Shown here: piece by piece, positions 1 to 64,000 of the stretch
Position numbering within the stretch: position 1 is the first letter of the stretch
Layout of the letters: each line of letters starts with the position of its first letter
Source: Desulfurococcaceae archaeon
GTDB taxonomy: Archaea; Thermoproteota; Thermoprotei_A; Sulfolobales; Desulfurococcaceae
NCBI GenBank assembly: GCA_023269825.1
Contig: JAGDWI010000003.1
Coordinates: 312,996-376,995 of the forward strand
Length of the DNA stretch: 64,000 nucleotides
Direction: 5' to 3'
Translations under genes and position numbers: made by a program
The notes under the pieces: model-generated
The model's input: the letters and a program-made list of their open reading frames with translations, nothing else
What the model was told of the DNA's origin: nothing
Databases searched by the model: none

Positions 1-53
1 AAGAACTCAGCGAAGAAGCACTCGCAGAAGGATTCTCAGCACTATTCGGGTAA
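1..53 (+). CDS. Ribosomal protein P0 (uL10), 3' end only
   Basis: The window opens inside a reading frame whose last 16 codons encode ELSEEALAEGFSALFG, then TAA. This is the conserved acidic tail shared by archaeal P0 (L10) and P1 (L12), which recruits translational GTPases at the ribosomal stalk. The next gene, P1, ends in the same peptide and the same nucleotides. P0 followed by P1 is the usual archaeal order, so P0 is inferred from the tail plus position. The rest of the gene lies outside the window. Confidence 0.8.
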   Translation, partial: ELSEEALAEGFSALFG

Positions 54-62
54 ATATTAGTA

Positions 63-76
63 TTTAAAAACCTTTT
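63..76 (+). promoter_or_regulatory. TATA-like box between P0 and P1
   Basis: TTTAAAAACCTTTT sits 10 bases after the P0 stop. A start site about 25 bases downstream would fall near 92-96, just before the strong Shine-Dalgarno GGAGGTG at 106-112. This suggests P1 has its own promoter in addition to any read-through from P0. Confidence 0.5.
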
Positions 77-109
77 AACACATCTTAACCTAGAGGCTTA
101 GATTAGGAG

Positions 110-439
110 GTGGTTGATATAGAGTACGTATATGCGACATTATTGCTTTACAAGGCGGGTAAAGAAATAAGCGAGGAGAATCTAAAACGTGTTCTAGAAG
201 CAGCTGGTATAACAGTTGACGATGTACGCGTTAAATCACTAGTTGCTGCAGTAAAGAATATTGATATAGCTAAAGTTCTAGAACAAGCACTCGTAGCTCC
301 CGTAGCAGCTGCTCCAGCGCAAGCTGCTCCAGCCGCTGAGCAAGCGAAAGAGGAGAAGAAGGAGGAGAAGAAAGAAGAAGAATCCAAAGAACTCAGCGAA
401 GAAGCACTCGCAGAAGGATTCTCAGCACTATTCGGGTAA
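110..439 (+). CDS. Ribosomal stalk protein P1 (L12/P1)
   Basis: Acidic stalk protein of the large subunit that binds P0 and recruits elongation factors. Visible parts are a helical N-terminal dimer domain starting around EYVYATLLLYKAGKE, an Ala/Pro hinge (about residues 62-78), a charged Lys/Glu stretch and the conserved tail ending in SALFG. Length (109 aa) is normal for archaeal P1. The only standard in-frame start is GTG at 110, but it overlaps the Shine-Dalgarno GGAGGTG (106-112). Family members begin at Met-Glu-Tyr, which here corresponds to ATA at 119, six bases after the Shine-Dalgarno. The true start may therefore be the ATA codon. Confidence 0.93.
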   Translation: MVDIEYVYATLLLYKAGKEISEENLKRVLEAAGITVDDVRVKSLVAAVKNIDIAKVLEQALVAPVAAAPAQAAPAAEQAKEEKKEEKKEEESKELSEEALAEGFSALFG

Positions 440-587
440 ATTAACCACTGATAACTTTGCAAATAACGTAGAAAACGAAAACAATATTTTTAGAAAACAT
501 AGTTTCCAGTATTATTCCAACTCCTCATAGAATTAGCCTAGTTTAGCTATTATTTAATCCTAGTGATGATTATTTTTAACTTAAGTA

Positions 588-3335
588 GTGGTTGAAGTGG
601 TGTTAACATTGAAGATTGATGTCGACTTCGATTACCTGAGCAAACAGTATGGATATAAGAGATATAGGTGTAGAATCTGCGGAGAATACTTCTGGAGCAG
701 GGTTCCAAGGGATACTTGCCCTGATAGACCGTGTAGTAAGTACGAGTTCCTATACAAAGACTATAAAAAAGTTAGTCCCTTAAGTCTCAGTGAAGTCAGG
801 GAAAAATTCATTGGTTTTCTACATAAGCGTGGTCACGGAGTCGCTCAACCATACCCTGTTCTCGCTAAGTGGAGAAATGATCTATATTTAACTATTGCCT
901 CGATAGTAGTCTTCCAACCAGAAGCAACAGATGGCTCAGTGGATCCACCGTATAACCCCCTAGTTATTGTTCAACCATCCATTAGGTTAACTGATATAGA
1001 TAACGTTGGGTTAACTTTTGGAAGACACTTATCGAGCTTTGAAATGGGGGGAATGCATGCTTTCAACAAAGGAGATAAACTAATTTACTGGTCGGAAGGA
1101 ATATTCAAGAACACCATAGATTTCTTCACCGAGGAAATAGGCCTGGATCTCGATGACATAGTTTTCAAGGAGGGTTGGTGGGAGGGAGGAGGTAATGCTG
1201 GTCCTGCACCAGAAGTACTAGTGGATGGAATGGAGGTAGCTACGCTAGTACACATGGCTTACAAGGTAGTTAATGGAAAATACGAGTTAAACCCTGTACT
1301 AGTTGTAGACTGTGGTTACGGGATTGAGAGAATTGCCTGGCTCACTCAGAGAGCACCAACAGGTTTCCACAGTATCTACGGGAAATTAATTGAAGAGTAC
1401 AAGGATATCCTAGGTGTCGAGGAGCCTCCTCCAGATGTACTCAAGAAAATTGTTTACTTATTGAGCGATAAGGAGCTAACTAGTATGGATGATTACATTA
1501 AGCAAGTAGAGTTAGCTGGTTTCAGAGAATACGTGAAGGAACTAGTTAACTCGGTATACTTGTATAGTATATTAGACCATGTGAGAACAATAGCATTAAT
1601 GCTCTCCGATGGAATCGTTCCCTCAAATACTGGAGAAGGATACTTAGCTAGACTAGTAATAAGGAGATTGCTCCGTAACTTGATTAAACTAGGAGTAGAG
1701 TACCATAGATTACCCGACTTAGTTGCATTACTCACTGATAAACAAATAGACTTCTGGAGAAACGATTACATTTACGGTAAATTTGAGAAACATAGAGAAT
1801 ACATAGTGGATGTACTGAACACGGAGGTCAATAAATTTATAAGTACTGTTTTAAAAGGCGTGGAAGTAGTTGACAAAGTGATCAAAAAGAAGAGAACTCT
1901 CGGAGTTGAAGACTTAATTGAACTCTACGATTCACACGGTATACCTCCAGAGTTCATTGCGGAGAGAGCAGTTCAGCAAGGCGTATTTGTGGAGGTTCCA
2001 AAAGACTTTTACTCATTAATAGCTTCGAGACATTCTTCACCAGGTGTTTTAATTAAAACAAGGGAACACGAGTTCCCAGAAGAAATAGCGAAGTGGGCTG
2101 CAGGGTTCAAAGAAACCCTTAGGTTATTCCACGAAAACCCATATATTACATCAGTTTCCGCAACTGTTCTAGGCGTAAACGAGAAATACATTATACTAGA
2201 TAAAACAATAGCGTATCCATGGGCTGGCGGACAAGACCACGATGAAGGAATCATAGTATTTGGATCAAACGTGTACAAAATAAACTATGTAGGTAAAATA
2301 GGGGACGTAATAATTCATGTGCTAGATCGCGCCCCCGAATTTAAACCAGGAGACTCTGTAATCGTTCAAATCAACTGGGATAAAAGGTATAAATTAATGA
2401 AGCACCACACTGCAACGCACATTGTTCTAGCAGCTGCAAGGAGAATACTGGGTGAACACGTTTGGCAAGCCGGAGCCGAAAAAACAGTTGAAAAAAGCAG
2501 ACTAGACATAACGCACCATAAACCATTAACCCCAGATACTGTTAAGAGGATCGAGGACCTTGCTAACGAGATCATTAATAGTAGAATAAACTTAAACTTC
2601 AACTATCTCGATAGATTCCAAGCCGAGGAAAAATATGGTTTAAAAATACATCAAGGAGGAGCTATTCACGCGCAAATACTGAGAATAGTTGAAATACCTG
2701 GGTGGGATGCTCAGGCATGTTATGGCACACACGTATTTAACACCGCGGAAGTAGGAGGAATAAAAATAGTGAATTATGAGAGAATACAAGATGGTGTAAT
2801 AAGACTAGAATTCATAGCGGGAACAAGACTAGTTGACTACATAAGAGAACTCGAGGAACAAAAAGCAACTGTTTTATCGCTTATAAAAGCAAGAGATCAA
2901 GACTTAGTTGCAGCCGTTAAGAAAATACACAGTGAGTACCAGGAACAACTGGAATTAGTAAATAAGTATAGGGAATTAGTTGAAAAATACATCATCGAGA
3001 AGACTTTAAGTGGAACCATGGACATATGCGGCGTCAAAGTATCAGTAATAGAATTGCCTTTACGTGATGAGAAACTAGTTAAATCCATACTAGATAAAAC
3101 TGTGTTCGAACATGAATTAATGACAGTAATAATTATTGGAGACAGTGTGGAGATCTCGATGAATCCGTTAAAAGCACGTGAAACGGGCATAGATCTCAGA
3201 AAACTAACCTCTTATCTCTCAACACATGGCTTCAAAGGTGGAGGTAAACCCGACCACGTTATATTAAGAGCCATGCAACCAGTAAACAAAACCCTTTTGT
3301 TGGAGGCGTTAAGAACAATAATCTGCAAATACTAA
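588..3335 (+). CDS. alaS: Alanyl-tRNA synthetase
   Basis: Charges tRNA-Ala with alanine. The 915-aa length and the Cys-rich N-terminal extension (RCRICGEYFW, residues about 27-36) are typical of archaeal AlaRS. The catalytic core comes first. The editing domain follows with the zinc-binding HHTATH near residue 605 and CYGTH near residue 709, and the C-Ala region closes the protein. GTG at 588 is the longest start, but TTG at 609, preceded by GTGGTG, is a credible alternative. The gene is monocistronic after P1, with about 150 bases of upstream AT-rich DNA. Confidence 0.97.
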   Translation: MVEVVLTLKIDVDFDYLSKQYGYKRYRCRICGEYFWSRVPRDTCPDRPCSKYEFLYKDYKKVSPLSLSEVREKFIGFLHKRGHGVAQPYPVLAKWRNDLYLTIASIVVFQPEATDGSVDPPYNPLVIVQPSIRLTDIDNVGLTFGRHLSSFEMGGMHAFNKGDKLIYWSEGIFKNTIDFFTEEIGLDLDDIVFKEGWWEGGGNAGPAPEVLVDGMEVATLVHMAYKVVNGKYELNPVLVVDCGYGIERIAWLTQRAPTGFHSIYGKLIEEYKDILGVEEPPPDVLKKIVYLLSDKELTSMDDYIKQVELAGFREYVKELVNSVYLYSILDHVRTIALMLSDGIVPSNTGEGYLARLVIRRLLRNLIKLGVEYHRLPDLVALLTDKQIDFWRNDYIYGKFEKHREYIVDVLNTEVNKFISTVLKGVEVVDKVIKKKRTLGVEDLIELYDSHGIPPEFIAERAVQQGVFVEVPKDFYSLIASRHSSPGVLIKTREHEFPEEIAKWAAGFKETLRLFHENPYITSVSATVLGVNEKYIILDKTIAYPWAGGQDHDEGIIVFGSNVYKINYVGKIGDVIIHVLDRAPEFKPGDSVIVQINWDKRYKLMKHHTATHIVLAAARRILGEHVWQAGAEKTVEKSRLDITHHKPLTPDTVKRIEDLANEIINSRINLNFNYLDRFQAEEKYGLKIHQGGAIHAQILRIVEIPGWDAQACYGTHVFNTAEVGGIKIVNYERIQDGVIRLEFIAGTRLVDYIRELEEQKATVLSLIKARDQDLVAAVKKIHSEYQEQLELVNKYRELVEKYIIEKTLSGTMDICGVKVSVIELPLRDEKLVKSILDKTVFEHELMTVIIIGDSVEISMNPLKARETGIDLRKLTSYLSTHGFKGGGKPDHVILRAMQPVNKTLLLEALRTIICKY

Positions 3336-3477
3336 AAACACCTTATTTCTAGTTTCAACCTACAGCTTAACTATTATTTTATTAACAACAAACCATTACT
3401 CGAGGAATATTGTTCCTTTATAATGTTAAATCTATTTTAATGTACAACTTAGAGATTGAAAATAGAGACTGCGTTAA

Positions 3478-3597
3478 ACCATACTGATAAATCATGCTCT
3501 CAAAAACAATCTTAAAATCGTTGCAGTAAAGAACGCTGCAGGAAACTTTGTACTTCCATCAAAGGAAACACTAAAAGAAGCCTATACCATCCAAATT
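3478..3597 (+). pseudogene. PstS-like phosphate-binding protein fragment
   Basis: An open stretch without a start codon, just after a TAA at 3475, reads HALKNNLKIV followed by VKNAAGNFVLPSKETLKEA. The pattern of a Lys-Asn-Ala-Gly-x-Phe-Val-x-Pro-Ser segment is characteristic of periplasmic/extracellular phosphate-binding proteins (PstS). Only about 39 codons remain, with no lipobox, N-terminal domain or C-terminal domain, so this is a relic. It is cut off where the TnpB remnant begins. Assignment rests on my recall of the motif, not on a search. Confidence 0.5.
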
Positions 3598-3599
3598 TA

Positions 3600-3880
3600 T
3601 GCTTCTCAAGGGTTTCCCCGAGGCGATCACTTGTGATGAGTAGTAATTAATTCTAAAAATTCTTTGCCTCGGGGGTTCTCACTTAGCTCGGGTTTTCACT
3701 GCTTCACTGCGGGGGCTATCAGGGCTCCACTTAACCCGAGAGCCCTTCATCCGCTGTAAACCCTTGCGGGCAATATTCCAGATGCTACTACATCTCTCGT
3801 AGTAACTGTTTCCCTTATCATTAAGAGTAAACCAGGAATTAGAAGACGTGGTTTCACTTAGAGCATCCCCTAATAGTTCA
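3600..3880 (-). pseudogene. Decayed TnpB (IS200/IS605-type) C-terminus
   Basis: Reading the minus strand from about 3840, one frame gives WNIARKGLQRMKGSRVKW followed by a proline/serine-rich stretch and a TGA at 3679-3681. The frame next to it gives TTRDVVAS immediately before that (about 3783-3806). The combination RDVVA...WNIARKGL is the third RuvC-motif region of archaeal TnpB proteins, split here by a frameshift. No intact N-terminal part, start codon or zinc finger remains. Downstream of the stop (minus strand) lies an inverted repeat that may be the element end. This is the remnant of a mobile element beside tRNA-Arg. Confidence 0.7.
3616..3675 (-). repeat. Inverted repeat at the TnpB remnant end
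   Basis: CCCCGAGGC at 3616-3624 is matched by GCCTCGGGG at 3666-3674, a 9-bp perfect inverted repeat around a 41-base AT-rich loop. It lies just after the tnpB stop on the minus strand, where the right end and guide RNA of IS200/IS605 elements are located. It may be the vestige of that structure. A transcription terminator is the alternative. Confidence 0.45.
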
Positions 3881-3934
3881 CATCTTCTCTGTGGAGGAAG
3901 GCCCTGTAGAGTTTATCTAGGTATTTAAAGGTAG

Positions 3935-4030
3935 CGGGCCCGCCGGGATTTGAACCCGGGGCCTCCGGCTTTCCACGAACCCGCCGGCGCTTAGAAGGCC
4001 GGCGCCCTATCCTGGCTAGGCGACGGGCCC
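3935..4030 (-). tRNA. tRNA-Arg (TCT) with intron
   Basis: Cloverleaf on the minus strand: acceptor GGGCCCG pairs with CGGGCCC, D-arm, anticodon stem CCGGC/GCCGG with loop CTTCTAA (anticodon TCT), T-arm CCGGGTTCAAATCCCGG and discriminator G. A 21-nt intron interrupts the loop after position 37, the canonical archaeal site. It begins AGCGCCGGC and ends GTGGAA, so that splicing endonuclease can restore a 75-nt tRNA. CCA is not encoded. Confidence 0.95.
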
Positions 4031-4248
4031 ATTTAACTAAATCCATATAATCCATATGAGGTTAAAGGGAGATTTATATTTTATTTTTTGGTGCAAACTT
4101 GTTAAGACATCTAGCAGTTAATTAATTTAGTTAAGGTTCTAGATGATGATCCGATTCTAAATAACTATTTAATTTTTCTTCGATGTTGGAAATATTACTG
4201 ATTTTAGGGTATATGGTATTATAGTACTGGCGTATAGTTAAAATATTC

Positions 4249-4926
4249 ATGGTGAAGTTTATGGCGAAAATAAGCATGCTTATAGCGGGTGGAGGGGATA
4301 CTGTGGAAATGTTATTGAAGGATTCAGCGCTCCGAGATCTCATAGATCAAGTTGTAATTATTGAGAGCGACCCAGATAGAAGATTAGCACTTGAAAGACT
4401 CGGCGACGTGCTTGTTATCGAGGGAAACGCTACGGATACATCTATATATGAAAACATTGACATGAGCGAGGTGGATGCTGCTCTCGCATTAACAAGTAAA
4501 GATGAAGTTAACTTCCTAGTATTAGCGATTGCAACACAGTTCAATGTACCTATAAGGCTAGGCGTGTTTAAAGATGAAAAAGTAGCGGAAATAGTTAAAA
4601 ACCTGAAACTTGGAATACCTATAGTTAAACCAGCTATTACTGCCGGAGTCATAAAACAAATGCTAACTTCACTTGCAACTCCCCGTATAGTAGCACAACT
4701 ACCAGTTGGTGAACTAAAAATATACGCTGTAACAATTAGAGAAGATGATCTAGCGGCATACACGAAGCTCGAAGAACTCCACTTAGAGGAAGAAAACGCG
4801 CAGGTATTAATGATATATAATGGTAAGGAACTCGTGCCTGCGCAACCAGATATAGAGCTAGTGCCTGGTTACACGTTGTTTATTCTATCTCAAGACGAGA
4901 GATTTCTAGGTAAGATCAAGGGGTAA
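4249..4926 (+). CDS. TrkA-type potassium-channel regulator (RCK protein)
   Basis: A 225-aa soluble protein with an N-terminal Rossmann TrkA-N (RCK) domain: ISMLIAGGGDTVE at the start, ESDPDR after beta-2 and GNATD later. A C-terminal TrkA-C domain covers about residues 140-225. Such proteins bind NAD(H) or nucleotides and gate potassium transporters at the membrane. No channel subunit is adjacent. ATG at 4249 is the longest start. ATG at 4261 (MAKISML) has GGTGA seven bases upstream and may be the real one. The gene converges on the methylthiotransferase gene with only 3 bases between them. Confidence 0.85.
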   Translation: MVKFMAKISMLIAGGGDTVEMLLKDSALRDLIDQVVIIESDPDRRLALERLGDVLVIEGNATDTSIYENIDMSEVDAALALTSKDEVNFLVLAIATQFNVPIRLGVFKDEKVAEIVKNLKLGIPIVKPAITAGVIKQMLTSLATPRIVAQLPVGELKIYAVTIREDDLAAYTKLEELHLEEENAQVLMIYNGKELVPAQPDIELVPGYTLFILSQDERFLGKIKG

Positions 4927-4929
4927 CTT

Positions 4930-6219
4930 CTACGAGTTAACGTGTCCTCTAACATCAAAAAACGTTATTTCATCAACATAGACTTTAATCCATTCTCCAT
5001 ACTTTAAATTCACATGATCTTTGATCACTATTGGTATATAGTTTTCTAATCTCGCAATCCAGGTATTTGTTTTCTCTGTTGTAAATCCTTCGACCACCTT
5101 ATTGAGATATTTTTCTCTAACCCTTAATCCGACATCCATTATTGCATCTAGTGCTTTTTTGAGTCTTTCTTTCTTAACTACTGTGTTCACCTGCAGCATA
5201 GATGCAGATAACGTTAAGGGTCTAACACTATACCCAGCTAAGTGCACCCGCTCAAACTCTAATTCCCTTATGATCTTCAGTGTTTCTTCGAAATCTTCTT
5301 CGTCTTCGCCGGGGTGACCAATTATTATGTCTGTTGCAATACTTGCATCAGGGATGTGGTTTTTAATTTCCTTAATGAGAGCTCTATATTCATCAACGGT
5401 ATATTTTCTACCCATCAACTTTAAGACTTTATTGCTCCCAGATTGTAAGGGTATGTGGAGAAACTTGTATATTTTATTAGAGTATCTAATGATGTTCACT
5501 AAGTCACTTAGTATTTCCTCTAAGTGTTCCGGGTTAATCATTCCAATTCTAAGCATATAGTTTCCTTCAACTTCCACCGTGATTTTTTCCAGTAACGCTG
5601 GTAGAGCTCTCCTCTTATATAAGTCTATTCCATATGTACCTAGATCCATTCCTGTAAGCTCGATCTCAACTGCTCCTTTCTCCACTGCTTTCTTAACGCT
5701 ATTTACAATTGCTTCAATACTGTGACTAACGAGTTCCCTTCTAGCATGCTTTGTAATGCAAAAACTGCAATTACTTAAACATCCCTCCTGTATTGGGATG
5801 GGGACAACACTGCGGTCGCAGCTGAGGCCTATTAAATCTCTTGTACGCCTACCTTCTATTAAAACCACTCTACTAGGGTTTTCAACTGCTAAGTATACTT
5901 TGTCGGAGTTCTGGGGTGAGATAAGAGACGCCTCTGGGGCGATTAAACTAATAGTGTATGGATGAGTCTTAGACATACATCCCGCTATTATTAGTTTTTT
6001 ATTGTTTCTTCTACAGTAGTCTCTTACTTCCTTGATTCTATGCATCATTTTATACTCTGTATCCAGTCTAACAACACACGTGTTAACTACGATTACGTCT
6101 GCTTCCTCAATGACGCTTACTATCTTGTGTCCTCTTTCCTCTAGTTTACTCTTCATTAATGCTTCATCGCTCTTATTGAGTGCGCAACCATAGGTTTCAA
6201 TGTATACTTTGAATACCAT
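4930..6219 (-). CDS. tRNA t6A methylthiotransferase (MiaB/e-MtaB family)
   Basis: Radical-SAM enzyme that should convert t6A37 to ms2t6A37 in tRNA. The N-terminal UPF0004 domain begins YIETYGCALNKSDEA, with further cysteines at NTCVV and AGCMS, supplying the auxiliary Fe-S cluster. The radical-SAM motif is CLSNCSFC near residue 144. A C-terminal TRAM-like segment follows (about residues 365-425). The length of 429 aa fits the archaeal/eukaryotic CDKAL1-like group. It is transcribed divergently from aIF2 beta. The choice between t6A and i6A substrates is from family knowledge: archaea lack i6A. Confidence 0.9.
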   Translation of the reverse strand: MVFKVYIETYGCALNKSDEALMKSKLEERGHKIVSVIEEADVIVVNTCVVRLDTEYKMMHRIKEVRDYCRRNNKKLIIAGCMSKTHPYTISLIAPEASLISPQNSDKVYLAVENPSRVVLIEGRRTRDLIGLSCDRSVVPIPIQEGCLSNCSFCITKHARRELVSHSIEAIVNSVKKAVEKGAVEIELTGMDLGTYGIDLYKRRALPALLEKITVEVEGNYMLRIGMINPEHLEEILSDLVNIIRYSNKIYKFLHIPLQSGSNKVLKLMGRKYTVDEYRALIKEIKNHIPDASIATDIIIGHPGEDEEDFEETLKIIRELEFERVHLAGYSVRPLTLSASMLQVNTVVKKERLKKALDAIMDVGLRVREKYLNKVVEGFTTEKTNTWIARLENYIPIVIKDHVNLKYGEWIKVYVDEITFFDVRGHVNS

Positions 6220-6298
6220 GATTTTCTGCTCCCGAGAAAGTAACTTAATATAATAGTCCCTATTTAGTTAGTCATAGGTTGAGCTCCATAAAAAAAGG

Positions 6299-6733
6299 GT
6301 GCAGTCGTTGAAGAGCATCAGTGATTATAAGTACGAGGAGTTACTTGATAGAGCATTCGTGAAACTAGCTGGGAGGAAGGGTAGTGGAGAAGTATTCGAG
6401 ATGCCTAAGGTCAGCATGCTCGTGATAGGTGGAAAGACTATAATACAAAATTTCAGGGACATAGCACAAATACTAAATAGAGATGAAGAGTTGCTTAAAA
6501 GATACTTCATGAAGGAATTAAATGTCCCCGGCTCCGTGAACGAAGCTGGGCAATTAGAGTTAAGGGGGAAATTTAATGCTACTGCTATAAATCAGTTATT
6601 GGAAAGATTCGTTCAAAAATACGTAAAGTGCTCTACCTGCGGATCCGTGCACACAAAGCTCACGAAGAAAGGCAAAGTATTCGTGTTGAAATGTGAAGCA
6701 TGCGGTGCTGAAACCACGTTCCAAGCTTTTTAG
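6299..6733 (+). CDS. Translation initiation factor 2 subunit beta
   Basis: The aIF2 beta subunit of the heterotrimer that delivers initiator tRNA to the small subunit. The 144-aa protein has the central alpha-beta domain (including GGKTIIQNF) and the C-terminal zinc ribbon CSTC...CEAC (residues about 110-136). Start GTG at 6299 gives the normal archaeal length. It is the first gene of a six-gene run of translation and ribosome-maturation genes, and its stop overlaps the next start by one base. Confidence 0.95.
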   Translation: MQSLKSISDYKYEELLDRAFVKLAGRKGSGEVFEMPKVSMLVIGGKTIIQNFRDIAQILNRDEELLKRYFMKELNVPGSVNEAGQLELRGKFNATAINQLLERFVQKYVKCSTCGSVHTKLTKKGKVFVLKCEACGAETTFQAF

Positions 6734-7056
6734 TGATCGTAATGCGAGCTGAGGACGAAATATATGTAAAAATATACACTATTGAGAAGGAAATCATTGT
6801 TACTGCTTGCGATAAGGAAGTTCTAGGCTTGAAACTCAAAGACCCTCAGCGTAGAATAAGTTTTTACGTTGATCCAGCATACTTCAAAGGAGAATTAAAA
6901 AACATAGAGTCCCTCGTCGAGATACTGAGAAACGCTACTAGCGCGAACCTTGTGGGGAAACGCGTCGTGGAAGCTGCATTGAAAGCCGGTCTAGTTCACA
7001 GTGAAGCCATCATAGAAGTAGAGAATATACCAATAGCTTTTTTCACGAGGGTTTAA
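6733..7056 (+). CDS. DUF424 family protein
   Basis: A 107-aa protein of the archaeal DUF424 family, function unknown. It has the family's small alpha/beta pattern and the region from SLVEILRNATSANLVGKRVV to VENIPIAFF. In many archaea it sits next to aIF2 beta, as here, which suggests a role near translation initiation (inference). GTG at 6733 overlaps the aIF2 beta stop; ATG at 6742 is an alternative start. There are only two bases to NMD3. Confidence 0.85.
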   Translation: MIVMRAEDEIYVKIYTIEKEIIVTACDKEVLGLKLKDPQRRISFYVDPAYFKGELKNIESLVEILRNATSANLVGKRVVEAALKAGLVHSEAIIEVENIPIAFFTRV

Positions 7057-7058
7057 AT

Positions 7059-8114
7059 TTGTGGTTCTGCATCAAGTGCGGAAAACCAGCGCGTAAAGAG
7101 GAATTAATAAGAGGTTACTGTATAGATTGCTTCAGAAAATACGTTAATGTTTTAAAAGACATACAGGAACTCAAGATTACTGTTTGCCCAGTTTGCGGTT
7201 CATGGTTCTATAGGGGGGAATGGTGGCCTCCTGCTTCAGAACCCGAAGTACTTGAATCACTAGTAACTAGTGAAGCAGGTAAAAACCTCATCGAGGGAGC
7301 AAAATTAGTTGAAGCATACATAGGGGACTGGAAGTACATTGATTCCTCTACATTAAAAACAACGGCCGAGCTAGAGATCAATGTAGACGATAAAACCTTA
7401 ACGGTAACAAGAGAGTTCACGGTTAGAATCACGTATCAAAAATGCCCTAAGTGCATAGCTAGAGCTGTAGGTAAACATAGTTACCTTGTTCAAATAAGGT
7501 TCACTCGCAGAGACTACTCACAGGATTACCCTAGGGATATCCTGCATACTGTTCTACGCGGTATTCAAAGAGACTCCATTATAGACGTTAAAGAACTACC
7601 CGAGGGTATCGATATCGAGCTAGATGATGGAACAACCGCTAGAAGAATCGTTGAAGTATTATCGAAGAAGTACTCAGCTAAGATAAACACGTCTTTTAGA
7701 GCAACACGTTTCGACCCATCACGGGGAAAATGGATTGGAGTAACAACATACGTGGCGAGAATCCCGGTTTTCAGGGAAAACGATATAACCATATACAAGA
7801 ACAGCCTTGGCATAGTGAAAATGGTTGACCGGAATAAACTTATGATCATGCATTTAGATTCAGGCGAGCTCGAAGAAGTAGATATCAAAATGTACTGGGA
7901 TAACAAGTTAAAACACCCAGTCAGAATCGAAAAAGAGGAGTTCACAGTGAAGGAGGTAAAAGACGACAACATAGTACTAGAAAACAGCTATACGGGTGAA
8001 AAGAGAACCATTAAGACTAGAAACTGGCTAAGAAATCTAAAACCAGGCGACCATGTTACGTTAATTAAGGCTGACGACATAGAAACCATTGTACCTAAAC
8101 AAGAGGGGGATTAA
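7059..8114 (+). CDS. NMD3 family ribosome maturation factor
   Basis: Archaeal homologue of eukaryotic Nmd3, which binds the 60S subunit during late maturation and export. The N-terminus carries paired zinc-binding motifs: CIKCGK...CIDC at residues 4-26, then CPVCG and CPKC. A beta-rich C-terminal half follows. The length of 351 aa fits archaeal NMD3. The start is TTG at 7059, two bases after the DUF424 stop, so translational coupling is likely. Archaea have no nuclear export, so the role is presumably in subunit assembly. Confidence 0.92.
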   Translation: MWFCIKCGKPARKEELIRGYCIDCFRKYVNVLKDIQELKITVCPVCGSWFYRGEWWPPASEPEVLESLVTSEAGKNLIEGAKLVEAYIGDWKYIDSSTLKTTAELEINVDDKTLTVTREFTVRITYQKCPKCIARAVGKHSYLVQIRFTRRDYSQDYPRDILHTVLRGIQRDSIIDVKELPEGIDIELDDGTTARRIVEVLSKKYSAKINTSFRATRFDPSRGKWIGVTTYVARIPVFRENDITIYKNSLGIVKMVDRNKLMIMHLDSGELEEVDIKMYWDNKLKHPVRIEKEEFTVKEVKDDNIVLENSYTGEKRTIKTRNWLRNLKPGDHVTLIKADDIETIVPKQEGD

Positions 8115-8453
8115 TTGGTTAAAAAGAAGGAACCAGTAGAGGAGAAACCAGTAGAGATACCTTTACCGAATCCAGAGGAAGCTACAATTATATGCGGTGT
8201 AATAAGGCATCTGGGGGGAGATTACTTACTAGTTAAATGTCTCGATGGATATGATAGAAAAGCGAGAATACCTGGTAAACTAAGGAAAAAAGTCTGGATC
8301 ATGGAGGGAGACTTTGTTCTCATTGGATTATGGGCCCCTGGATCAGATAAAGGAGATATAATTCACAAATACAGTAGAAGCGAAGTAAACAAATTAGTTG
8401 AACAAGGAGTAATACCAAAAGAATTCATTGATGCCATAAGTGGCGCTATATGA
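8115..8453 (+). CDS. Translation initiation factor 1A
   Basis: aIF1A, the OB-fold (S1-like) factor binding the ribosomal A site during initiation. The S1-like core ICGVIRHLGGDYLLVKC and GYDRKARIPGKLRKKVWI is plain, with the usual charged N-terminal tail and a helical C-terminus (112 aa). The start is TTG at 8115, directly after the NMD3 stop. The last codons overlap the RIO kinase start by 4 bases. Confidence 0.95.
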   Translation: MVKKKEPVEEKPVEIPLPNPEEATIICGVIRHLGGDYLLVKCLDGYDRKARIPGKLRKKVWIMEGDFVLIGLWAPGSDKGDIIHKYSRSEVNKLVEQGVIPKEFIDAISGAI

Positions 8454-9268
8454 GACTAGACGAAGTAGATCGATTAGTGAAAGAAGCTACTAAAGACTAC
8501 GAAGAGAAAATTAAAGATAAAGATCTATTCGAAGTAGTTGACGAGGTTTTCGATCACTCAACAGTGATGACTATAATTGAACTATATAGAAGAGGCATCA
8601 TTAGAAAAATAAATGGTGTAATAAGCTCAGGGAAAGAATCAAAAGTATACTACGGCTACGATAAAACTGGAAATCCATTAGCCATTAAGATATACTTAAT
8701 CAGCACCGCTGAATTCAGGAAAAGCATATATAAGTATATTTTAGGAGACCCTCGATTCGAGGGCTTAAAACCAAAAGATATGCGGTCTTTAATTCTCGCT
8801 TGGGCACGAAAAGAGTTCAAAAACCTCGTCAGAATGTACGAGTCAGGCGTGAAAGTTCCGAAGCCCCTAGCTTGTTTAAACAATGTTTTAGTCATGGAAT
8901 TCCTGGGAGAAGATAGAATGCGTTACCCTCTCCTAGTTGAAGCATATGGAGAATTAACCGAAAACGAGCTCCAACATATTTATGAACTCATATTAAACGA
9001 GCTCGAGAAAATTGTTTGTAAAGCGAGATTAATTCACGGGGATTTATCAGAGTACAATATAATTGTTAAACCCGACCTCGACATAGCAATAATAGATGTT
9101 AGTCAAGCAGTCGATATAAATCACCCTAATGCACCTGAATTCTTAAAACGCGACATAGAAAACATACATAGGTTTTTTAGTAAGGAAGCAAAACTTCCTC
9201 TTGAAAACCCGGAGAAAATGTTTGAAAGGGTTGCACCATGTCTGGAGAAGAAAAAGGAAGATTCATAA
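8450..9268 (+). CDS. RIO1-type serine protein kinase
   Basis: Atypical kinase/ATPase of 272 aa acting in small-subunit maturation. Features in order: a flexible nucleotide loop SSGKESKVYYGYD (residues about 64-76), the hinge near VMEFLG, the catalytic loop IHGDLSEYNIIV (about residue 195) and the metal-binding IDVSQAV. The STGxxA signature in RIO2 is absent and SSGKES fits RIO1. It overlaps aIF1A by ATGA and ends at the start of the KH gene, which encodes the likely partner Dim2. Confidence 0.93.
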   Translation: MRLDEVDRLVKEATKDYEEKIKDKDLFEVVDEVFDHSTVMTIIELYRRGIIRKINGVISSGKESKVYYGYDKTGNPLAIKIYLISTAEFRKSIYKYILGDPRFEGLKPKDMRSLILAWARKEFKNLVRMYESGVKVPKPLACLNNVLVMEFLGEDRMRYPLLVEAYGELTENELQHIYELILNELEKIVCKARLIHGDLSEYNIIVKPDLDIAIIDVSQAVDINHPNAPEFLKRDIENIHRFFSKEAKLPLENPEKMFERVAPCLEKKKEDS

Positions 9269-9846
9269 TGGGCGTAACGAGATTATATGAGAAAATACCC
9301 CTTGAACGTGTTGGCGTCCTATTAGGGAATAATGGAGCAGTTAAAAAAGAAATCGAGGAAAAAACAAGGACAATATTAACAATAGATTCAAACACGGGGT
9401 CAGTAATAATAGAACCCGCGTTTCCAAACACCACGGCTCTCGAATTAATGAAAGCTCAAAACATAGTTAGAGCCATAGGATACGGGTTCAGTCCAGAGCG
9501 AGCTTTTAGACTACTCGAAGATGATCAAGTCTTAGAAGTCATAGATGTGAGACAATACGTTGGAGATAAACCTAATCACTTGAAAAGAGTACTTGGCAGA
9601 GTTATCGGTGAAGAAGGAAAAGCTAGAAGAAACCTAGAAGAACTCACAGGTACATATATATCTATCTATGGGCCCTATGTCGCAATCATAGGTGATTACG
9701 AAACAGCTAACATAGCTAAAAAAGCCATAGAAATGCTCGTAGAGGGTAGAATGCATTCCACAGTATATAAATACATTGATCGCGAGATGTTTACATTAAG
9801 GAGAAAGAGAATGACCGAGTTGTGGAGGAAAAGAGAAAGCATGTAG
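9268..9846 (+). CDS. KH-domain RNA-binding protein (Dim2/Pno1-like)
   Basis: Two KH domains with GxxG loops, VLLGNNGAVKKEIEE and RVIGEEGKARRNLEE. In archaea this protein (aDim2p) binds the 3' end of pre-16S rRNA, contacts aIF2 alpha and works with RIO1 and Nob1. ATG at 9268 overlaps the RIO1 stop (TAATG) and gives 192 aa beginning GVTRLYEKIP. ATG at 9238 would add ten residues. It is the last gene of the run starting at 6299. Nob1, a functional partner, is at 19686. Confidence 0.9.
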   Translation: MGVTRLYEKIPLERVGVLLGNNGAVKKEIEEKTRTILTIDSNTGSVIIEPAFPNTTALELMKAQNIVRAIGYGFSPERAFRLLEDDQVLEVIDVRQYVGDKPNHLKRVLGRVIGEEGKARRNLEELTGTYISIYGPYVAIIGDYETANIAKKAIEMLVEGRMHSTVYKYIDREMFTLRRKRMTELWRKRESM

Positions 9847-9905
9847 GTATTTTCCCAGGTTATTAGCATACTTATTAGGATTAATAATCTATTGTTAACT
9901 TGAAT

Positions 9906-9984
9906 CCCGATGACGAGAGAACCCGGGTTAGATACCTCTGAACTAATGCTGATAAGGCCCGCATCAAGAGGGTTATCTGAGTTT
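9906..9984 (+). ncRNA. Probable C/D box sRNA (2'-O-methylation guide)
   Basis: In the 230-bp gap after the KH gene the order of boxes is C-like CGATGACG (9908-9915), D' CTGA (9938-9941), C' TGCTGATA (9947-9954) and D CTGA (9977-9980). Spacings of about 22 bases leave two guides of normal size. The first, containing ACCCGGGTTAGATACC, looks complementary to a structured, GC-rich target such as tRNA or rRNA. The C box has C in place of the usual U, a position that is bulged in the kink-turn. Targets are not identified. Confidence 0.55.
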
Positions 9985-10076
9985 ACTTCTACCTAGTATT
10001 TAAAAATCCAATAGTGTTTCAAAGGATCAATGTTATCCGTTCATGTTAACCGATGAAAATACTATTTACGTAAAAA

Positions 10077-10352
10077 CTACTCTAGAACTCTGTGAACCAT
10101 TAAAACTTCTACCTGGCTCACTCCCGGTATGCTGCTTATTAGTTCTTCAAGGGGCTCTGTTCCACCCTCTGTTTCCTCAGGCATAGTTACCAGTATCCTT
10201 AATGCTTTTAAACCAAATGCTATTGGTTCCTCATCCCATGCTTTGAGATTATATTGTTCTGGCAATTTTTGTTTAATATTTTCAACTAACTGCTCCATGC
10301 TGATTGATACATCCTCTGGTAGAATTCTCACGACAACTGCGACTTTAGCCAT
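10077..10352 (-). CDS. Elongation factor 1 beta
   Basis: aEF1B, the nucleotide exchange factor for EF-1 alpha. The 91-aa ferredoxin-like protein starts MAKVAVVVRILPEDVSI and contains KAWDEEPIAFGLKAL and the C-terminal VSQVEVLMVHRVLE typical of the guanine-exchange domain. It lies 9 bases downstream of the zinc-ribbon gene in the same operon, an arrangement common in archaea. Confidence 0.95.
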   Translation of the reverse strand: MAKVAVVVRILPEDVSISMEQLVENIKQKLPEQYNLKAWDEEPIAFGLKALRILVTMPEETEGGTEPLEELISSIPGVSQVEVLMVHRVLE

Positions 10353-10361
10353 GTTTACACC

Positions 10362-10541
10362 TCAGGGGCCTTTAAAGCCGCAATTTGGACATACATATTC
10401 AACTGCTAGCTTACGGCATTTCTTGCATCTTCTAATTACGCTTTTACCACAATTGGGACATATGAATTCCACTCCGTGTTCTCCGGGTACAAAGGGTTTT
10501 TTGCAACTCGTGCATGTTACCATTACTGCTGTTTCCTGCAT
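10362..10541 (-). CDS. Zinc-ribbon protein (HVO_2753-like)
   Basis: A 59-aa protein with four CxxC knuckles: CTSCKK, CPNCGKS, CKKCRK and CPNCGFKG. It thus has two zinc sites. Family members precede EF-1 beta in many archaea and are proposed RNA binders. ATG at 10541 gives a compact protein beginning MQETAVMVTC. A longer frame starting with ATG at 10580 exists but adds a 13-residue non-conserved leader. Confidence 0.85.
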   Translation of the reverse strand: MQETAVMVTCTSCKKPFVPGEHGVEFICPNCGKSVIRRCKKCRKLAVEYVCPNCGFKGP

Positions 10542-10700
10542 TTTAACTTCTTCTCTTAGCGTATAGGTCAAAGCATGCACCTTTTATCATAGTCTAAAGG
10601 GTTTACATGTTTTAAGAGCTTATAAATGCTCTATTCTTATTCTAGATCGTTTAGAGTACAGTTGTCGTCTTAAAAATCAGTAATAATTGTTAAATTCACG

Positions 10701-11057
10701 GTGATTACTTTGAAGCAAGTAATAGTTGTTAGAGTCGATTTAAACATGAGTAAAGGTAAACTCGCAGTTCAAGTTGCCCACGCTTCAGTATCCGCTGCCC
10801 TAGAAGCATATAAGAGGAACCCGGATTGGTTTAATGAATGGTATTCTAGTGGCCAGAAAAAGATCGTTCTAAGGGTTCAAAGCGAAAAAGAGCTCCTGGA
10901 GATCTTTGAGAAAGCTAAAAGCTCTAATCTACCGACAGCACTAATTACCGATGCAGGATTAACTGAGTTACCGCCAGGTACAGCAACAGCTGTGGGAATC
11001 GGCCCAGCACCTGATGAGAGAATAGATAAAATAACTGGTCACCTAAAAACACTATAA
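10701..11057 (+). CDS. pth2: Peptidyl-tRNA hydrolase, Pth2 type
   Basis: Releases peptide from prematurely dropped peptidyl-tRNA. The 118-aa protein shows the Pth2 signature: [15 protein letters not shown] near residue 20, [12 protein letters not shown], and [17 protein letters not shown] near residue 90. The catalytic Lys/Asp surroundings are intact. The upstream gap carries divergent promoters for this gene and the zinc-ribbon/EF-1 beta pair. TruD follows after 10 bases. Confidence 0.95.
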
Positions 11058-11067
11058 TGGTATCTAA

Positions 11068-12180
11068 ATGCAGATATATCCACACCCACTTGATTACGTC
11101 ACGGGAATAAAGTATGTTGTAACTGATGATTTTTTGCCTTTTGAGTACTCGATTACGCCTGAAACCTTCTACGTTAAGGAACTCGTAAATCTAGATCAGA
11201 TGGGTTTTAATACCGAGAAAGGCGAGTACGCTGTTTTAAAGATGATTAAAAGAGACATAGAGATGTTTAAAGCCATAGAGTACATATCTAGTAGATTAAA
11301 TGTTCCTGCATCAAATATTTATTTTTACGGATTAAAAGACAAGGATGCTACCACCGAGTCTTATTTATTCATTAAATCGAGTTTAATTGATAAAGCTCAT
11401 TTACCGCTCACGTGGAAAAACCTCAAAGTTGAGCTCGTTGGTTACACGAGCATAAAACCACGTAAAACCCACTTCAAAGGAAACTACTTCAGAGTCACCA
11501 TGTGTAATACCTGCGGGGATTCCGAGTTCTTATTGAAAAAGATAGTGAAAACTTTAGTGGAGAAGGGTTTGCCTTCATATTATGGTTATCAACGATTTGG
11601 TTACCGAAGATATAATTCACACATTCTAGGCAAGTACATTTTACTTGGAAGAGAGGATTTATTCGCAGAACAGTTCCTAAAAACAATTTATCCACGAGAG
11701 AACTTTGATTCAACTGTGAATAGAATCGCAGGGAACTATGATCGTCTATTCTATGAGAAAACATATGCCAATGCAAAAATAGGGAGTGGAGTAAGAGTTG
11801 CCTTGAAAAAACTGCATAGTATACTGTTAGATGCATATGCTAGCTACTTATTCAACTTGCTGTTGAATCAATTAATAGAGTTGAAGGGGTTCAATGCATT
11901 CAACTCAAAACTCCCAATGCCTGGTTGCGATTCCGGTTGGAAAGTATATGAACAAGTAATTCGAAACGAGGGCTTGGATCCCGCTGCACTTCGTTATCTC
12001 CCATGTTTTCATAGAAATGGTTTGTTTAAACCGTTGAACAACGTGATTAATAAGCAAGGAGAATGCTTAATCTACGAGTTTCAATTAGAGCCCGGTATGT
12101 ATGCTTCAATAGTTCTTAGAGAAATATTTAAAGACAAATTAGTGTTTGAGGAGGTAATATTTACTCAAAAACTATTCTAG
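11068..12180 (+). CDS. truD: tRNA pseudouridine synthase D
   Basis: TruD-family pseudouridine synthase (370 aa), probably making pseudouridine 13 in tRNA. Motif II FYGLKDKDATTESYLF (about residues 88-104) holds the catalytic aspartate. Motif YYGYQRFGYRRYNSHILG (about 171-188) and the large TRUD insertion follow. It probably forms an operon with pth2. The 3' end overlaps the convergent NusA-like gene by 20 bases. Confidence 0.93.
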   Translation: MQIYPHPLDYVTGIKYVVTDDFLPFEYSITPETFYVKELVNLDQMGFNTEKGEYAVLKMIKRDIEMFKAIEYISSRLNVPASNIYFYGLKDKDATTESYLFIKSSLIDKAHLPLTWKNLKVELVGYTSIKPRKTHFKGNYFRVTMCNTCGDSEFLLKKIVKTLVEKGLPSYYGYQRFGYRRYNSHILGKYILLGREDLFAEQFLKTIYPRENFDSTVNRIAGNYDRLFYEKTYANAKIGSGVRVALKKLHSILLDAYASYLFNLLLNQLIELKGFNAFNSKLPMPGCDSGWKVYEQVIRNEGLDPAALRYLPCFHRNGLFKPLNNVINKQGECLIYEFQLEPGMYASIVLREIFKDKLVFEEVIFTQKLF

Positions 12181-12670
12181 CTTTTATGCCACTTATTTTC
12201 TCAATGAGTTCTTCATATTCATCCTTGTTTTTCGCTATGAATCTTCGATCTCTCCTTGAAATTCTCACGCTCACTATTTCTTCGCCTGTTGGTAACCAGA
12301 TTTTATTTATTCCAAGTAGTGATGCTGGAGCTATTATTTGCTCAATCAGCTTCTTTAAGTCACTCATGTACTCTATTACTTTGACTCTTTTACCAATGGC
12401 ATCTGATAATTCTTTCCCCAGTGTCGCTATTTCTACTTGTTCAAACCCGTCTTTAATTAATACTACCACGTACTCCCCTAGATCTATTGATTTAACATAT
12501 TCTCCTTTCTTGAGAAACTTTAATTTATCCTCGAGATTAACTAAGGCTTGAAGTATCCTTATGTCGCTACTTGTAACCACGCCGGATTCTATTTTACGTT
12601 GACAAGATGGACAAAAAACACCGCTCTTTATACATATTTTGTCTAGTGGATATTTCAATGTATAATACAC
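12161..12670 (-). CDS. NusA-like KH-domain protein with N-terminal CxxC
   Basis: A 169-aa protein. The N-terminal third has a CPSC motif (residues 20-23, FCPSCQRKIESG) and is followed by a KH-like half, including IIAPASLLGINKIWLP and SVRISRRDRRFIAK. This matches the second NusA-related family of archaea (one zinc-knuckle element plus KH). It is presumed to bind RNA, perhaps in transcription or rRNA maturation. The start is GTG at 12670. It runs divergently from tRNA-Trp and overlaps TruD at the 3' end. Confidence 0.7.
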   Translation of the reverse strand: MYYTLKYPLDKICIKSGVFCPSCQRKIESGVVTSSDIRILQALVNLEDKLKFLKKGEYVKSIDLGEYVVVLIKDGFEQVEIATLGKELSDAIGKRVKVIEYMSDLKKLIEQIIAPASLLGINKIWLPTGEEIVSVRISRRDRRFIAKNKDEYEELIEKISGIKARIVFE

Positions 12671-12759
12671 CGTTACCTAAGCACTCTTCTTAAACTACTA
12701 AGAATTTAAAGGTTTTTAATACCTTGTTACAAGAGTTTTATTAATGGATGACCTGCAGT

Positions 12760-12885
12760 GGGCCCGTAGCTCAGCCAGGCAGAGCGGCGGGCTCCAGACA
12801 TACTATGGGTCAGTCGACCAATCGGGATGAGAGAAGTCTGGAGGGGGTGACCCGTAGGTCGGGGGTTCAAATCCCCCCGGGCCCA
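12760..12885 (+). tRNA. tRNA-Trp (CCA) with 52-nt intron
   Basis: Acceptor GGGCCCG/CGGGCCC, D-arm, anticodon stem GCGGG/CCCGT, loop CTCCAGA (anticodon CCA), T-arm GGGGGTTCAAATCCCCC and discriminator A. An intron of about 52 nt (12798-12849) lies at the canonical 37/38 position. The intron contains GTCTGGAG, exactly complementary to CTCCAGAC at the anticodon loop/5' splice site, which may form the splicing helix. Mature length is 74 nt. Confidence 0.95.
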
Positions 12886-12962
12886 CTGAATCTCTTTTAA
12901 TAGTATGCTTAAGCACCATTGATGCTATTTTTAAACCCATATGTAATGTTCTTACTTTAGAA

Positions 12963-13037
12963 GGGCCCGTCGTCTAGCCTGGTTAGGACGCCGCCCTGAC
13001 GAGGCGGAGGTCCGGGGTTCAAGTCCCCGCGGGCCCA
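12963..13037 (+). tRNA. tRNA-Val (GAC)
   Basis: Intronless 75-nt cloverleaf: acceptor GGGCCCG/CGGGCCC, D-arm with GTCTAGCCTGGTTAGGAC, anticodon stem CCGCC/GGCGG with loop CTGACGA (U33, anticodon GAC), T-arm CGGGGTTCAAGTCCCCG, and A as discriminator. It lies 77 bases after tRNA-Trp, just before cdc48. Confidence 0.95.
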
Positions 13038-13085
13038 CTAGTAACTTGGTTCTATAGGTAATAATTAAGCAGGGTGTAATAATTA

Positions 13086-15275
13086 GTGTTAAAGCAGGTA
13101 AGATTGGTTTTAAGAGTTGAGGAACTAAGTAGAGACAACAGTGTAGGTATCGCTGAACTAGATCCCGAGGTAATGGAGAAGTTTGGAATAATTCAAGGAG
13201 ACTTATTGCTAATTGAAGGTGAACACGAAACGGCGGTTATTGCAGATAAAGGCAGTGATGAGGATCGAGGTAAAAACATCATTAGATTAAGTAAACTCAC
13301 TATGAAGAACGCTAAAGTCGATGTAGGAGACATAGTGTACGTTGAGAAAACTGAGCGTAAATTCGCTAAAGTAGTTAAACTAGCTCCATTGAACTTCCAC
13401 GCACCAGTAGACGCGAACGTCGTGAATAAGATAAAACACCATGTCATCTCATCGCCTGTTCATGAAGGGGACGAAGTAGTGATCAAGGTAGAAGGCGTAA
13501 AAATACCGTTCAAAGTAGTTTCAATAAAACCAAAAGGCCCAGCTATTGTATCAGAGGAAACCGAGGTAATAGTCTTCGATGAACCCGTTGGAGAAATCCC
13601 CAAAGTAACATTCGATGATATTGGGGGATTAGGGGGAGTAATTGAGAAAGTCCGCGATATCGTGGAACTACCGTTTAAGTACCGTAAAGTCTTCGCTAAG
13701 CTCGGTATTGAGCCTCCTAAAGGTATACTATTATATGGGCCACCCGGCTGCGGAAAAACACTACTAGCAAAAGCTCTCGCCAACGAGTTAAATGCCTATT
13801 TCATAGTTATAAATGGACCAGAAATAATGAGTAAATTCTACGGTGAATCAGAGCAGAGACTAAGAGAAATATTTAAAATGGCTAAGAAGAAAGCCAAAAA
13901 ATACCCAGCCATAATATTTATTGATGAAATAGACGCCATTGCACCTAAAAGAGATGAAGTCACAGGTGAAGTGGAGAAAAGAGTTGTAGCACAGTTATTG
14001 GCTTTGATGGATGGGTTGGAAAGTAGGGGAAACGTCATAGTTATAGCGGCAACGAATAGACCTAATGCCATTGATCCAGCTTTGAGAAGACCCGGTAGAT
14101 TCGACGTTGAAATCGAGATACCAATACCTGATAAGAAAGGTAGGTACGAGATCCTAGTAGTGCATACTAGGAGACTTGTTGAAACAGGGATATTCAGTAG
14201 CGAAGTCGACTTAGAAAAACTAGCGGAAATGACGCATGGATTCACAGGAGCGGATTTAGCTGCCTTAGTCAAAGAAGCCGTTATGAGAGCTATTAAGCGT
14301 ACGATTGAGAAATGTAAAACATGCGATCAGGAGAACATTCTTTCATACCTCTTAGTAACCAATGAGGATTTCCTAGCTGCTTTCAGAAACATTGTTCCAA
14401 GTGGGTTAAGAGAAATATTCATTGAGGTTCCAGATGTTGGGTGGAACGATGTGGGGGGTTTAAGTGACGTTAAACAAGTATTAAAGGAGAGCGTTGAACT
14501 ACCACTTAAACACCCTGAATTATATGAGAAGTACGGAGTAAAGCCTCCTAAAGGTATACTATTATATGGGCCACCCGGCTGCGGAAAAACACTACTAGCA
14601 AAAGCCATAGCGAAAGAGAGTAGTGTGAACTTTATAGCTATAAGAGGCCCGGAGATCCTTAGTAAATGGGTTGGTGAATCTGAGAGAGCTGTGAGAGAAA
14701 TCTTCAAGAAAGCTAGATTACATGCTCCCAGCATAGTTTTCTTCGATGAAATAGATTCCATTGCGCCAATAAGAGGTGTTTCAAGCGATACCGGTGTCTC
14801 CGAGAGAATCGTTACCCAACTCGTTACAGAGCTTGATGGTGTAAAGGAGTTGAGTAACGTTGTGTTCATAGCGGCAACAAATAGGCCGGATCTACTTGAC
14901 CCAGCGTTGCTTCGACCAGGCAGATTAGATAAACTAGTATATGTACCACCACCTGACCTAGAGGCGAGATTAGAGATTCTAAGGATTCACACTAGGTATC
15001 TACCACTAGCACCGGACGTCGATTTATATGAAATAGCGAGAGCCACAGAGAATTATAGTGGAGCGGACTTGGAGGCATTAGTGAGAGAGGCTTTTCTCCT
15101 AGCACTCCGCGAGAACATATCCATGAAACTAGTTGAGAAAAAACATTTTATAAAAGCCCTAGAAGTCGTTAAACCTAGTTTGAGCGAGGATTTAATAAAA
15201 TTCTACATGGAATGGAATGAGAGAATTAGGCGTGCGCCACCTAAACACGCAATGAAACCATCTGTTTACACGTGA
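13086..15275 (+). CDS. VCP/Cdc48-type AAA+ ATPase
   Basis: Hexameric unfoldase of 729 aa. A Cdc48 N-domain (double-psi barrel, residues about 1-180) is followed by two AAA modules. D1 has Walker A GPPGCGKT near residue 219 and Walker [16 protein letters not shown]2 has GPPGCGKT near residue 496 and IVFFDEIDSIAPIR. The start is TTG at 13086. A 64-bp stretch over the two Walker A motifs is identical at DNA level. PAN, a possible co-worker in proteolysis, is encoded at 58143-59375. A small winged-helix gene follows after 13 bases. Confidence 0.97.
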   Translation: MLKQVRLVLRVEELSRDNSVGIAELDPEVMEKFGIIQGDLLLIEGEHETAVIADKGSDEDRGKNIIRLSKLTMKNAKVDVGDIVYVEKTERKFAKVVKLAPLNFHAPVDANVVNKIKHHVISSPVHEGDEVVIKVEGVKIPFKVVSIKPKGPAIVSEETEVIVFDEPVGEIPKVTFDDIGGLGGVIEKVRDIVELPFKYRKVFAKLGIEPPKGILLYGPPGCGKTLLAKALANELNAYFIVINGPEIMSKFYGESEQRLREIFKMAKKKAKKYPAIIFIDEIDAIAPKRDEVTGEVEKRVVAQLLALMDGLESRGNVIVIAATNRPNAIDPALRRPGRFDVEIEIPIPDKKGRYEILVVHTRRLVETGIFSSEVDLEKLAEMTHGFTGADLAALVKEAVMRAIKRTIEKCKTCDQENILSYLLVTNEDFLAAFRNIVPSGLREIFIEVPDVGWNDVGGLSDVKQVLKESVELPLKHPELYEKYGVKPPKGILLYGPPGCGKTLLAKAIAKESSVNFIAIRGPEILSKWVGESERAVREIFKKARLHAPSIVFFDEIDSIAPIRGVSSDTGVSERIVTQLVTELDGVKELSNVVFIAATNRPDLLDPALLRPGRLDKLVYVPPPDLEARLEILRIHTRYLPLAPDVDLYEIARATENYSGADLEALVREAFLLALRENISMKLVEKKHFIKALEVVKPSLSEDLIKFYMEWNERIRRAPPKHAMKPSVYT

Positions 15276-15288
15276 AGGTGATACGGTA

Positions 15289-15549
15289 ATGTCGAAAAAC
15301 CACGAAATATGGAGAAAAATGCCTTTGCATAGAGCTATATTAGAAATCATACTCTCCAAACCTGAGGGTATAACGGAATCTAAACTATTGGAAACCCTAA
15401 AGAAAGAGTATGGGATTGGAGTATCAACATCTGAATTATACAATGTATTAATGAAGTACGAGTTAAGTGGATTAATATATGTGGAATACGTTGGAAAAGA
15501 GTTTCTAGTTAAATTAACACCTCAAGCTCTTCAACAATTCGCAACATAA
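15289..15549 (+). CDS. Small winged-helix protein
   Basis: An 86-aa protein that looks like a single winged helix. The helix LHRAILEIILSKPEGITESKLLE is followed by a recognition-like helix (TSELYNVLMKYELSG) and a wing (LIYVEYVGKEFLVKLT). It starts at ATG 13 bases after cdc48, so it is probably co-transcribed. A DNA- or protein-binding role is plausible; I do not recognise a characterised family. Confidence 0.7.
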   Translation: MSKNHEIWRKMPLHRAILEIILSKPEGITESKLLETLKKEYGIGVSTSELYNVLMKYELSGLIYVEYVGKEFLVKLTPQALQQFAT

Positions 15550-15593
15550 CATAAAATAAGGATTATTTAGAAATATGTGTATTTGGGGGTCTA

Positions 15594-16652
15594 ATGGGGG
15601 TTGATCTAAAGGACTTGATTCCAGATGATGTTAAAATTCCTGTAAGTGACCTCAGGATTCTACGTGGAAGAATAGTGGCTATTGATGCTTATAACGCATT
15701 ATACCAGTTTCTTACAGCTATTAGGCAACCCGATGGCACTCCATTAATGGACAATCAAGGTAGAATCACTAGTCACTTAAGCGGATTATACTATAGGACC
15801 ATTAACTTATTGGAGAACGGCATTAAACCAGTATACGTATTTGATGGTAAACCACCCGAGTTAAAAGCAAAAGAGATCGAGAAACGCAGGGTTCTAAGAG
15901 AAGAAGCAAGCAAGAAATATGAGGAAGCCGTGAAAACAGGGGACATCGAAGCTGCACGCAAATACGCAGTCATGGCGGTGAAACTAGCTGATTACATGGT
16001 CGAAGATGCTAAGAAACTACTCGACGCCATGGGTATACCCTGGGTTCAAGCACCAGCGGAAGGTGAAGCGCAGGCGGCTTATATGGCGAAAAAAGGAGAC
16101 GCATATGCTTCTGCGTCACAAGACTATGATAGCTTACTGTTTGGTTCTCCTAGATTAATAAGAAACCTCACAATCAGCGGCAAAAGGAAACTACCTAGAA
16201 AAGAGGAGTATGTTGAAATCGTGCCAGAGATCATCGAGTTAAATAAATTACTCGCAAAACTCGGGTTAACTCACGAGGCCCTAGTAGACATCGGTATACT
16301 CGTTGGAACAGATTACAACCCTGATGGGTTTGAAGGCATTGGCCCCAAAAAAGCGTACCAGTTAGTAAAAGCATATGGAAGCGTTGAAAAAATACCTAAA
16401 GCACTACTTAAATCTCCCGTGGAAGTAGATGTACTCACTATTAAGAAGTACTTCTTGAACCCCCAGGTTACTGATAGCTATAAACTAGATTGGCGTGAAC
16501 CCGATGTAAACCTTGTCGTGGAAATACTAGTTAAGGAACATGATTTCAACGAAGAACGCGTCAAAAACGCGCTTGACAGATTAATTAAAGCTTACAGGGA
16601 GCACGTTAAGGGTTCTCAACAAGGGCTAGCAAAATGGTTTACTAAGAAATGA
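15594..16652 (+). CDS. fen: Flap endonuclease 1
   Basis: Structure-specific 5' nuclease (352 aa) for Okazaki-fragment flaps and base-excision repair. The XPG-N region has [12 protein letters not shown] (residue about 27) and [11 protein letters not shown]. The XPG-I region has [14 protein letters not shown], followed by [13 protein letters not shown]. The helix-hairpin-helix is [19 protein letters not shown]. The C-terminus ends [11 protein letters not shown], a good PCNA-interacting PIP box. The ATG at 15594 is well placed. It converges with pcm, with 2 bases between them. Confidence 0.97.
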
Positions 16653-16654
16653 TC

Positions 16655-17338
16655 TTAATGTTCCAACCTCCAACCATATTCACCTATTAAAGGTACAAAA
16701 ACACACTCTATTCCAAACCTCTTGTGGATTTTCCCATTAATTTTATCAACGATTAGAAGCCTTTGAACATATAGGTCGCCAACTGGTATAACTAATCTGC
16801 CTCCCTCTGCTAATTGATCTAGGAGGGGTTGAGGAACACTGGGTGCTGCCGCTGTTACAATTATTTTGTTGAATGGCGCTTTCTCCGAGTAACCTAGGGT
16901 TCCATCTCCTTGAATTACCGTAACGTAATCACTATACCCTGTTTTAGTTAAATTACGCTTAGCGAATTCCACTAATTCCGGTATTCTCTCAATAGTGTAA
17001 ACGTGGCCACGTCTACTGGGATCTTGTTTAGCGACAATTTCCGCTAAGACAGCTGCTTGATACCCTGAGCCCGTTCCAACCTCTAATACTAAGTCACCGG
17101 GTTCCGGATTCAACTCCTCAGTCATGATCGCAACCATGTGTATAGCACTAATAGTTTGACCGTATCCTACTGGTAAAGGAGAATCCATATAAGCATAGCT
17201 CCTCAGATGATCTGGAACGAATTCTTCTCTTGGAACAGCGAGAAGAGCTTTAATGACTCGAGGATTCCTGAGATAACCCATGAAGATTAGCGATTCTACT
17301 ACTCTTCTTCTCTGGGCCTCGAAACTCAATACTAGCAC
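16655..17338 (-). CDS. pcm: Protein-L-isoaspartate O-methyltransferase
   Basis: SAM-dependent repair of isoaspartyl residues in aged proteins. The 227-aa sequence carries motif I VLEVGTGSGYQAAVLAEIV (about residue 80), the family motif PLPVGYGQTISAIHMVA before it, and post motifs TVIQGDGTLGY and IIVTAAAPSVPQPLL. Length is typical. It runs divergently from the DUF371 gene. Confidence 0.95.
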   Translation of the reverse strand: MLVLSFEAQRRRVVESLIFMGYLRNPRVIKALLAVPREEFVPDHLRSYAYMDSPLPVGYGQTISAIHMVAIMTEELNPEPGDLVLEVGTGSGYQAAVLAEIVAKQDPSRRGHVYTIERIPELVEFAKRNLTKTGYSDYVTVIQGDGTLGYSEKAPFNKIIVTAAAPSVPQPLLDQLAEGGRLVIPVGDLYVQRLLIVDKINGKIHKRFGIECVFVPLIGEYGWRLEH

Positions 17339-17394
17339 CTCTGATAATCTATTAATAACGCATCTTAATACTGTATCATCTTGGTTGAATAATA

Positions 17395-17871
17395 ATGGTT
17401 TGCTATGAGATCATACGCGCGAAAGGCCACACGAATATTAAAGCAACGCATCGAACAACACTTGAATTAACTAAAGACCCCGATGTAACACCACGTGGAG
17501 ACTGCATAGTAGGAGTTTCAGCTGATAAAGCGGCATTTGACTTAAATGAAGACTTCAAAAATTGCCTGAGAAGTGAAAGAGCGTTTTTAGTAATAGTCTT
17601 CACGGTTAACGAATTAATTGATTTTGTATTAGCTGAGGGGTCTCCTATGTTAATACTAAGTGATAAGAACAAAGTCATAATTCGAAAAAGCACTTATATA
17701 GAACCAGCGACTATAGGAGTGAGAGCTAACAAGGCCTCTGTGGACATAAGGAGAGATCTAGTGGAGAGACTTAAAAACCCAGATACTTCGCTCACAGTTT
17801 ACTTATATGTACTACGGCTTGACGAGGTCACATCTATATATGCCAACTCTCGGAGCATACTCCATAACTAG
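17395..17871 (+). CDS. DUF371 family protein
   Basis: A 158-aa archaeal protein of unknown function. The family block from IIRAKGHTNIKATHRTTLE through RGDCIVGVSADKAA is clear, with a second similar stretch (TIGVRANKASVDI) that suggests an internal beta-rich duplication. Its 3' end overlaps the convergent trm5 gene by 60 bases, an unusually long coding overlap. Confidence 0.8.
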   Translation: MVCYEIIRAKGHTNIKATHRTTLELTKDPDVTPRGDCIVGVSADKAAFDLNEDFKNCLRSERAFLVIVFTVNELIDFVLAEGSPMLILSDKNKVIIRKSTYIEPATIGVRANKASVDIRRDLVERLKNPDTSLTVYLYVLRLDEVTSIYANSRSILHN

Positions 17872-18789
17872 TCGGCACTCTTGGATCTTCCAAGTTTTAA
17901 AGAAATCTAGTAGTTCTAATCTGAGTTCTTCTTCATTGATTCGAGAGACTTTATACAAGTGGAGTACTCCTCCAGGTTTAAGTAGCTCCTCGTAGATATC
18001 TACAAAATCCAAGCTCCACATCGGTAGATCCGCTATTAATCTATCTACGCTCTTTCTCCGAATAACACCTGTGAGTTCCTTGGCGTCTAAGTTTAATGGT
18101 ATAATAGTGCCTTGAAGTTTTTTCTTGTTTAACTCAATGTTTTCAAGTAAGAGTTCGTATGCTGAAGGGTTGACATCATTAGCGATCACTAAGCAGAGCT
18201 TACTGGATACTATGTGAAGAGAAAAGCCTCCAATACCGCTGAATGCATCTACAATTACTTCGCCGTTTTTAACTAATTGAGATAATCTACGGTGCTCTTC
18301 ACACAGTCTTGGATTAAAGTAAACCTCGCCGAGTCTCACTTTTAGTTTAATCCCGTATTCTTTAGCAATAACTTCTCTAATCTCCTCACCCCACAACAAC
18401 TTGAGAACCGGGGTTCTATACGTGTCACTTGTTTCTTCTTTAACCCATATAGCCTTAACTTTGGGATATATCTGCTTAATCGCTGAAACCACTTCTTCGG
18501 GTTTCATTTGCTTTAGAACAGTCTCTCTCACTATGACAACATCGCCCACAATGTCCAAGGACGGTATTTTCAACTCCTCCATTTTCTTTCTCCTAGGCGG
18601 ATGACACTCTACAATTCGCATTCTCCCTATAGATAATTCTATTTCGCCCAGCTCCTTGATTTTCACAGGTACCAATACTTCGTTGCCTATTCTCATGATT
18701 CGATATTCATCATCCAGTAGTCTAAGTCTACGTAGTTCCACTATGATTTTCTCTGCTACTAGTTTATCTACACATATACAGTACGGCAT
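17812..18789 (-). CDS. tRNA (guanine-37-N1)-methyltransferase Trm5
   Basis: Makes m1G37 in tRNA. The 325-aa protein has a variable N-terminal D1/D2 region and a class I methyltransferase core: VDAFSGIGGFSLHIV (motif I, about residue 195), VIANDVNPSAYELLLENIE, and the motif IV equivalent ADLPMWSLDF, resembling the NLP-type motif of archaeal Trm5. YRTPVLKLLWGEEI is also seen in Trm5. Distinguishing Trm5a from Trm5b would need alignment. Confidence 0.85.
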   Translation of the reverse strand: MPYCICVDKLVAEKIIVELRRLRLLDDEYRIMRIGNEVLVPVKIKELGEIELSIGRMRIVECHPPRRKKMEELKIPSLDIVGDVVIVRETVLKQMKPEEVVSAIKQIYPKVKAIWVKEETSDTYRTPVLKLLWGEEIREVIAKEYGIKLKVRLGEVYFNPRLCEEHRRLSQLVKNGEVIVDAFSGIGGFSLHIVSSKLCLVIANDVNPSAYELLLENIELNKKKLQGTIIPLNLDAKELTGVIRRKSVDRLIADLPMWSLDFVDIYEELLKPGGVLHLYKVSRINEEELRLELLDFFKTWKIQECRLVMEYAPRVGIYRCDLVKP

Positions 18790-18877
18790 CTACAGTTAAT
18801 CTCCTCTAATTGAGGTTTATTATCCCGATACTTAATATTGCCGTGAATATTAAATCTAATAACGTAGGGTAAAGTAC

Positions 18878-19711
18878 ATGAGTTTATTTAATAAGGCACT
18901 GGTGATCTATAAACCAGTGGATACATGCTTAGAACTAGCTAATATAGCTACTACTACTTTGAGATCAAATAATATCGAAGTTAACACATTAACTATAGAT
19001 GATATATCGATTTCGCATAGAATATCGAGGGATAAACTATTAAACCTCGACTTGGTTGTAAGCATTGGTGGTGATGGAACTTTCATCAGATCAGCTAAAG
19101 TCTTCACATCTACTCCTCTTATTTTACCTTATCCATGTGGTAGAAGAAATAATTATTATGAGAGAGGTCTACCGAGCATAAGTGAAATTCTCGCAAGAGT
19201 GTTAACGGGAGATTTCCACGTGGAGTTCATACCGTTATACCGGGTTTCCTATGAAAACATGAATACCTTCTTCATAAATGACGCGGTGATTTTCAGCACT
19301 GATCTTGGAAAAGCGTCAACATATTTCGTTAAGGTGCAATCGCATTTAACGAATGATAGTATAATGTTTGAAGGAGATGGGTTAATATTGAGTTCAACGC
19401 ATGGATCGAGTGGTCATAATTTATCGGCAAGAGGACCACTGGTATTTCCAGTCCTGGATGCTGTGACTTTAACGATAATAAACCCTATGCAAATAGGGGC
19501 TACAAGTATCGTTATCCCAGCGCTTTTCTCCATAGAGATATGGAGCAAAAACAAAACTCAACTATACATCGACGGCGACTTCTCCTCAATAATTAAAGAG
19601 AACTCGGTGATCAAGGTAGAACATGGGTTAACTTGCGTTAAAGTTATAAGGTTTAATCCATCAAGAAACACGTGGAGATCCGTACTTGAACCACGAAAAA
19701 TCACATTTTGA
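18878..19711 (+). CDS. NAD kinase
   Basis: Phosphorylates NAD to NADP. The 277-aa protein holds the GGDGTF motif at residues about 67-72 (LVVSIGGDGTFIRSAKVF), followed by an FINDAVIF strand (the family's NE/D motif) and STHGSSGHNLSARGP, the conserved nucleotide-binding region. The last 26 bases overlap nob1 in another frame, suggesting co-transcription. Confidence 0.9.
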   Translation: MSLFNKALVIYKPVDTCLELANIATTTLRSNNIEVNTLTIDDISISHRISRDKLLNLDLVVSIGGDGTFIRSAKVFTSTPLILPYPCGRRNNYYERGLPSISEILARVLTGDFHVEFIPLYRVSYENMNTFFINDAVIFSTDLGKASTYFVKVQSHLTNDSIMFEGDGLILSSTHGSSGHNLSARGPLVFPVLDAVTLTIINPMQIGATSIVIPALFSIEIWSKNKTQLYIDGDFSSIIKENSVIKVEHGLTCVKVIRFNPSRNTWRSVLEPRKITF

Positions 19712-20222
19712 TAAAAAGATCGCACTAATACTAGACACCGGTGCATTGCTCGCAAAATTTTACCGTTATGCTCCTAGAATGCGCGCCGATATCTATACCA
19801 CTGAAGGCGCTATAAGTGAAGTTAGAGATCAAGAGAATAAGCAAGCCTTAATTGAAGCTCTAGAGTTGAAACTGGTTCTCGTACAGGTTCCTGAGCGAGC
19901 TTTCATCGATAAAGTCGTGGAAGTAGCTAAAACAATAGGTTGCTTACACAAGTTATCTAGTATAGACATAGAGATTGCTGCGCTCTCCCTACAACTACAA
20001 AGCAGTTACACCGAGATTGTTGTCATAACTGATGACTACGAACTCCAAAACTTGTTAAATTATATGGGCATAAGCTTCAAACCACTTAGAACAAGGGGTA
20101 TACGTGATTTAAGGATTTTCAATGCACAGTGCCCTATTTGCGGTTATATTCCAGGTAAACCCGGGGAGGATACATGCCCACTTTGTGGCTCGAAAATTAA
20201 GAGGAGAAATCTACTTAGATAA
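19686..20222 (+). CDS. Nob1 endoribonuclease (PIN domain plus zinc ribbon)
   Basis: Cleaves the 3' end of pre-16S rRNA. The PIN domain starts IALILDTGALLAKF with the first catalytic aspartate. Further acids are in YTTEGAISEVRD, LSSIDIEIAAL and VITDDYELQNL. The zinc ribbon is CPICGYIPG...CPLCGSKI (about residues 150-172). Length is 178 aa. TTG at 19686 is the start used here; it overlaps the end of NAD kinase. The 3' end overlaps the NSUN-like gene by 12 bases. Confidence 0.92.
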   Translation: MNHEKSHFDKKIALILDTGALLAKFYRYAPRMRADIYTTEGAISEVRDQENKQALIEALELKLVLVQVPERAFIDKVVEVAKTIGCLHKLSSIDIEIAALSLQLQSSYTEIVVITDDYELQNLLNYMGISFKPLRTRGIRDLRIFNAQCPICGYIPGKPGEDTCPLCGSKIKRRNLLR

Positions 20223-21356
20223 AATAGCGATAAAGTATCCAGGCATATCATAGGATAGCGGGGAATATCTATAACCCACTATTCCTTTATAGCTTACTTT
20301 CTCAGCGTACGGTGGGTTTTCACTTAGTTCCACGACATTGTACCCGAGCTCATTAACAGCGTAGAGTATGTTTTCCTCGTTTTCAAGCATTGATATAGTG
20401 CAAGTTGAATAAACTAAAATACCTCCAGGTTTCAATACATGGTAAGCTGCCTTAAGGAATTGCTTCTGATAGTTTGATAAATCAATGACTTCCTTCATAG
20501 TTCTATTGAACTTCATTACAGGTCTAACACCGAGATTACTACATGGTGGATCCACTAATACTTTATCAGCTTTATTCTGTAATCTTAAATCAACGTGGAT
20601 GTATCTAGAATCCATTGGGATGGCGATCACGTTTATGTTTAAATCCAACCAGTCAAGGGTTGCTTTAATAGCTTTTACTTTGTTCTCACTTCTATCAAAT
20701 GCTATTACTCTCGCTTTCCCAAATGATAATTGAACAATATGGCTTGTTTTACCTCCAGGCGCTGCATTCATATCTATAACTACTTCACCGGGCTTCGGAT
20801 TAAGAACATGGGTAGTTACAATGCTTGGTAGGCTTTGGGGATAAAGTAACCCATTCTTATACAGAGATGTTTCAGCAATAGATGGAGCTCTGTAAGGTGA
20901 ACACACGTTAATTCCCACTAATCCTTTCTCAATGTTGAAAGCTTTGTGGTACGATAAAACGGTTTCTATACATGCTAGTGGAACACCGTTTCTCGAAATA
21001 GCGAGGATCTTCTCGCCTTCTCTGAAAGAAGACCATTTTAGTATACCAGGTCGATACAGGTTAGCACCCATTAAGAGAGAAACTGCGGTTTTATCGTCTA
21101 CTACTATTCTCTTGGTTGTATCGCATTCTAAGGTATAGGGGCCTTTAACTTCAATGTAAACTGCGTCATGGACACTTTCATCAGGATATACTTCAACTCC
21201 TTCCTCCCTGAGTAATGATATGACTTGGCTTCTCGCGGTCTTCAACGTGTTTACACGTAAATAAAGTCTACGCGGTGGACGCTTAAGCCTATAAACAAGC
21301 TCCCCTTGTAAACTACCATATAGTTTCCGGAGTTCCACGCGTAATTGTTTATTCAC
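20211..21356 (-). CDS. RNA cytosine-5 methyltransferase, NSUN6-like with PUA
   Basis: A 381-aa RNA m5C methyltransferase. A PUA-like domain (about residues 78-160, starting TKRIVVDDKTAVSLLMGANL) is inserted before the Rossmann core, as in NSUN6-type archaeal enzymes. The core shows VVIDMNAAPGGKTSHI (SAM binding), VLVDPPCSNLG (release cysteine) and LVYSTCTISMLENEEN (catalytic cysteine). The target is probably tRNA or rRNA; which one cannot be read from the sequence. Confidence 0.92.
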   Translation of the reverse strand: MNKQLRVELRKLYGSLQGELVYRLKRPPRRLYLRVNTLKTARSQVISLLREEGVEVYPDESVHDAVYIEVKGPYTLECDTTKRIVVDDKTAVSLLMGANLYRPGILKWSSFREGEKILAISRNGVPLACIETVLSYHKAFNIEKGLVGINVCSPYRAPSIAETSLYKNGLLYPQSLPSIVTTHVLNPKPGEVVIDMNAAPGGKTSHIVQLSFGKARVIAFDRSENKVKAIKATLDWLDLNINVIAIPMDSRYIHVDLRLQNKADKVLVDPPCSNLGVRPVMKFNRTMKEVIDLSNYQKQFLKAAYHVLKPGGILVYSTCTISMLENEENILYAVNELGYNVVELSENPPYAEKVSYKGIVGYRYSPLSYDMPGYFIAILSK

Positions 21357-21454
21357 GCGTGTTTTCCCATTCTACTTTCTTAACATGTTTATTTATATTA
21401 GGTATTATAGGAATTAATGAAAAACAGTACTAGTTTAATGAGAGGTGATGTTTT

Positions 21455-21769
21455 ACGTCGTCAACTAAGATATCTGAAAAAGATCTCGCTGAAGCACTCA
21501 TGGAGAAACAAGATAAGAAAGCTGATGAAAAACAGAAATGGGTTAATAGAATTCTAAGAAGCGCGAAACAATATCATAAGATGTGCCCTTACTTCGATAA
21601 GAGGACAAAGATCTGTTTCATCGCTATGGGCGCTAAGTGCGACCGTGAAGGAAAATTCGATACATGCCCAGTATTCAAGAGTTTCCTCGAAAGAAAATAC
21701 GATGAGTATAAAACAAAGAATAAGCCATTACCATTAGATTTCACGGACGTTGTATTATCACCAGTATAA
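21455..21769 (+). CDS. Conserved four-cysteine protein, possible ACG start
   Basis: A basic, helix-rich protein with four cysteines in the pattern MCPYF, ICF, KCD, TCPVF, possibly a metal site, and no recognised family. The first standard start is ATG at 21500 (89 aa), with no Shine-Dalgarno. The frame stays open upstream to ACG at 21455, five bases after a strong GAGGTGAT (21442-21449), and reads SSTKISEKDLAEAL before that ATG. I therefore mark ACG as the probable initiator (104 aa), with ATG 21500 as the conservative choice. Confidence 0.6.
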   Translation, partial: TSSTKISEKDLAEALMEKQDKKADEKQKWVNRILRSAKQYHKMCPYFDKRTKICFIAMGAKCDREGKFDTCPVFKSFLERKYDEYKTKNKPLPLDFTDVVLSPV

Positions 21770-21787
21770 GGTTCATGGGAGGAAAAA

Positions 21788-22006
21788 TTGGAGGAAAAAC
21801 ACTACTACGTAAAAACACCTGTAAACATTGAATTAGTTTACGATAAACAAAATGATACACTATACGTTTACTTCAACTCCGAGGATACACCGGAGGAAGA
21901 GATACTAAGTGAAGATGGAGACGTTGCATTAGGATTCAAAGAAGGAAAATTAATCGTGATTCAAATAACCCGGTTCAGCGAAAAAATAGGCGGCTACATT
22001 TTATAA
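21788..22006 (+). CDS. DUF2283-like small protein
   Basis: A 72-aa protein with the DUF2283-type pattern: IELVYDKQNDTLYVYF, a loop, then EDGDVALGFKEGKLIVIQI. The family's function is unknown. The start is TTG at 21788 with GGGAGG about 5 bases upstream. It lies 18 bases after the four-cysteine gene, so the two probably share a transcript. Confidence 0.65.
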   Translation: MEEKHYYVKTPVNIELVYDKQNDTLYVYFNSEDTPEEEILSEDGDVALGFKEGKLIVIQITRFSEKIGGYIL

Positions 22007-22116
22007 AGTGTCTTAATACATAGTTGTTTAATGCACGTTAGGAATACGTCTAATCAAACCGGGATCCTAGTTCACCTGTATCCCTAGCTTTTTAACTTTT
22101 ACTACAATGTAAGCAT

Positions 22117-23205
22117 GTGGGCGTTAAAATGAGTTCACCCTACCCTATCAAAGTTAGAGCTGTTTGGTATGATGAAGAATTAAGGCAACTATGCTGGGTA
22201 AATACACTTAAACTACCTCACGAGGAGGAAATCACTTGTTCCAATGACCCTAAGAGAGTTGCAAAAGCAATAATAGACATGGAAATACGTGGTGCACCCG
22301 CCATAGGGGTGACAGCCGCTCTCGCTGTGGGCTCATATGCTTTAAAAATTACAAGTCTCCCCGTGGAGAAGTTCGCTGAGGAATTAAGAAAAGCTATAAA
22401 TGAACTATGGAGAACTAGGCCCACTGCTCACAACTTATTCTACGCGTTAATTCGGATGAATAAAACACTAGACGAGGCCCTTAAATCCACCAACGACACG
22501 TATCGCCTGGCGGAGAAGTTGATTAAGGAAGCATTAAACATATACTGGGAAGATGTAACCGCGAACATGAAGATCGGCGAATACGGTGCTGAACTCATAC
22601 CAGATGATGCAACAATACTGACTCATTGTAATGCAGGCGCTCTAGCAACATCAGCCTATGGAACGGCATTAGCTGCTATCAGGATCGCATGGTACAAGGG
22701 GAAAAGAGTAAGAGTTATTGCAACTGAGACAAGGCCTGTTCTACAGGGTGCGAGGTTAACTGTATACGAATTAGTGAAAGAGGGGATACCGGTAACTTTA
22801 ATCACTGATAACGCTGTTGGCATGGTGATGCGTAGAAAACTAGTTGATCTCGTAATAGTTGGAGCCGATAGAGTTACAAGAGATGGATACGTGGTTAACA
22901 AAATAGGAACATACATGATCGCTCTAGCGGCAAAAAGAAACAACGTACCATTCTATGTGGCTGCTCCAACAAGTACAGTTGATATGGAGAGAACAGTCGA
23001 TCAAGTAGTAATAGAGGAAAGAAATCCGAACGAGGTGAAATACGTGATGAGTAAACTTATTACTATTGGAGACGTTGAAGCTATTAACTACGCTTTCGAT
23101 ATAACGGATCCGGATTTAATATCAGCGATAGTAACAGAGCGAGGAGTAATATACCCACCCCTACAGTCAAACCTTGAAAAACTCCTAGGATATTCAAGCA
23201 GATAA
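22117..23205 (+). CDS. mtnA: S-methyl-5-thioribose-1-phosphate isomerase
   Basis: aIF2B-like sugar-phosphate isomerase of the methionine salvage pathway. The 362-aa protein has MEIRGAPAIGVTAALAV (about residue 57), LTHCNAGALATSAYGTAL with the catalytic cysteine (about 172), ATETRPVLQGARLT, and VGADRVTRDGYVVNKIGT with the catalytic aspartate. These favour MtnA over the related ribose-1,5-bisphosphate isomerase. GTG at 22117 is the longest start and ATG at 22129 (MSSPYPI) an alternative. Confidence 0.9.
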   Translation: MGVKMSSPYPIKVRAVWYDEELRQLCWVNTLKLPHEEEITCSNDPKRVAKAIIDMEIRGAPAIGVTAALAVGSYALKITSLPVEKFAEELRKAINELWRTRPTAHNLFYALIRMNKTLDEALKSTNDTYRLAEKLIKEALNIYWEDVTANMKIGEYGAELIPDDATILTHCNAGALATSAYGTALAAIRIAWYKGKRVRVIATETRPVLQGARLTVYELVKEGIPVTLITDNAVGMVMRRKLVDLVIVGADRVTRDGYVVNKIGTYMIALAAKRNNVPFYVAAPTSTVDMERTVDQVVIEERNPNEVKYVMSKLITIGDVEAINYAFDITDPDLISAIVTERGVIYPPLQSNLEKLLGYSSR

Positions 23206-23253
23206 GTTCACAATCAGAACTCGGTTTCTCCAGGATAAAGAGATTTTACCTAT

Positions 23254-24024
23254 TCACAATATTCTCATAACTCCTCTTCTACCAGCTATTTCTTTAAACT
23301 TAGATGCGTTGTTTAGCATTTTAACATTATTAAACATAACATATGATGCTTCGAACTCCTCCTCGAGAAGAATAGAGTGCAGTTTCTCTAGATCCTCATC
23401 AGTGTAATTATAACTATAGTTTACTTCACTTGGACCTAAACCATGTAATCTTATATATAATATTTTCTTAACGCCTGTATATATTGGTTTTACTCGAAAA
23501 ATATCAACAACGTTGATAATGTCGTGTTTCTCCAAGATCTTTTTTAAAAGAGTATTGCTTAGAAGTGGGCCGCGGATCTCCCACCCAATTAATTCATCTT
23601 TCATGTAGGGTTTTATTTTCTCGAAGAATTCATCAACTTTCCTCAATGTCTCACTTGTATCAGGCATGCTCGATGGAGTTTGCAAAATTATTACTTTGGC
23701 GTTTAAGATCCTAGATATTTCAAGGGTTTTTTCAAATGCTTCTATGTTTTCACGCGTTGGCTTCAAGTAACCATAGTTTTCAAGTGTACCTGCAGGTTTT
23801 TTCTTCATTTTCTTCCACGTGGGAGATGTGTAAGGATGCGTTATTACTTGCCAAGCTTTAACTGTGAATTCAAAATCTAAGGGAGCTTCTTTTCTAATGC
23901 TTATAGCCCACTCAGGGTTAGGTAATTCGTAAAAAGTGTTTTGTAACTCAACGACTTTAAATAACTCATAATATCGTTTTCTTCCAACTGGGAATCCGCA
24001 GCATCCCACGTATACTGTTTTCAA
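23254..24024 (-). CDS. DUF72 family TIM-barrel protein
   Basis: A 256-aa protein of the DUF72 (YecE-like) family, function unknown. The start YVGCCGFPVGRKRYYELFKV is followed by VVELQNTFYELP, FEFTVKAWQVITHP, and a later LYIRLHGLG that matches the family's R-H-G motif. It is 20 bases downstream of the AbrB-ACT gene on the same strand. Confidence 0.88.
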   Translation of the reverse strand: MKTVYVGCCGFPVGRKRYYELFKVVELQNTFYELPNPEWAISIRKEAPLDFEFTVKAWQVITHPYTSPTWKKMKKKPAGTLENYGYLKPTRENIEAFEKTLEISRILNAKVIILQTPSSMPDTSETLRKVDEFFEKIKPYMKDELIGWEIRGPLLSNTLLKKILEKHDIINVVDIFRVKPIYTGVKKILYIRLHGLGPSEVNYSYNYTDEDLEKLHSILLEEEFEASYVMFNNVKMLNNASKFKEIAGRRGVMRIL

Positions 24025-24044
24025 TTTAAATCCCGTTACTACAA

Positions 24045-24452
24045 TTACATCATTTTTGATGCTTCCACGTTTTTAACTGGTTCAAGGCTTTTGAGCTCAT
24101 TTTCTATGGTAGCAGTGTCTGAGATGCTGCTCCTACTAATATCAACTATCATTTCGCATTCTCCAAGTTCTTCTCTCTTTAAAACTATGCACTTAGTGGA
24201 TATTATGTCCACGTTTCTGGAAGCGAGAAACTTCGTTATGTCTGCTAATACCCCTGTTCTATCCTCGACAATTAGCTTTATTTTAACGAGTTGCGCGGAG
24301 ATAGGTAATGGGACGAGTTTTATTTCCTTGGAGTTTCTATCGGCTACCATTAATAAGTACATTCCTTCTCTAATATCAAATAGTTCTCGAATAGCGGCTG
24401 GTATAGTTATACGTCCCTTTGAGTCGACTTTGACTGTTTCCTCAACTGACAC
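24045..24452 (-). CDS. AbrB/SpoVT-type DNA-binding domain fused to ACT domain
   Basis: A 135-aa protein with two domains. Residues 6-50 form a swapped-hairpin AbrB motif (VKVDSKGRITIPAAIRELF). Residues about 58-130 form an ACT domain (KLIVEDRTGVLADITKFLA) that usually binds amino acids. It may be a one-component, amino-acid-responsive regulator (inference). The start is GTG at 24452. It probably shares a transcript with the DUF72 gene. Confidence 0.85.
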   Translation of the reverse strand: MSVEETVKVDSKGRITIPAAIRELFDIREGMYLLMVADRNSKEIKLVPLPISAQLVKIKLIVEDRTGVLADITKFLASRNVDIISTKCIVLKREELGECEMIVDISRSSISDTATIENELKSLEPVKNVEASKMM

Positions 24453-24512
24453 GTTTCCACCATGAACTCATTACATTAAACCCCCTTTTAATTGAAGCAC
24501 AATTCAAAAAAT

Positions 24513-25322
24513 TTAGATCTCAAATGGTACAATCGAGAGAACTTTTACGTTGAATGAGCGTAATCTTTCCTCCCAAGCGTTTCCTAAACCCATTACAGCT
24601 ACGGTATCAACTATTTCGGCCTTAGATTTCAACAACATGTATAACACGGATTCAAGTGTTTTACCAGTATATACCACGTCAGCTAGTACGAAGACCTTAT
24701 CTTTCCTAGTTATTAGATCTCTATCTAGGTATAGAACTTCAACGTCCTTGGGGCCCTTCATAACTGTTATACTATAGTATTGTATACCTGGATAACTTCT
24801 ATTCCTTTTGACTAAAACCACGGGGGCACTGAACTCTATTGATAGCATTGTTGCTATTGGTAAAACGGATTCCGCGGTAGCAACTATTTTAGTTATTTGT
24901 TTATCCGCTAATTCTAAGAGAATCATTATCGATAATAAGCGTGTAATGTATGGTTCTTTGAGAACTCTCAGTAGATCTATTATGGGGCTTTTCTCTCTTT
25001 CAACAAGCTCTTTTAAGAGGTAACCTAGGTCTAATGATAATGCTATTTTAGCTAGTATTCTAATAGCGTGCTCAAAACTAGGTATCACAGTTCCCTTCAC
25101 ATACCTGCAGAGAACAGATTCCGGTAAACCAGTTAACTCGTATAGGTCTCTGTAAGATAAAACAGGTTTAATTAACCTCAAAACCTCGGATGAAAGAAGC
25201 CTTAGTTTAATTTTATCAGCTTTACTGCGTCCATGCGTTCTAGAGAGTTTTTCAGCAAATTCTTCAACTTCCACTTCCGCGGGTCTCCTTATGACAAGTA
25301 CTCTTTTACTCCAGGTTTTCAT
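24513..25322 (-). CDS. HTH plus phosphoribosyltransferase regulator (GfcR/PurR-like)
   Basis: A 269-aa protein with an N-terminal helix-turn-helix (LSYRDLYELTGLPESVLCRY, residues about 54-73) and a C-terminal type I phosphoribosyltransferase fold. The PRPP loop is VFVLADVVYTGKTLESV. Archaeal proteins of this layout (GfcR group) act as transcription regulators rather than enzymes. The usual two acidic residues of the PRPP loop are reduced to one (AD instead of DD), which supports a regulatory role. Confidence 0.8.
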   Translation of the reverse strand: MKTWSKRVLVIRRPAEVEVEEFAEKLSRTHGRSKADKIKLRLLSSEVLRLIKPVLSYRDLYELTGLPESVLCRYVKGTVIPSFEHAIRILAKIALSLDLGYLLKELVEREKSPIIDLLRVLKEPYITRLLSIMILLELADKQITKIVATAESVLPIATMLSIEFSAPVVLVKRNRSYPGIQYYSITVMKGPKDVEVLYLDRDLITRKDKVFVLADVVYTGKTLESVLYMLLKSKAEIVDTVAVMGLGNAWEERLRSFNVKVLSIVPFEI

Positions 25323-25380
25323 CGCGTTATCACACCTATCTAGGAGTTAATTAAGGCATTTAAATATTTATATTGACTGG

Positions 25381-25441
25381 CGATGAGCGGGGTTTTAAGT
25401 ACTGATTTCATTGATGACAAACCCACGCGGCGAGCGCTTTG
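25381..25441 (+). ncRNA. Possible C/D box sRNA upstream of the XPB operon
   Basis: GCGATGA (C-like, 25381-25387), then 14 bases and CTGA (D', 25402-25405), TGATGAC (C', about 25412-25418) and a weak D-like TTGA at 25438-25441. The first half is convincing. The final D box is poor and coincides with the TTG start of the next gene. Low confidence. Confidence 0.25.
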
Positions 25442-25852
25442 ATTAAAACATGTGAGGTAGAACCCGTTATAGAAAAAATGAATTTTAGTGGATTACAGGA
25501 AGCAGTAGATGAAGTAATCGCATTGAGTGGAGAATACTTTAAAATATGTGGGCAATCCGAGAAAATCGAGATATGCGCTTACTTTAACATGCGCTTAAAC
25601 CTTGAGAAGTGTAGAATCACGCTCTTAGGATTAACTCTACTGATACCTACATCTACTCTTGTTGATGATCTCGTTCTAAAACTGTTGAAGTACACGCATG
25701 TAATTACTAGGATAAAAGATACGGTGGTTTTTCACGTTTCCAAGAATTATAGTTTAGGGGTTTACTATTTGGTCTCCAGAGATAAAGGCGTGAAATGGGG
25801 GAAAGCCATGGTAGTTGAAAGAGATGAAGTAGTGTTTTTCCTCGAGGAATGA
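25439..25852 (+). CDS. Hypothetical protein upstream of XPB helicase
   Basis: A 137-aa protein I do not recognise. It has an acidic N-terminal helix (FSGLQEAVDEVIALSGEYF), two cysteines close together (ICGQSEKIEICAYF), then alternating strands ending in MVVERDEVVFFLEE. The start is TTG at 25439. The stop is 4 bases before the XPB gene, so the two are almost certainly co-transcribed. The known XPB partner in archaea, Bax1, is not here; this protein might serve as a partner, but that is inference. Confidence 0.65.
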   Translation: MIKTCEVEPVIEKMNFSGLQEAVDEVIALSGEYFKICGQSEKIEICAYFNMRLNLEKCRITLLGLTLLIPTSTLVDDLVLKLLKYTHVITRIKDTVVFHVSKNYSLGVYYLVSRDKGVKWGKAMVVERDEVVFFLEE

Positions 25853-25856
25853 GATC

Positions 25857-27509
25857 GTGACTTACGTATTTAAAGTAAGGAAATGGCTTGAAGAAGATGA
25901 GTTCAAGGAGCTCCTTAAAATAGCAGATTACATGGGTTTCGAGAATGGTTACAAACTATTCAAATTAAACATTGAGAAAGCGTTAAGAAATGGATATACT
26001 CCAATAGATGTGAGGAACATTATAGAAGAATATGCTGATGAAGAAAACGAAATACTGGATAATATTGAGAAGTTATTTCAGGAATACGCTGCTGTGTTCG
26101 AATGGTCGACTAGTAAAGGCGTCGTGAGAATACATATTCCAAAGACTCTAAGCAGTATGCTAAAAGATCAACTGCGTAGATATGGTTACAAGTACTCGGG
26201 GATTGTGGGAGATAAAGTAGTCATCGAGATCTTACCCTATTATGCTTACGATGTTTACAAATTCTTCAAAAATCAATTTATCCAAGTAATCGACGCGAAC
26301 AATATTTTCGCGGAAAAACCCCTTGTTTTTAAACCAGAGTTAGTGAACGTAACACTAAGACAGTACCAGGAGGAGGCTTTAAATAAATGGATCGAAAACG
26401 ACTACCGAGGAATAATAGCTCTTCCAACGGGATCAGGTAAAAGCATTATTGCTATTGCAGCCATTGTTAAAACAGCCGTTAGAACTCTCATAGTGGCGTA
26501 TACCAAGGAGCAAGTGTTCCAATGGCGTGATTTCATATTGAAGTATACTAATATACCTGTTCACATGATTGGCCTCATTTACGGTGAGGAGAAGAAACTT
26601 GCGCCTATAACTATAACTACTTATCAAAGTGGTTTTAGGAACATTAACAACATCTCGCCTTATTTCGGAATGCTCGTAGTTGACGAAGTTCACCACTTAC
26701 CCGCTGAGAAGTTTAAGTATATTGCTCTACACACTATCGCGAAATACCGTATGGGTTTATCTGCTACACCAACACGTGAAGACGGGAAACACGAAGAATT
26801 ATTTCCACTACTAGGGGGGATAATCTACCATAAATTACCATCAGAGCTCGTAGAACAAGGGTTCCTGGCACCATACACTATTATAACAGTTAAAGTTGGT
26901 TTAAGCAAGCAAGAGCGTGCACTGTACGAGCAACTACGCAGGAAATACAGAGCACTTGTTGGAAGTAAGAAGTTTGAAGAAGTATTGAAAGAAGCACGTA
27001 AAGGAATTCCACGCGCAATTGAAGCCCTTAAAATACACAGTGAAATGAGGCAAATACTCGCGAAAGCTTGTTCCAAAATAGATAAAGCAGTTGAAATAGC
27101 TAAAAGAGAGTATGAAAAAGGAAACAAAGTAATAATTTTTACACAATACGTAGAGCAAGCCAAGGATATCGCTAGTAGATTAAATGGTTTACTGTTAACT
27201 GGTGAAACCCCTGAAGCCGACAGGAAACATTCCCTTGAATTATTCAAACACTCACCGAGAGGAATCCTAGTTGTTACTACTGTTGGAGATGAGGGGATAG
27301 ATATACCGGATGCAAATGTTGGAATCATAGTTTCAGGTACTGGTTCTAGAAGGCAGTTTATACAAAGACTAGGTAGATTACTGAGGCCTAAAACAAAGGG
27401 AACAGGGGCGGTACTCTACGAAATAGTGTTAGAGAAAACTCCAGAGGAGTTGCAAGCTAGGAAACGTAAAACAATAGAACCAGGAGAATTTGACCTCGAT
27501 GATGACTAG
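25857..27509 (+). CDS. XPB-type DNA helicase (SF2)
   Basis: A 550-aa SF2 helicase/translocase related to eukaryotic XPB/Rad25. The N-terminal damage-recognition-like region (about 1-165) precedes the Q-like motif LRQYQEEALNKW, Walker A ALPTGSGKS, DExH box VVDEVHHLPAEKF, SATPTRED, then motifs in the second RecA domain: VIIFTQYVEQA, GDEGIDIPDANV and QRLGRLLRPK (arginine finger). It likely acts in DNA repair or transcription-coupled processes. The convergent gene overlaps by 4 bases. Confidence 0.93.
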   Translation: MTYVFKVRKWLEEDEFKELLKIADYMGFENGYKLFKLNIEKALRNGYTPIDVRNIIEEYADEENEILDNIEKLFQEYAAVFEWSTSKGVVRIHIPKTLSSMLKDQLRRYGYKYSGIVGDKVVIEILPYYAYDVYKFFKNQFIQVIDANNIFAEKPLVFKPELVNVTLRQYQEEALNKWIENDYRGIIALPTGSGKSIIAIAAIVKTAVRTLIVAYTKEQVFQWRDFILKYTNIPVHMIGLIYGEEKKLAPITITTYQSGFRNINNISPYFGMLVVDEVHHLPAEKFKYIALHTIAKYRMGLSATPTREDGKHEELFPLLGGIIYHKLPSELVEQGFLAPYTIITVKVGLSKQERALYEQLRRKYRALVGSKKFEEVLKEARKGIPRAIEALKIHSEMRQILAKACSKIDKAVEIAKREYEKGNKVIIFTQYVEQAKDIASRLNGLLLTGETPEADRKHSLELFKHSPRGILVVTTVGDEGIDIPDANVGIIVSGTGSRRQFIQRLGRLLRPKTKGTGAVLYEIVLEKTPEELQARKRKTIEPGEFDLDDD

Positions 27510-28174
27510 TGACTTATCTTCATTAATGACGCGTAGAGAAAAGCATCAATGAGTGTTCCTATGACTATGGGCTCGTTTCGAGGAACAGGTTTACAGGTAT
27601 TAATTGATTTAGATTTATCGATCTCCAACCACACCACTGGAGTAGCAGTCTCATTGCTTACATTGACTAGAAGTATTATCTTGTTTTCTTTGAAGGATTC
27701 CCTATACAGTGATTCTAGTACACGGTACTCCAGTATATTTGTATAGGGTCTCCAAGAATTATTCAATAAAAGCTTCTCGACAGAGTAGAAGTTGTTGTGG
27801 TCTGGGCAAACCCCATATATTTTGACTTCTACGTCTTTTACCGAAGTTGATTCACCGCGAACAATTGATCTCAGGAAGGATTGAAAATCATGTAAATCTA
27901 TAATTGTGTACTCCGCCCACGCATCTTTAAGTACTTTATAGAGGGGGGTTTCAGTGTCTTGAATAAACGTGTTTTCTTCTAGAATAATCGCTGGTGGAGC
28001 TATAGCCACAGTGTGTACTTCGCTGTTTAATACTGTTTCAATGGTACATGGTTCTATCAGTAAACCAGCTTCCTTGACACCATGTTCTGTTAATTTCTCG
28101 AAGAGAAGTATTACTTCCATAGTATTGGATAAATCTAGTTCTTTTATATATGAACCTGAAGGAATGCGGGGCAT
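27506..28174 (-). CDS. Hypothetical protein
   Basis: A 222-aa protein without a family I can name. It looks like an alpha/beta globular domain (MEVILLFEKLTEHG, VHTVAIAPPAIILEEN, TIIDLHDFQSFLRSIV, KIILLVNVSNETATPVVWLEI) with two cysteines (IEPCTIE, YGVCPDHNN). No signal peptide or membrane span is visible. It overlaps XPB by four bases tail to tail and lies 72 bases downstream of the first Alba gene. Confidence 0.7.
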   Translation of the reverse strand: MPRIPSGSYIKELDLSNTMEVILLFEKLTEHGVKEAGLLIEPCTIETVLNSEVHTVAIAPPAIILEENTFIQDTETPLYKVLKDAWAEYTIIDLHDFQSFLRSIVRGESTSVKDVEVKIYGVCPDHNNFYSVEKLLLNNSWRPYTNILEYRVLESLYRESFKENKIILLVNVSNETATPVVWLEIDKSKSINTCKPVPRNEPIVIGTLIDAFLYASLMKISH

Positions 28175-28246
28175 GGAGATCTTCGAAGAGTAGTTATGTG
28201 GTTAAAAACATATTATTTTTTTCTTAGTGTATTCCATGCATCAATG

Positions 28247-28537
28247 TTACTCTTTGACTTTTAGTTTAATTTCGATGATGCTGACTCTAGCTTCTTTGCC
28301 TTGTGGATTGGTGAGAGATTGACTTCCGATCTTTATGTCCTCTACGTCTACTTTACCCGGTAGGAATCTGTTCTTTATTATTTCAACAGTGTCTACTGCT
28401 TTACTAATTGCTCTTCCTCTAGCTTTAATGTATATTTCTCTTACTCCTTGGTGTACTAGTGTTAATACAGCTATTACATAGTTCATTACTGGTTTCTTGC
28501 CAACTAATACTGTGTTCGCACTCTGTGGTTGAGCCAT
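28247..28537 (-). CDS. albA: Alba chromatin protein
   Basis: A 96-aa dimeric DNA/RNA-binding protein. The family start is [20 protein letters not shown] (lysine-rich nucleic-acid contact), followed by [16 protein letters not shown] and the beta hairpin region. In many Alba proteins acetylation of a lysine in the KKP segment modulates binding (family knowledge). It is divergently transcribed from reverse gyrase across 150 bases. Confidence 0.95.
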
Positions 28538-28687
28538 TTCTTATTCACCCTATATTTCTTGAATATATATCAATAGTCTAGGAATATCTTACCGCATTTA
28601 AAAACTTTTCTCCTCAAATCCACCGTATTACCTCCCCTTGTATTTTATAAACTATGCCATTATCCCATCGATCAACGGGTTTCAGCA

Positions 28688-31600
28688 TTGAGTGCTATCA
28701 CGCCAATTTATAAAACGCTTTGCCCTCTCTGCGGTGGCGACACTAACGCGTTGGATATAGAGTTACACGACTCATGCGATAAGTGCTTAGTGAAACGTGA
28801 TTCTCCATTAAACGTGTTCATGGATTTCATTTCATCTAGTGAATTAGAGTTCTCAGAATTCTTCGAGAAAATAACAGGGTTTAAACCATGGGGAGCACAG
28901 AAACACTGGCTTAGAAGAATTCTCAGAGGAGACAACACTGTTCTAGTAGCACCTACAGGTATCGGTAAAACAACGCTACTAATGGTTTATGCTCTTTACT
29001 CTGCTGCTAAGGGTAAAAAGGTACTCTATATTACTCCAACTAGATCACTGTTGAATCAAACATATAGGAAACTCCTGAGTTACGCTGAGAAAAATCTTGA
29101 AGTAGATGGAATACTATGCTATGATTCCTCTCAAAGTAAAAAGAGGAAGGAGCAAGTGTTAAGTAGAATAAAGCGTTGTGACTTCAAGTTACTAGTTGTT
29201 ACAAACAATTTTTTCTCCAAATATCACGAAATGCTCCAACATTGCCAAGCAGATGTGGTGATCGTAGACGATGTAGACAGCTTACTTAAAAGTGAGAGAA
29301 GCGTTTACAACTTGATAAGGCTTCTAGGTTACTCCGAGAGAGCAATAGAATTAGCTAAGAAGAGATTAAACCTGCTATGGAAGATCCTCGTCGGTAAAAT
29401 ATATGGTAAAAACATGGAGAACCTGCTTATAGAATACGTTGAACTAGATAAGCAACTCGAGGAAGAAATATCGTTGAATAAGTCGAGTCAATTAATCGTA
29501 GCATCGGCAACGGGTAGGAGCCGTGGATTACCCGGTAGGTTACTCAAAGACCTGTTGAAAATAGATTTATCTGGGATAAGCATTTACGGGAGAAATATCA
29601 CAGATAGTTACCTACTCATTAATCAACTCGATGAAATACTCAGTGAAACTGTGAGATTAGTGAAAAATCTTGGAAAAGGAGGCATTATATACTTATCTCC
29701 ACGCCACCCGTTGAAAAAACAGTATGAAGAAGTAATTGGGAAACTGAAAGCAGAGTTGGATAAAAACGAGTTAAGAACCGCTGTAGCATCACCTAAGGCG
29801 ATCTCAGAATTCCTCGATGGGAAAGTAGATGTTCTAATTGGTTACTCAACTTATTATGGTTCAAGTGTTAGAGGGCTCGATGCACCAAAGCAAATAAAAT
29901 ACACGGTTTTCCTGGGAACCCCCGTGTTCACAGTTAATATTGAGAGCTTCCTAGCAAAAGTAAACATGTTGTCTAGGACCCTCATTGAAATATCAAATAA
30001 GAAAAACGATGTTAATTTAAAGAAAACAGCGTTAGAGTTGAGGAGGAAAACTCTAACCTTATCACCATCCGAGAAGAGAATTCTGGGACTATGTTTAACT
30101 GGGAAAATACCTGAGAACTCGATTGAAAACTTGCAGAAGCTGAATAATGTTTATAGGGAAATAAAAGAAGTATACTTGCATGGCCTTGAAGTAGTTAAAT
30201 CAGTGTTAGATCAAGAAAGAGTATTAAACCTTGGTACAATTACTTTAATGAAAAACGATAATCAATACATAGCACTAATCCCAGATACCATGACGTATAT
30301 TCAAGCCTCAGGTAGAACTAGTAGACTAGTAGGTAACAGAATGACTCACGGGTTCTCATTAGTAGTAGAAGTAGGTTACTTACGGAACTTAGTGAAAGGG
30401 TTGGAATCTAAGTTAAAAACATTCGGAAAAGACCTGGAATTCAAACCCCTTAATGAAGTTTCCTTTGAGGATGAAGTAGAACTTATAAGGAAGAGCAGGG
30501 AGGAAGATGACGGCTACAAATTGATATATAAGTCGATTCTATTAGTCGTTGAATCACCCACAAAAGCTAAAACCATTGCTAGGTTCTTTGGGAGGCCCTC
30601 TGCAAGGAGGATTGGTGAAATCAACGTTTACACTATTCCCGCAAAGATAGATGATGAAATAGTGGAGTTCAATATTATTGCAACGCGTGGACATATTTTT
30701 GATTTAACAGTAAATAGTGATCACGGATTATATGGAGTACTAATGAATAACTCCAAGGTTTTACCAATCTATACTACTATAAGGAAATGCAGAATATGTG
30801 GAACACAGTTCGTAGATACCGATAAATGCCCTAGGTGTGGTAGCCACTTATATGGTGATTCAAAATACATTATTGACGTGCTGAGAAAACTAGCTAGCGA
30901 AGTCGAGGAAATATACATCGCAACCGACCCTGATTTGGAAGGTGAAAAAATAGCATACGATGTCTATGTTTCAATTAAACCCTTTAATAAGAATATTTGG
31001 AGAATCGAACTCCACGAAATTACATTACATGAATTGCTGAAAGCTATAAGGAACAAGAGAGAAATTAATAGAAAACTCGTAGAAGCCGAGATGTATAGGA
31101 GAATCCTTGATAGATTCGTAGGGTTCACGCTTAGTAATAAAATACAAGTAACTTATGGATTAAAATACCTTGGAGCAGGCAGAGTTCAAACACCCGTTCT
31201 AGGTTTAATAATTCAACGATATAGAGAACACTTGGAGAACAAGTGTAAAAGAGTAACTATAAAAACAAGTGGCTCACACGAACTAGTCTTCTCAATATAC
31301 GTGGATAAAAACAGAATTGACCTCATTGATAAGTTGAAAAATACCGATAAACTCGAAATAGTGAAACTAAGTGAAGAAATCATTGAGGTTTCACCTAAAC
31401 CACCTTACACTACAGATGAGTTGCTTGCTGATGCATCACGTATTGGTTTATCCGTGGACACCGCGATGAAGATAGCTCAAGAGCTCTTCGAAGCAGGCCT
31501 AATCACATATCATAGAACTGATAGTACTTATATTAGCTCGACTGGGATAGGGGTTGCACGAGATTACCTTAGTAACCATGGATTAATTAATTACTTTAAG

Positions 31601-32371
31601 CCAACTCACTGGGGTGATCAAGGCGCACATGAAGCTATTAGGCCTGTTTACCCCCTAGATACCGAGGCACTACTACAAGCTGTTGATGAAGGAACAGTGC
31701 CAGTCGTAATTCCAATAACAGGCCTACACTTAAAACTATATGATTTAATATTTAAGAGGTTTATAGCGAGTCAGATGAAGCCATTTAAGGCCGTTAAAGC
31801 TAAGTTCTCTGTGAGACTTGAAGGCGAGGAGCTAACTATTCTTGAATTATACACTGATATACTAGAAGATGGTTTCAACAAGGTAATTCCAGTGAAAGTA
31901 CATGTTTCTCTAAGGAACACTGATAAAATGGAGATCGAGCTTCGCGACATAATAGTCGACGATACAAGTAAAATTGCACTATACACTGATGGAGACGTCG
32001 TGCTTTTAATGAAAAAACTAGGTATAGGTAGACCTAGTACATACGCGAAGATTATTGCTAGCATAAAGAGACACGGATACGTCATCGAGTCAAAGAATAA
32101 GAAGAAATTAATACCAACTAAGAGGGGGATGGAGGTGTACGAGTACCTGAGAACTAATTATCCAGACTTAGTATCAGTTGAAATGACGAAGAGAATGGAG
32201 CTCATTATTGATAGAATATCCAGCGGTGAATTATCCGGTTATATAGCGGTAAATGATGTATTAGCTTCTCTGTTGTCATATAAGTTGATTGATGAATCAC
32301 TAATATCTTCTCTTAATTCTAATAGCGATATAGGGTTTAATTCTTCCTTGAATAACTTCACTATTAATTAG
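28688..32371 (+). CDS. rgy: Reverse gyrase
   Basis: A 1227-aa fusion of an SF2 helicase-like module and a type IA topoisomerase that introduces positive supercoils, a hallmark of hyperthermophiles. Zinc finger 1 is CPLCGGD...CDKC (residues 12-36). Walker A is APTGIGKTTLL and the DExD equivalent VIVDDVDSLLK. The Toprim domain starts LVVESPTKAKTIARFFG (about 619). Zinc finger 2 is CRICGTQF...CPRCGS. The active-site tyrosine is in LITYHRTDSTYIS (about 940). The start is TTG at 28688. It ends 72 bases inside the convergent Alba paralogue. Confidence 0.98.
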   Translation: MSAITPIYKTLCPLCGGDTNALDIELHDSCDKCLVKRDSPLNVFMDFISSSELEFSEFFEKITGFKPWGAQKHWLRRILRGDNTVLVAPTGIGKTTLLMVYALYSAAKGKKVLYITPTRSLLNQTYRKLLSYAEKNLEVDGILCYDSSQSKKRKEQVLSRIKRCDFKLLVVTNNFFSKYHEMLQHCQADVVIVDDVDSLLKSERSVYNLIRLLGYSERAIELAKKRLNLLWKILVGKIYGKNMENLLIEYVELDKQLEEEISLNKSSQLIVASATGRSRGLPGRLLKDLLKIDLSGISIYGRNITDSYLLINQLDEILSETVRLVKNLGKGGIIYLSPRHPLKKQYEEVIGKLKAELDKNELRTAVASPKAISEFLDGKVDVLIGYSTYYGSSVRGLDAPKQIKYTVFLGTPVFTVNIESFLAKVNMLSRTLIEISNKKNDVNLKKTALELRRKTLTLSPSEKRILGLCLTGKIPENSIENLQKLNNVYREIKEVYLHGLEVVKSVLDQERVLNLGTITLMKNDNQYIALIPDTMTYIQASGRTSRLVGNRMTHGFSLVVEVGYLRNLVKGLESKLKTFGKDLEFKPLNEVSFEDEVELIRKSREEDDGYKLIYKSILLVVESPTKAKTIARFFGRPSARRIGEINVYTIPAKIDDEIVEFNIIATRGHIFDLTVNSDHGLYGVLMNNSKVLPIYTTIRKCRICGTQFVDTDKCPRCGSHLYGDSKYIIDVLRKLASEVEEIYIATDPDLEGEKIAYDVYVSIKPFNKNIWRIELHEITLHELLKAIRNKREINRKLVEAEMYRRILDRFVGFTLSNKIQVTYGLKYLGAGRVQTPVLGLIIQRYREHLENKCKRVTIKTSGSHELVFSIYVDKNRIDLIDKLKNTDKLEIVKLSEEIIEVSPKPPYTTDELLADASRIGLSVDTAMKIAQELFEAGLITYHRTDSTYISSTGIGVARDYLSNHGLINYFKPTHWGDQGAHEAIRPVYPLDTEALLQAVDEGTVPVVIPITGLHLKLYDLIFKRFIASQMKPFKAVKAKFSVRLEGEELTILELYTDILEDGFNKVIPVKVHVSLRNTDKMEIELRDIIVDDTSKIALYTDGDVVLLMKKLGIGRPSTYAKIIASIKRHGYVIESKNKKKLIPTKRGMEVYEYLRTNYPDLVSVEMTKRMELIIDRISSGELSGYIAVNDVLASLLSYKLIDESLISSLNSNSDIGFNSSLNNFTIN

Positions 32372-32578
32372 AACACCGCTTAATTCAACACTATCTTTCA
32401 TTCTCGATAAAACAGCGTTATATAAGTCAACGGCTTTACTTATAAATTTACCATACCCCTTAATGATCACCGAGTTTGCTCCCTCCTGGAACATTATTGC
32501 TACTTCTATAATGTAGTCCCTAAGGGGCTTCGTTGACACAACAATAACTCTCTCTTCACTCTTAATCACGTGGTTCAC
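32300..32578 (-). CDS. Second Alba-like protein
   Basis: A 92-aa paralogue of Alba: VIVVSTKPLRDYIIEVAIMF, GYGKFISKAVDLYNAV and a basic C-terminus IAIRIKRRY. The first lysine of the KKP motif is replaced by Thr (STKP), so one nucleic-acid contact or modification site differs from the copy at 28247. It overlaps the reverse gyrase 3' end by 72 bases on the opposite strand. Confidence 0.85.
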   Translation of the reverse strand: MNHVIKSEERVIVVSTKPLRDYIIEVAIMFQEGANSVIIKGYGKFISKAVDLYNAVLSRMKDSVELSGVLINSEVIQGRIKPYIAIRIKRRY

Positions 32579-33090
32579 CCTCTTAATTCAGCTATAATAA
32601 CATGTGAACAGGGCTTTAAATAACATGGATTCATATTTAAACCAATGGTTCCACCCCTCAACTACCACTGAAACAGACATGGTTTATGCCTAAATGCAGC
32701 TTTAACCAATAATGTAACCTAAAGTTCTACCCCTCAGCTTCGACTCCAGAAAACCAATAGTACACACCCCTATAATTCGACTCAAACAAGAATATGGAGA
32801 AGAGACATTAAATCATTTTAATATTAATTGATGTTTGTATAATTACTATTATTATTAAACATTAATTCATATTGAATTGATCATTATATATTTTATACTC
32901 TTAATTCACGCATATTTTATGTCTTTAATTTTTAATTTCATCCAGTAGTAGTAAAGGGGTGCCTCATTATATTACTGATCATTTGTAAATAACCGGGGAG
33001 TTCTACCCCTTCATTGCATGTCGAGGCCTCACTAACATGGATTCCGAATAATAGGAACATGAAATTAAAGGCGTAAAAATAAATTATATG
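32579..33090. other. AT-rich intergenic stretch upstream of RNase P RNA
   Basis: About 510 bases with no credible protein gene. The centre (about 32810-32950) is nearly pure A/T. Three copies of GTTCYACCCCT occur at 32648, 32724 and 33000, irregularly spaced. A TATA-like AAATTAAAGG (33062-33071) lies about 26 bases before the RNase P RNA. I see no sRNA boxes or origin-type repeat I can identify. Confidence 0.5.
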
Positions 33091-33410
33091 GAGGGGCTGG
33101 GACCCCGCTACGCCCGGATCCAGTGATGGGTGAGGAAACTCCGTGCACCCCGCGGCAGCGCGGCTCCGTAAGGAGCACGGGTAGCCCCCGTGGCAACGGA
33201 ACAGAAACGATACGGCCACCATGATGTGGCGATGAGGCTGCTCAACCCCCGGTGACGGGGGTTTAAACAGCTGAGGACCATGGTGGAGGCGTTGAAACGG
33301 CCGTCCCGCGCGGTGCAAGGCCCGGGCCCGGGGTGAGGTGCCGCGCGACCGGTACGGGCCGCTTAGACGGATGCGGGTTTACAGAACACGGGTTATGTCC
33401 CAGCCCCTCT
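33091..33410 (+). ncRNA. rnpB: RNase P RNA
   Basis: The catalytic RNA that trims tRNA 5' ends. The terminal P1 helix is formed by GAGGGGCTGGGA (33091-33102) with TCCCAGCCCCTC (33398-33409). Universal elements are GAGGAAACTCCG near 33131, ACAGAAAC near 33203, GCAAGGCC near 33315 and ACAGAACACGGGTTAT near 33381. Size (about 320 nt) fits archaeal type A RNA. The very high G+C compared with its surroundings is typical of hyperthermophile structural RNAs. Confidence 0.95.
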
Positions 33411-33419
33411 GATTATTTC

Positions 33420-33962
33420 TCATGTTGAATTAGTTATGTAGCAGGGATTGATTGTTCCCCAGTAATCGATTATGGTATCTAGCAGCTCGTTGATGTCTCT
33501 TACATTAAAGTATGATTGAAGTAGGTTTATGTTTAAATCATTAAATGTACTCATCCACTTAAATAATCCTATGAGTTTCTCGTAAATGTCATGGAAACCA
33601 GTTATATAGAGAGCCGCTGCAACTGCTTCTATGCTTGATAACATGCAGGGTTTACCGTAATTAACAGGGTTACCTGGAAGAAGCGGAGGTAGTTTAACAT
33701 GTATTCCTCTAATGAACTTGAATTTCACCGGGTTCAGCTTTCTCCAACTAGCATCTAAAACCAGGATCCCATGCTTCGAAACCTGCTCTCTGAGCCATGG
33801 CCCAAAATACTCTTGACTATATGGATTTAAAACCACTGGGTGTCCATGAATATTGTATTTATTAACAGGTGTAGCTAAACCAGACCTGATCATTTTGAGC
33901 GCTGTGTTCTTACTCGGATCATCTTCATGGAGTAGTAAAACAAGTATTTTTACATCTACCAT
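33420..33962 (-). CDS. Tsr3/DUF367 rRNA aminocarboxypropyltransferase
   Basis: A 180-aa protein homologous to Tsr3, which adds the aminocarboxypropyl group of m1acp3-pseudouridine (or acp3U) in small-subunit rRNA using SAM. Recognisable blocks are LVLDASWRKLNPVKF, LPPLLPGNPVNYGKP and CMLSSIEAVAAALYITG, all typical of DUF367. It lies tail to tail with the RNase P RNA, 9 bases apart. Confidence 0.92.
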   Translation of the reverse strand: MVDVKILVLLLHEDDPSKNTALKMIRSGLATPVNKYNIHGHPVVLNPYSQEYFGPWLREQVSKHGILVLDASWRKLNPVKFKFIRGIHVKLPPLLPGNPVNYGKPCMLSSIEAVAAALYITGFHDIYEKLIGLFKWMSTFNDLNINLLQSYFNVRDINELLDTIIDYWGTINPCYITNST

Positions 33963-34023
33963 TCATACACCATTAGTGTTAAGCTTATTATCTCTAATAT
34001 TTAATAATTTTAAGGGGAATGAA

Positions 34024-34278
34024 ATGCCCGACGCGAAGAAAGCAGCAATAATCCTAATTCAAACAGAGATCGGGGCTGAAAGCAAAGTCATGGAGGAATT
34101 AATGAAAATACCTGAGGTCAAGGAAGCTTACATCGTGTATGGTACATATGATTTGGTAGTTAAAATCGAAACCGATGCTCTGGAAAAAATCCGCGAAATA
34201 GTAACCAATAGAATAAGAAGGCTCCCTGACATAAGAACCACCGTTACAATGATAGTTGTCGAGGAAAAAGTAAAGTAA
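34024..34278 (+). CDS. Stand-alone Lrp/AsnC ligand-binding (RAM) domain protein
   Basis: An 84-aa protein with only the ligand-binding half of an Lrp/AsnC regulator: AAIILIQTEIGAESKVMEEL, VKEAYIVYGTYDLVVKIE and TVTMIVVEEK. There is no DNA-binding domain. Such proteins form decamers and may bind amino acids. ATG at 34024 (MPDAKKAA) gives the normal short form, with AAGGGG upstream. A longer frame from 33853 overlaps tsr3 and is not credible. Confidence 0.85.
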   Translation: MPDAKKAAIILIQTEIGAESKVMEELMKIPEVKEAYIVYGTYDLVVKIETDALEKIREIVTNRIRRLPDIRTTVTMIVVEEKVK

Positions 34279-34315
34279 CTCCATAGGGTTCAAGTTCAAT
34301 TATATTTATTTTTAA

Positions 34316-35215
34316 TTAAGCAGTCGTAATTATTACTTCTTTTCTCGTCACGATAATGGTGTGCTCGAATTGTGAAACTAAACCATTCTCTTTTTCGACG
34401 AGAACAGGGTACTCTACGAGAAGCTTATATTTTTTCAGCGTAGCTATGGTTTCACGTACTTTATTTACATCGGTATTGCTCTGAATATACCACCTCGTTG
34501 TAAACGGTAGTTCACGTCTATCATTGTATATTTTCTCATAGAATGATTTTACTTCATCAGGGAGTTCTCTACTAGTTGATCTCAGCGCGTAGATTGTGAC
34601 TTGGTTTAATTCTTTAACTAATCCAGCACCATTTGTTGCGAATGGCTCTATAGCGTATACACCGGAGTAGAGTCTATGAACATTGAGTAGATCGTTGTAA
34701 TTCGGTATAATAACTCCACTATGAATAGTGTATCTTTCAATACCGTGACCAGAGAGGTTCTTAATTGGCTTGTATCCATGGGATCTAATCGTATTCTCGA
34801 TGATTTTTCCAATTTCAGATGCTCTAATACCTGGTTTAATTACTTCGAGTGCTTTTTCAAGAGATTTTCTAGTGGCTTCAAGTAATCCCTCGTAAACAGG
34901 GTTAAAGCAAACTGTTAAAGCAGTGTCTGCAATGTATCCGTCTACGTGGACGCCTAGATCTATCTTTACCACCGAGTTATCGGGAATAATGGTGTCATCC
35001 ATGTATACTGGTGTATAGTGAGCTGCAACAGTGTTTACTCCGATATTAACAGGGAAAGCTAATTTTCCACCTATATCTTCAACATATTTCTCAATACTAT
35101 TAGCTAAATCAAGAACTTTGACGCCGGGTTTTGTAACTCGCTCAGCGTATCTCAATGCTTTTTTAGCTATCTCCCCTGCTTTAATCAGTTTCTTTATCAC
35201 TTCATCACTAAACAT
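34316..35215 (-). CDS. map: Methionine aminopeptidase, type II
   Basis: Removes N-terminal methionine from nascent proteins. The 299-aa pita-bread fold has the metal ligands in VVKIDLGVHVDGYIADTALT (two Asp), LSGHGIERYTIH (His), YAIEPFATNGAG (Glu) and SQFEHTIIVTRK (Glu). The helical insertion of type II enzymes is present (about residues 190-260). Length is normal. Confidence 0.96.
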   Translation of the reverse strand: MFSDEVIKKLIKAGEIAKKALRYAERVTKPGVKVLDLANSIEKYVEDIGGKLAFPVNIGVNTVAAHYTPVYMDDTIIPDNSVVKIDLGVHVDGYIADTALTVCFNPVYEGLLEATRKSLEKALEVIKPGIRASEIGKIIENTIRSHGYKPIKNLSGHGIERYTIHSGVIIPNYNDLLNVHRLYSGVYAIEPFATNGAGLVKELNQVTIYALRSTSRELPDEVKSFYEKIYNDRRELPFTTRWYIQSNTDVNKVRETIATLKKYKLLVEYPVLVEKENGLVSQFEHTIIVTRKEVIITTA

Positions 35216-35283
35216 AATTAAACCTCATAGTGAATAATTAATATAACGCGTAAATTTAATTTACTACTTAAGGGTGTTATTAA

Positions 35284-35970
35284 ATGGCCACAATTAAGTA
35301 TTATGGGCACAGCTTCTTTGAAGTAATTTTAACTGGCTTTGATGAACGTGAGAAAGTCGTTTTAGTAGACCCCTGGGCTGAAAACCCGTTAAGCCCGGTT
35401 AAAGTCATTGATTTTAGAAATAGGAAAATAGATTACATAATAGTAACTCATGATCACGGGGATCATCTCGGTAACGCTGTTGATATCGCTAAATTAACTG
35501 GTGCCCCGGTAGTAGGAGTATATGAGATCGCGCTATACGCTGAAAACCACGGAGTTAGAGGAATAGGTGGAAACATTGGTGGAACATTGAACATACCTGA
35601 CTTAGAAATAGTTTTAACTCCCGCTTTTCACAGTAGTGAACGTGGTGCACCTACAGGAGTTGTTGTGAGAGGAAAAGATCTCACGGTCTACCATGCTGGA
35701 GACACTGGTTTATTCAGCGAGATGTCTTTAATAAGTGAACTCTACAATCCCGACATCGCTTTACTACCGATTGGAGGACACTTCACGATGGGTATTAGAG
35801 AAGCAGTTAAAGCAGTTGAGCTTCTTAAACCAAAAATCGTTATTCCAATGCACTATAACACTTTCCCGTTGATTCAAGCAGATCCAATTCACTTCAAGAA
35901 AGTAGTAGAAGAAAAAACGTCCACTAAAGTAGTTGTACTTAAACCAGGTGAAATCCTCCAGTATCCTTAA
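35284..35970 (+). CDS. UPF0173 metal-dependent hydrolase
   Basis: A 228-aa metallo-beta-lactamase-fold protein of the UPF0173 family. The metal motif is VTHDHGDHLGNAVD (residues about 56-69), followed by AFHSSERGAPTG, YHAGDTGLFSEM and VIPMHYNTFP. The natural substrate is unknown. It is 14 bases upstream of tyrS and is probably in the same transcript. Confidence 0.9.
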   Translation: MATIKYYGHSFFEVILTGFDEREKVVLVDPWAENPLSPVKVIDFRNRKIDYIIVTHDHGDHLGNAVDIAKLTGAPVVGVYEIALYAENHGVRGIGGNIGGTLNIPDLEIVLTPAFHSSERGAPTGVVVRGKDLTVYHAGDTGLFSEMSLISELYNPDIALLPIGGHFTMGIREAVKAVELLKPKIVIPMHYNTFPLIQADPIHFKKVVEEKTSTKVVVLKPGEILQYP

Positions 35971-35984
35971 TGGTGTAATTTTAG

Positions 35985-37079
35985 ATGAATATAGATGAAA
36001 AAATAAACATAGCTACACGTAATACCATTGAAGTCATCACAGTAGAAGAGTTAACAAAACTACTGTTCGAGAAAGATAAACCTAGAGGGTACATAGGGTT
36101 TGAGCCAAGCGGCCTAGTTCACGTTGGATGGTTAGTTTGGATGTATAAAGTGAAAGACCTGGTAGATGTAGGCGTAGATTTCTACGTTCTAGAGGCGACG
36201 TGGCATGCTTTCATAAACGATAAACTAGGGGGAGACATGGATCTCATTAGAAAAGCAGCTAAATACACTAGGAAAGTCCTCGAAGCCATAGGAGTAAACA
36301 TTAGTCACGTTCACTTCGTCGACGCAGAAGACTTAGTAGACGATAAAGATTACTGGGGAATACTAATAAAATCATCTAAAAGAACAAGTTTGTTGAGAGT
36401 GAAGAGAGCACTGACAATTATAGGTAGAACAGCTGATGAAGCTGAAACAGATTTTTCAAAGCTAATATATCCATTAATGCAAGTAACCGATATATTCTAC
36501 TTAGATCTAGATATAGCGCTGGGAGGCCTAGATCAAAGGAAAGCACACATGCTCGCACGCGATATAGCCGAGAAACTTGGATTTAAGAAACCTATAGCCA
36601 TGCACACACCCATAGTCTCAGGTCTTCTAGGCCCCTCAAAGAGAAAAAGCATGGTTGAAAACGAGGAAATAGACGAGGTAATGGCCGAAGTTAAAATGAG
36701 TAAAAGTAAACCTGAGACAGCTATATTCATCCATGAATCACCTGAGGAAGTAAGAAGCAAGATAATGAAAGCTTACTGCCCGCCCAGGGTCATTGAGTAT
36801 AACCCCATAATTGAGATAAATAGATATATTTTATTTCAGCAACCAGGCTTCATTTTACACGTTGAAAGACCCGAAAAATACGGTGGAGCATTAGACATAT
36901 ACAGTATCAACGAGCTAGAGGCACTGTACAAGGAGGGGAAACTCCACCCCTTAGACCTCAAGAACGCTACTGCCGAAGCACTAATTAAAGTATTGAGCGA
37001 TATTCAGAGAAAACTATTCTCAAGCAACGAAGCTGTAAATCTACTTGAAGAATTAAAACAAGCAAAGATAACTCGGTGA
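35985..37079 (+). CDS. tyrS: Tyrosyl-tRNA synthetase
   Basis: Class I synthetase of 364 aa, archaeal/eukaryotic type. The HIGH-like motif is GFEPSGLVHVGWL (residues about 38-50). Tyrosine-binding residues are in QVTDIFYLDLDIALGGLDQR and the KMSKS motif is VKMSKSKPETAIFI (about residue 236). Length is normal and the bacterial S4 tail is absent, as expected. The upstream neighbour is UPF0173 and tRNA-Ala follows. Confidence 0.96.
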   Translation: MNIDEKINIATRNTIEVITVEELTKLLFEKDKPRGYIGFEPSGLVHVGWLVWMYKVKDLVDVGVDFYVLEATWHAFINDKLGGDMDLIRKAAKYTRKVLEAIGVNISHVHFVDAEDLVDDKDYWGILIKSSKRTSLLRVKRALTIIGRTADEAETDFSKLIYPLMQVTDIFYLDLDIALGGLDQRKAHMLARDIAEKLGFKKPIAMHTPIVSGLLGPSKRKSMVENEEIDEVMAEVKMSKSKPETAIFIHESPEEVRSKIMKAYCPPRVIEYNPIIEINRYILFQQPGFILHVERPEKYGGALDIYSINELEALYKEGKLHPLDLKNATAEALIKVLSDIQRKLFSSNEAVNLLEELKQAKITR

Positions 37080-37133
37080 ATTCGAAGAAACGTGTTTTAA
37101 ACCCCCTCTGATAAATTAAGTTAATTATCGGGT

Positions 37134-37236
<103 letters not shown>

Positions 37237-37312
37237 CTTAACTATTTGATTTTAGCCTTCATCGTGACGCACATGCTTATAAAATCCCTTTATCTCTTAT
37301 GCTTTTATAGCG

Positions 37313-38425
37313 GTGTCTGAATTGGATGGTGATTTTTCAACAACGGTTTCGCTGATAATCCAGATTATTTGGATAATATTGTTTTTACTGCTGATTACTG
37401 GTTTAAACCAAAAAATACAGCTTAAAATATGGATCCTCGATATTAGAATGAAATTAAACACTATACAGAACATTCTCGAGGAAGATAAAGCAAAAGTGCG
37501 CGCAATACTGAGAAATCTTGGCGTTAATGTACCTGATGCTATTTTAGGTAGAGTGATCGATTTTTTCACCATAGAACCCGTTGACGTAGAGCCGACGGAT
37601 ATAATTAAGAGAATGGATCACCTTCTTCGCACCACGGAGACAAGTGTGAGGGGAATCATTGAGGGAGCACTACCGAGTATTGGGCGCTATGAGAGGAGTT
37701 TGATTGAGTCATCATTATCCATTATTTCAGCATTAAACATTGTTTACAAGGTGATCAGACACTATTTGATCACTGGTGAGCGCGAAAACAACTTCATTCT
37801 GATAATGCAATTAGAGTACTTAATGCCTCAGATAATGAGAATTGTTCAAACATATCACGAAGCACTTGAATCCTTTACGCAGGGGAGACCAGTGGGCGAT
37901 GGCGCGGGCCCATTAGTAGTCTACAATATTCTTGAGAAAAGCGAAGTGAAGTCAAGGAAAGTAATTGATGATACAAGCATCATAGAAGCACATTATAAAG
38001 GAAGAAGATTGATTCTCGTTAAAGCCGAAGGTCCCGGTAGCAATGTCGGGCATCCCGGAGCAGTTATAAGTAAGATTATAGACGAACTCAAAGGTGGAGT
38101 AGACTTAGTGATAACAATTGACGCAGCGCTGAAACTTGAAGGCGAAGAAACAGGCTCCATTGCCGAGGGAGTGGGTGCAGCGATAGGTGATCCGGGGCCA
38201 GAGAAGATAGCTATCGAGCGAGCTACTTCGAAATACAGTATTCCCCTTAGAGCTATGATTATTAAAATGGATCTTAAAGAGGCCATAACCACGATGAGAA
38301 AAGAAATATATGAAGCATGCGAGAGAACACTATCATACATTGACAAGATATTAGAAGAGAACACTCCACCCAATGCGACAGTGATTATTGCAGGTATAGG
38401 TAACACTATGGGTATACCTGGTTAA
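37313..38425 (+). CDS. DUF1512 family membrane-anchored protein
   Basis: A 370-aa protein of the archaeal DUF1512 family. One N-terminal membrane span (about residues 14-32, VSLIIQIIWIILFLLLITG) is followed by a large soluble part with conserved stretches GRPVGDGAGPLVVYN, LVKAEGPGSNVGHPGAVI, EGVGAAIGDPGPEK and a C-terminal GIGNTMGIPG. Function is unknown. The start is GTG at 37313. Its stop is 2 bases before the next gene, a small membrane zinc-ribbon protein. Confidence 0.82.
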   Translation: MSELDGDFSTTVSLIIQIIWIILFLLLITGLNQKIQLKIWILDIRMKLNTIQNILEEDKAKVRAILRNLGVNVPDAILGRVIDFFTIEPVDVEPTDIIKRMDHLLRTTETSVRGIIEGALPSIGRYERSLIESSLSIISALNIVYKVIRHYLITGERENNFILIMQLEYLMPQIMRIVQTYHEALESFTQGRPVGDGAGPLVVYNILEKSEVKSRKVIDDTSIIEAHYKGRRLILVKAEGPGSNVGHPGAVISKIIDELKGGVDLVITIDAALKLEGEETGSIAEGVGAAIGDPGPEKIAIERATSKYSIPLRAMIIKMDLKEAITTMRKEIYEACERTLSYIDKILEENTPPNATVIIAGIGNTMGIPG

Positions 38426-38427
38426 AG

Positions 38428-38703
38428 GTGATTAAAGTGTTCACGATGGAAATAGACATAACGAATATCATTCTAATAATAGCATTCATCATAATAGTAA
38501 TATACTTGATCTACGATTCGTATGCGCGTAAACCACGCAAGAGAGTACAAGTAGTCAGAGAGCTATTGGTTTGCACTAGCTGCAAGTTCACTGTTGAAAA
38601 AGACTTTGAACCAGGCGACTTCATAGGAATGATTAAGGGAAAATGCCCATCATGTGGAAGCAACTTGAAGGTTAAAGCAATATATGCAGTTGAGAAGAAG
38701 TAA
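38428..38703 (+). CDS. Membrane-anchored zinc-ribbon protein
   Basis: A 91-aa protein with one membrane span near the N-terminus (NIILIIAFIIIVIYLIY) and a cytoplasmic zinc ribbon CTSC...CPSCGSN (residues about 49-79). It follows DUF1512 by two bases and is probably made with it, perhaps as a membrane complex (inference). The start used is GTG at 38428; ATG at 38446 (MEIDITN) is an alternative. Confidence 0.75.
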   Translation: MIKVFTMEIDITNIILIIAFIIIVIYLIYDSYARKPRKRVQVVRELLVCTSCKFTVEKDFEPGDFIGMIKGKCPSCGSNLKVKAIYAVEKK

Positions 38704-38714
38704 ACTTTAAAAAC
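38702..38714 (+). promoter_or_regulatory. TATA box of 5S rRNA
   Basis: AAACTTTAAAAAC lies about 28 bases before the 5S rRNA 5' end, the normal distance for an archaeal TATA element. It directly follows the stop of the zinc-ribbon protein. Confidence 0.55.
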
Positions 38715-38736
38715 CCCACTTGGAAATAATAACTCT

Positions 38737-38867
38737 GGCGCCCGACCCGGCCATAGTGGCCGGGCAACACCCGGTCTCATTTCGAACCCGGAAGTTAAGC
38801 CGGCCACGTCAGGGTGGCAGTGAGGTCCGCGAGGCCTCGCAGCCGCCCTGAGCTGGGATCGGGCGCT
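38737..38867 (+). rRNA. rrf: 5S ribosomal RNA
   Basis: About 130 nt. Helix I is formed by GCGCCCGA (38738-38745) with TCGGGCGC (38859-38866). Internal hallmarks are CACCCGGTCTCATTTCGAAC and CCCGGAAGTTAAGCCGGCC (loops B/C region) plus GGTGGCAGTGAGGTCCGCGAG. The gene stands alone, away from 16S/23S genes, as is usual in Crenarchaeota. Confidence 0.95.
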
Positions 38868-38961
38868 CTACTTCTATTTCACGTTTATAAACCTCTTTTG
38901 GAGAGGTAGAATTTATAACCAGTTTTTATGCCATTAATATAAGAAAATGTTTGGTGATTAA

Positions 38962-39240
38962 ATGGTAAAGTTTTGCCCGAGATGTGGTTCAATAATGGTT
39001 CCAGTTAAGAAAGAGGGCAAAGTCTACATGAAGTGCACGAAGTGCGGGTATGAGACTATTGAGAAGGAGAAGAAATACGGTATGAAGTATCAAATTGAAT
39101 CAACGAAACGTGTTGCGACAGCAGTAGCGAGTGAGGCTAAAGAGAGAAAGCTTACTCCCGAGGAGAGGGAAATGCTCAACGAATACTATGAGATCTTCCT
39201 AGAGGAATTTGAAAGAGAACCAGAGGAATCAGAGGAGTAA
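38962..39240 (+). CDS. TFS/RpoM-like protein lacking the cleavage ribbon
   Basis: A 92-aa protein starting with an N-terminal zinc ribbon KFCPRCGSIMVPVKKEG...CTKCGYE, the same as the first ribbon of TFS/Rpb9. The second TFIIS-type ribbon with the acidic cleavage hairpin is absent. It is replaced by a charged helical tail (KLTPEEREMLNEYYEIFLEE). It may be a TFS paralogue without cleavage activity or an RNA polymerase-associated protein (inference). Confidence 0.7.
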   Translation: MVKFCPRCGSIMVPVKKEGKVYMKCTKCGYETIEKEKKYGMKYQIESTKRVATAVASEAKERKLTPEEREMLNEYYEIFLEEFEREPEESEE

Positions 39241-39393
39241 TAATCTCTGTATTAGTTTAAGTGTCAGGCAGCGTTTTTCATCATAACTCGGTGCCGTCAC
39301 CAAACATCATCCACAATATTCTTCTATTATAGTAACTTATATGTTATCTTAACCAAGTATACTTATATAGTTTGCAATTAAAGGTGCTTAAGC

Positions 39394-41202
39394 TTGGTTA
39401 GAGTAGCGGTTGTCGATAGGGATTACTGTAAACCATCTAAGTGCAACTTGGAGTGCATTAGGTTTTGCCCAGTTAATAGAAGCAGAAAGAAGAAGGCCAT
39501 TGACTTATCCGAAGATAAATCGAGAGCAGTAATATATGAAGACGTATGTGTTGGATGCGGTATATGTATCAAGAAATGTCCATATAACGCTATATCAATA
39601 GTGAATTTACCAGATGAGTTCGAAAAACTACTTGTGCACAGGTATGGGGAAAACATGTTCAAGTTGTACGGATTACCTGCACCAATGACGGGCAGTGTTC
39701 TAGGAATCGTGGGTCAGAACGGTGCGGGTAAAACAACGAGTATTAGAATACTATCAGGTCAACTGAGACCTAATCTAGGTAGAATTAATGATCCTCCCAC
39801 TCCAGATGAAGTCGTAAAAGCTTTTCGTGGAACAGAAATACAAGCATACCTAGTAAAGCTCTTTAATGGAGAAATAAATGCTATTGTTAAGCCTCAGTAC
39901 ATAGAATTAGCTAGAAGAACCCTTAAGGGTACTGTGAGAGAACTCCTGGTTAAAGCTGATGAAAAGGGATCAATAAGGGATATTGTCGCTGAAATGAGTT
40001 TAGAGCGAATACTTGATAAAAAAATCAGTGAATTAAGCGGAGGAGAGCTCCAAAAATTCCTCATATCTGCTGTTCTACTTAAAAATGCTAACGCATATTT
40101 CTTCGATGAACCCTGCAGCTACCTTGATATAAAGGAGAGAATGAGAATCGCGCGCGTGATAAGGGAATTCACGAACCCGAGTAAAAACTATGTTGTAGTT
40201 ATCGAGCATGATTTAACTGTCTTGGACTACATAACAGATCACGTGGCAGTAATATACGGTGAACCCGGTGTTTTCGGTATATCGTCGAAACCATACAGTA
40301 CTAGAGCCGGCATAAATACTTATCTAAAAGGCTATCTACCAGCGGAAAACATGAGGATCAGAGATTACGAAATAAAATTCAGAATAACTGTTAAAAGCGA
40401 AGTCAAAGAAGAAGCACCTTACCCTCTCCTCGCATGGAGTAAAATGGAGTTTCAGTATCCTCAATCAGGTTTTAAACTACGTGTAGAAGAAGGAGAAATC
40501 CGTGTAGGAGAAGTTATAGGTGTATGTGGACCAAACGGAATAGGTAAAACAACGTTTATTAAACTACTAAGTGGTGAACTAAAACCCTCTATTGGCGAAG
40601 TACTGATAACCGCTGGCAATGTTAGCGTTAAACCGCAGGAGGTCTCCCCTAAGCTCTTCTCGGAGGAAACAGTTTTAGGTAACTTGAAAGCTGCATCTCC
40701 TCTGGCAGTAGATCCAACGTCTTGGCTCTACATAGAGCTAGTGAAAAGACTTAAACTAAATAAATTACTTGAACGTAGAATAGAAGACCTAAGTGGGGGA
40801 GAATTACAGAAACTCGCAGTATCAACCGCGCTCGCGAAGGATGCGGACTTATACTTTCTTGATGAACCATCAGCGTATCTAGATGTTGAAGAACGCATTG
40901 CTGTAGCTAAGACTATAAGAAGAATCATCGAAGAAAAACATAAAGCAGCTATAGTTGTAGAACACGATTTACTGCTTCAAACCTATGTTAGCGATAAAGT
41001 AATGGTGTTCTGGGGGGAACCCGCTGTTGAGGGATACTCGAATAAACCAGTGGATCTACGTGAGGGATTAAACCTTCTACTAAAGCATCTCGAGGTAACT
41101 GTTCGCAGAGATGTTGAGACAGGGAGACCACGTATAAATAAGCCGGGTTCCGTATTAGATAGAGAGCAGAAACAAAAAGGTATATATTTCTCTGTAGAGT
41201 AA
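39394..41202 (+). CDS. ABCE1/Rli1 ribosome recycling ATPase
   Basis: Splits ribosomal subunits after termination. The 602-aa protein begins with two 4Fe-4S motifs, CKPSKCNLECIRFCP and CVGCGICIKKCP. Two ABC cassettes follow: GQNGAGKTTSIRIL / LSGGELQKFLIS / FDEPCSYLDIKER and GPNGIGKTTFIKLL / LSGGELQKLAVS / LDEPSAYLDVEER, separated by the hinge. The start is TTG at 39394, after GGTGC. It is monocistronic. Confidence 0.97.
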   Translation: MVRVAVVDRDYCKPSKCNLECIRFCPVNRSRKKKAIDLSEDKSRAVIYEDVCVGCGICIKKCPYNAISIVNLPDEFEKLLVHRYGENMFKLYGLPAPMTGSVLGIVGQNGAGKTTSIRILSGQLRPNLGRINDPPTPDEVVKAFRGTEIQAYLVKLFNGEINAIVKPQYIELARRTLKGTVRELLVKADEKGSIRDIVAEMSLERILDKKISELSGGELQKFLISAVLLKNANAYFFDEPCSYLDIKERMRIARVIREFTNPSKNYVVVIEHDLTVLDYITDHVAVIYGEPGVFGISSKPYSTRAGINTYLKGYLPAENMRIRDYEIKFRITVKSEVKEEAPYPLLAWSKMEFQYPQSGFKLRVEEGEIRVGEVIGVCGPNGIGKTTFIKLLSGELKPSIGEVLITAGNVSVKPQEVSPKLFSEETVLGNLKAASPLAVDPTSWLYIELVKRLKLNKLLERRIEDLSGGELQKLAVSTALAKDADLYFLDEPSAYLDVEERIAVAKTIRRIIEEKHKAAIVVEHDLLLQTYVSDKVMVFWGEPAVEGYSNKPVDLREGLNLLLKHLEVTVRRDVETGRPRINKPGSVLDREQKQKGIYFSVE

Positions 41203-41288
41203 ATTTAAATATTTATTTTAAAAAATCCAAGTATCCTTTGAAATAAGTTTATAAGCTTTTTACACATACTATTAAATGGGTGTAAAAT

Positions 41289-42431
41289 TTGGGTGAAAAA
41301 GTAACTCTCTCCATTATTAAAGCCGATGTTGGCAGTATTGCTGGTCACCACATGGTTCACCCGGATCAACTCGCAGCGGCTACCAAAATCCTGGCTGAGG
41401 CTAAACAGAAGGGTTTAATTATAGACTTCTATGTGACAAACGTTGGCGACGACATACAGTTGATCATGACTCATAACAAGGGGCCTGATGATCCAAACAT
41501 ACATGGCTTAGCATGGGAGTCATTCCACGCAGCTGCGAAAGTTGCTCGTGAACTGAAGTTGTATGCGGCTGGACAAGACCTGCTATCTGAAGCTTTTTCG
41601 GGGAACGTGAGGGGGTTGGGACCAGGTGTAGCGGAGTTAGAAATGGAGGAAAGATCATCTGAACCCGTAATAACCTTCCACGCTGATAAAACAGAGCCTG
41701 GAGCATTCAACCTACCAGTATTTAGGATATTTGCCGACCCATTCAACACCGCTGGTTTAGTAATAGATCCCAAGATGCATGATGGCTTCGTGTTTGAAGT
41801 ATATGATTTATTTGAAGGCAGAAGTGTTCTAATGAAATCACCGGAGGAGATGTACGATATACTAGCACTCATTGGTACGACAGGAAGATATGTCGTAAGG
41901 AGAGTTTATAGAAAAAGCGATAACTTACTAACAGCCGTTGTAAGCGTTGAGAGATTAAACCTCATGGCTGGTAAATACGTGGGTAAAGACGACCCCGTAG
42001 CAATCATCAGAGCACAGCATGGTTTACCAGCAGTGGGTGAAATACTTGAAGCATTCGCGTTTCCACACTTAGTTGCAGGGTGGATGAGAGGTAGTCACTA
42101 TGGTCCATTAATGCCTGTACCTTTGAGATACGCTAAAGTAACAAGGTTCGATGGTCCACCAAGAATAATTGCACTAGGTTGGAACATCAATAAGGGTAAA
42201 TTAATTGGGCCCGTAGACTTATTCGATGACGTAGCGTACGATGAAACGAGGAGACAAGCACAACTAATAGCCGAGTACATGAGACGCCACGGGCCCTTCA
42301 TGCCTCATAGGCTTGGACCCGAGGAGATGGAGTACACTACGCTACCAGATGTTCTCCAGAAACTAAAAGATAGATTCGTTAAAGCCGAGGACGCGTACAA
42401 GGTTATCAGGAAACACAGTGAGGCACTCTAG
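41289..42431 (+). CDS. Fructose-1,6-bisphosphate aldolase/phosphatase
   Basis: Bifunctional gluconeogenic enzyme of 380 aa that condenses triose phosphates and dephosphorylates the product. The N-terminus VTLSIIKADVGSIAGHHMVH supplies metal ligands (Asp, His). The Schiff-base and aldolase residues lie in PVPLRYAKVTRFDGPPRI (Tyr, Lys). The start is TTG at 41289. Triosephosphate isomerase, which makes one of its substrates, follows on the same strand after 73 bases. Confidence 0.97.
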   Translation: MGEKVTLSIIKADVGSIAGHHMVHPDQLAAATKILAEAKQKGLIIDFYVTNVGDDIQLIMTHNKGPDDPNIHGLAWESFHAAAKVARELKLYAAGQDLLSEAFSGNVRGLGPGVAELEMEERSSEPVITFHADKTEPGAFNLPVFRIFADPFNTAGLVIDPKMHDGFVFEVYDLFEGRSVLMKSPEEMYDILALIGTTGRYVVRRVYRKSDNLLTAVVSVERLNLMAGKYVGKDDPVAIIRAQHGLPAVGEILEAFAFPHLVAGWMRGSHYGPLMPVPLRYAKVTRFDGPPRIIALGWNINKGKLIGPVDLFDDVAYDETRRQAQLIAEYMRRHGPFMPHRLGPEEMEYTTLPDVLQKLKDRFVKAEDAYKVIRKHSEAL

Positions 42432-42504
42432 TTGCTATTTTTAAAATAAATGTTATCACATAGTTTTTTTATACCAGTTTCTCATAGAATATATAGGGGT
42501 TCAT

Positions 42505-43209
42505 ATGAAACCGATTTTAGCAGTTAATTTTAAAGCATATTATCCTCATAGTTTCGGAAAACACGCTATTGAATTAGCAAAAGCAGCTTCTAAAATACAG
42601 GAAGAATATGATATTGAAGTGATTCTAGCACCGCCCTTCACGGAGCTATATAGGGTACTTGACGTGGTTAAAAATACTAAGGTCAAAGTTTACGCCCAGC
42701 ACGCGGATCCACTAGAACCCGGGGCTATAACAGGCTTCATTCCACTCGAGGGATTAAAGGAGCTAGGAGTACATGGAGTCATAATTAATCATAGTGAACA
42801 CAGATTGAAGCTAGCTGAGATAAACTATTTGATCAAGAAAGCCCGCGCATTAAACTTAGAGGTTTTAGCGTGCGCTGATGTCCCCGAAACAGGAGCATCT
42901 ATTGCTGTCCTAGAACCCCACATGGTTGCAGTTGAACCACCTGAATTAATAGGGAGCGGAGTAAGCGTTAGTAAAGCCAAACCAGAAGTTATAACTAGAA
43001 GCGTAGACCTTATTAGAAAAGTAAACCCTGAAGTTAAAATCTTAACGGGAGCTGGAATATCAACTGGTGAAGACGTTTATATAGCGATTAAACTGGGAAC
43101 AATAGGTGTACTAGTAGCCTCAGCTATTGTTAAAGCTAAAGACGTATATCAAGTCATGAAGGATATGGCTTCTCACGCTGTAAAAGCTGTTGAAGAATTG
43201 AGGAAATAA
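42505..43209 (+). CDS. tpiA: Triosephosphate isomerase
   Basis: Archaeal short TIM of 234 aa. Catalytic lysine in ILAVNFKAYYPH, histidine in GVIINHSEHRLKLAE, glutamate in MVAVEPPELIGSG. The phosphate-gripping GAGISTGEDV and GVLVASAIVKAKD follow. It interconverts dihydroxyacetone phosphate and glyceraldehyde 3-phosphate, feeding the upstream FBP aldolase/phosphatase. Confidence 0.97.
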   Translation: MKPILAVNFKAYYPHSFGKHAIELAKAASKIQEEYDIEVILAPPFTELYRVLDVVKNTKVKVYAQHADPLEPGAITGFIPLEGLKELGVHGVIINHSEHRLKLAEINYLIKKARALNLEVLACADVPETGASIAVLEPHMVAVEPPELIGSGVSVSKAKPEVITRSVDLIRKVNPEVKILTGAGISTGEDVYIAIKLGTIGVLVASAIVKAKDVYQVMKDMASHAVKAVEELRK

Positions 43210-43262
43210 TGTTTAAGCGAAAAACTTAAATCCCCACTATTTTAATTTATTTTTTATTCGAA

Positions 43263-43361
43263 GCCGCCGTAGCTCAGCCTGGTGGAGCGCCGGCCTCGTA
43301 TGGCTTAATACACCGAGGTCGAGAAAGCCGGGGGACGCGGGTTCAAATCCCGCCGGCGGCT
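43263..43361 (+). tRNA. tRNA-Thr (CGT) with intron
   Basis: Acceptor GCCGCCG/CGGCGGC, anticodon stem CCGGC/GCCGG with spliced loop CTCGTAA (anticodon CGT), T-arm GCGGGTTCAAATCCCGC. Discriminator is U, usual for archaeal tRNA-Thr. A 25-nt intron (43301-43325) lies at the 37/38 site. Mature length 74 nt. Confidence 0.94.
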
Positions 43362-43420
43362 TATTCGTTTTCTAAAGCATCTACAAGTGATCCGCTAGCC
43401 GGTTTCTCGTCGAAATCTAC

Positions 43421-44869
43421 TCATATAACTACTTCTACTCTGATCTCGTGAACATTTACTCCTCGCTTAGCATAGGATTTAATCACAACGTCTCCGGGTT
43501 TTAAGTAGCCTTGTTCCCTGGTTTTCGAGTATAGTTCTTCAACGCCTTTCTCGTAGTCATCTTGCTCAGTTAGCTTCATGGATAAATCAACAGGGTTTAC
43601 TCCATAGTAAATAGTGTATTTCTCCAGTAATTTTCTACTCCAGCTACCAACAAACACAAGTACTCTCGGTCTAAGTTTAGATATTAAGGGTACAGTGCGC
43701 CCTGTTTTAGTGTAAGCTAAGACTACTCCTTCAAGGCTTTCAGCTAGATATAGGAGTCCTTGAACATATTTTTCTAGTAGAGTAGTTGGTTTTATGAGTT
43801 TCCTGGATTGTTCTACTACTACAGGAGACATGTTCTTGAAAGCAGTATCAGCAATTACTCTAGCCCATTTAACTGAGTCTACAGGGTACTTACCTATCGC
43901 GGTTTCATTAGTTAACAGTATTGCATCAGCTAGGCTGTGCACTATGTTGTATAATCCAACTACGTCGCTTCTACTAGGTCTATTGTTTTCAATCATGGAA
44001 TCGAGGATATCTGTGGCTACTATTACAGGCTTGTTTTTCTCCACGGAGATTTTAATGATCTGTTCTTGGAGCAACGGTATTGTCTCTATTGGGAAGTGAA
44101 CACCGAGATCCCCGCGTGCTATCAGTATAGCGTCCGATAAATCAGCTATCTTATTAGCGTTTCTTACTCCACTCGGTGTCTCGATTTTCGAGATTATTCC
44201 AGTGTCACAATTCAGTTGAGTTAACAAGTCTTTAACGAACTGCACATCCTGCTCATTTCTAACATAGCTGAGTGCTATGTAGGTGAAGTTCTCATTGCAA
44301 GCATACTTAACTAGTTCAAGATCTCTATCACTTAGGAAACCTGTGGGAAGCTCCTTGCCTAATATAACAATTTTTCTTCCTGGTTTGAGAACACCTGGGT
44401 TTTTAACTAAGCACTTAACGTGATCGGCGTCTACCTCGAGTACTCTCAGTTCTACTTCTCCATCACCATACAGTATTACGTCTCCTGGTTCAAGAACATC
44501 AAATACTTCTCCAGGATTAACTGGTATTTCAGCGGATCCCTCGCTGGATTGAGTTGACTTAGCTCTAGTTAATTGAACTACATCTCCTTTTTTAACTTCG
44601 ATCGTCGTGAAATTACCTGTTCTAACCTGGGGACCAGGTATATCGCCGATCACTGATACTACTGCGTCTAGTTCTGCGGATGCTTCCCTTATATTTTTAA
44701 CATAAGCACTCCATGTTTCAGGATTCCCGAAAGCCATGTTTATCCTGAAGCCGGAAACACCGCTCCTAATCATTTCTTTTACTGACTCGAGATCAGCTGT
44801 TGCAGGCCCAATGGTTGCTAATACTTTAACACCTCTACTCATTTGAACAAAACGTCTTAAACTACTCAA
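43421..44869 (-). CDS. pyk: Pyruvate kinase
   Basis: A 482-aa glycolytic enzyme making pyruvate and ATP. The barrel start is VKVLATIGPATADLESV. The usual NxSHG motif is GFRINMAFGN, a variant seen in crenarchaeal enzymes. The active-site lysine/metal region is ISKIETPSGVRNANKI and LIARGDLGVHFP, followed by ATDILDSMIENNRPSRSDV. TTG at 44869 has GGGAGAT upstream and is preferred over ATG at 44842, which has no ribosome site. It is transcribed away from the microprotein gene. Confidence 0.95.
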   Translation of the reverse strand: MSSLRRFVQMSRGVKVLATIGPATADLESVKEMIRSGVSGFRINMAFGNPETWSAYVKNIREASAELDAVVSVIGDIPGPQVRTGNFTTIEVKKGDVVQLTRAKSTQSSEGSAEIPVNPGEVFDVLEPGDVILYGDGEVELRVLEVDADHVKCLVKNPGVLKPGRKIVILGKELPTGFLSDRDLELVKYACNENFTYIALSYVRNEQDVQFVKDLLTQLNCDTGIISKIETPSGVRNANKIADLSDAILIARGDLGVHFPIETIPLLQEQIIKISVEKNKPVIVATDILDSMIENNRPSRSDVVGLYNIVHSLADAILLTNETAIGKYPVDSVKWARVIADTAFKNMSPVVVEQSRKLIKPTTLLEKYVQGLLYLAESLEGVVLAYTKTGRTVPLISKLRPRVLVFVGSWSRKLLEKYTIYYGVNPVDLSMKLTEQDDYEKGVEELYSKTREQGYLKPGDVVIKSYAKRGVNVHEIRVEVVI

Positions 44870-44987
44870 TGAGATCTCCCTTCAAATAGTAAACCCGATA
44901 AATTATCACGGATTTCTAACTTTATAACTTTAATATACTCGTACTCCCCTCTTCTGAAGAGATGCTCACTGCTTTAACGCTAAGCAA

Positions 44988-44999
44988 ATATTTATAAAT
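44988..44999 (+). promoter_or_regulatory. TATA box of the Trp/Glu microprotein gene
   Basis: ATATTTATAAAT preceded by the BRE-like AAGCAA. A start site 24-27 bases downstream falls near 45020, leaving a leader of about 12 bases with GGGGATG before the TTG at 45032. Confidence 0.6.
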
Positions 45000-45031
45000 C
45001 CTGTATAATACGTGGAGTATGGGGATGTAGT

Positions 45032-45115
45032 TTGAAGTGGATGCTGGAGGAGGAGTGGGAAGAAGAATGGGAAGAAGAAGAATGGGAAGAGGAGGAGTGG
45101 GAAGAAGAATGGTAG
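45032..45115 (+). CDS. Trp/Glu-repeat microprotein (27 aa)
   Basis: TTG at 45032 to TAG at 45113 encodes 27 residues: 17 Glu, 6 Trp, 2 Met, 1 Leu, 1 Lys. After MKWMLEEEW come Glu blocks of 3, 4, 4 and 3, each ended by Trp, so Trp stands at 3, 9, 13, 18, 23 and 27 and is the last residue. GGGGATG lies 5 bases before the start and a TATA box sits at the right distance. It ends 1 base before the stop of the convergent gene, so no other gene shares the transcript. I know of no such protein; function unknown. A low-complexity purine tract without translation is the alternative. Confidence 0.55.
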   Translation: MKWMLEEEWEEEWEEEEWEEEEWEEEW

Positions 45116-45116
45116 T

Positions 45117-45602
45117 TTAGATCATCGAGATAATAAATTGAGTATTTTTTACTAGTGCACGCAGAGACTTATCCTCGACACCACTTAAATCAGCTGGGTT
45201 ACAGGAATTAGTTACCACTGGCTCTGTGTCTACGCTTACTAGGTAATAATCTACTCCTTTCTCTACTTCACTCCCTAGCTTATCTACTAGTTCATTTAGT
45301 TGTTTAATACCCAGACTCATTGATGCCAGTAATAGTCCTTTATTTCTTGTTCTCGTTATTCTACTCGAATATATCTTGTAGTATATTGCACCTTGAATTA
45401 ATTGTAGCGGTGTTTCAACCAAGGTTACTGGTATTAAGGTTATGGGGTCATCTTGTCTAATGGCCCTCAATTTTACCTCGTCGAGTAGTTTGCTTGTAAT
45501 GTTTCTACATAGATGAATAAATACATCTAGTGAAGTATTTCTCCAAGTTAAATCTATGTGGATTTTTCCATCTTGAGAATAATATTTAAGCACCACTCTC
45601 AC
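45117..45602 (-). CDS. Probable KEOPS subunit Cgi121
   Basis: A 161-aa protein. The central block (LIQGAIYYKIYSSRITRTRN followed by KGLLLASMSLGIKQLNELV) and the later VDYYLVSVDTEP resemble Cgi121/TPRKB, the small KEOPS subunit that helps deliver tRNA for t6A37 synthesis. The match is by pattern and is not certain. It overlaps the S17e gene by 17 bases and is presumably translated from the same transcript. The t6A-modifying methylthiotransferase is at 4930. Confidence 0.6.
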   Translation of the reverse strand: MRVVLKYYSQDGKIHIDLTWRNTSLDVFIHLCRNITSKLLDEVKLRAIRQDDPITLIPVTLVETPLQLIQGAIYYKIYSSRITRTRNKGLLLASMSLGIKQLNELVDKLGSEVEKGVDYYLVSVDTEPVVTNSCNPADLSGVEDKSLRALVKNTQFIISMI

Positions 45603-45825
45603 TTGGAACCTCGGGCAACTCTACGCGTTTCTCTCTCTTAGCGGATACTGCTAGTAAATGAGTAATATAGCCTGCTATTTGATTCCTGAGCTTTTTTGAA
45701 GAAGTTATCGTTAGTTTTGATACTACTTGCTTATTGTAGTTGAAATCCCGCTTAAATAGATCAGGATACTTCTCTAGTAACTCTCTAGCGGCTCTTTTAA
45801 CAAGCTTTGTTTTCACTTTACCCAT
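45586..45825 (-). CDS. rps17e: Ribosomal protein S17e
   Basis: A 79-aa eS17 protein of the small subunit: start MGKVKTKLVKRAARELLEKY, then SSKKLRNQIAGYITHLL, both typical of the archaeal family. The C-terminal tail is short and acidic. A clear GGAGGTG lies upstream of the ATG (CACCTCC at 45835-45841 on the plus strand). It heads a two-gene operon with the Cgi121 candidate. Confidence 0.95.
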   Translation of the reverse strand: MGKVKTKLVKRAARELLEKYPDLFKRDFNYNKQVVSKLTITSSKKLRNQIAGYITHLLAVSAKREKRVELPEVPSESGA

Positions 45826-45925
45826 ATGTTAAACACCTCCACGGTATTTTTAAGGCCTCATTATGCTCTCTATATTGCAGATTTCAAAACAGGTTTATAT
45901 AACTAGGATTTAAAAGGATTACTGG

Positions 45926-45975
45926 ATGATGAGAACCACCGATAAGGATTTCATGACTTTTCCCCGTGGGTCTGA
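45926..45975 (+). ncRNA. Weak C/D box sRNA candidate
   Basis: A perfect C box ATGATGA (45926-45932) and a CTGA (45972-45975) are 50 bases apart, the usual sRNA length. The internal D' and C' boxes are poor (CCGA, CATGACT). The 3' half overlaps the end of the minus-strand HTH gene. It is listed as a candidate only. Confidence 0.25.
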
Positions 45976-46508
45976 TGATTAATTCCACATTTTTCAAGCA
46001 ACTCTTTTAACTCAACGATTTTCCTAGCTGTTCTAATGTTTACTCCAAGTACATATGCGACTTCTCTATCCGTGAATACTCCATTGGTTATTTTCTCGTA
46101 GTACGATAGTTTCTCGTAGTAATCTAGTGGTAGAGACCAATAGTTTACTCTACCATTTCTTATGTTGAAGACTATGTATACTTTATCTAGTTGTAACACG
46201 TGTTTTTCTCCGAGATTACAGTAGTTGAAAAGCATGTTTTCAATTACTTTGGAGTATTCTTGTTTAACGAAGTATTTATCATTTCTATTTTCAATTACAC
46301 CGAACTTATTAAGCCACCATATTCCACGCTTTAACGTATCCATATTCAATCTCGTTAGTTCCCGCAGATCTTCAACGGTTGATCCAGGGTTACTGTACAC
46401 GTAGTATGCTGTAATGAATAACCACGGCTTCAACGCAATCATGTTCTTGAATAATCTACTTGGAGAAACCTCGTTACTAGTTGTTTTCGACACGTTTATT
46501 ACCTCCAT
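45951..46508 (-). CDS. HTH-containing regulator-like protein
   Basis: A 185-aa protein with two helix-turn-helix-like segments: TVEDLRELTRLNMDTLKRGI (about residues 44-63) in a winged-helix context, and FTDREVAYVLGVNIRTARKI near the C-terminus (about 145-164). It is probably a DNA-binding regulator; no ligand domain is evident. It is divergent from SAH hydrolase, 40 bases away, so it may control that promoter (inference). Confidence 0.6.
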   Translation of the reverse strand: MEVINVSKTTSNEVSPSRLFKNMIALKPWLFITAYYVYSNPGSTVEDLRELTRLNMDTLKRGIWWLNKFGVIENRNDKYFVKQEYSKVIENMLFNYCNLGEKHVLQLDKVYIVFNIRNGRVNYWSLPLDYYEKLSYYEKITNGVFTDREVAYVLGVNIRTARKIVELKELLEKCGINHQTHGEKS

Positions 46509-46548
46509 TTCTCAGGGAACAAATATATTGCTAAGCTTATTAAAGTAG

Positions 46549-47835
46549 ATGACGTTTAACGCTATTACGGTGGATTACATGGAGTTTAAAGTAAAAGACG
46601 TATCTTTAGCTGAGAAAGGAGAACTAAAAATAGCTTGGGCAGAGAAACACATGCCTGTTCTAATGTTACTAAGGAGGAAATATAGTGAAATAAAACCACT
46701 AAAGGGGATCAGAGTTGGCGCGGTTTTACACGTTACAAAGGAAACAGCTGTTTTAACTTTAGCGCTACTCGAGGCCGGTGCGGAGGTATACTTAGCGGGG
46801 AGTAATCCTCTATCAACGCAAGATGATGTAGCTGCAGTGCTTGCTGAACGTGGAATACATGTATTTGCTTGGCGTGGTCAGACGAGCGATGAGTACTATT
46901 GGTGTATTAGTAAAGTAGCTGAAAGTAGTCCAGACGTTGTAATAGATGATGGCGCGGATCTTCACGCATTACTACATGAGAAATACGTTAATGTAGCTGA
47001 AAACGTAGTAGGTGGAACAGAGGAAACAACCACGGGTGTGAACAGGTTAAGAGCCCTGGAATCCAGTGGCTTACTAAAGTATACTGTAATAGCTGTGAAT
47101 GATTCCTACACAAAGTATCTCTTCGATAACAGGTATGGGACTGGTCAAAGTACTTTCGACGGAATACTGAGAGCAACGAATATTCTCGTTGCTGGTAAAA
47201 CCGTTGTAGTAGCAGGATATGGATGGGTTGGTAAAGGAATAGCAATGAGAGCAAGAGGTCTTGGAGCGAGAAGAGTAATAATCACAGAGGTGGATCCCAT
47301 TAAAGCACTTGAAGCTGTCTACGATGGATTCGAGGTCATGCCTATGAGTAAAGCAGCTAAAGTAGGCGATATTTTCATTACAGCAACTGGAAACATAGCT
47401 GTTATCAGAAAAGAACACTTCGAGAAAATGAAGGATGGAGCAATACTTGCAAATGCGGGGCACTTTAATGTCGAGGTATGGATACCAGACTTAGAGAACC
47501 TAGCTGCCTCTAAAAGAACAATTATGCCAAATGTCACGGAGTACGAGTTATTTAATGGTAGAAAACTGTACTTGCTAGCAGAAGGCAGATTAGTCAACTT
47601 AGTTGCAGCTGAGGGGCATCCAAGCGAAGTAATGGATATGAGTTTCGCCAATCAATTCCTCGCAGTTAAATACATAGTGGATAACAAAGGTAGACTTCCT
47701 AAAGCCGTGATAAGAATACCCCGAGAACTAGATGAAATGGTGGCCAGGCTTAAACTAGAAGCTATGGGGATAGAAATAGATAACTTAACACCACAGCAAA
47801 AAGAGTACTTATTCTCATGGAGGCATGGAACGTAG
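46549..47835 (+). CDS. ahcY: S-adenosylhomocysteine hydrolase
   Basis: Splits SAH into homocysteine and adenosine, relieving inhibition of methyltransferases, of which this window encodes many. The 428-aa protein has [39 protein letters not shown], the NAD site [19 protein letters not shown] (about residue 223) and [20 protein letters not shown]. Length is normal for the archaeal type, which lacks the bacterial insert. Confidence 0.97.
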
Positions 47836-47926
47836 AAACCTACAACTAAAAACTCTTTTAAATAAGGGAAAAACCAGGCTAGTAGACTTAGTTGTAAATC
47901 CTACGTGTAAGTGGAGTAAAACAGTG

Positions 47927-48000
<74 letters not shown>

Positions 48001-48069
48001 GCCATAGATTACTTAAAATAATTAAGGGTTTAAATTTTCACACTATTAAGGGTTTAAATGGTTTCCACG

Positions 48070-49071
48070 TCACTTGCTTTTAACTGTTAACACGTATTTC
48101 GCTGCTGCATCGGCGGCAATAGCTCCTTCCGCTGCTGACGTTATTATTTGCTCTAACTTATACTTATAGGGTCCTCCAGCTGCGTCGCCTGCGACGAATA
48201 TTCCGGGCAGGTTTGTGCTTTTATCAACATTAACTTTTGCTCTTCCTTCTTCATCTACTTCTAAGCCGATTCTCTTAAAGAACTCTGTGGGCGGGTTTAA
48301 ACCTATTTCGATGAAGACTCCATCTACTTGGAGTAAACGTTCTTCTTTCGTTTCAGTGTTCACTATTTTTAGTGCTTCGACTTTGTTTCCTCCGATTATT
48401 TCTTTAACAATAGTGTTGGTGAGTATCTCGATCTTCGGGTTATTTTTAGCTGCTTCAACGTAGACAGTGAATGCTCTAAAAGCACTTCTTCTGTGAATTA
48501 AGTATACTTTAGAAGCAATGTTGCTTAGAAACATTGCGCTCGCGAACGCTGAGTTACCTCCGCCGATAACAGCTACGGCTTTGCCACTGAATAAGGGTCC
48601 ATCACAAACCGCGCAATAAGAGACACCGCGTCCTAATAGTTCTTTTTCACCTGGTACTCCGAGTTTTCTCTTCTCACTGCCCACTGCTAGTATAATGGCA
48701 TATGCGCAAATGTCTTTTGACGACGTCTTCAGCTTAACGCACCATAATTGTTCTCTCTGAGGTTTCTTATAGATGTCTATTACTTCATCTATAATTAACG
48801 GTACATTATATTTCTTAACATGTCTAACGAATTTATCTACTAAGTCGTTTCCACTTACTTCCGGTATTCCAAGGTAGTCATCAATCATGGGTGCTTCTGA
48901 AACCATTCCGCCAATGATTTTAGTCACTATGATCGCGCTTAACCCGTACCTAGCTAGGTATAAGCCCGAGGTTAATCCAGCAGGGCCTCCTCCTACAACT
49001 ACTACGTCGTATGTGTCTCTAATTGTAACAGGCTGCGTGGATGGTAGAGTTGATCTTAGCTTGAACATCAT
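48070..49071 (-). CDS. trxB: Thioredoxin reductase-like flavoprotein
   Basis: A 333-aa FAD/NAD(P) oxidoreductase. The FAD site is VVVVGGGPAGLTSGLYLARY (about residue 24). The redox disulfide is YCAVCDG (about 150). The second dinucleotide fold is VAVIGGGNSAFASAMFL and the C-terminal GIFVAGDAAGGPYK completes FAD binding. It transfers electrons from NAD(P)H to thioredoxin-like proteins. It is the last gene after TFE, C5-MTase and the SPOUT-like gene on the same strand. Confidence 0.92.
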   Translation of the reverse strand: MMFKLRSTLPSTQPVTIRDTYDVVVVGGGPAGLTSGLYLARYGLSAIIVTKIIGGMVSEAPMIDDYLGIPEVSGNDLVDKFVRHVKKYNVPLIIDEVIDIYKKPQREQLWCVKLKTSSKDICAYAIILAVGSEKRKLGVPGEKELLGRGVSYCAVCDGPLFSGKAVAVIGGGNSAFASAMFLSNIASKVYLIHRRSAFRAFTVYVEAAKNNPKIEILTNTIVKEIIGGNKVEALKIVNTETKEERLLQVDGVFIEIGLNPPTEFFKRIGLEVDEEGRAKVNVDKSTNLPGIFVAGDAAGGPYKYKLEQIITSAAEGAIAADAAAKYVLTVKSK

Positions 49072-49095
49072 AACCCTGGTTTTTCGTGTTTTGTT

Positions 49096-49560
49096 TTAGT
49101 GGTTAATATTTTTCATCCTCGTAGCTTCGTAGAGTATTATTCCCGCTATAACAATTGAGGGCGCTCCAAGCGGGAGATCCTTGAACCACAACGTCTTCAC
49201 GTCTTCTAGTTCTTTTCTACTTGGTTCTTGTTCTCCTGAGCTAAGAATAATTGCTGTTTTCTTCTTTTCCGCTTCCTTGAAGAAAGCGTAGATATCTACT
49301 TCTTCGCCCTCCTCTGAAACATAGTATACTACCTCGCAACCTAGTAATTGCTTTAAATCAGATACTCCTGGTAGTATTATCAACGGCTTACTGAGTTTAT
49401 ATGAGATCCTGTGGGCTTCCGGTACTCCAACCTGTGCAGCAGCACCAAAGGGTTTAATGATAACGGGTATGGCGTTGCTCGCGGAGTAAACTGTTTTAAG
49501 GAAATCTATGAGCCTTTGAACACTGCTCGGCGAATACAGAGCAAGATATAGTTCATTCAT
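49096..49560 (-). CDS. SPOUT-like archaeal protein (COG4080 type)
   Basis: A 154-aa protein with SPSSVQRLIDFLKTVYSA, VIIKPFGAAAQVGVPEAH and KDLPLGAPSIVIAGIIL near the end. I associate this layout with archaeal COG4080, variously annotated as SpoU-like methylase or RecB-family nuclease. The trefoil-like C-terminus favours a SPOUT fold. The ATG follows the C5-MTase stop directly, so the two are translationally coupled. Confidence 0.6.
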   Translation of the reverse strand: MNELYLALYSPSSVQRLIDFLKTVYSASNAIPVIIKPFGAAAQVGVPEAHRISYKLSKPLIILPGVSDLKQLLGCEVVYYVSEEGEEVDIYAFFKEAEKKKTAIILSSGEQEPSRKELEDVKTLWFKDLPLGAPSIVIAGIILYEATRMKNINH

Positions 49561-50541
49561 CTAATAGTCACCTTCATCTAGTTTCTGCAACACAATCTCC
49601 GCAACGCGCCTAGCTAAGGGCACGGGGACAGCTTCTCCAACCATATTATATTGAGAATCGCGGCCCCCAATAAATACAAATGAGTCGGGAAAACCCATTA
49701 ACCTAGCTTGTTCCCGTACGGTTAAAAGCCTGTTTTCGTAGGGATGTATGAACCTCGAGGAACCGAGAACAGTGGGTGCAACATCATGAGGGTCGAGCTT
49801 AATGAGATTAGGTAATAATCCACTAGCCCCATAGTAATGAACTAAAGCATCACCTGCTTTTAACCGTGTTGCTTTCTTGAGTTTCCTCCACGGTAATTCA
49901 GGCGGGGGTTCATGGTTGGAAACATATGGGGCCCCAGGTGGAGGTAACCCTTTTAGAGCCTCAGATACCGTTACTAACTTGCGTGACTTAGGTGGATTTA
50001 TCGGTATATTTGAAATAAATACTCTGGTTCTCTTACTAGGTGTCCCGTGTTCCTCAGCTTTCAATACATTGAAATAAACTCTAGTATAACCAATTCTCCT
50101 AAATTCGCTTAGAAGAGAGTTTTTTAATCCATTATCCATGATTGCTGGAACATTCTCCATAACGAATATTTTCGGCTTATATAATCCCACTACTCTAATG
50201 AAGTGAAGAGTTAATTGACCCTGGGGATCTAAGTAGAGTCTATCGATGGGGTTCTTTTCTCTCTGGGGATTAGCACCCGTGAATGGCTCACAGGGCGGGC
50301 TCCCAATGACAACATCTACTTCATCTGGTTTCATTAATTTCAGTAAGCGGGAATTAGTATTCTCCTTTATATCTTCGTTTAACACGAGCGTTTTTGGAAA
50401 ATTAGCTTTATATGTCAAAGCAGCGTACTTGAAGTTGTCAATGGCTAATTTACCCTGGAATCTACTAGTTAAATGGAATCCTAGAGAGAAGCCACCAGCT
50501 CCGCAGAATAAATCAATAAACCTGTAAACTACCGCTGGCAC
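49561..50541 (-). CDS. Cytosine-C5 methyltransferase without restriction partner
   Basis: A 326-aa C5-MTase with the motif I FIDLFCGAGGFSLGF, motif IV GSPPCEPFTGAN (catalytic Cys), motif VI VMENVPAIM, motif VIII KRTRVFIS, and motifs IX/X RLTVREQARLMGFP and MVGEAVPVPLARRVAE. The target-recognition part is short. The PPCxPFT sequence recalls Dnmt2 more than PCQxFS-type restriction methylases. No endonuclease gene is adjacent; it sits between TFE and the SPOUT-like gene. The start is GTG at 50541, 2 bases after the TFE stop. Target DNA or RNA is open. Confidence 0.9.
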   Translation of the reverse strand: MPAVVYRFIDLFCGAGGFSLGFHLTSRFQGKLAIDNFKYAALTYKANFPKTLVLNEDIKENTNSRLLKLMKPDEVDVVIGSPPCEPFTGANPQREKNPIDRLYLDPQGQLTLHFIRVVGLYKPKIFVMENVPAIMDNGLKNSLLSEFRRIGYTRVYFNVLKAEEHGTPSKRTRVFISNIPINPPKSRKLVTVSEALKGLPPPGAPYVSNHEPPPELPWRKLKKATRLKAGDALVHYYGASGLLPNLIKLDPHDVAPTVLGSSRFIHPYENRLLTVREQARLMGFPDSFVFIGGRDSQYNMVGEAVPVPLARRVAEIVLQKLDEGDY

Positions 50542-50543
50542 TT

Positions 50544-51101
50544 CTACGACCGCTCAATTTTTGAGATAATATTGTCTATTCGTTTAATGAGATCCCTGAG
50601 GTTACTTGATGTTGTGGGATTATTGACTTCTACGAGTATATCATTATCGTGTGGACACTGAAAACCATTAGCGTACGCTTCATCAACTAAGAATCTGCGT
50701 TTACAAGTCTTGCACTCGTATATTACACCCTCGTTTTCATATTTTAGTAGTGCTTCCAGCTTCTCTCTGGTTTTCTTCAACCTGTTTATTATAAATGTTC
50801 TAAGAGCGAGTTTATTTAATCGCCAAACATGCAGTATCTCGCTACCGTCTCTGACTTTGTCTGGTGTTACAATGGCTTCATCTGAGAGCTTCTGGAGTAT
50901 TTTACGTGCTTCATTTGATCTAACTTCAACGTTGTTAACTATTTTTTCTTCAGCTATGTACTCGTTCTCTAATAAGTATTCAAATAGTTTACTTGCTACA
51001 TCGCCATATGTTTTCCTAATTATTTCTTTTGCTATAGTTATCAAGTCATCCTCTAGAGTCGAGCCTTCAGTAGCATCACCATGTGTTTTTTTACTGCTCA
51101 A
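50544..51101 (-). CDS. tfe: Transcription factor E, alpha subunit
   Basis: Assists TBP/TFB in promoter opening by RNA polymerase. The 185-aa protein has the N-terminal winged helix (FEYLLENEYIAEEKI, NEARKILQKLSDEAIV), a helical linker and a zinc ribbon CKTCKRRF...CPHD (about residues 130-150). It is the first gene of the operon TFE / C5-MTase / SPOUT-like. Confidence 0.95.
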   Translation of the reverse strand: MSSKKTHGDATEGSTLEDDLITIAKEIIRKTYGDVASKLFEYLLENEYIAEEKIVNNVEVRSNEARKILQKLSDEAIVTPDKVRDGSEILHVWRLNKLALRTFIINRLKKTREKLEALLKYENEGVIYECKTCKRRFLVDEAYANGFQCPHDNDILVEVNNPTTSSNLRDLIKRIDNIISKIERS

Positions 51102-51291
51102 TAACCATCACCACAATAAACAGCGATCAGCCGTTTTCACATCGCCATTAGTTACTTTGTTTTAGGGTCTAATCTATTTAACGTCTAATCAGCCTAGAAA
51201 CTACTCCATGATCTTTTAAATAGTTAACGTAAAAAAACTTATATAGAAGCCTTTGATATTTCATGGTTATGGCAGGCTTAAGGTGTGTAAT

Positions 51292-52935
51292 ATGGCTGCA
51301 GAACCAACTGGTATACCGGTATTAATACTTAAAGAAGGCACTCAAAGAACAGCTGGTAAGGATGCACTAAGAATAAGTATACTAGCTGCGCGAGCAGTTG
51401 CGGAAATGGTTAAAACAACTTATGGCCCTAAAGGAATGGATAAAATGCTCGTGGATGCTCTAGGAGATGTAACAATAACTAATGATGGTGCAACGATACT
51501 TGACAAAGCTGAGATCCAGCACCCAGCTGGAAAAATGCTTGTTCATGTTGCTAAAAGTCAGGATTCTGAAGTAGGAGATGGAACAAAAAGAGCCGTCATA
51601 ATAGCGGGTGAACTACTTAAACAAGCAGAAGACTTACTGAACAAGAACATACATCCCACTGTTATAGTTTCCGGGTTTAGAAAAGCTATGGAGGAAGCTT
51701 TAAGAATACTTGATCAAATAGCGATCCCGATTAACGTAAATGACGATGAAGTATTGAGAAAAGTTGCTAGAACATCTCTCACTAGTAAAGCTGTTCACGA
51801 TGCAAGAGAGTACTTCGCTGATATAGCTGTGAAAGCCGTTAAACAGGTAGCTGAACCCCGCGGAGATAAAATCTACGTAGATATAGACAATATACAAATA
51901 ATCAAGAAATACGGAGGCTCATTAATGGATACTCAATTAGTTTACGGTATTGTCTTAGATAAAGAAGTTGTTCACCCAGGTATGCCTAGGAGAGTTGAGA
52001 AAGCTAGAATAGCACTACTAGATGCACCTCTTGAAATCGAGAAACCTGAAATCGATGCAGAAATCAGGATAAATGACCCTACTCAAATGAAAGCATTCCT
52101 GCAACAGGAAGAAGAAATACTAATGAAATATGTTGATAAGATAGCTGAGGTGGGTGCAAACGTCGTTGTTTGCCAGAAGGGAATTGATGAGGTTGCTCAG
52201 CACTTCTTAGCTAAGAAGGGTATTTTAGCTGTTAGGAGAGTTAAGAGAAGCGACTTAGAGAAACTCGAAAGAGCAACAGGAGGAAAAATAGCGAGCAACA
52301 TAGAGGACCTAAAACCAGAGGACTTAGGATACGCTGAACTAGTAGAAGAGAGGAAAATAGGAGAAGATAAAATGGTGTTCATAGAGGGATGCAAGAACCC
52401 AAGATCCGTAAGCATTGTAATTAGAGGAGGATTAGAGAGATTAGTCGACGAAGCAGAGAGAAGTTTCAGGGATGCATTATCTGCTGTAGCAGACGCTCTA
52501 AAAGACGGTAAAATCGTGGCCGGCGGCGGCGCAGTGGAAATGGAAATCGCGAAGCACCTTAGAAAATACGCGGTTAAAGTTGGAGGAAAAGAGCAATTGG
52601 CAATAGAAGCCTTTGCGAGAGCAATTGAGGGATTAGTGGTTGCAATGCTGGAGAACGCTGGCCTCGACACTATAGATATGATAATGAAGCTGAGAGCAGC
52701 TCACGAGAAAGAAGAAGGAAAATGGATTGGAGTAGACTTAAACACTGGTGAACTAGTTAATATGCTTGATAATGGAGTCGTTGAACCAGTAAGCGTGATC
52801 GCGACAGCGATCAAGGGAGGTACCGAGGCAGCAACAATAGTGCTTAGAATAGATGATATAATAGCAGCTAGTAAACTGGAGAAGAAAGAAGAGGCCGGCA
52901 AGAAACCTGAAGAAGAGAAGAAAGAAGAAGACTAA
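51292..52935 (+). CDS. Thermosome (group II chaperonin) subunit
   Basis: A cytosolic ATP-driven chaperonin of 547 aa from the ATG at 51292, which has AGGTGTG just upstream. An in-frame ATG at 51253 adds 13 non-conserved residues. Typical motifs are [51 protein letters not shown] and a Lys/Glu-rich tail. The AT-rich upstream region supports a strong promoter. Confidence 0.97.
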
Positions 52936-52965
52936 CATTTACATATTTAACTAGTTGATTTTTTA

Positions 52966-54051
52966 CTACTCTATTTTAATTAACACGGGTTTTTTAATAG
53001 TGGGAGTTGAATAAATTGCTTCTCCTGGTTCAATGTATGGAAGAGAAGTTAAGACATCGTAGTCTAAGTAAAGGGCTTTCTCCACGATTTCTAAATCCTG
53101 CTTGGATTTCAGTGAATGAATGATCTTTGTGTTAGTGTTCACTGCAACGTCTTCCACTAGTTGACTAATAGACTGCGATATAATGATTAAACCTATGTTG
53201 AATTTCCTGACTTCCCTCAACATGTCACATATCGGCTTAATTGCCTGAGTTTTAGACAGGTAATTCTGTGCTTCCTCAACTATGATTACCAGAGGCATCT
53301 TAGCTGAAATAAAAGTATCTACTATTCTTTTCAAGAAGAAACCCGCGTATAGTTTCCTCACATTAATATCCAGTATTTTACCTAGATCAATAATGCTGGG
53401 TTTATCCTCGGAGATCTTCGTGATAATTGTTTGATATAGTTCAGGGTCTTGTAGTTTAAACAGTAAATAGTACTTACCTCTGATGAGAAGAGATAGTTTT
53501 CTATGAAGAGCCAGCTTTGTTTCCTTCATCCAGTTAGATTCCTCGGAGTAGTTCTCAATGTAGTCGAGAAACAGGTCAAGGCTTCTCAATTTATCTAAAT
53601 TCACTTTACGCAGTATTTTCTCTAAAAGGTATTCCTGGGGAGGAGTCAACTCCATAACACTGGATATTACAGATATATCGTTTGGGTCCCCTGTGAAGAG
53701 TTGAAGTGGATTAGAGTAAGGGTCTACTAATTTGTACCTATCGAGTAAATAACTGTATTCACTATGCCAATCCAGTATTACCACTCGTGTATTTAGCTCG
53801 CTTGTTACTCGATTAGCTATAGTTGATGCTGTCCGGGTTTTCCCAGAACCCGTTGTCCCAGTTATCAAGATGTGTCTGTAGAGAGCACTCTTAAATAACC
53901 TTGCAGGGTACTCTGGGACGCTATTAATAACTCTTCCAATAACTATGTATTGATCGTTCGGGGAAACATCTGGGGGGACTTCTTGAACAGGATACTTGAT
54001 TTTGTTTTCAAGACTAATCGGTGCGGTGAACCCCGTGGACCGTCTTCTCAG
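52966..54051 (-). CDS. HerA/DUF87-like ATPase, C-terminal frame
   Basis: A 361-codon open frame of a HerA-superfamily ATPase: N-terminal beta strands (RRRSTGFTAPISLENK), Walker A LITGTTGSGKTRTAS, RVVILDWHSEYSYLL, Walker B LVIIVEEAQNYLS, and QSISQLVEDVAVNTNTKI. From 54051 to the TTG at 53868 there is no ATG, GTG or TTG, though this segment is plainly coding. The only near-start is CTG at 54049-54051, overlapping the upstream stop as CTGA. A -1 frameshift from the upstream frame would fuse both. A start at TTG 53868 would cut off the strand before Walker A. Confidence 0.75.
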   Translation of the reverse strand: MRRRSTGFTAPISLENKIKYPVQEVPPDVSPNDQYIVIGRVINSVPEYPARLFKSALYRHILITGTTGSGKTRTASTIANRVTSELNTRVVILDWHSEYSYLLDRYKLVDPYSNPLQLFTGDPNDISVISSVMELTPPQEYLLEKILRKVNLDKLRSLDLFLDYIENYSEESNWMKETKLALHRKLSLLIRGKYYLLFKLQDPELYQTIITKISEDKPSIIDLGKILDINVRKLYAGFFLKRIVDTFISAKMPLVIIVEEAQNYLSKTQAIKPICDMLREVRKFNIGLIIISQSISQLVEDVAVNTNTKIIHSLKSKQDLEIVEKALYLDYDVLTSLPYIEPGEAIYSTPTIKKPVLIKIE

Positions 54052-54416
54052 AAAAAATTCTTGATCCCCATGTAAATAGATGTAAGCAGGTTTTTATTTG
54101 GCATGCTCTCAATATCTATGGTCTTGAAACTTGATTTTACAAGGGTTGTTAATAATTGTGCTTCATTTAGAGCTTTCTCCTTATTGCCTCTTATCACTAT
54201 TACTCCTTTTACATCACCTTGACTTATCTTTGATATACTCAGGTATTCAATGTCCTTGTTAAGTTGAGATCTCGTTTTAAGTATTTCACTCAACTTTTTT
54301 AACTCTAAATCTAGCTCGTTTTCTTTTTCCCCAATAACTTTGTATAATCTGAGAGTAACTTCATGCTCATCCATTATGAACCCCGTTAATGAAACAAGTT
54401 TAATTAAATGTGACAC
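54048..54416 (-). CDS. N-terminal frame of the HerA-like ATPase
   Basis: A 122-aa frame (possibly starting at the internal MDEHEVTLRL) rich in charged helix (ENELDLELKKLSEIL) and ending YMGIKNFF before TGA. It directly precedes, in frame 0, the ATPase that continues in frame -1. Many HerA/DUF87-like ATPases have such an N-terminal part. The last codons TTT TTC after a T form the heptamer UUUUUUC next to the stop. The joined product would be about 483 aa. Confidence 0.65.
   Translation of the reverse strand: MSHLIKLVSLTGFIMDEHEVTLRLYKVIGEKENELDLELKKLSEILKTRSQLNKDIEYLSISKISQGDVKGVIVIRGNKEKALNEAQLLTTLVKSSFKTIDIESMPNKNLLTSIYMGIKNFF
54049..54060 (-). other. Candidate -1 ribosomal frameshift site
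   Basis: On the minus strand GAATTTTTTCTG contains T TTT TTC (54057-54051), which fits the X XXY YYZ slippery rule in the upstream frame, with TGA as the next codon. ATGGGGATC lies about 6-14 bases upstream and could act as a Shine-Dalgarno-like stimulator. Confidence 0.45.
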
Positions 54417-54528
54417 TCGAGTGAAAGTATATGAGTGGGAGAGAAGCTTACAATAACCCTCGTAGTAATATAACCGAGAGAATTCACGGTAACCAAATGA
54501 TCACTAGTTACGTGGAGAGAATTTACTA

Positions 54529-54870
54529 CTATGTAAAAGATGCTCCTAGGTATACGTGGTCCATTTCGTTGAGTTCAAGTTTCTGCTTACTTTTCACTAC
54601 AACTAGAAAACCATGTAAGGATATCACGACTCTGTAAATGTCTCCTAGTTGAGTATTTGAAACCACGTACCCATGTGCACAGAATCTATGTTTTAAGCAT
54701 TCTTCGCGGTTACTCGTGATTTCAATGGTTATTTTAGAGTTTACTCGCGGCGCTTCTACAACATCTTCGTGTAGTTCGATTTCGAATTCTAAATCACTGC
54801 AAATACTTCTAACTCTGTAAACTTTCGGTATTCTTAATGGTGTAATATCTGATACAGTGCACTCGAACAT
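54529..54870 (-). CDS. rpoG: RNA polymerase subunit G (Rpb8 homologue)
   Basis: A 113-aa beta-rich protein beginning MFECTVSDITPLRIP, with FEIELHEDVVEAPRV, RFCAHGYVVSNTQLG and the C-terminal ELNEMDHVYLGASFT. Size and strand pattern fit RpoG, the Rpb8-like subunit confined largely to Crenarchaeota. ATG at 54870 has GTGAGG upstream; a longer frame to 55008 runs into the divergent Sm gene and is rejected. Recognition is by pattern and context, not alignment. Confidence 0.65.
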   Translation of the reverse strand: MFECTVSDITPLRIPKVYRVRSICSDLEFEIELHEDVVEAPRVNSKITIEITSNREECLKHRFCAHGYVVSNTQLGDIYRVVISLHGFLVVVKSKQKLELNEMDHVYLGASFT

Positions 54871-54940
54871 CAATTCCTCACACCTTAATAGACCTTGTAA
54901 AAATATAGCTTTAAGTGTATTAAAAACATGGGTGAATGAA

Positions 54941-55390
54941 ATGGCTGTATCAGAAGCATCGAGAAGGCTTATACAAGAACTTGCAACATTCTTGGATAGA
55001 AGAGTCAAGGTAGTGCTTGATAATGGGAAAAGCTATGATGGGTTACTAGCTGGGTTTGATCACCCATCTCTCAACATTCTCTTAAAAGACGCCGTCGACA
55101 ATTCAGGTACACGATTCGCGAAAATAGTTGTTAAAGGAGAAAGAATATCTGAAATAATTATACTCGAGGAACCGCTATTTGACCCAGAGGAATTCAAGGA
55201 ATTTATTCTCAAGGAAATGAAGCTGCAAGAACACGCTATAAGAGTCCTACACGACATAAGGGCCGTTGAAGTTCTAGGTAGATATAGAGTTAGCGAAGAA
55301 GGAGTAATGGGTTCAGGCCCCATGGCTGAAACACTCTATAGTTTATACAAGAAGTACATGGAGCTACGTAAGAAAAAACTACAGGGATAA
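54941..55390 (+). CDS. Sm-like protein with C-terminal extension (SmAP3-type)
   Basis: A 149-aa protein. Residues about 10-75 form an Sm fold (LATFLDRRVKVVLDNGKSYDGLLAGFD as Sm1; RISEIIILEE as the Sm2 strand region). A helical C-terminal domain of about 70 residues follows, as in crenarchaeal SmAP3. It probably forms a ring and binds RNA. ATG at 54941 is used; the longer frame from 54857 overlaps the divergent rpoG gene. tgtA follows after 6 bases. Confidence 0.82.
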   Translation: MAVSEASRRLIQELATFLDRRVKVVLDNGKSYDGLLAGFDHPSLNILLKDAVDNSGTRFAKIVVKGERISEIIILEEPLFDPEEFKEFILKEMKLQEHAIRVLHDIRAVEVLGRYRVSEEGVMGSGPMAETLYSLYKKYMELRKKKLQG

Positions 55391-55396
55391 ACGAGG

Positions 55397-56953
55397 TTGT
55401 TTGAAACAAAAATAAGAGACCTAGGGGGAAGAATAGGTAAACTCGTAACATCACACGGAGTACTGGAAACTCCATTTTTATTTCCAGTAGTTGATCCGAT
55501 GAGGCAAGTTCCTGATTTAAATACTATAAAGAGCATTGGGTTCAATGGACTAATTACTAACGCCTACTTGTTCTACAAGAGAAACAATGGCTTCGCTAAA
55601 TCTATTCATAGAGAGCTATCTTGGAGCAATGTGATAATGACGGATTCCGGTGGATATCAGATACTAGTTTACGGAGATGTAGATATAGATAATAAAACCA
55701 TTATAGCATATGAGAAGAGCATAGGTACAGATATCGCAGTAATACTAGATATACCTACTGGAAGTAGGATGAATTACGAGGAAGCATTGAAAGCTGTTGA
55801 TGAAACATATAAACGTGGAATAGAAGCACTACCTTTAATCATGGACTCCGATCAATTATGGGTTTACCCGATTCAAGGTGCACCATACAAAGAACTAGTT
55901 ATACGTTCAGCTACACGTGCCAATAAACTACCCTATGATATATACGCTATTGGTTCACCAACAGTTATGCTTGAAAAATACAAGTACTCTAAGCTAGTGG
56001 ACTTAGTATTAACTGCTAGAGCGTATCTATCCCCGAGTAAGCCCCTACATGTATTCGGCGTAGGCCACCCAATGATTATACCATTCCTCGTCGCCGCGGG
56101 AGGAGACTTATTTGACTCAGCTAGCTACATCCTCTACGCTAGAGATGGTAGATACATGGTTGAAACAGGTACTAAGAACATTAGGGATTTAACTTATTTC
56201 CCATGTAATTGCCCCGTGTGCTCCAAGTATACTCCACGAGAAGTATTAGAATTACCTGGTGATAAAAGAACAGAGGTATTAGCTATACATAACTTATATG
56301 TTTTAGTTAAGGAAATAAACACGGTTAAACAAGCAATCAAGGAAGGTAGACTCTGGGAGCTTTTAGAGTACAAGTCTAAGGGTCACCCAGCTTTACTTGA
56401 GGCTTTCCACGTGTTGAAGAAACACATTAAATTCATTGAGAAAACATCTCCATTAACGAATCCAGGGGGTAGAGCACTCTTAATCTATAACTCGGAATCT
56501 TATTGGAACCCCAAACTCAGATTAAACGTTAAGAGATCACTTGAGAAAACAGTATCCGAGTTCTCTGGGAAAACAGTTGTTTTAATACCTGCATATAGGA
56601 AACCTTATGTAAGTCAACCAGAATACGCTGAGATCAAGCGACGAATTATGGAACAAGAGGATTTGAGAATAGCTTTCATTCATCCATTTCTAGGAGTAAT
56701 TAAACCTGAATTAACCTCAACGTATCCTTTTTACCAACATGAGTGCAGGTTAACGAGGGATACTCTAAGCGTTGATAAAGTAGCAAAGTTCATTGAGAAA
56801 CTACTGGAGAAGAACGTAAAGAAAATAGTGATCGTGGAGTCGGGATGGTTTACTCGAGAAGTATTCCTCAATCTCCAGAAACGTCTAGGAGAAGTAAGTA
56901 ATAAAATCACTATATGTAGGTTAAACGAGATCTCCTCTCTGAGTCTTCAATAG
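55397..56953 (+). CDS. tgtA: Archaeosine tRNA-guanine transglycosylase
   Basis: Exchanges G15 of tRNA for preQ0, the first committed tRNA step of archaeosine synthesis. The 518-aa protein has the catalytic barrel (TPFLFPVVDPMRQVPD, MTDSGGYQILVYGD with the active Asp, VLDIPTGSRMNYEEAL) and the zinc site PCNCPVCSKY (about residues 273-282). The C1/C2-type domains follow, but the usual C-terminal PUA domain is missing. A separate PUA protein is encoded at 57626. The start is TTG at 55397. Confidence 0.94.
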   Translation: MFETKIRDLGGRIGKLVTSHGVLETPFLFPVVDPMRQVPDLNTIKSIGFNGLITNAYLFYKRNNGFAKSIHRELSWSNVIMTDSGGYQILVYGDVDIDNKTIIAYEKSIGTDIAVILDIPTGSRMNYEEALKAVDETYKRGIEALPLIMDSDQLWVYPIQGAPYKELVIRSATRANKLPYDIYAIGSPTVMLEKYKYSKLVDLVLTARAYLSPSKPLHVFGVGHPMIIPFLVAAGGDLFDSASYILYARDGRYMVETGTKNIRDLTYFPCNCPVCSKYTPREVLELPGDKRTEVLAIHNLYVLVKEINTVKQAIKEGRLWELLEYKSKGHPALLEAFHVLKKHIKFIEKTSPLTNPGGRALLIYNSESYWNPKLRLNVKRSLEKTVSEFSGKTVVLIPAYRKPYVSQPEYAEIKRRIMEQEDLRIAFIHPFLGVIKPELTSTYPFYQHECRLTRDTLSVDKVAKFIEKLLEKNVKKIVIVESGWFTREVFLNLQKRLGEVSNKITICRLNEISSLSLQ

Positions 56954-57647
56954 TTTTCTCGATCTTTGCGCGTTCCGCTTCTATGGCTTCAATGATAGCT
57001 GCCTCATCAATTAGTTTCTGGACACTTATGCTTAATCCTAGAATTCGCGCAATAGCTTCCACCGCAACAGCTCCAGCTTTAGGGTCTGGTCTAAAGGGCT
57101 CTGTGAACGGTAATATAACTGCTCCTCTGATACCGTAAGCTTGAATAAACATCATTGCTAACGCTAAAGGACCTATAACGTATCTCTCCTCTAGTATTTT
57201 CGAGTCATTAAATACTATGCTCGTATTATTGATCGGTATCCACCTGTATTTTTCATTGGGATCATCTCTGAGCTCTTGACTTAAACCACCTACTAATATG
57301 ACTTCTCTTACTTCGAATTGCTTAGCAAGAGTTGCTAAGTATTCAGCGTAGGATGTTCTCTCTCTTTCGATGGGTGTTCCGTTGTGAACTATTATGATTA
57401 CCTTGTGTTCACCCGCGTTTCCAAAATATACTTCGAAGGGATACTGTAACCCGTGTTCCTTCGTGTACATCGTGACATCCGGCATGTATTTAGTCTTTAT
57501 GAATCCTATTTTCCGGAGCTTTAGTTCTCTTACGAGGTGCAGAGTGGTCAAGTACCCTACTAACCCGAATCCCTGGAAACCGGTGATCAGGATTGAATCC
57601 TTTAACTGCGAGAAATCAAAATCTACTAATGAAAAGAATTTAGGCAC
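56910..57647 (-). CDS. PAC2-family proteasome assembly chaperone homologue
   Basis: A 245-aa PAC2 domain protein: LITGFQGFGLVGYLTTLHLV, VREVILVGGLSQELRDDP and GAVILPFTEPFRPDPKAGAV. Eukaryotic relatives help assemble the 20S proteasome; archaeal roles are less defined. It overlaps tgtA by 44 bases tail to tail and the upstream PUA gene by 22 bases head to tail, and the PAN ATPase lies one gene further up. Confidence 0.9.
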   Translation of the reverse strand: MPKFFSLVDFDFSQLKDSILITGFQGFGLVGYLTTLHLVRELKLRKIGFIKTKYMPDVTMYTKEHGLQYPFEVYFGNAGEHKVIIIVHNGTPIERERTSYAEYLATLAKQFEVREVILVGGLSQELRDDPNEKYRWIPINNTSIVFNDSKILEERYVIGPLALAMMFIQAYGIRGAVILPFTEPFRPDPKAGAVAVEAIARILGLSISVQKLIDEAAIIEAIEAERAKIEKTIEDSERRSRLTYI

Positions 57648-58135
57648 TCGTATGCACCCTCCCTGATTTTAACTGCTTCACCCCTATTATAGTAAACCAT
57701 CTCCCACCCAGATAAGCGGGACCTACCAACAGCTAGTAGTGTTCCAGTAGGATCCACTACTAGGACTTCGTCCCCGGGTCTTACGTCAGGGTCAGCCATT
57801 AATACGTGCTTAGCAAACAATGTTCCTCCTTTCGCAATGAACTCAGCGTATTCTTCTTTCACATATACTCTGAGTCGTGGGTGCGGTAAAATACTATTCA
57901 GTACTTTACCAGCTGGCAAGTATAAATTAAACCTGTAATCACGTGCTCTGACAGCCAAGTACCTGGTTTTATTCATTATCACTAAGCGCACTCTATTAGT
58001 ATTAAGGCTTACAGAAACGTAGATTTGGTCAGGTATTAAGAGTTCACCAGGCGCGTTGAACTGTATTTCCGCGATCTCCCTTAACTCAGCTAATTCGCTT
58101 GGTGTCGGTTTCCTTATTTTCAACTGCGTATACAC
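57626..58135 (-). CDS. PUA-domain protein
   Basis: A 169-aa protein with a C-terminal PUA domain (AKGGTLFAKHVLMADPDV, VRPGDEVLVVDPTGTLLAVG) and an N-terminal half resembling the domain that precedes PUA in archaeosine transglycosylases. Given that tgtA nearby lacks its PUA, this could be the split-off RNA-binding subunit (inference). It lies between PAN and PAC2 on the same strand. Confidence 0.8.
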   Translation of the reverse strand: MYTQLKIRKPTPSELAELREIAEIQFNAPGELLIPDQIYVSVSLNTNRVRLVIMNKTRYLAVRARDYRFNLYLPAGKVLNSILPHPRLRVYVKEEYAEFIAKGGTLFAKHVLMADPDVRPGDEVLVVDPTGTLLAVGRSRLSGWEMVYYNRGEAVKIREGAYECLNSFH

Positions 58136-58142
58136 CGCTTAA

Positions 58143-59375
58143 CTACTGGAATATTGATACAGGTTTTCGGGTCTCATATACTTGTTGCCATGAATTCCTC
58201 ACATCTTTCTTACTTTTAACTTTCTCGATTCCTTTCACGAGGTCATCTAACGTAACGTATTTCCTGTTTTCTCTTAGAGCTATGTAACCTGCTTCGATTA
58301 CTGCTAGTTTTATCTCGGCTCCACTGAACCCATCGCTTAGCTCTGAGAGCAATTCGTAGTTTACTTCACCAGATATCTTCATTTTCCTAGTATGTATTTT
58401 GAATATTTCAATGCGTCCCTTTTTACCCGGTAAAGGTATTTCAATTATTCTATCAAATCGCCCCGGTCTCAGTATAGCTGGGTCTAAGACATCGATCCTA
58501 TTCGTAGCAGCTATTACTTTTACTCTATCTAGTGGCTTAAAACCATCTATTTCCGCTAGTAACTGCATTAATGTTCTCTGTACTTCTCTCTCACCACTTG
58601 TTCCTATCTCAATTCTCTTAGCAGCTATAGCATCTATTTCATCTATGAATATTATTGCTGGTGCCTTTCTCCTAGCTAATGCGAATAATTCCCTAACTAT
58701 TCTAGCGCCTTCACCAATGTACTTTTGGACTAGTTCACTCGCGACCAGCGATATGAAAACAGCATTGCTCTCCGTGGCTACGGCTTTTGCTAGTAGTGTT
58801 TTTCCGCAGCCGGGTGGCCCGTATAATAGTATACCTTTAGGAGGCTCAATACCAAGCTCCTCGAACAACTCTGGTTGCTTAAGTGGTAGTTCAACGACTT
58901 CTCTTAGTTCACGTATTTGTTCTTCTAATCCACCTACGTCACTGTATCGAATGTTGGGTTTTTCAACGACCTCCATTAATTGAACATATGGATCAGGATA
59001 ATCCGGTAACACGTCTACTACTACGGAGCCACGTTGGTTTAAAGCAACCCTAGCTCCTGGCCTTATCTTTGATTTATCAACGTTCTCAGCTACTTGGACA
59101 ACTAGGTTTGGACCATTACTACTTTTAACGACAACTCTATTATCTGGGAGAACGTACTCGATGTAAGCCTCAATTAATGGGGGTGAAAGAAGTTTCTCCA
59201 TTTCCGACCTATAATACTCTAGTTTTAATAGTAGTTTCTTTCGTTCCTCTTCAAGGTGCTTTATCTTCGTCTCCAAGTACTTTAAGTAGTCTTCATCGTT
59301 CTCTATGAGAGCGCTTATAGTATCTTTACTTGGTTCATTGGTGTTCCCGTAATCGCTACCCATAATATAACCCAC
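58143..59375 (-). CDS. pan: Proteasome-activating nucleotidase PAN
   Basis: AAA ATPase that unfolds substrates for the 20S proteasome. The 410-aa protein has an N-terminal coiled coil (about residues 28-62, [20 protein letters not shown]), an OB domain and the AAA module: [47 protein letters not shown]. The C-terminus is SIFQ, so the docking HbYX motif has Phe instead of Tyr. ATG at 59375 or at 59363 (MGSDYG) may start it. The P-loop DNA is nearly identical to that of cdc48. Confidence 0.95.
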
Positions 59376-59415
59376 ACATATAATAGGTATTAGGCAAAGT
59401 TTTAAGAGGTTAGGG

Positions 59416-59934
59416 GTGTACGAAGTGTCATATTATTGTGAAATGTGCGGTAGAGAACTAGATCAAAGGGAAGCCAAGAAAGCGATGGTAGAGGGTTCTC
59501 TGCTAATTCTATGTCCCTCATGTTATCAGAGGCTTTCAAAGCACTCAGTGGTTAAGGAGGCTCCAGATAAAACAACTCAGAAGAAAGAGAAAGCAAGAGC
59601 GAAACAAGCACCAGTAAGGCCTCCTAGTAGGAAAGCCGAGGAATACGAGGTCGTTGAAGATTACGCGGTGAGAGTAAAATCAGCGCGCGAGAAATTGGGG
59701 TGGTCGCAGGAGGTATTAGCTCAGAAAGTAGGTGAAAGCGTGAACACTATTAAGAGAATAGAGTCAAGTAAATTGAAACCTAGCATAGAGTTAGCGAAGA
59801 AACTCGAAAAAATACTAGGTGTTAAACTACTGGAGCCAATAGTGGAGGAAATCGGTGAGGCGCATACTATGAGTAGAGGCGAGTATTTAACCATAGGAGA
59901 CTTAATAAATATTGATGAATATAAGAAAAGATAA
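59416..59934 (+). CDS. Multiprotein bridging factor 1
   Basis: Archaeal MBF1, 172 aa. An N-terminal zinc ribbon CEMCGRE...CPSC (residues 8-38) is joined by a Lys-rich linker to a Cro/XRE helix-turn-helix ([36 protein letters not shown]). It associates with ribosomes or transcription factors. It runs divergently from PAN, 40 bases apart, and HflX follows after 16 bases. Confidence 0.93.
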
Positions 59935-59950
59935 TTAGTAAGGGAGATCA

Positions 59951-61036
59951 TTGAAGGTTTTTGTACTAATACCGAAAAAGTACGTTGATTTCATCGATGA
60001 GGAATTAGCATTAGTTAAAACAGCTTACAGTGACATCTTAGATTACATCATTGTTAAAAACACTAATACCAAGACTTATCTATCACGAGATAAAATAGAG
60101 AAGATCAAGTCATTGGAGTTCGACAAGCTCATAGTAATGGATAAATTGAAACCACCGCAGTTCATAAACTTAGTGAGAGAACTGAAGAGAGATGTTGTGG
60201 ATAGAATACTAGTGATCCTGGAGATTTTTGCGAACCATGCTGGTTCAAGAGAGGCTTTACTACAAATAGAGTTAGCGAGGTTAAAGTACACTCTTCCATT
60301 GACTAAGGAGGCTATAAGGTACGCTAAACTAGGTGAGTTACATGGTTTCCTTGGAGCGGGTAGATATGGATATGAGAAATACTACACTATGTTGAAGAAG
60401 CGTGAAGCAAGAGTTAGAAGAGAGCTGGAAAAACTGAGATTAATTAGAAGCGTTAGGAGAAAAGCTAGAGTAGAAGCGGGTTTACCCCACGTGGTCATAG
60501 TGGGTTATACTTGTGCAGGGAAGACGAGTTTATTTAACACGTTGACGGGTCTATCTAAACCCGTTGGGCCAGAACCGTTTACAACGCTCTCCCCTAAATC
60601 ATATAAAGTCAACTATAGAGACGCAAACTTCATAGTAACAGACACCGTTGGGTTTATAAGAGATATCCCTCCTGAAGTCATAGAATCGTTTTATGCTACT
60701 TTAGAGGAAGTAGCAGAAGCCGATGTAATAGTAAACATTGTGGATGCATCTAAGAAAATCACCGAAGTAATTAGCGAGATCGAGACTGGTAAAGAAATAC
60801 TTAGGAGAATTGGTGCATACAATAAACCAATAATATACGCTTTAAACAAAGTAGATAAACTACAATCTTTTAAGAGCGTTTTAAGTGAAGTTGAAAAACA
60901 TGTAAGAGACCACGATGACGTCATACCAGTATCGTGTGTAAAGAAATTAAACATAGATCTTCTCCTTGATAAAATCAGGGAGAAATTAGTAGTTAAAAGG
61001 TATGGAGTTAATGAAGAGGAAAATATACGTGCTTAG
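59951..61036 (+). CDS. hflX: HflX-type GTPase
   Basis: Ribosome-associated GTPase of 361 aa. The N-terminal HflX domain ends with the glycine-rich [16 protein letters not shown] and a basic coiled helix ([20 protein letters not shown]). The G domain has [19 protein letters not shown] (G1), [15 protein letters not shown] (G3), ALNKVDKL (G4) and PVSCVKKLN (G5). In bacteria HflX splits stalled ribosomes. It overlaps trm56 by 35 bases. Confidence 0.95.
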
Positions 61037-61556
61037 ATATGGTCATAGACCAGGCCGCGATAAGAGAGTAACAACACATGTGGCCCTAGTTGCAAGAGCT
61101 TTCGGTGCAAGTGGATTTATACTAGGAGACATAGTTGATGAATCCGTCTATAAAACTCTCATGAAAATCATTAATGCATGGGGAGGAGAACTGCACGTTG
61201 AAATGGGAGTTAACTCGTTTAATTACTGTGAAACTTGGAGAAAAGAGGGTGGGTTAATAGTTCACTTGACAATGTATGGTCTACACGTAGACGATGTTAT
61301 AGGGGAATTAAGAAGGGATCCAAGGGATCTATTGATCATAGTTGGCGCGAAAAAAGTCCCAGGGTTCTTCTACGAGATCGCGGATTACAATGTAGCCATA
61401 GGTCATCAACCACACTCCGAAATAGCTGCTCTCGCTGTATTCCTCGACAGATTATTTGAAGGCAGAGAACTACACTTGAAGTTCAATAACGCGAAACTAG
61501 AAGTAATCCCCTCACCTAGAGGAAAAAGAGTTAAGAGAACAACTATGAAAGATTAA
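61002..61556 (+). CDS. tRNA (cytidine-56-2'-O)-methyltransferase Trm56
   Basis: SPOUT-class enzyme making Cm56 in the T-loop of archaeal tRNA. The family start is [20 protein letters not shown], then [26 protein letters not shown], and the knot region [20 protein letters not shown] plus [20 protein letters not shown]. Length is 184 aa from ATG 61002; ATG 61011 (MKRKIYV) is an alternative with GGAG upstream. Its presence means Cm56 need not be guided by a sRNA here. Confidence 0.94.
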
Positions 61557-61721
61557 TTAACCATGTTTGCCTGCGAAGCTACACGATGCTTATATGTTTA
61601 GTGATGCGAACACAGTACTATAGAGCACTCATTTGATCTCATGGAATTTAATTCTCCTTGCTAGTGAAACGCGGTTTTTAAATAGGGGATCTCATAGTCT
61701 ACGGAGTTAATCCTAGTTGAA

Positions 61722-61736
61722 GGTTTTTAATTTAAA
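61722..61736 (+). promoter_or_regulatory. TATA box before the MFS gene
   Basis: TTTTTAATTTAAAAA lies only about 5 bases before the first ATG (61742), so transcription should begin near 61755. This makes the ATGs at 61760 or 61769 the likely starts. Confidence 0.5.
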
Positions 61737-61759
61737 AACACATGTATCACCACCAGGGA

Positions 61760-62935
61760 ATGAGCGCTATGAGCACTAAGCGAAGAGTTTTACTAGTTTT
61801 CTTACTTTTGGGTTTTGTTTCATTATTTGCAGACGTGGTTTATGAGGGAGCTAGGTCTATTAGTGGAGCATACTTAGCTGAGCTTAATGCACCCGCTGTG
61901 GCTGCAGCCACTATTGGTGTAGGCGAGTTCCTGGGCCTCGTGTTTAGGCTTTTCTCAGGATATCTAGCGGCTGTTTTTCAATCATCTACTGTGATCTGGG
62001 GTTCAACGTTTCTAGGTTACATGTTAACAGCTTTCAGTATACCTATGATAGCTTATGCACCATCATGGCAGAGCGTTGTTGCTCTATATATTCTTGATAG
62101 ACTTGGAAAAGGCTTGAGGGCTCCAACCAGGGATGTTATACTCGCGGAGGTTTCCGAGAGCATTGGTGTCGGTAAAGGATTTGGCATACATGAGCTACTA
62201 GATCAACTTGGTGCTTTCGCGGGTCCACTGCTGGTTAGTGTTCTACTAACATTCTATGGTTATAGAGCGGCATACTCTGCGCTCCTAGCTCCAGGTATAA
62301 TCTCACTAATACTGATTACTACTGCATGGTACATATACCCTTCACTTAAATCTACTAGTAGCAGGAAACCGCAGTTAGCTATTAGAGGTTACAGTAATTC
62401 TTTCTGGATCTACACTATTGCAACCAGCATCCTGGCTCTTGGTTTTATGCATTGGTCAATTGCATCGTATTACCTTAAGGAAGTACGTGGGGTTCTAAGT
62501 AGCGCTGAAATAGGTTTAATTTACGCTGTTGCAATGCTCGTCGACGCTATCGTAGCTATACCGCTTGGAGCACTATTTGATAATATCAAATTAAAAACTC
62601 TGCTCTTAATTCCTGTTCTAATACCGTTATACATAGTTCTAATAGCGTATGCTCCACGCGAATTATTATACCTTTCAGCTATACCATGGGGCATCGTGAT
62701 GTGCTCGGAGGAGAGCATAATGAGGGCAACTATAGCACTACTAGTAGAACCATCCAGAAGACCCCTAGCCTATGGCCTATATGGATTAGTATTTGGGGCA
62801 GTATGGGCGCTCGGTGGCTATGTATACACTGCTTTACTCGCAGAACCTCTATACATGCTCCTCTATGCCCTCATAACATCAATAATCGCATTTTACCTCT
62901 ATGTAGTACTCGCCAAGCAAACTAAGAACTCTTAA
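61760..62935 (+). CDS. MFS transporter
   Basis: An integral membrane protein of about 391 aa with roughly 12 hydrophobic segments, beginning LLVFLLLGFVSLFADVVYEG. The major facilitator loop motif appears as LYILDRLGKGLRAPTRDVI (a D-R-x-G-K-G-R pattern typical of a drug/organic-anion subgroup). Substrate unknown. The start at 61760 follows from the TATA position. It opens the accessory-looking end of the window; the broken ThiM-like sequence follows directly. Confidence 0.85.
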   Translation: MSAMSTKRRVLLVFLLLGFVSLFADVVYEGARSISGAYLAELNAPAVAAATIGVGEFLGLVFRLFSGYLAAVFQSSTVIWGSTFLGYMLTAFSIPMIAYAPSWQSVVALYILDRLGKGLRAPTRDVILAEVSESIGVGKGFGIHELLDQLGAFAGPLLVSVLLTFYGYRAAYSALLAPGIISLILITTAWYIYPSLKSTSSRKPQLAIRGYSNSFWIYTIATSILALGFMHWSIASYYLKEVRGVLSSAEIGLIYAVAMLVDAIVAIPLGALFDNIKLKTLLLIPVLIPLYIVLIAYAPRELLYLSAIPWGIVMCSEESIMRATIALLVEPSRRPLAYGLYGLVFGAVWALGGYVYTALLAEPLYMLLYALITSIIAFYLYVVLAKQTKNS

Positions 62936-63191
62936 AGGTAAAACACGTGGAGTTGATATAGTAGTCTATGATGAGTCATTGACTAGGGAGATAGTGAAGA
63001 GTGTTGCTAGGAAGTACTCAACTGTGGCAGCAGTCACGGGTAGTGTAGACTATGTGAGTAATGGCGAGAGATTATACGCTATAAAGCCCGGGGCCTCCAG
63101 TACAGAGGAGCTAGTTCAGAGAGTAGCGAGAAGAGTGACGGGGTTGGAGTGTAGCAGTTATATCAGCCATTATGTGGGCTCCAAGCGTTAG
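62928..63191 (+). pseudogene. Decayed hydroxyethylthiazole kinase (ThiM)-like fragment
   Basis: A frame without a proper start, open from inside the MFS end, reads GKTRGVDIVVYDESLTREIV, then YSTVAAVTGSVDYVSNGERL and ARRVTGLECSSYISHYV. This order (GVDS-like block, S-T-V-x-A-V-T-G-x-V-D-Y-x-x-x-G, then an R-V-T-G-x-x-C) matches the C-terminal half of archaeal ThiM, which phosphorylates the thiazole moiety of thiamine. The phosphate-binding GTGC is changed to GLEC and the N-terminal half is absent, so it is a relic. Confidence 0.55.
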
Positions 63192-63762
63192 AGAAGCAAC
63201 GGCTAAGCTTAGAAGCCTAGTAGATAAAGCATACATCACTCGTCCATCCAAGTAATCAGCACGTAATACATATACATGCTCAGCTAGCGACCAATCTCAG
63301 TATACTAGGTTTATAATCCCCTCTCAGCTTCTACATTACAACTGAAAGCCTCGCCCTTCAGGGCGAGGAGGAGGTCAGTTCACTCTACTCTCAGCGTTCA
63401 TCAATCACTAAAAAGCTGTGAATATTTCCAAATACTCTGTGAGACATGCCCATACCGTGCAATAGCTTATTAATAAATCTCCAGATCATTTACTATAAAT
63501 CAAGCGCCTCCAAGCCCATGAGACCAAGAGCTGCAAACCAATAAGCAAATAATATTGAGCTACTACGGTGAGCGGATCGGGAATAGCGTAATGAACTGCT
63601 CGCCATTTAATCACAGAGCAGGGTGAGTAACAAATGCTTATAGACTGCTAATACTCCATTGGATTAATCTAGAAGACTTCTACGTTGAGACGCGATCTCG
63701 CGACCACGAATTCCCGCGATTCAACGATAAGAGAAGCCACAATGCTTGCAAAAAGCATTCAA
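63192..63762. other. Gene-poor stretch with degraded mobile-element end
   Basis: About 570 bases without an intact gene. The only clear structure is the hairpin at 63349-63368. The remainder has no long open frame on either strand and no recognised RNA. Together with the preceding ThiM relic it looks like eroded DNA. Confidence 0.5.
63349..63368. repeat. IS200/IS605-type end hairpin
   Basis: CCTCGCCC-TTCA-GGGCGAGG is a perfect 8-bp stem with a 4-base loop, followed by AGGAGGTCA. Hairpins of this sequence are typical of the 3' end (right end/guide-RNA region) of IS200/IS605-family tnpB genes in archaea. No tnpB sequence remains next to it, so it is a solo end. A transcription terminator is an alternative. 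Confidence 0.5.
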
Positions 63763-64000
63763 CTATAGCGGTGGTGGTATTGGTGGAGTTGGTTGACTGG
63801 GTGTAGCTCCCGCTCTACTAATGCTTTCTCCAAGCGCTATGTATAGTAGAATCCACGCTATGAATAGTAGTGCAGAGTCTATGATTGATATGAAGCTCCC
63901 TATGTATGGAGTCATCGATATGAATGAGGCGATGATGTATACTATGAACAGTACTGCTGATGCTAGGTATAGTGGGTTTTTCTCGTGCTCGTGTAGTCTG
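63763..64000 (-). CDS. Membrane protein, C-terminal part (runs off the window)
   Basis: The minus-strand frame entering at 63999 codes 78 residues to the TAG at 63763-63765. It has a charged start (RLHEHEKNPL), two membrane spans (LYLASAVLFIVYIIASFI and SALLFIAWILLYIAL), and a Pro-rich tail (ATPSQPTPPIPPPL). This is the end of a multi-span membrane protein of unknown family; its 5' part is outside the window. Confidence 0.7.
   Translation of the reverse strand, partial: RLHEHEKNPLYLASAVLFIVYIIASFISMTPYIGSFISIIDSALLFIAWILLYIALGESISRAGATPSQPTPPIPPPL

Follow-up and report, generated by a model that had tools for sequence, protein, structure and literature searches.

DSS1/Sem1, a eukaryotic partner of the proteasome lid, BRCA2 and TREX-2, is a small, disordered, acidic protein (~70 aa, Asp-rich, with Trp-containing binding motifs and a C-terminal helix), and the amino-group carrier protein LysW has an acidic, Trp-containing C-terminus. 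The N-terminal region of eIF3j/Hcr1, which acts with the ribosome-recycling ATPase ABCE1/Rli1, is likewise acidic with spaced Trp residues (SWDDE, DSWDAE and QSWDAEEEE in eIF3j). Yeast eIF3j, which starts MSWDDEAINGSMGNDDAVLMDSWDAEIGDDEPVMQSWDAEEEEKK, is found together with Rli1 in PDB entries 6zce, 7a1g and 8cah (the sequence was verified in the PDB chains), HCR1 and RLI1 interact and the loss of hcr1 is suppressed by high-dosage RLI1 (PMC3836723), and eIF3j has been proposed as an assistant of ABCE1 in recycling (PMC7196836). Lto1, in turn, is the dedicated adaptor of Rli1 and docks on the CIA targeting complex through a conserved C-terminal Trp, replaced by Phe in some organisms (PMC4523923), and the corresponding TCR motif, a C-terminal [LIM]-[DES]-[WF]-COO-, prefers Trp, accepts Phe and is required at the very C-terminus (PMC10623007).

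Here we describe a gene for a protein made almost wholly of Glu and Trp, which we call an E/W microprotein, in the window (the whole stretch of 64,000 nucleotides analysed, from a Desulfurococcaceae archaeon). It resembles the eIF3j/Hcr1 region in being acidic with spaced Trp, and where eIF3j/Hcr1 is tied to ABCE1/Rli1 by joint action and common solved complexes, the E/W peptide is tied to it by genomic linkage. However, no E/W–eIF3j homology was detectable beyond composition; the eIF3j region, in which Asp, Ser and other residues are interspersed, is only the N-terminus of a eukaryotic protein of 265 aa that has additional domains; and the helical domain that follows the Trp/acid region in eIF3j is absent here, as the E/W open reading frame (ORF) stops at that point. 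With the Lto1 tail and the TCR motif, most family members share a C-terminal Trp or Phe next to an acidic residue, and Lto1 also serves ABCE1/Rli1, but Glu rather than a hydrophobic residue stands at −2, the E/W family has neither the deca-GX3 motif nor the Yae1 binding of Lto1, and no archaeal counterpart of the eukaryotic CIA targeting complex is known. The deca-GX3 motif was sought in the E/W core and not found (118 cores, with 0.7% Gly). We claim membership of neither eIF3j/Hcr1 nor Lto1 for the E/W family, a defining feature of each being absent. The window protein also lacks the zinc ribbon and the EDWGE end of LysW, and its resemblance to DSS1/Sem1 is one of general description, with no match in a Pfam scan of E/W peptides.

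The E/W gene and its selection

The window's E/W gene translates as MKWMLEEEWEEEWEEEEWEEEEWEEEW, with Trp at positions 3, 9, 13, 18, 23 and 27. A preliminary description made from the DNA alone had given this frame exactly (27 aa, TTG to TAG, all six Trp positions), and the TATA box and GGGGATG element that it named are both present. The features concerned are as follows.

38962–39240, + strand: TFS/RPB9-type zinc-ribbon gene, directly 5′ of abce1
39394–41202, + strand: ABCE1/Rli1, ribosome-recycling ATPase, 602 aa, 3.8 kb upstream of the E/W gene on the same strand
43421–44869, − strand: pyk, pyruvate kinase, divergent neighbour (Pfam)
44991–44998, + strand: TATA-like box TTTATAAA, 34–41 nt 5′ of the start codon (enriched family-wide)
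45021–45027, + strand: GGGGATG, purine-rich leader and possible ribosome-binding site, 4 nt 5′ of the start (similar in congeners)
45032–45115, + strand: E/W microprotein gene, 27 aa, TTG start, TAG stop (selection, homologues)
45117–45602, − strand: 161-aa protein, convergent neighbour that adjoins S17e, without a Pfam match
45145–45150, + strand: T6 tract, possible archaeal terminator, 30 nt 3′ of the stop (T tracts enriched in the family)
45586–45825, − strand: ribosomal protein S17e, synteny anchor (Pfam)

Seven congeneric species carry an identical 22-residue core, within which the numbers of variable DNA columns at codon positions 1, 2 and 3 are 0, 0 and 16; the third position varies in 16 of the 17 Glu codons, and the five TGG codons are invariant. 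The other two reading frames of the core are not kept among these species, aligned starts within the genus are ATG, GTG or TTG followed by Lys, and between genera the repeat spacing shifts by whole codons. Third-position-only variation, the kept frame, aligned starts and whole-codon spacing indicate strong purifying selection on the amino-acid sequence, and the pattern is far beyond chance because it is kept across the phylum with synonymous replacement. From these comparisons, the window ORF is almost certainly a genuine protein gene that has been conserved. The preliminary description had itself asked whether relatives keep the amino-acid pattern while their codons change synonymously, and they do; its claim that this is a protein under selection, and of a kind not yet described, is strongly upheld by this synonymous-only variation and by the phylum-wide homologues.

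The alternative that the locus is no gene, being either repeated DNA of low complexity or a non-coding RNA rich in purines, is scarcely credible. The DNA of the ORF is indeed repetitive, as Tandem Repeats Finder reports a 15-bp repeat with 86% match, but variation within the genus falls only at synonymous sites, the alternative frames are not kept, spacing changes in whole codons and in many lineages the stop directly follows the last Trp. The codon-position pattern refutes both a simple DNA repeat and a non-coding RNA, and the window ORF also has no Rfam match. The mixing of GAA and GAG noted earlier is borne out, and a simple copied DNA unit is ruled out by the same codon-position pattern. 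The gene is single-copy within its own genome.

Expression signals recur around family members, with counts that come from related, not independent, sequences: SD-like motifs in 63 of 150 (15 in shuffles), TATA-like motifs in 93 of 150 (24 in shuffles) and a downstream tract of five or more T in 116 of 154 (37 in shuffles). Aligned TATA-like boxes occur in most congeners, and in one Bathyarchaeota member GGGAGGTGA lies directly 5′ of the ATG. Conservation of the T6 tract could alternatively be caused by coding constraint on the opposite-strand gene whose 3′ end contains it.

The immediate neighbourhood had been described as a frame running from pyk to an S17e/Cgi121 pair. Pfam confirms pyk and S17e, but the label Cgi121 fails for 45117–45602 (−), for which Pfam gives no match and BLAST detects no likeness to the Cgi121 protein from a related order, and the arrangement is merely local. 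Between abce1 and the E/W gene in the window lie FBPase, a 234-aa ORF and pyk. Neither the phylum-wide distribution nor the recurrent abce1 linkage described below was part of the preliminary description. Elsewhere in the window, at 3934–4030 (−), ARAGORN calls a tRNA-Pyl and Rfam a plain tRNA (~96 nt); the tRNA probably contains an intron and has had its anticodon misassigned.

Composition and distribution of the family

Across 118 distinct short cores, Glu makes up 75.9%, Trp 14.8% and Asp 3.4% of residues, with practically no Lys or Arg, and GAA and GAG codons number 1,493 and 1,314. The C-terminal residue of these cores is Trp in 84, Phe in 12 and Tyr in 1 (82% aromatic), nearly always preceded by an acidic residue; Trp–Trp spacing is mostly 4–9, and some genera have WW pairs. 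The median length of short members is 31 aa. In some lineages E/W tails end larger ORFs (L262:2923–3174 (−), L260:2944–3216 (−), L231:2915–3673 (−) and L243:3095–3898 (+)), two of which have zinc-ribbon-like domains, one weakly B-box-like and one (L260) LysW-like, the latter a point of likeness to LysW itself; these may be fusions to the E/W family. A Thermoproteaceae genome also encodes in-frame, WEENNKR-like 7-residue repeats (G319:C1:322194–322390), periodic in Trp and Glu and unrelated to the E/W family.

Searches of Pfam, NCBIfam, Rfam and PDB gave no significant match to the peptide, a null result weakened by low-complexity filters, and searches of the open-licence literature found nothing relevant on the sequence or on any Glu/Trp microprotein. 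We know of no description of a conserved protein composed almost wholly of Glu and Trp. A profile hidden Markov model built from the family alignment found no match among genomes of the class, even in those that bear the peptide, apparently owing to low-complexity filters, and it was replaced by DNA patterns with a reversed-pattern control. Such a family is easily missed, as its members are often shorter than 40 aa, at times start with TTG or GTG and have the low complexity that profile searches discard.

A DNA search of 60 relatives recovered the E/W gene from each of the seven congeners, as well as from the majority of genomes at the level of family and order, and the frames read in those relatives gave the same kind of peptide in each one examined, with few exceptions. 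The strict pattern (W-EEE, a gap of at most 15 nt, then W-E, with the backwards pattern as control) matched 135 of 229 genomes for the class and 147 of 398 genomes sampled phylum-wide, the control giving few matches; these counts are not exact frequencies, as they include some chance matches in larger proteins and miss divergent members. On this evidence from sequence, an undescribed E/W microprotein family is kept across most of the phylum Thermoproteota. Loci with members come from genomes that we take to be Desulfurococcales, Sulfolobaceae, Thermoproteaceae, Thermofilum-like and Caldiarchaeum-like, and loci were also read in named Bathyarchaeota and Calditenuaceae records. Examples are MIWLEEEWWEEEEEEEWEEEEEWWEEEEEW in genome G028 (presumably Staphylothermus marinus), LVFEEDWEEEFEEFEEEEDWEEEEDWEEEW in genome G218 (presumably Sulfolobus acidocaldarius) and MVFEEEEWEEGEDEEWEEEEW in Bathyarchaeota A05DMB-2 (L264).

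Among 50 named genomes, mostly Asgard, euryarchaeal, DPANN and ammonia-oxidizer, the strict pattern matched three: two Calditenuaceae, which carry E/W members, and one Nitrososphaeria, with a Tyr-rich variant. In the last of these, MSEEYEEEYEEEYEEEYEEEYEEEYEEGWEEEGWEEN (L344:1396–1527 (+)) is a Tyr-rich version of the E/W layout. The peptide was not found in the ammonia oxidizers checked, and no E/W match to the strict pattern occurred in the sampled Asgard, euryarchaeal and DPANN genomes, nor any E/W ORF within 3 kb of abce1 at loci from these groups, absence outside the phylum being judged from the strict pattern and the 3-kb abce1 flanks. In viral contigs, Glu/Trp-rich stretches lie mostly inside long proteins; one contig (L395, IMGVR_UViG_3300002966_000068, match at 3783–3815 (−)) has a short E/W ORF ending MEEEEEWEEEDWEEEWEEEEEE, which could be a virus-borne copy or host DNA.

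Linkage to abce1

The recurrent neighbour of the E/W gene, identified by Pfam and tblastn, is the gene for ABCE1/Rli1, the Fe–S ribosome-recycling ATPase. By a hand count at the family level, abce1 lies within 1.5 kb of the E/W gene in 26 families, for which a simple estimate puts the chance of linkage at ~0.3% per genome (1.5-Mb genome). Most of the 26 have the E/W gene upstream of abce1 on the same strand by 40–530 nt, with gaps of ~40–135 nt (f3, f11, f17, f21, f23, f27, f32, f39, f47, f48 and f57) or ~220–530 nt (f2, f8, f10, f13, f14, f43, f45, f46, f51, f61, f68 and f70); f1, f19 and f58 complete the set. Genes upstream of the E/W gene differ among the linked families, and in related orders a TFS/RPB9-type gene lies between the E/W gene and abce1 (for example, phosphoribosyltransferase, CGI-121, E/W, TFS and abce1 in f13). 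The linkage may reflect one inherited gene order instead of repeated selection for linkage.

In many genera of the window's own family the E/W gene is divergent from abce1 at ~0.5–0.75 kb, and in many families (for example, f4, f5, f6, f24, f25, f26, f38 and f40) it lies away from abce1. Other neighbours include genes for RadA (in one lineage), EF-2, a class II aminoacyl-tRNA synthetase and AdoMet decarboxylase, and the peptide is still conserved there. Because it is conserved where the gene has left abce1, the peptide acts in trans and is not merely a leader peptide. Several archaea with ABCE1 lack the peptide, and no substitute acidic-Trp tail was seen on ABCE1 itself in lineages without it; these archaea and the unlinked families indicate that the peptide is not essential to ABCE1 in general. 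In f6, of the same order, a convergent neighbour of the E/W gene encodes a radical-SAM UPF0004 protein, another Fe–S, RNA-related enzyme (L154:7101–8378 (−), L156:7103–8389 (−) and L134:1554–2870 (−); TRAM in two of the three).

Candidate functions

The preliminary description had suggested that the protein might bind a basic partner, metals or membranes, or might buffer Trp-tRNA. The frequent position directly upstream of abce1 suggests that the E/W family is a missing partner of ABCE1. By analogy with eIF3j/Hcr1, whose acidic N-terminus is the nearest working analogue, we tentatively propose, at somewhat under even confidence, that the peptide could be a disordered, multivalent Trp/acid ligand acting in trans with ABCE1 or the recycling ribosome. 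The strongly acidic and probably disordered chain would display several Glu-flanked Trp side chains, usually ending in Glu-Trp-COOH; these Trp/acid motifs would bind ABCE1, either by itself or on the small subunit of the ribosome; and the bound peptide would assist ribosome splitting, the post-splitting hold or release, a part that in eukaryotes may fall to the acidic N-terminus of eIF3j/Hcr1 with its Trp residues. Selection, phylum-wide distribution and linkage are observed for this peptide, for which we infer ABCE1 binding and a role in recycling. The likelihoods attached to the accounts of function treat them as competing.

The terminal Trp or Phe would be best explained by a role such as that of Lto1, in which the Glu-Trp-COOH end would be a targeting tail and the acidic chain would bring apo-ABCE1 to an archaeal Fe–S carrier such as a Cia2/MIP18-like protein or Nbp35/ApbC. 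Consistent with such an Fe–S maturation adaptor, the linked gene encodes an Fe–S protein, and Trp, at 15% of the core, takes 84 of the 118 C-terminal positions (Phe 12, Tyr 1), nearly always after an acidic residue. Nevertheless, this account is unlikely: the residue at −2 is Glu and not Leu, Ile or Met, the C-terminal residue is not aromatic in ~18% of members, the internal Trp repeats are left unexplained and, to our knowledge, the Cia1 receptor is eukaryotic only. TCR tails, moreover, were found to be eukaryote-specific (PMC10623007).

We consider it similarly doubtful that the peptide serves basic ribosomal or chromatin proteins in general, as an acidic chaperone or by mimicking nucleic acid, comparable to DSS1/Sem1, with the abce1 linkage a relic of an old translation gene cluster. 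The composition, 76% Glu and 15% Trp and hardly any basic residues, would suit this role, as would neighbours such as S17e, TFS, EF-2, an aminoacyl-tRNA synthetase and, in one lineage, RadA; yet no single basic partner recurs nearby, whereas abce1 does in 26 families, and a charge mimic would not need features as specific as the regular Trp placement and the aromatic C-terminus. Composition alone would also allow metal binding, Trp storage or another bulk role without a specific partner, but recurrent abce1 linkage and the order and spacing conserved within genera make this improbable. Still less probable is a cis-acting leader peptide (an upstream ORF or attenuator) that sets ABCE1 levels. 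In several families the E/W gene precedes abce1 by 40–130 nt with T tracts in the gap, as would fit such a leader, but the gene is divergent or distant from abce1 in the window's family and beside unrelated genes in others, and strong selection persists. As the E/W gene is not always upstream on the abce1 transcript, a cis leader of abce1 is rejected for the window's lineage; given the conservation seen without adjacency, a cis role could be only an addition in some lineages.

Returning to the proposed partnership with ABCE1, we give about an even chance to the broader reading that the family is a phylum-wide archaeal translation factor of nearly two letters, a stand-alone chain of Trp–Glu motifs that would dock on ABCE1 as a hitherto unseen part of the archaeal machinery for ribosome recycling or ABCE1 maturation. 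If the family is tied to ABCE1, it would offer, in Sulfolobus acidocaldarius, a test of what helps archaeal ABCE1 to split or release ribosomes, and the same tie would open a route to how archaeal ABCE1 obtains its Fe–S clusters. The E/W family is also a clean natural system for fold-free, short Trp/acid motifs at high temperature.
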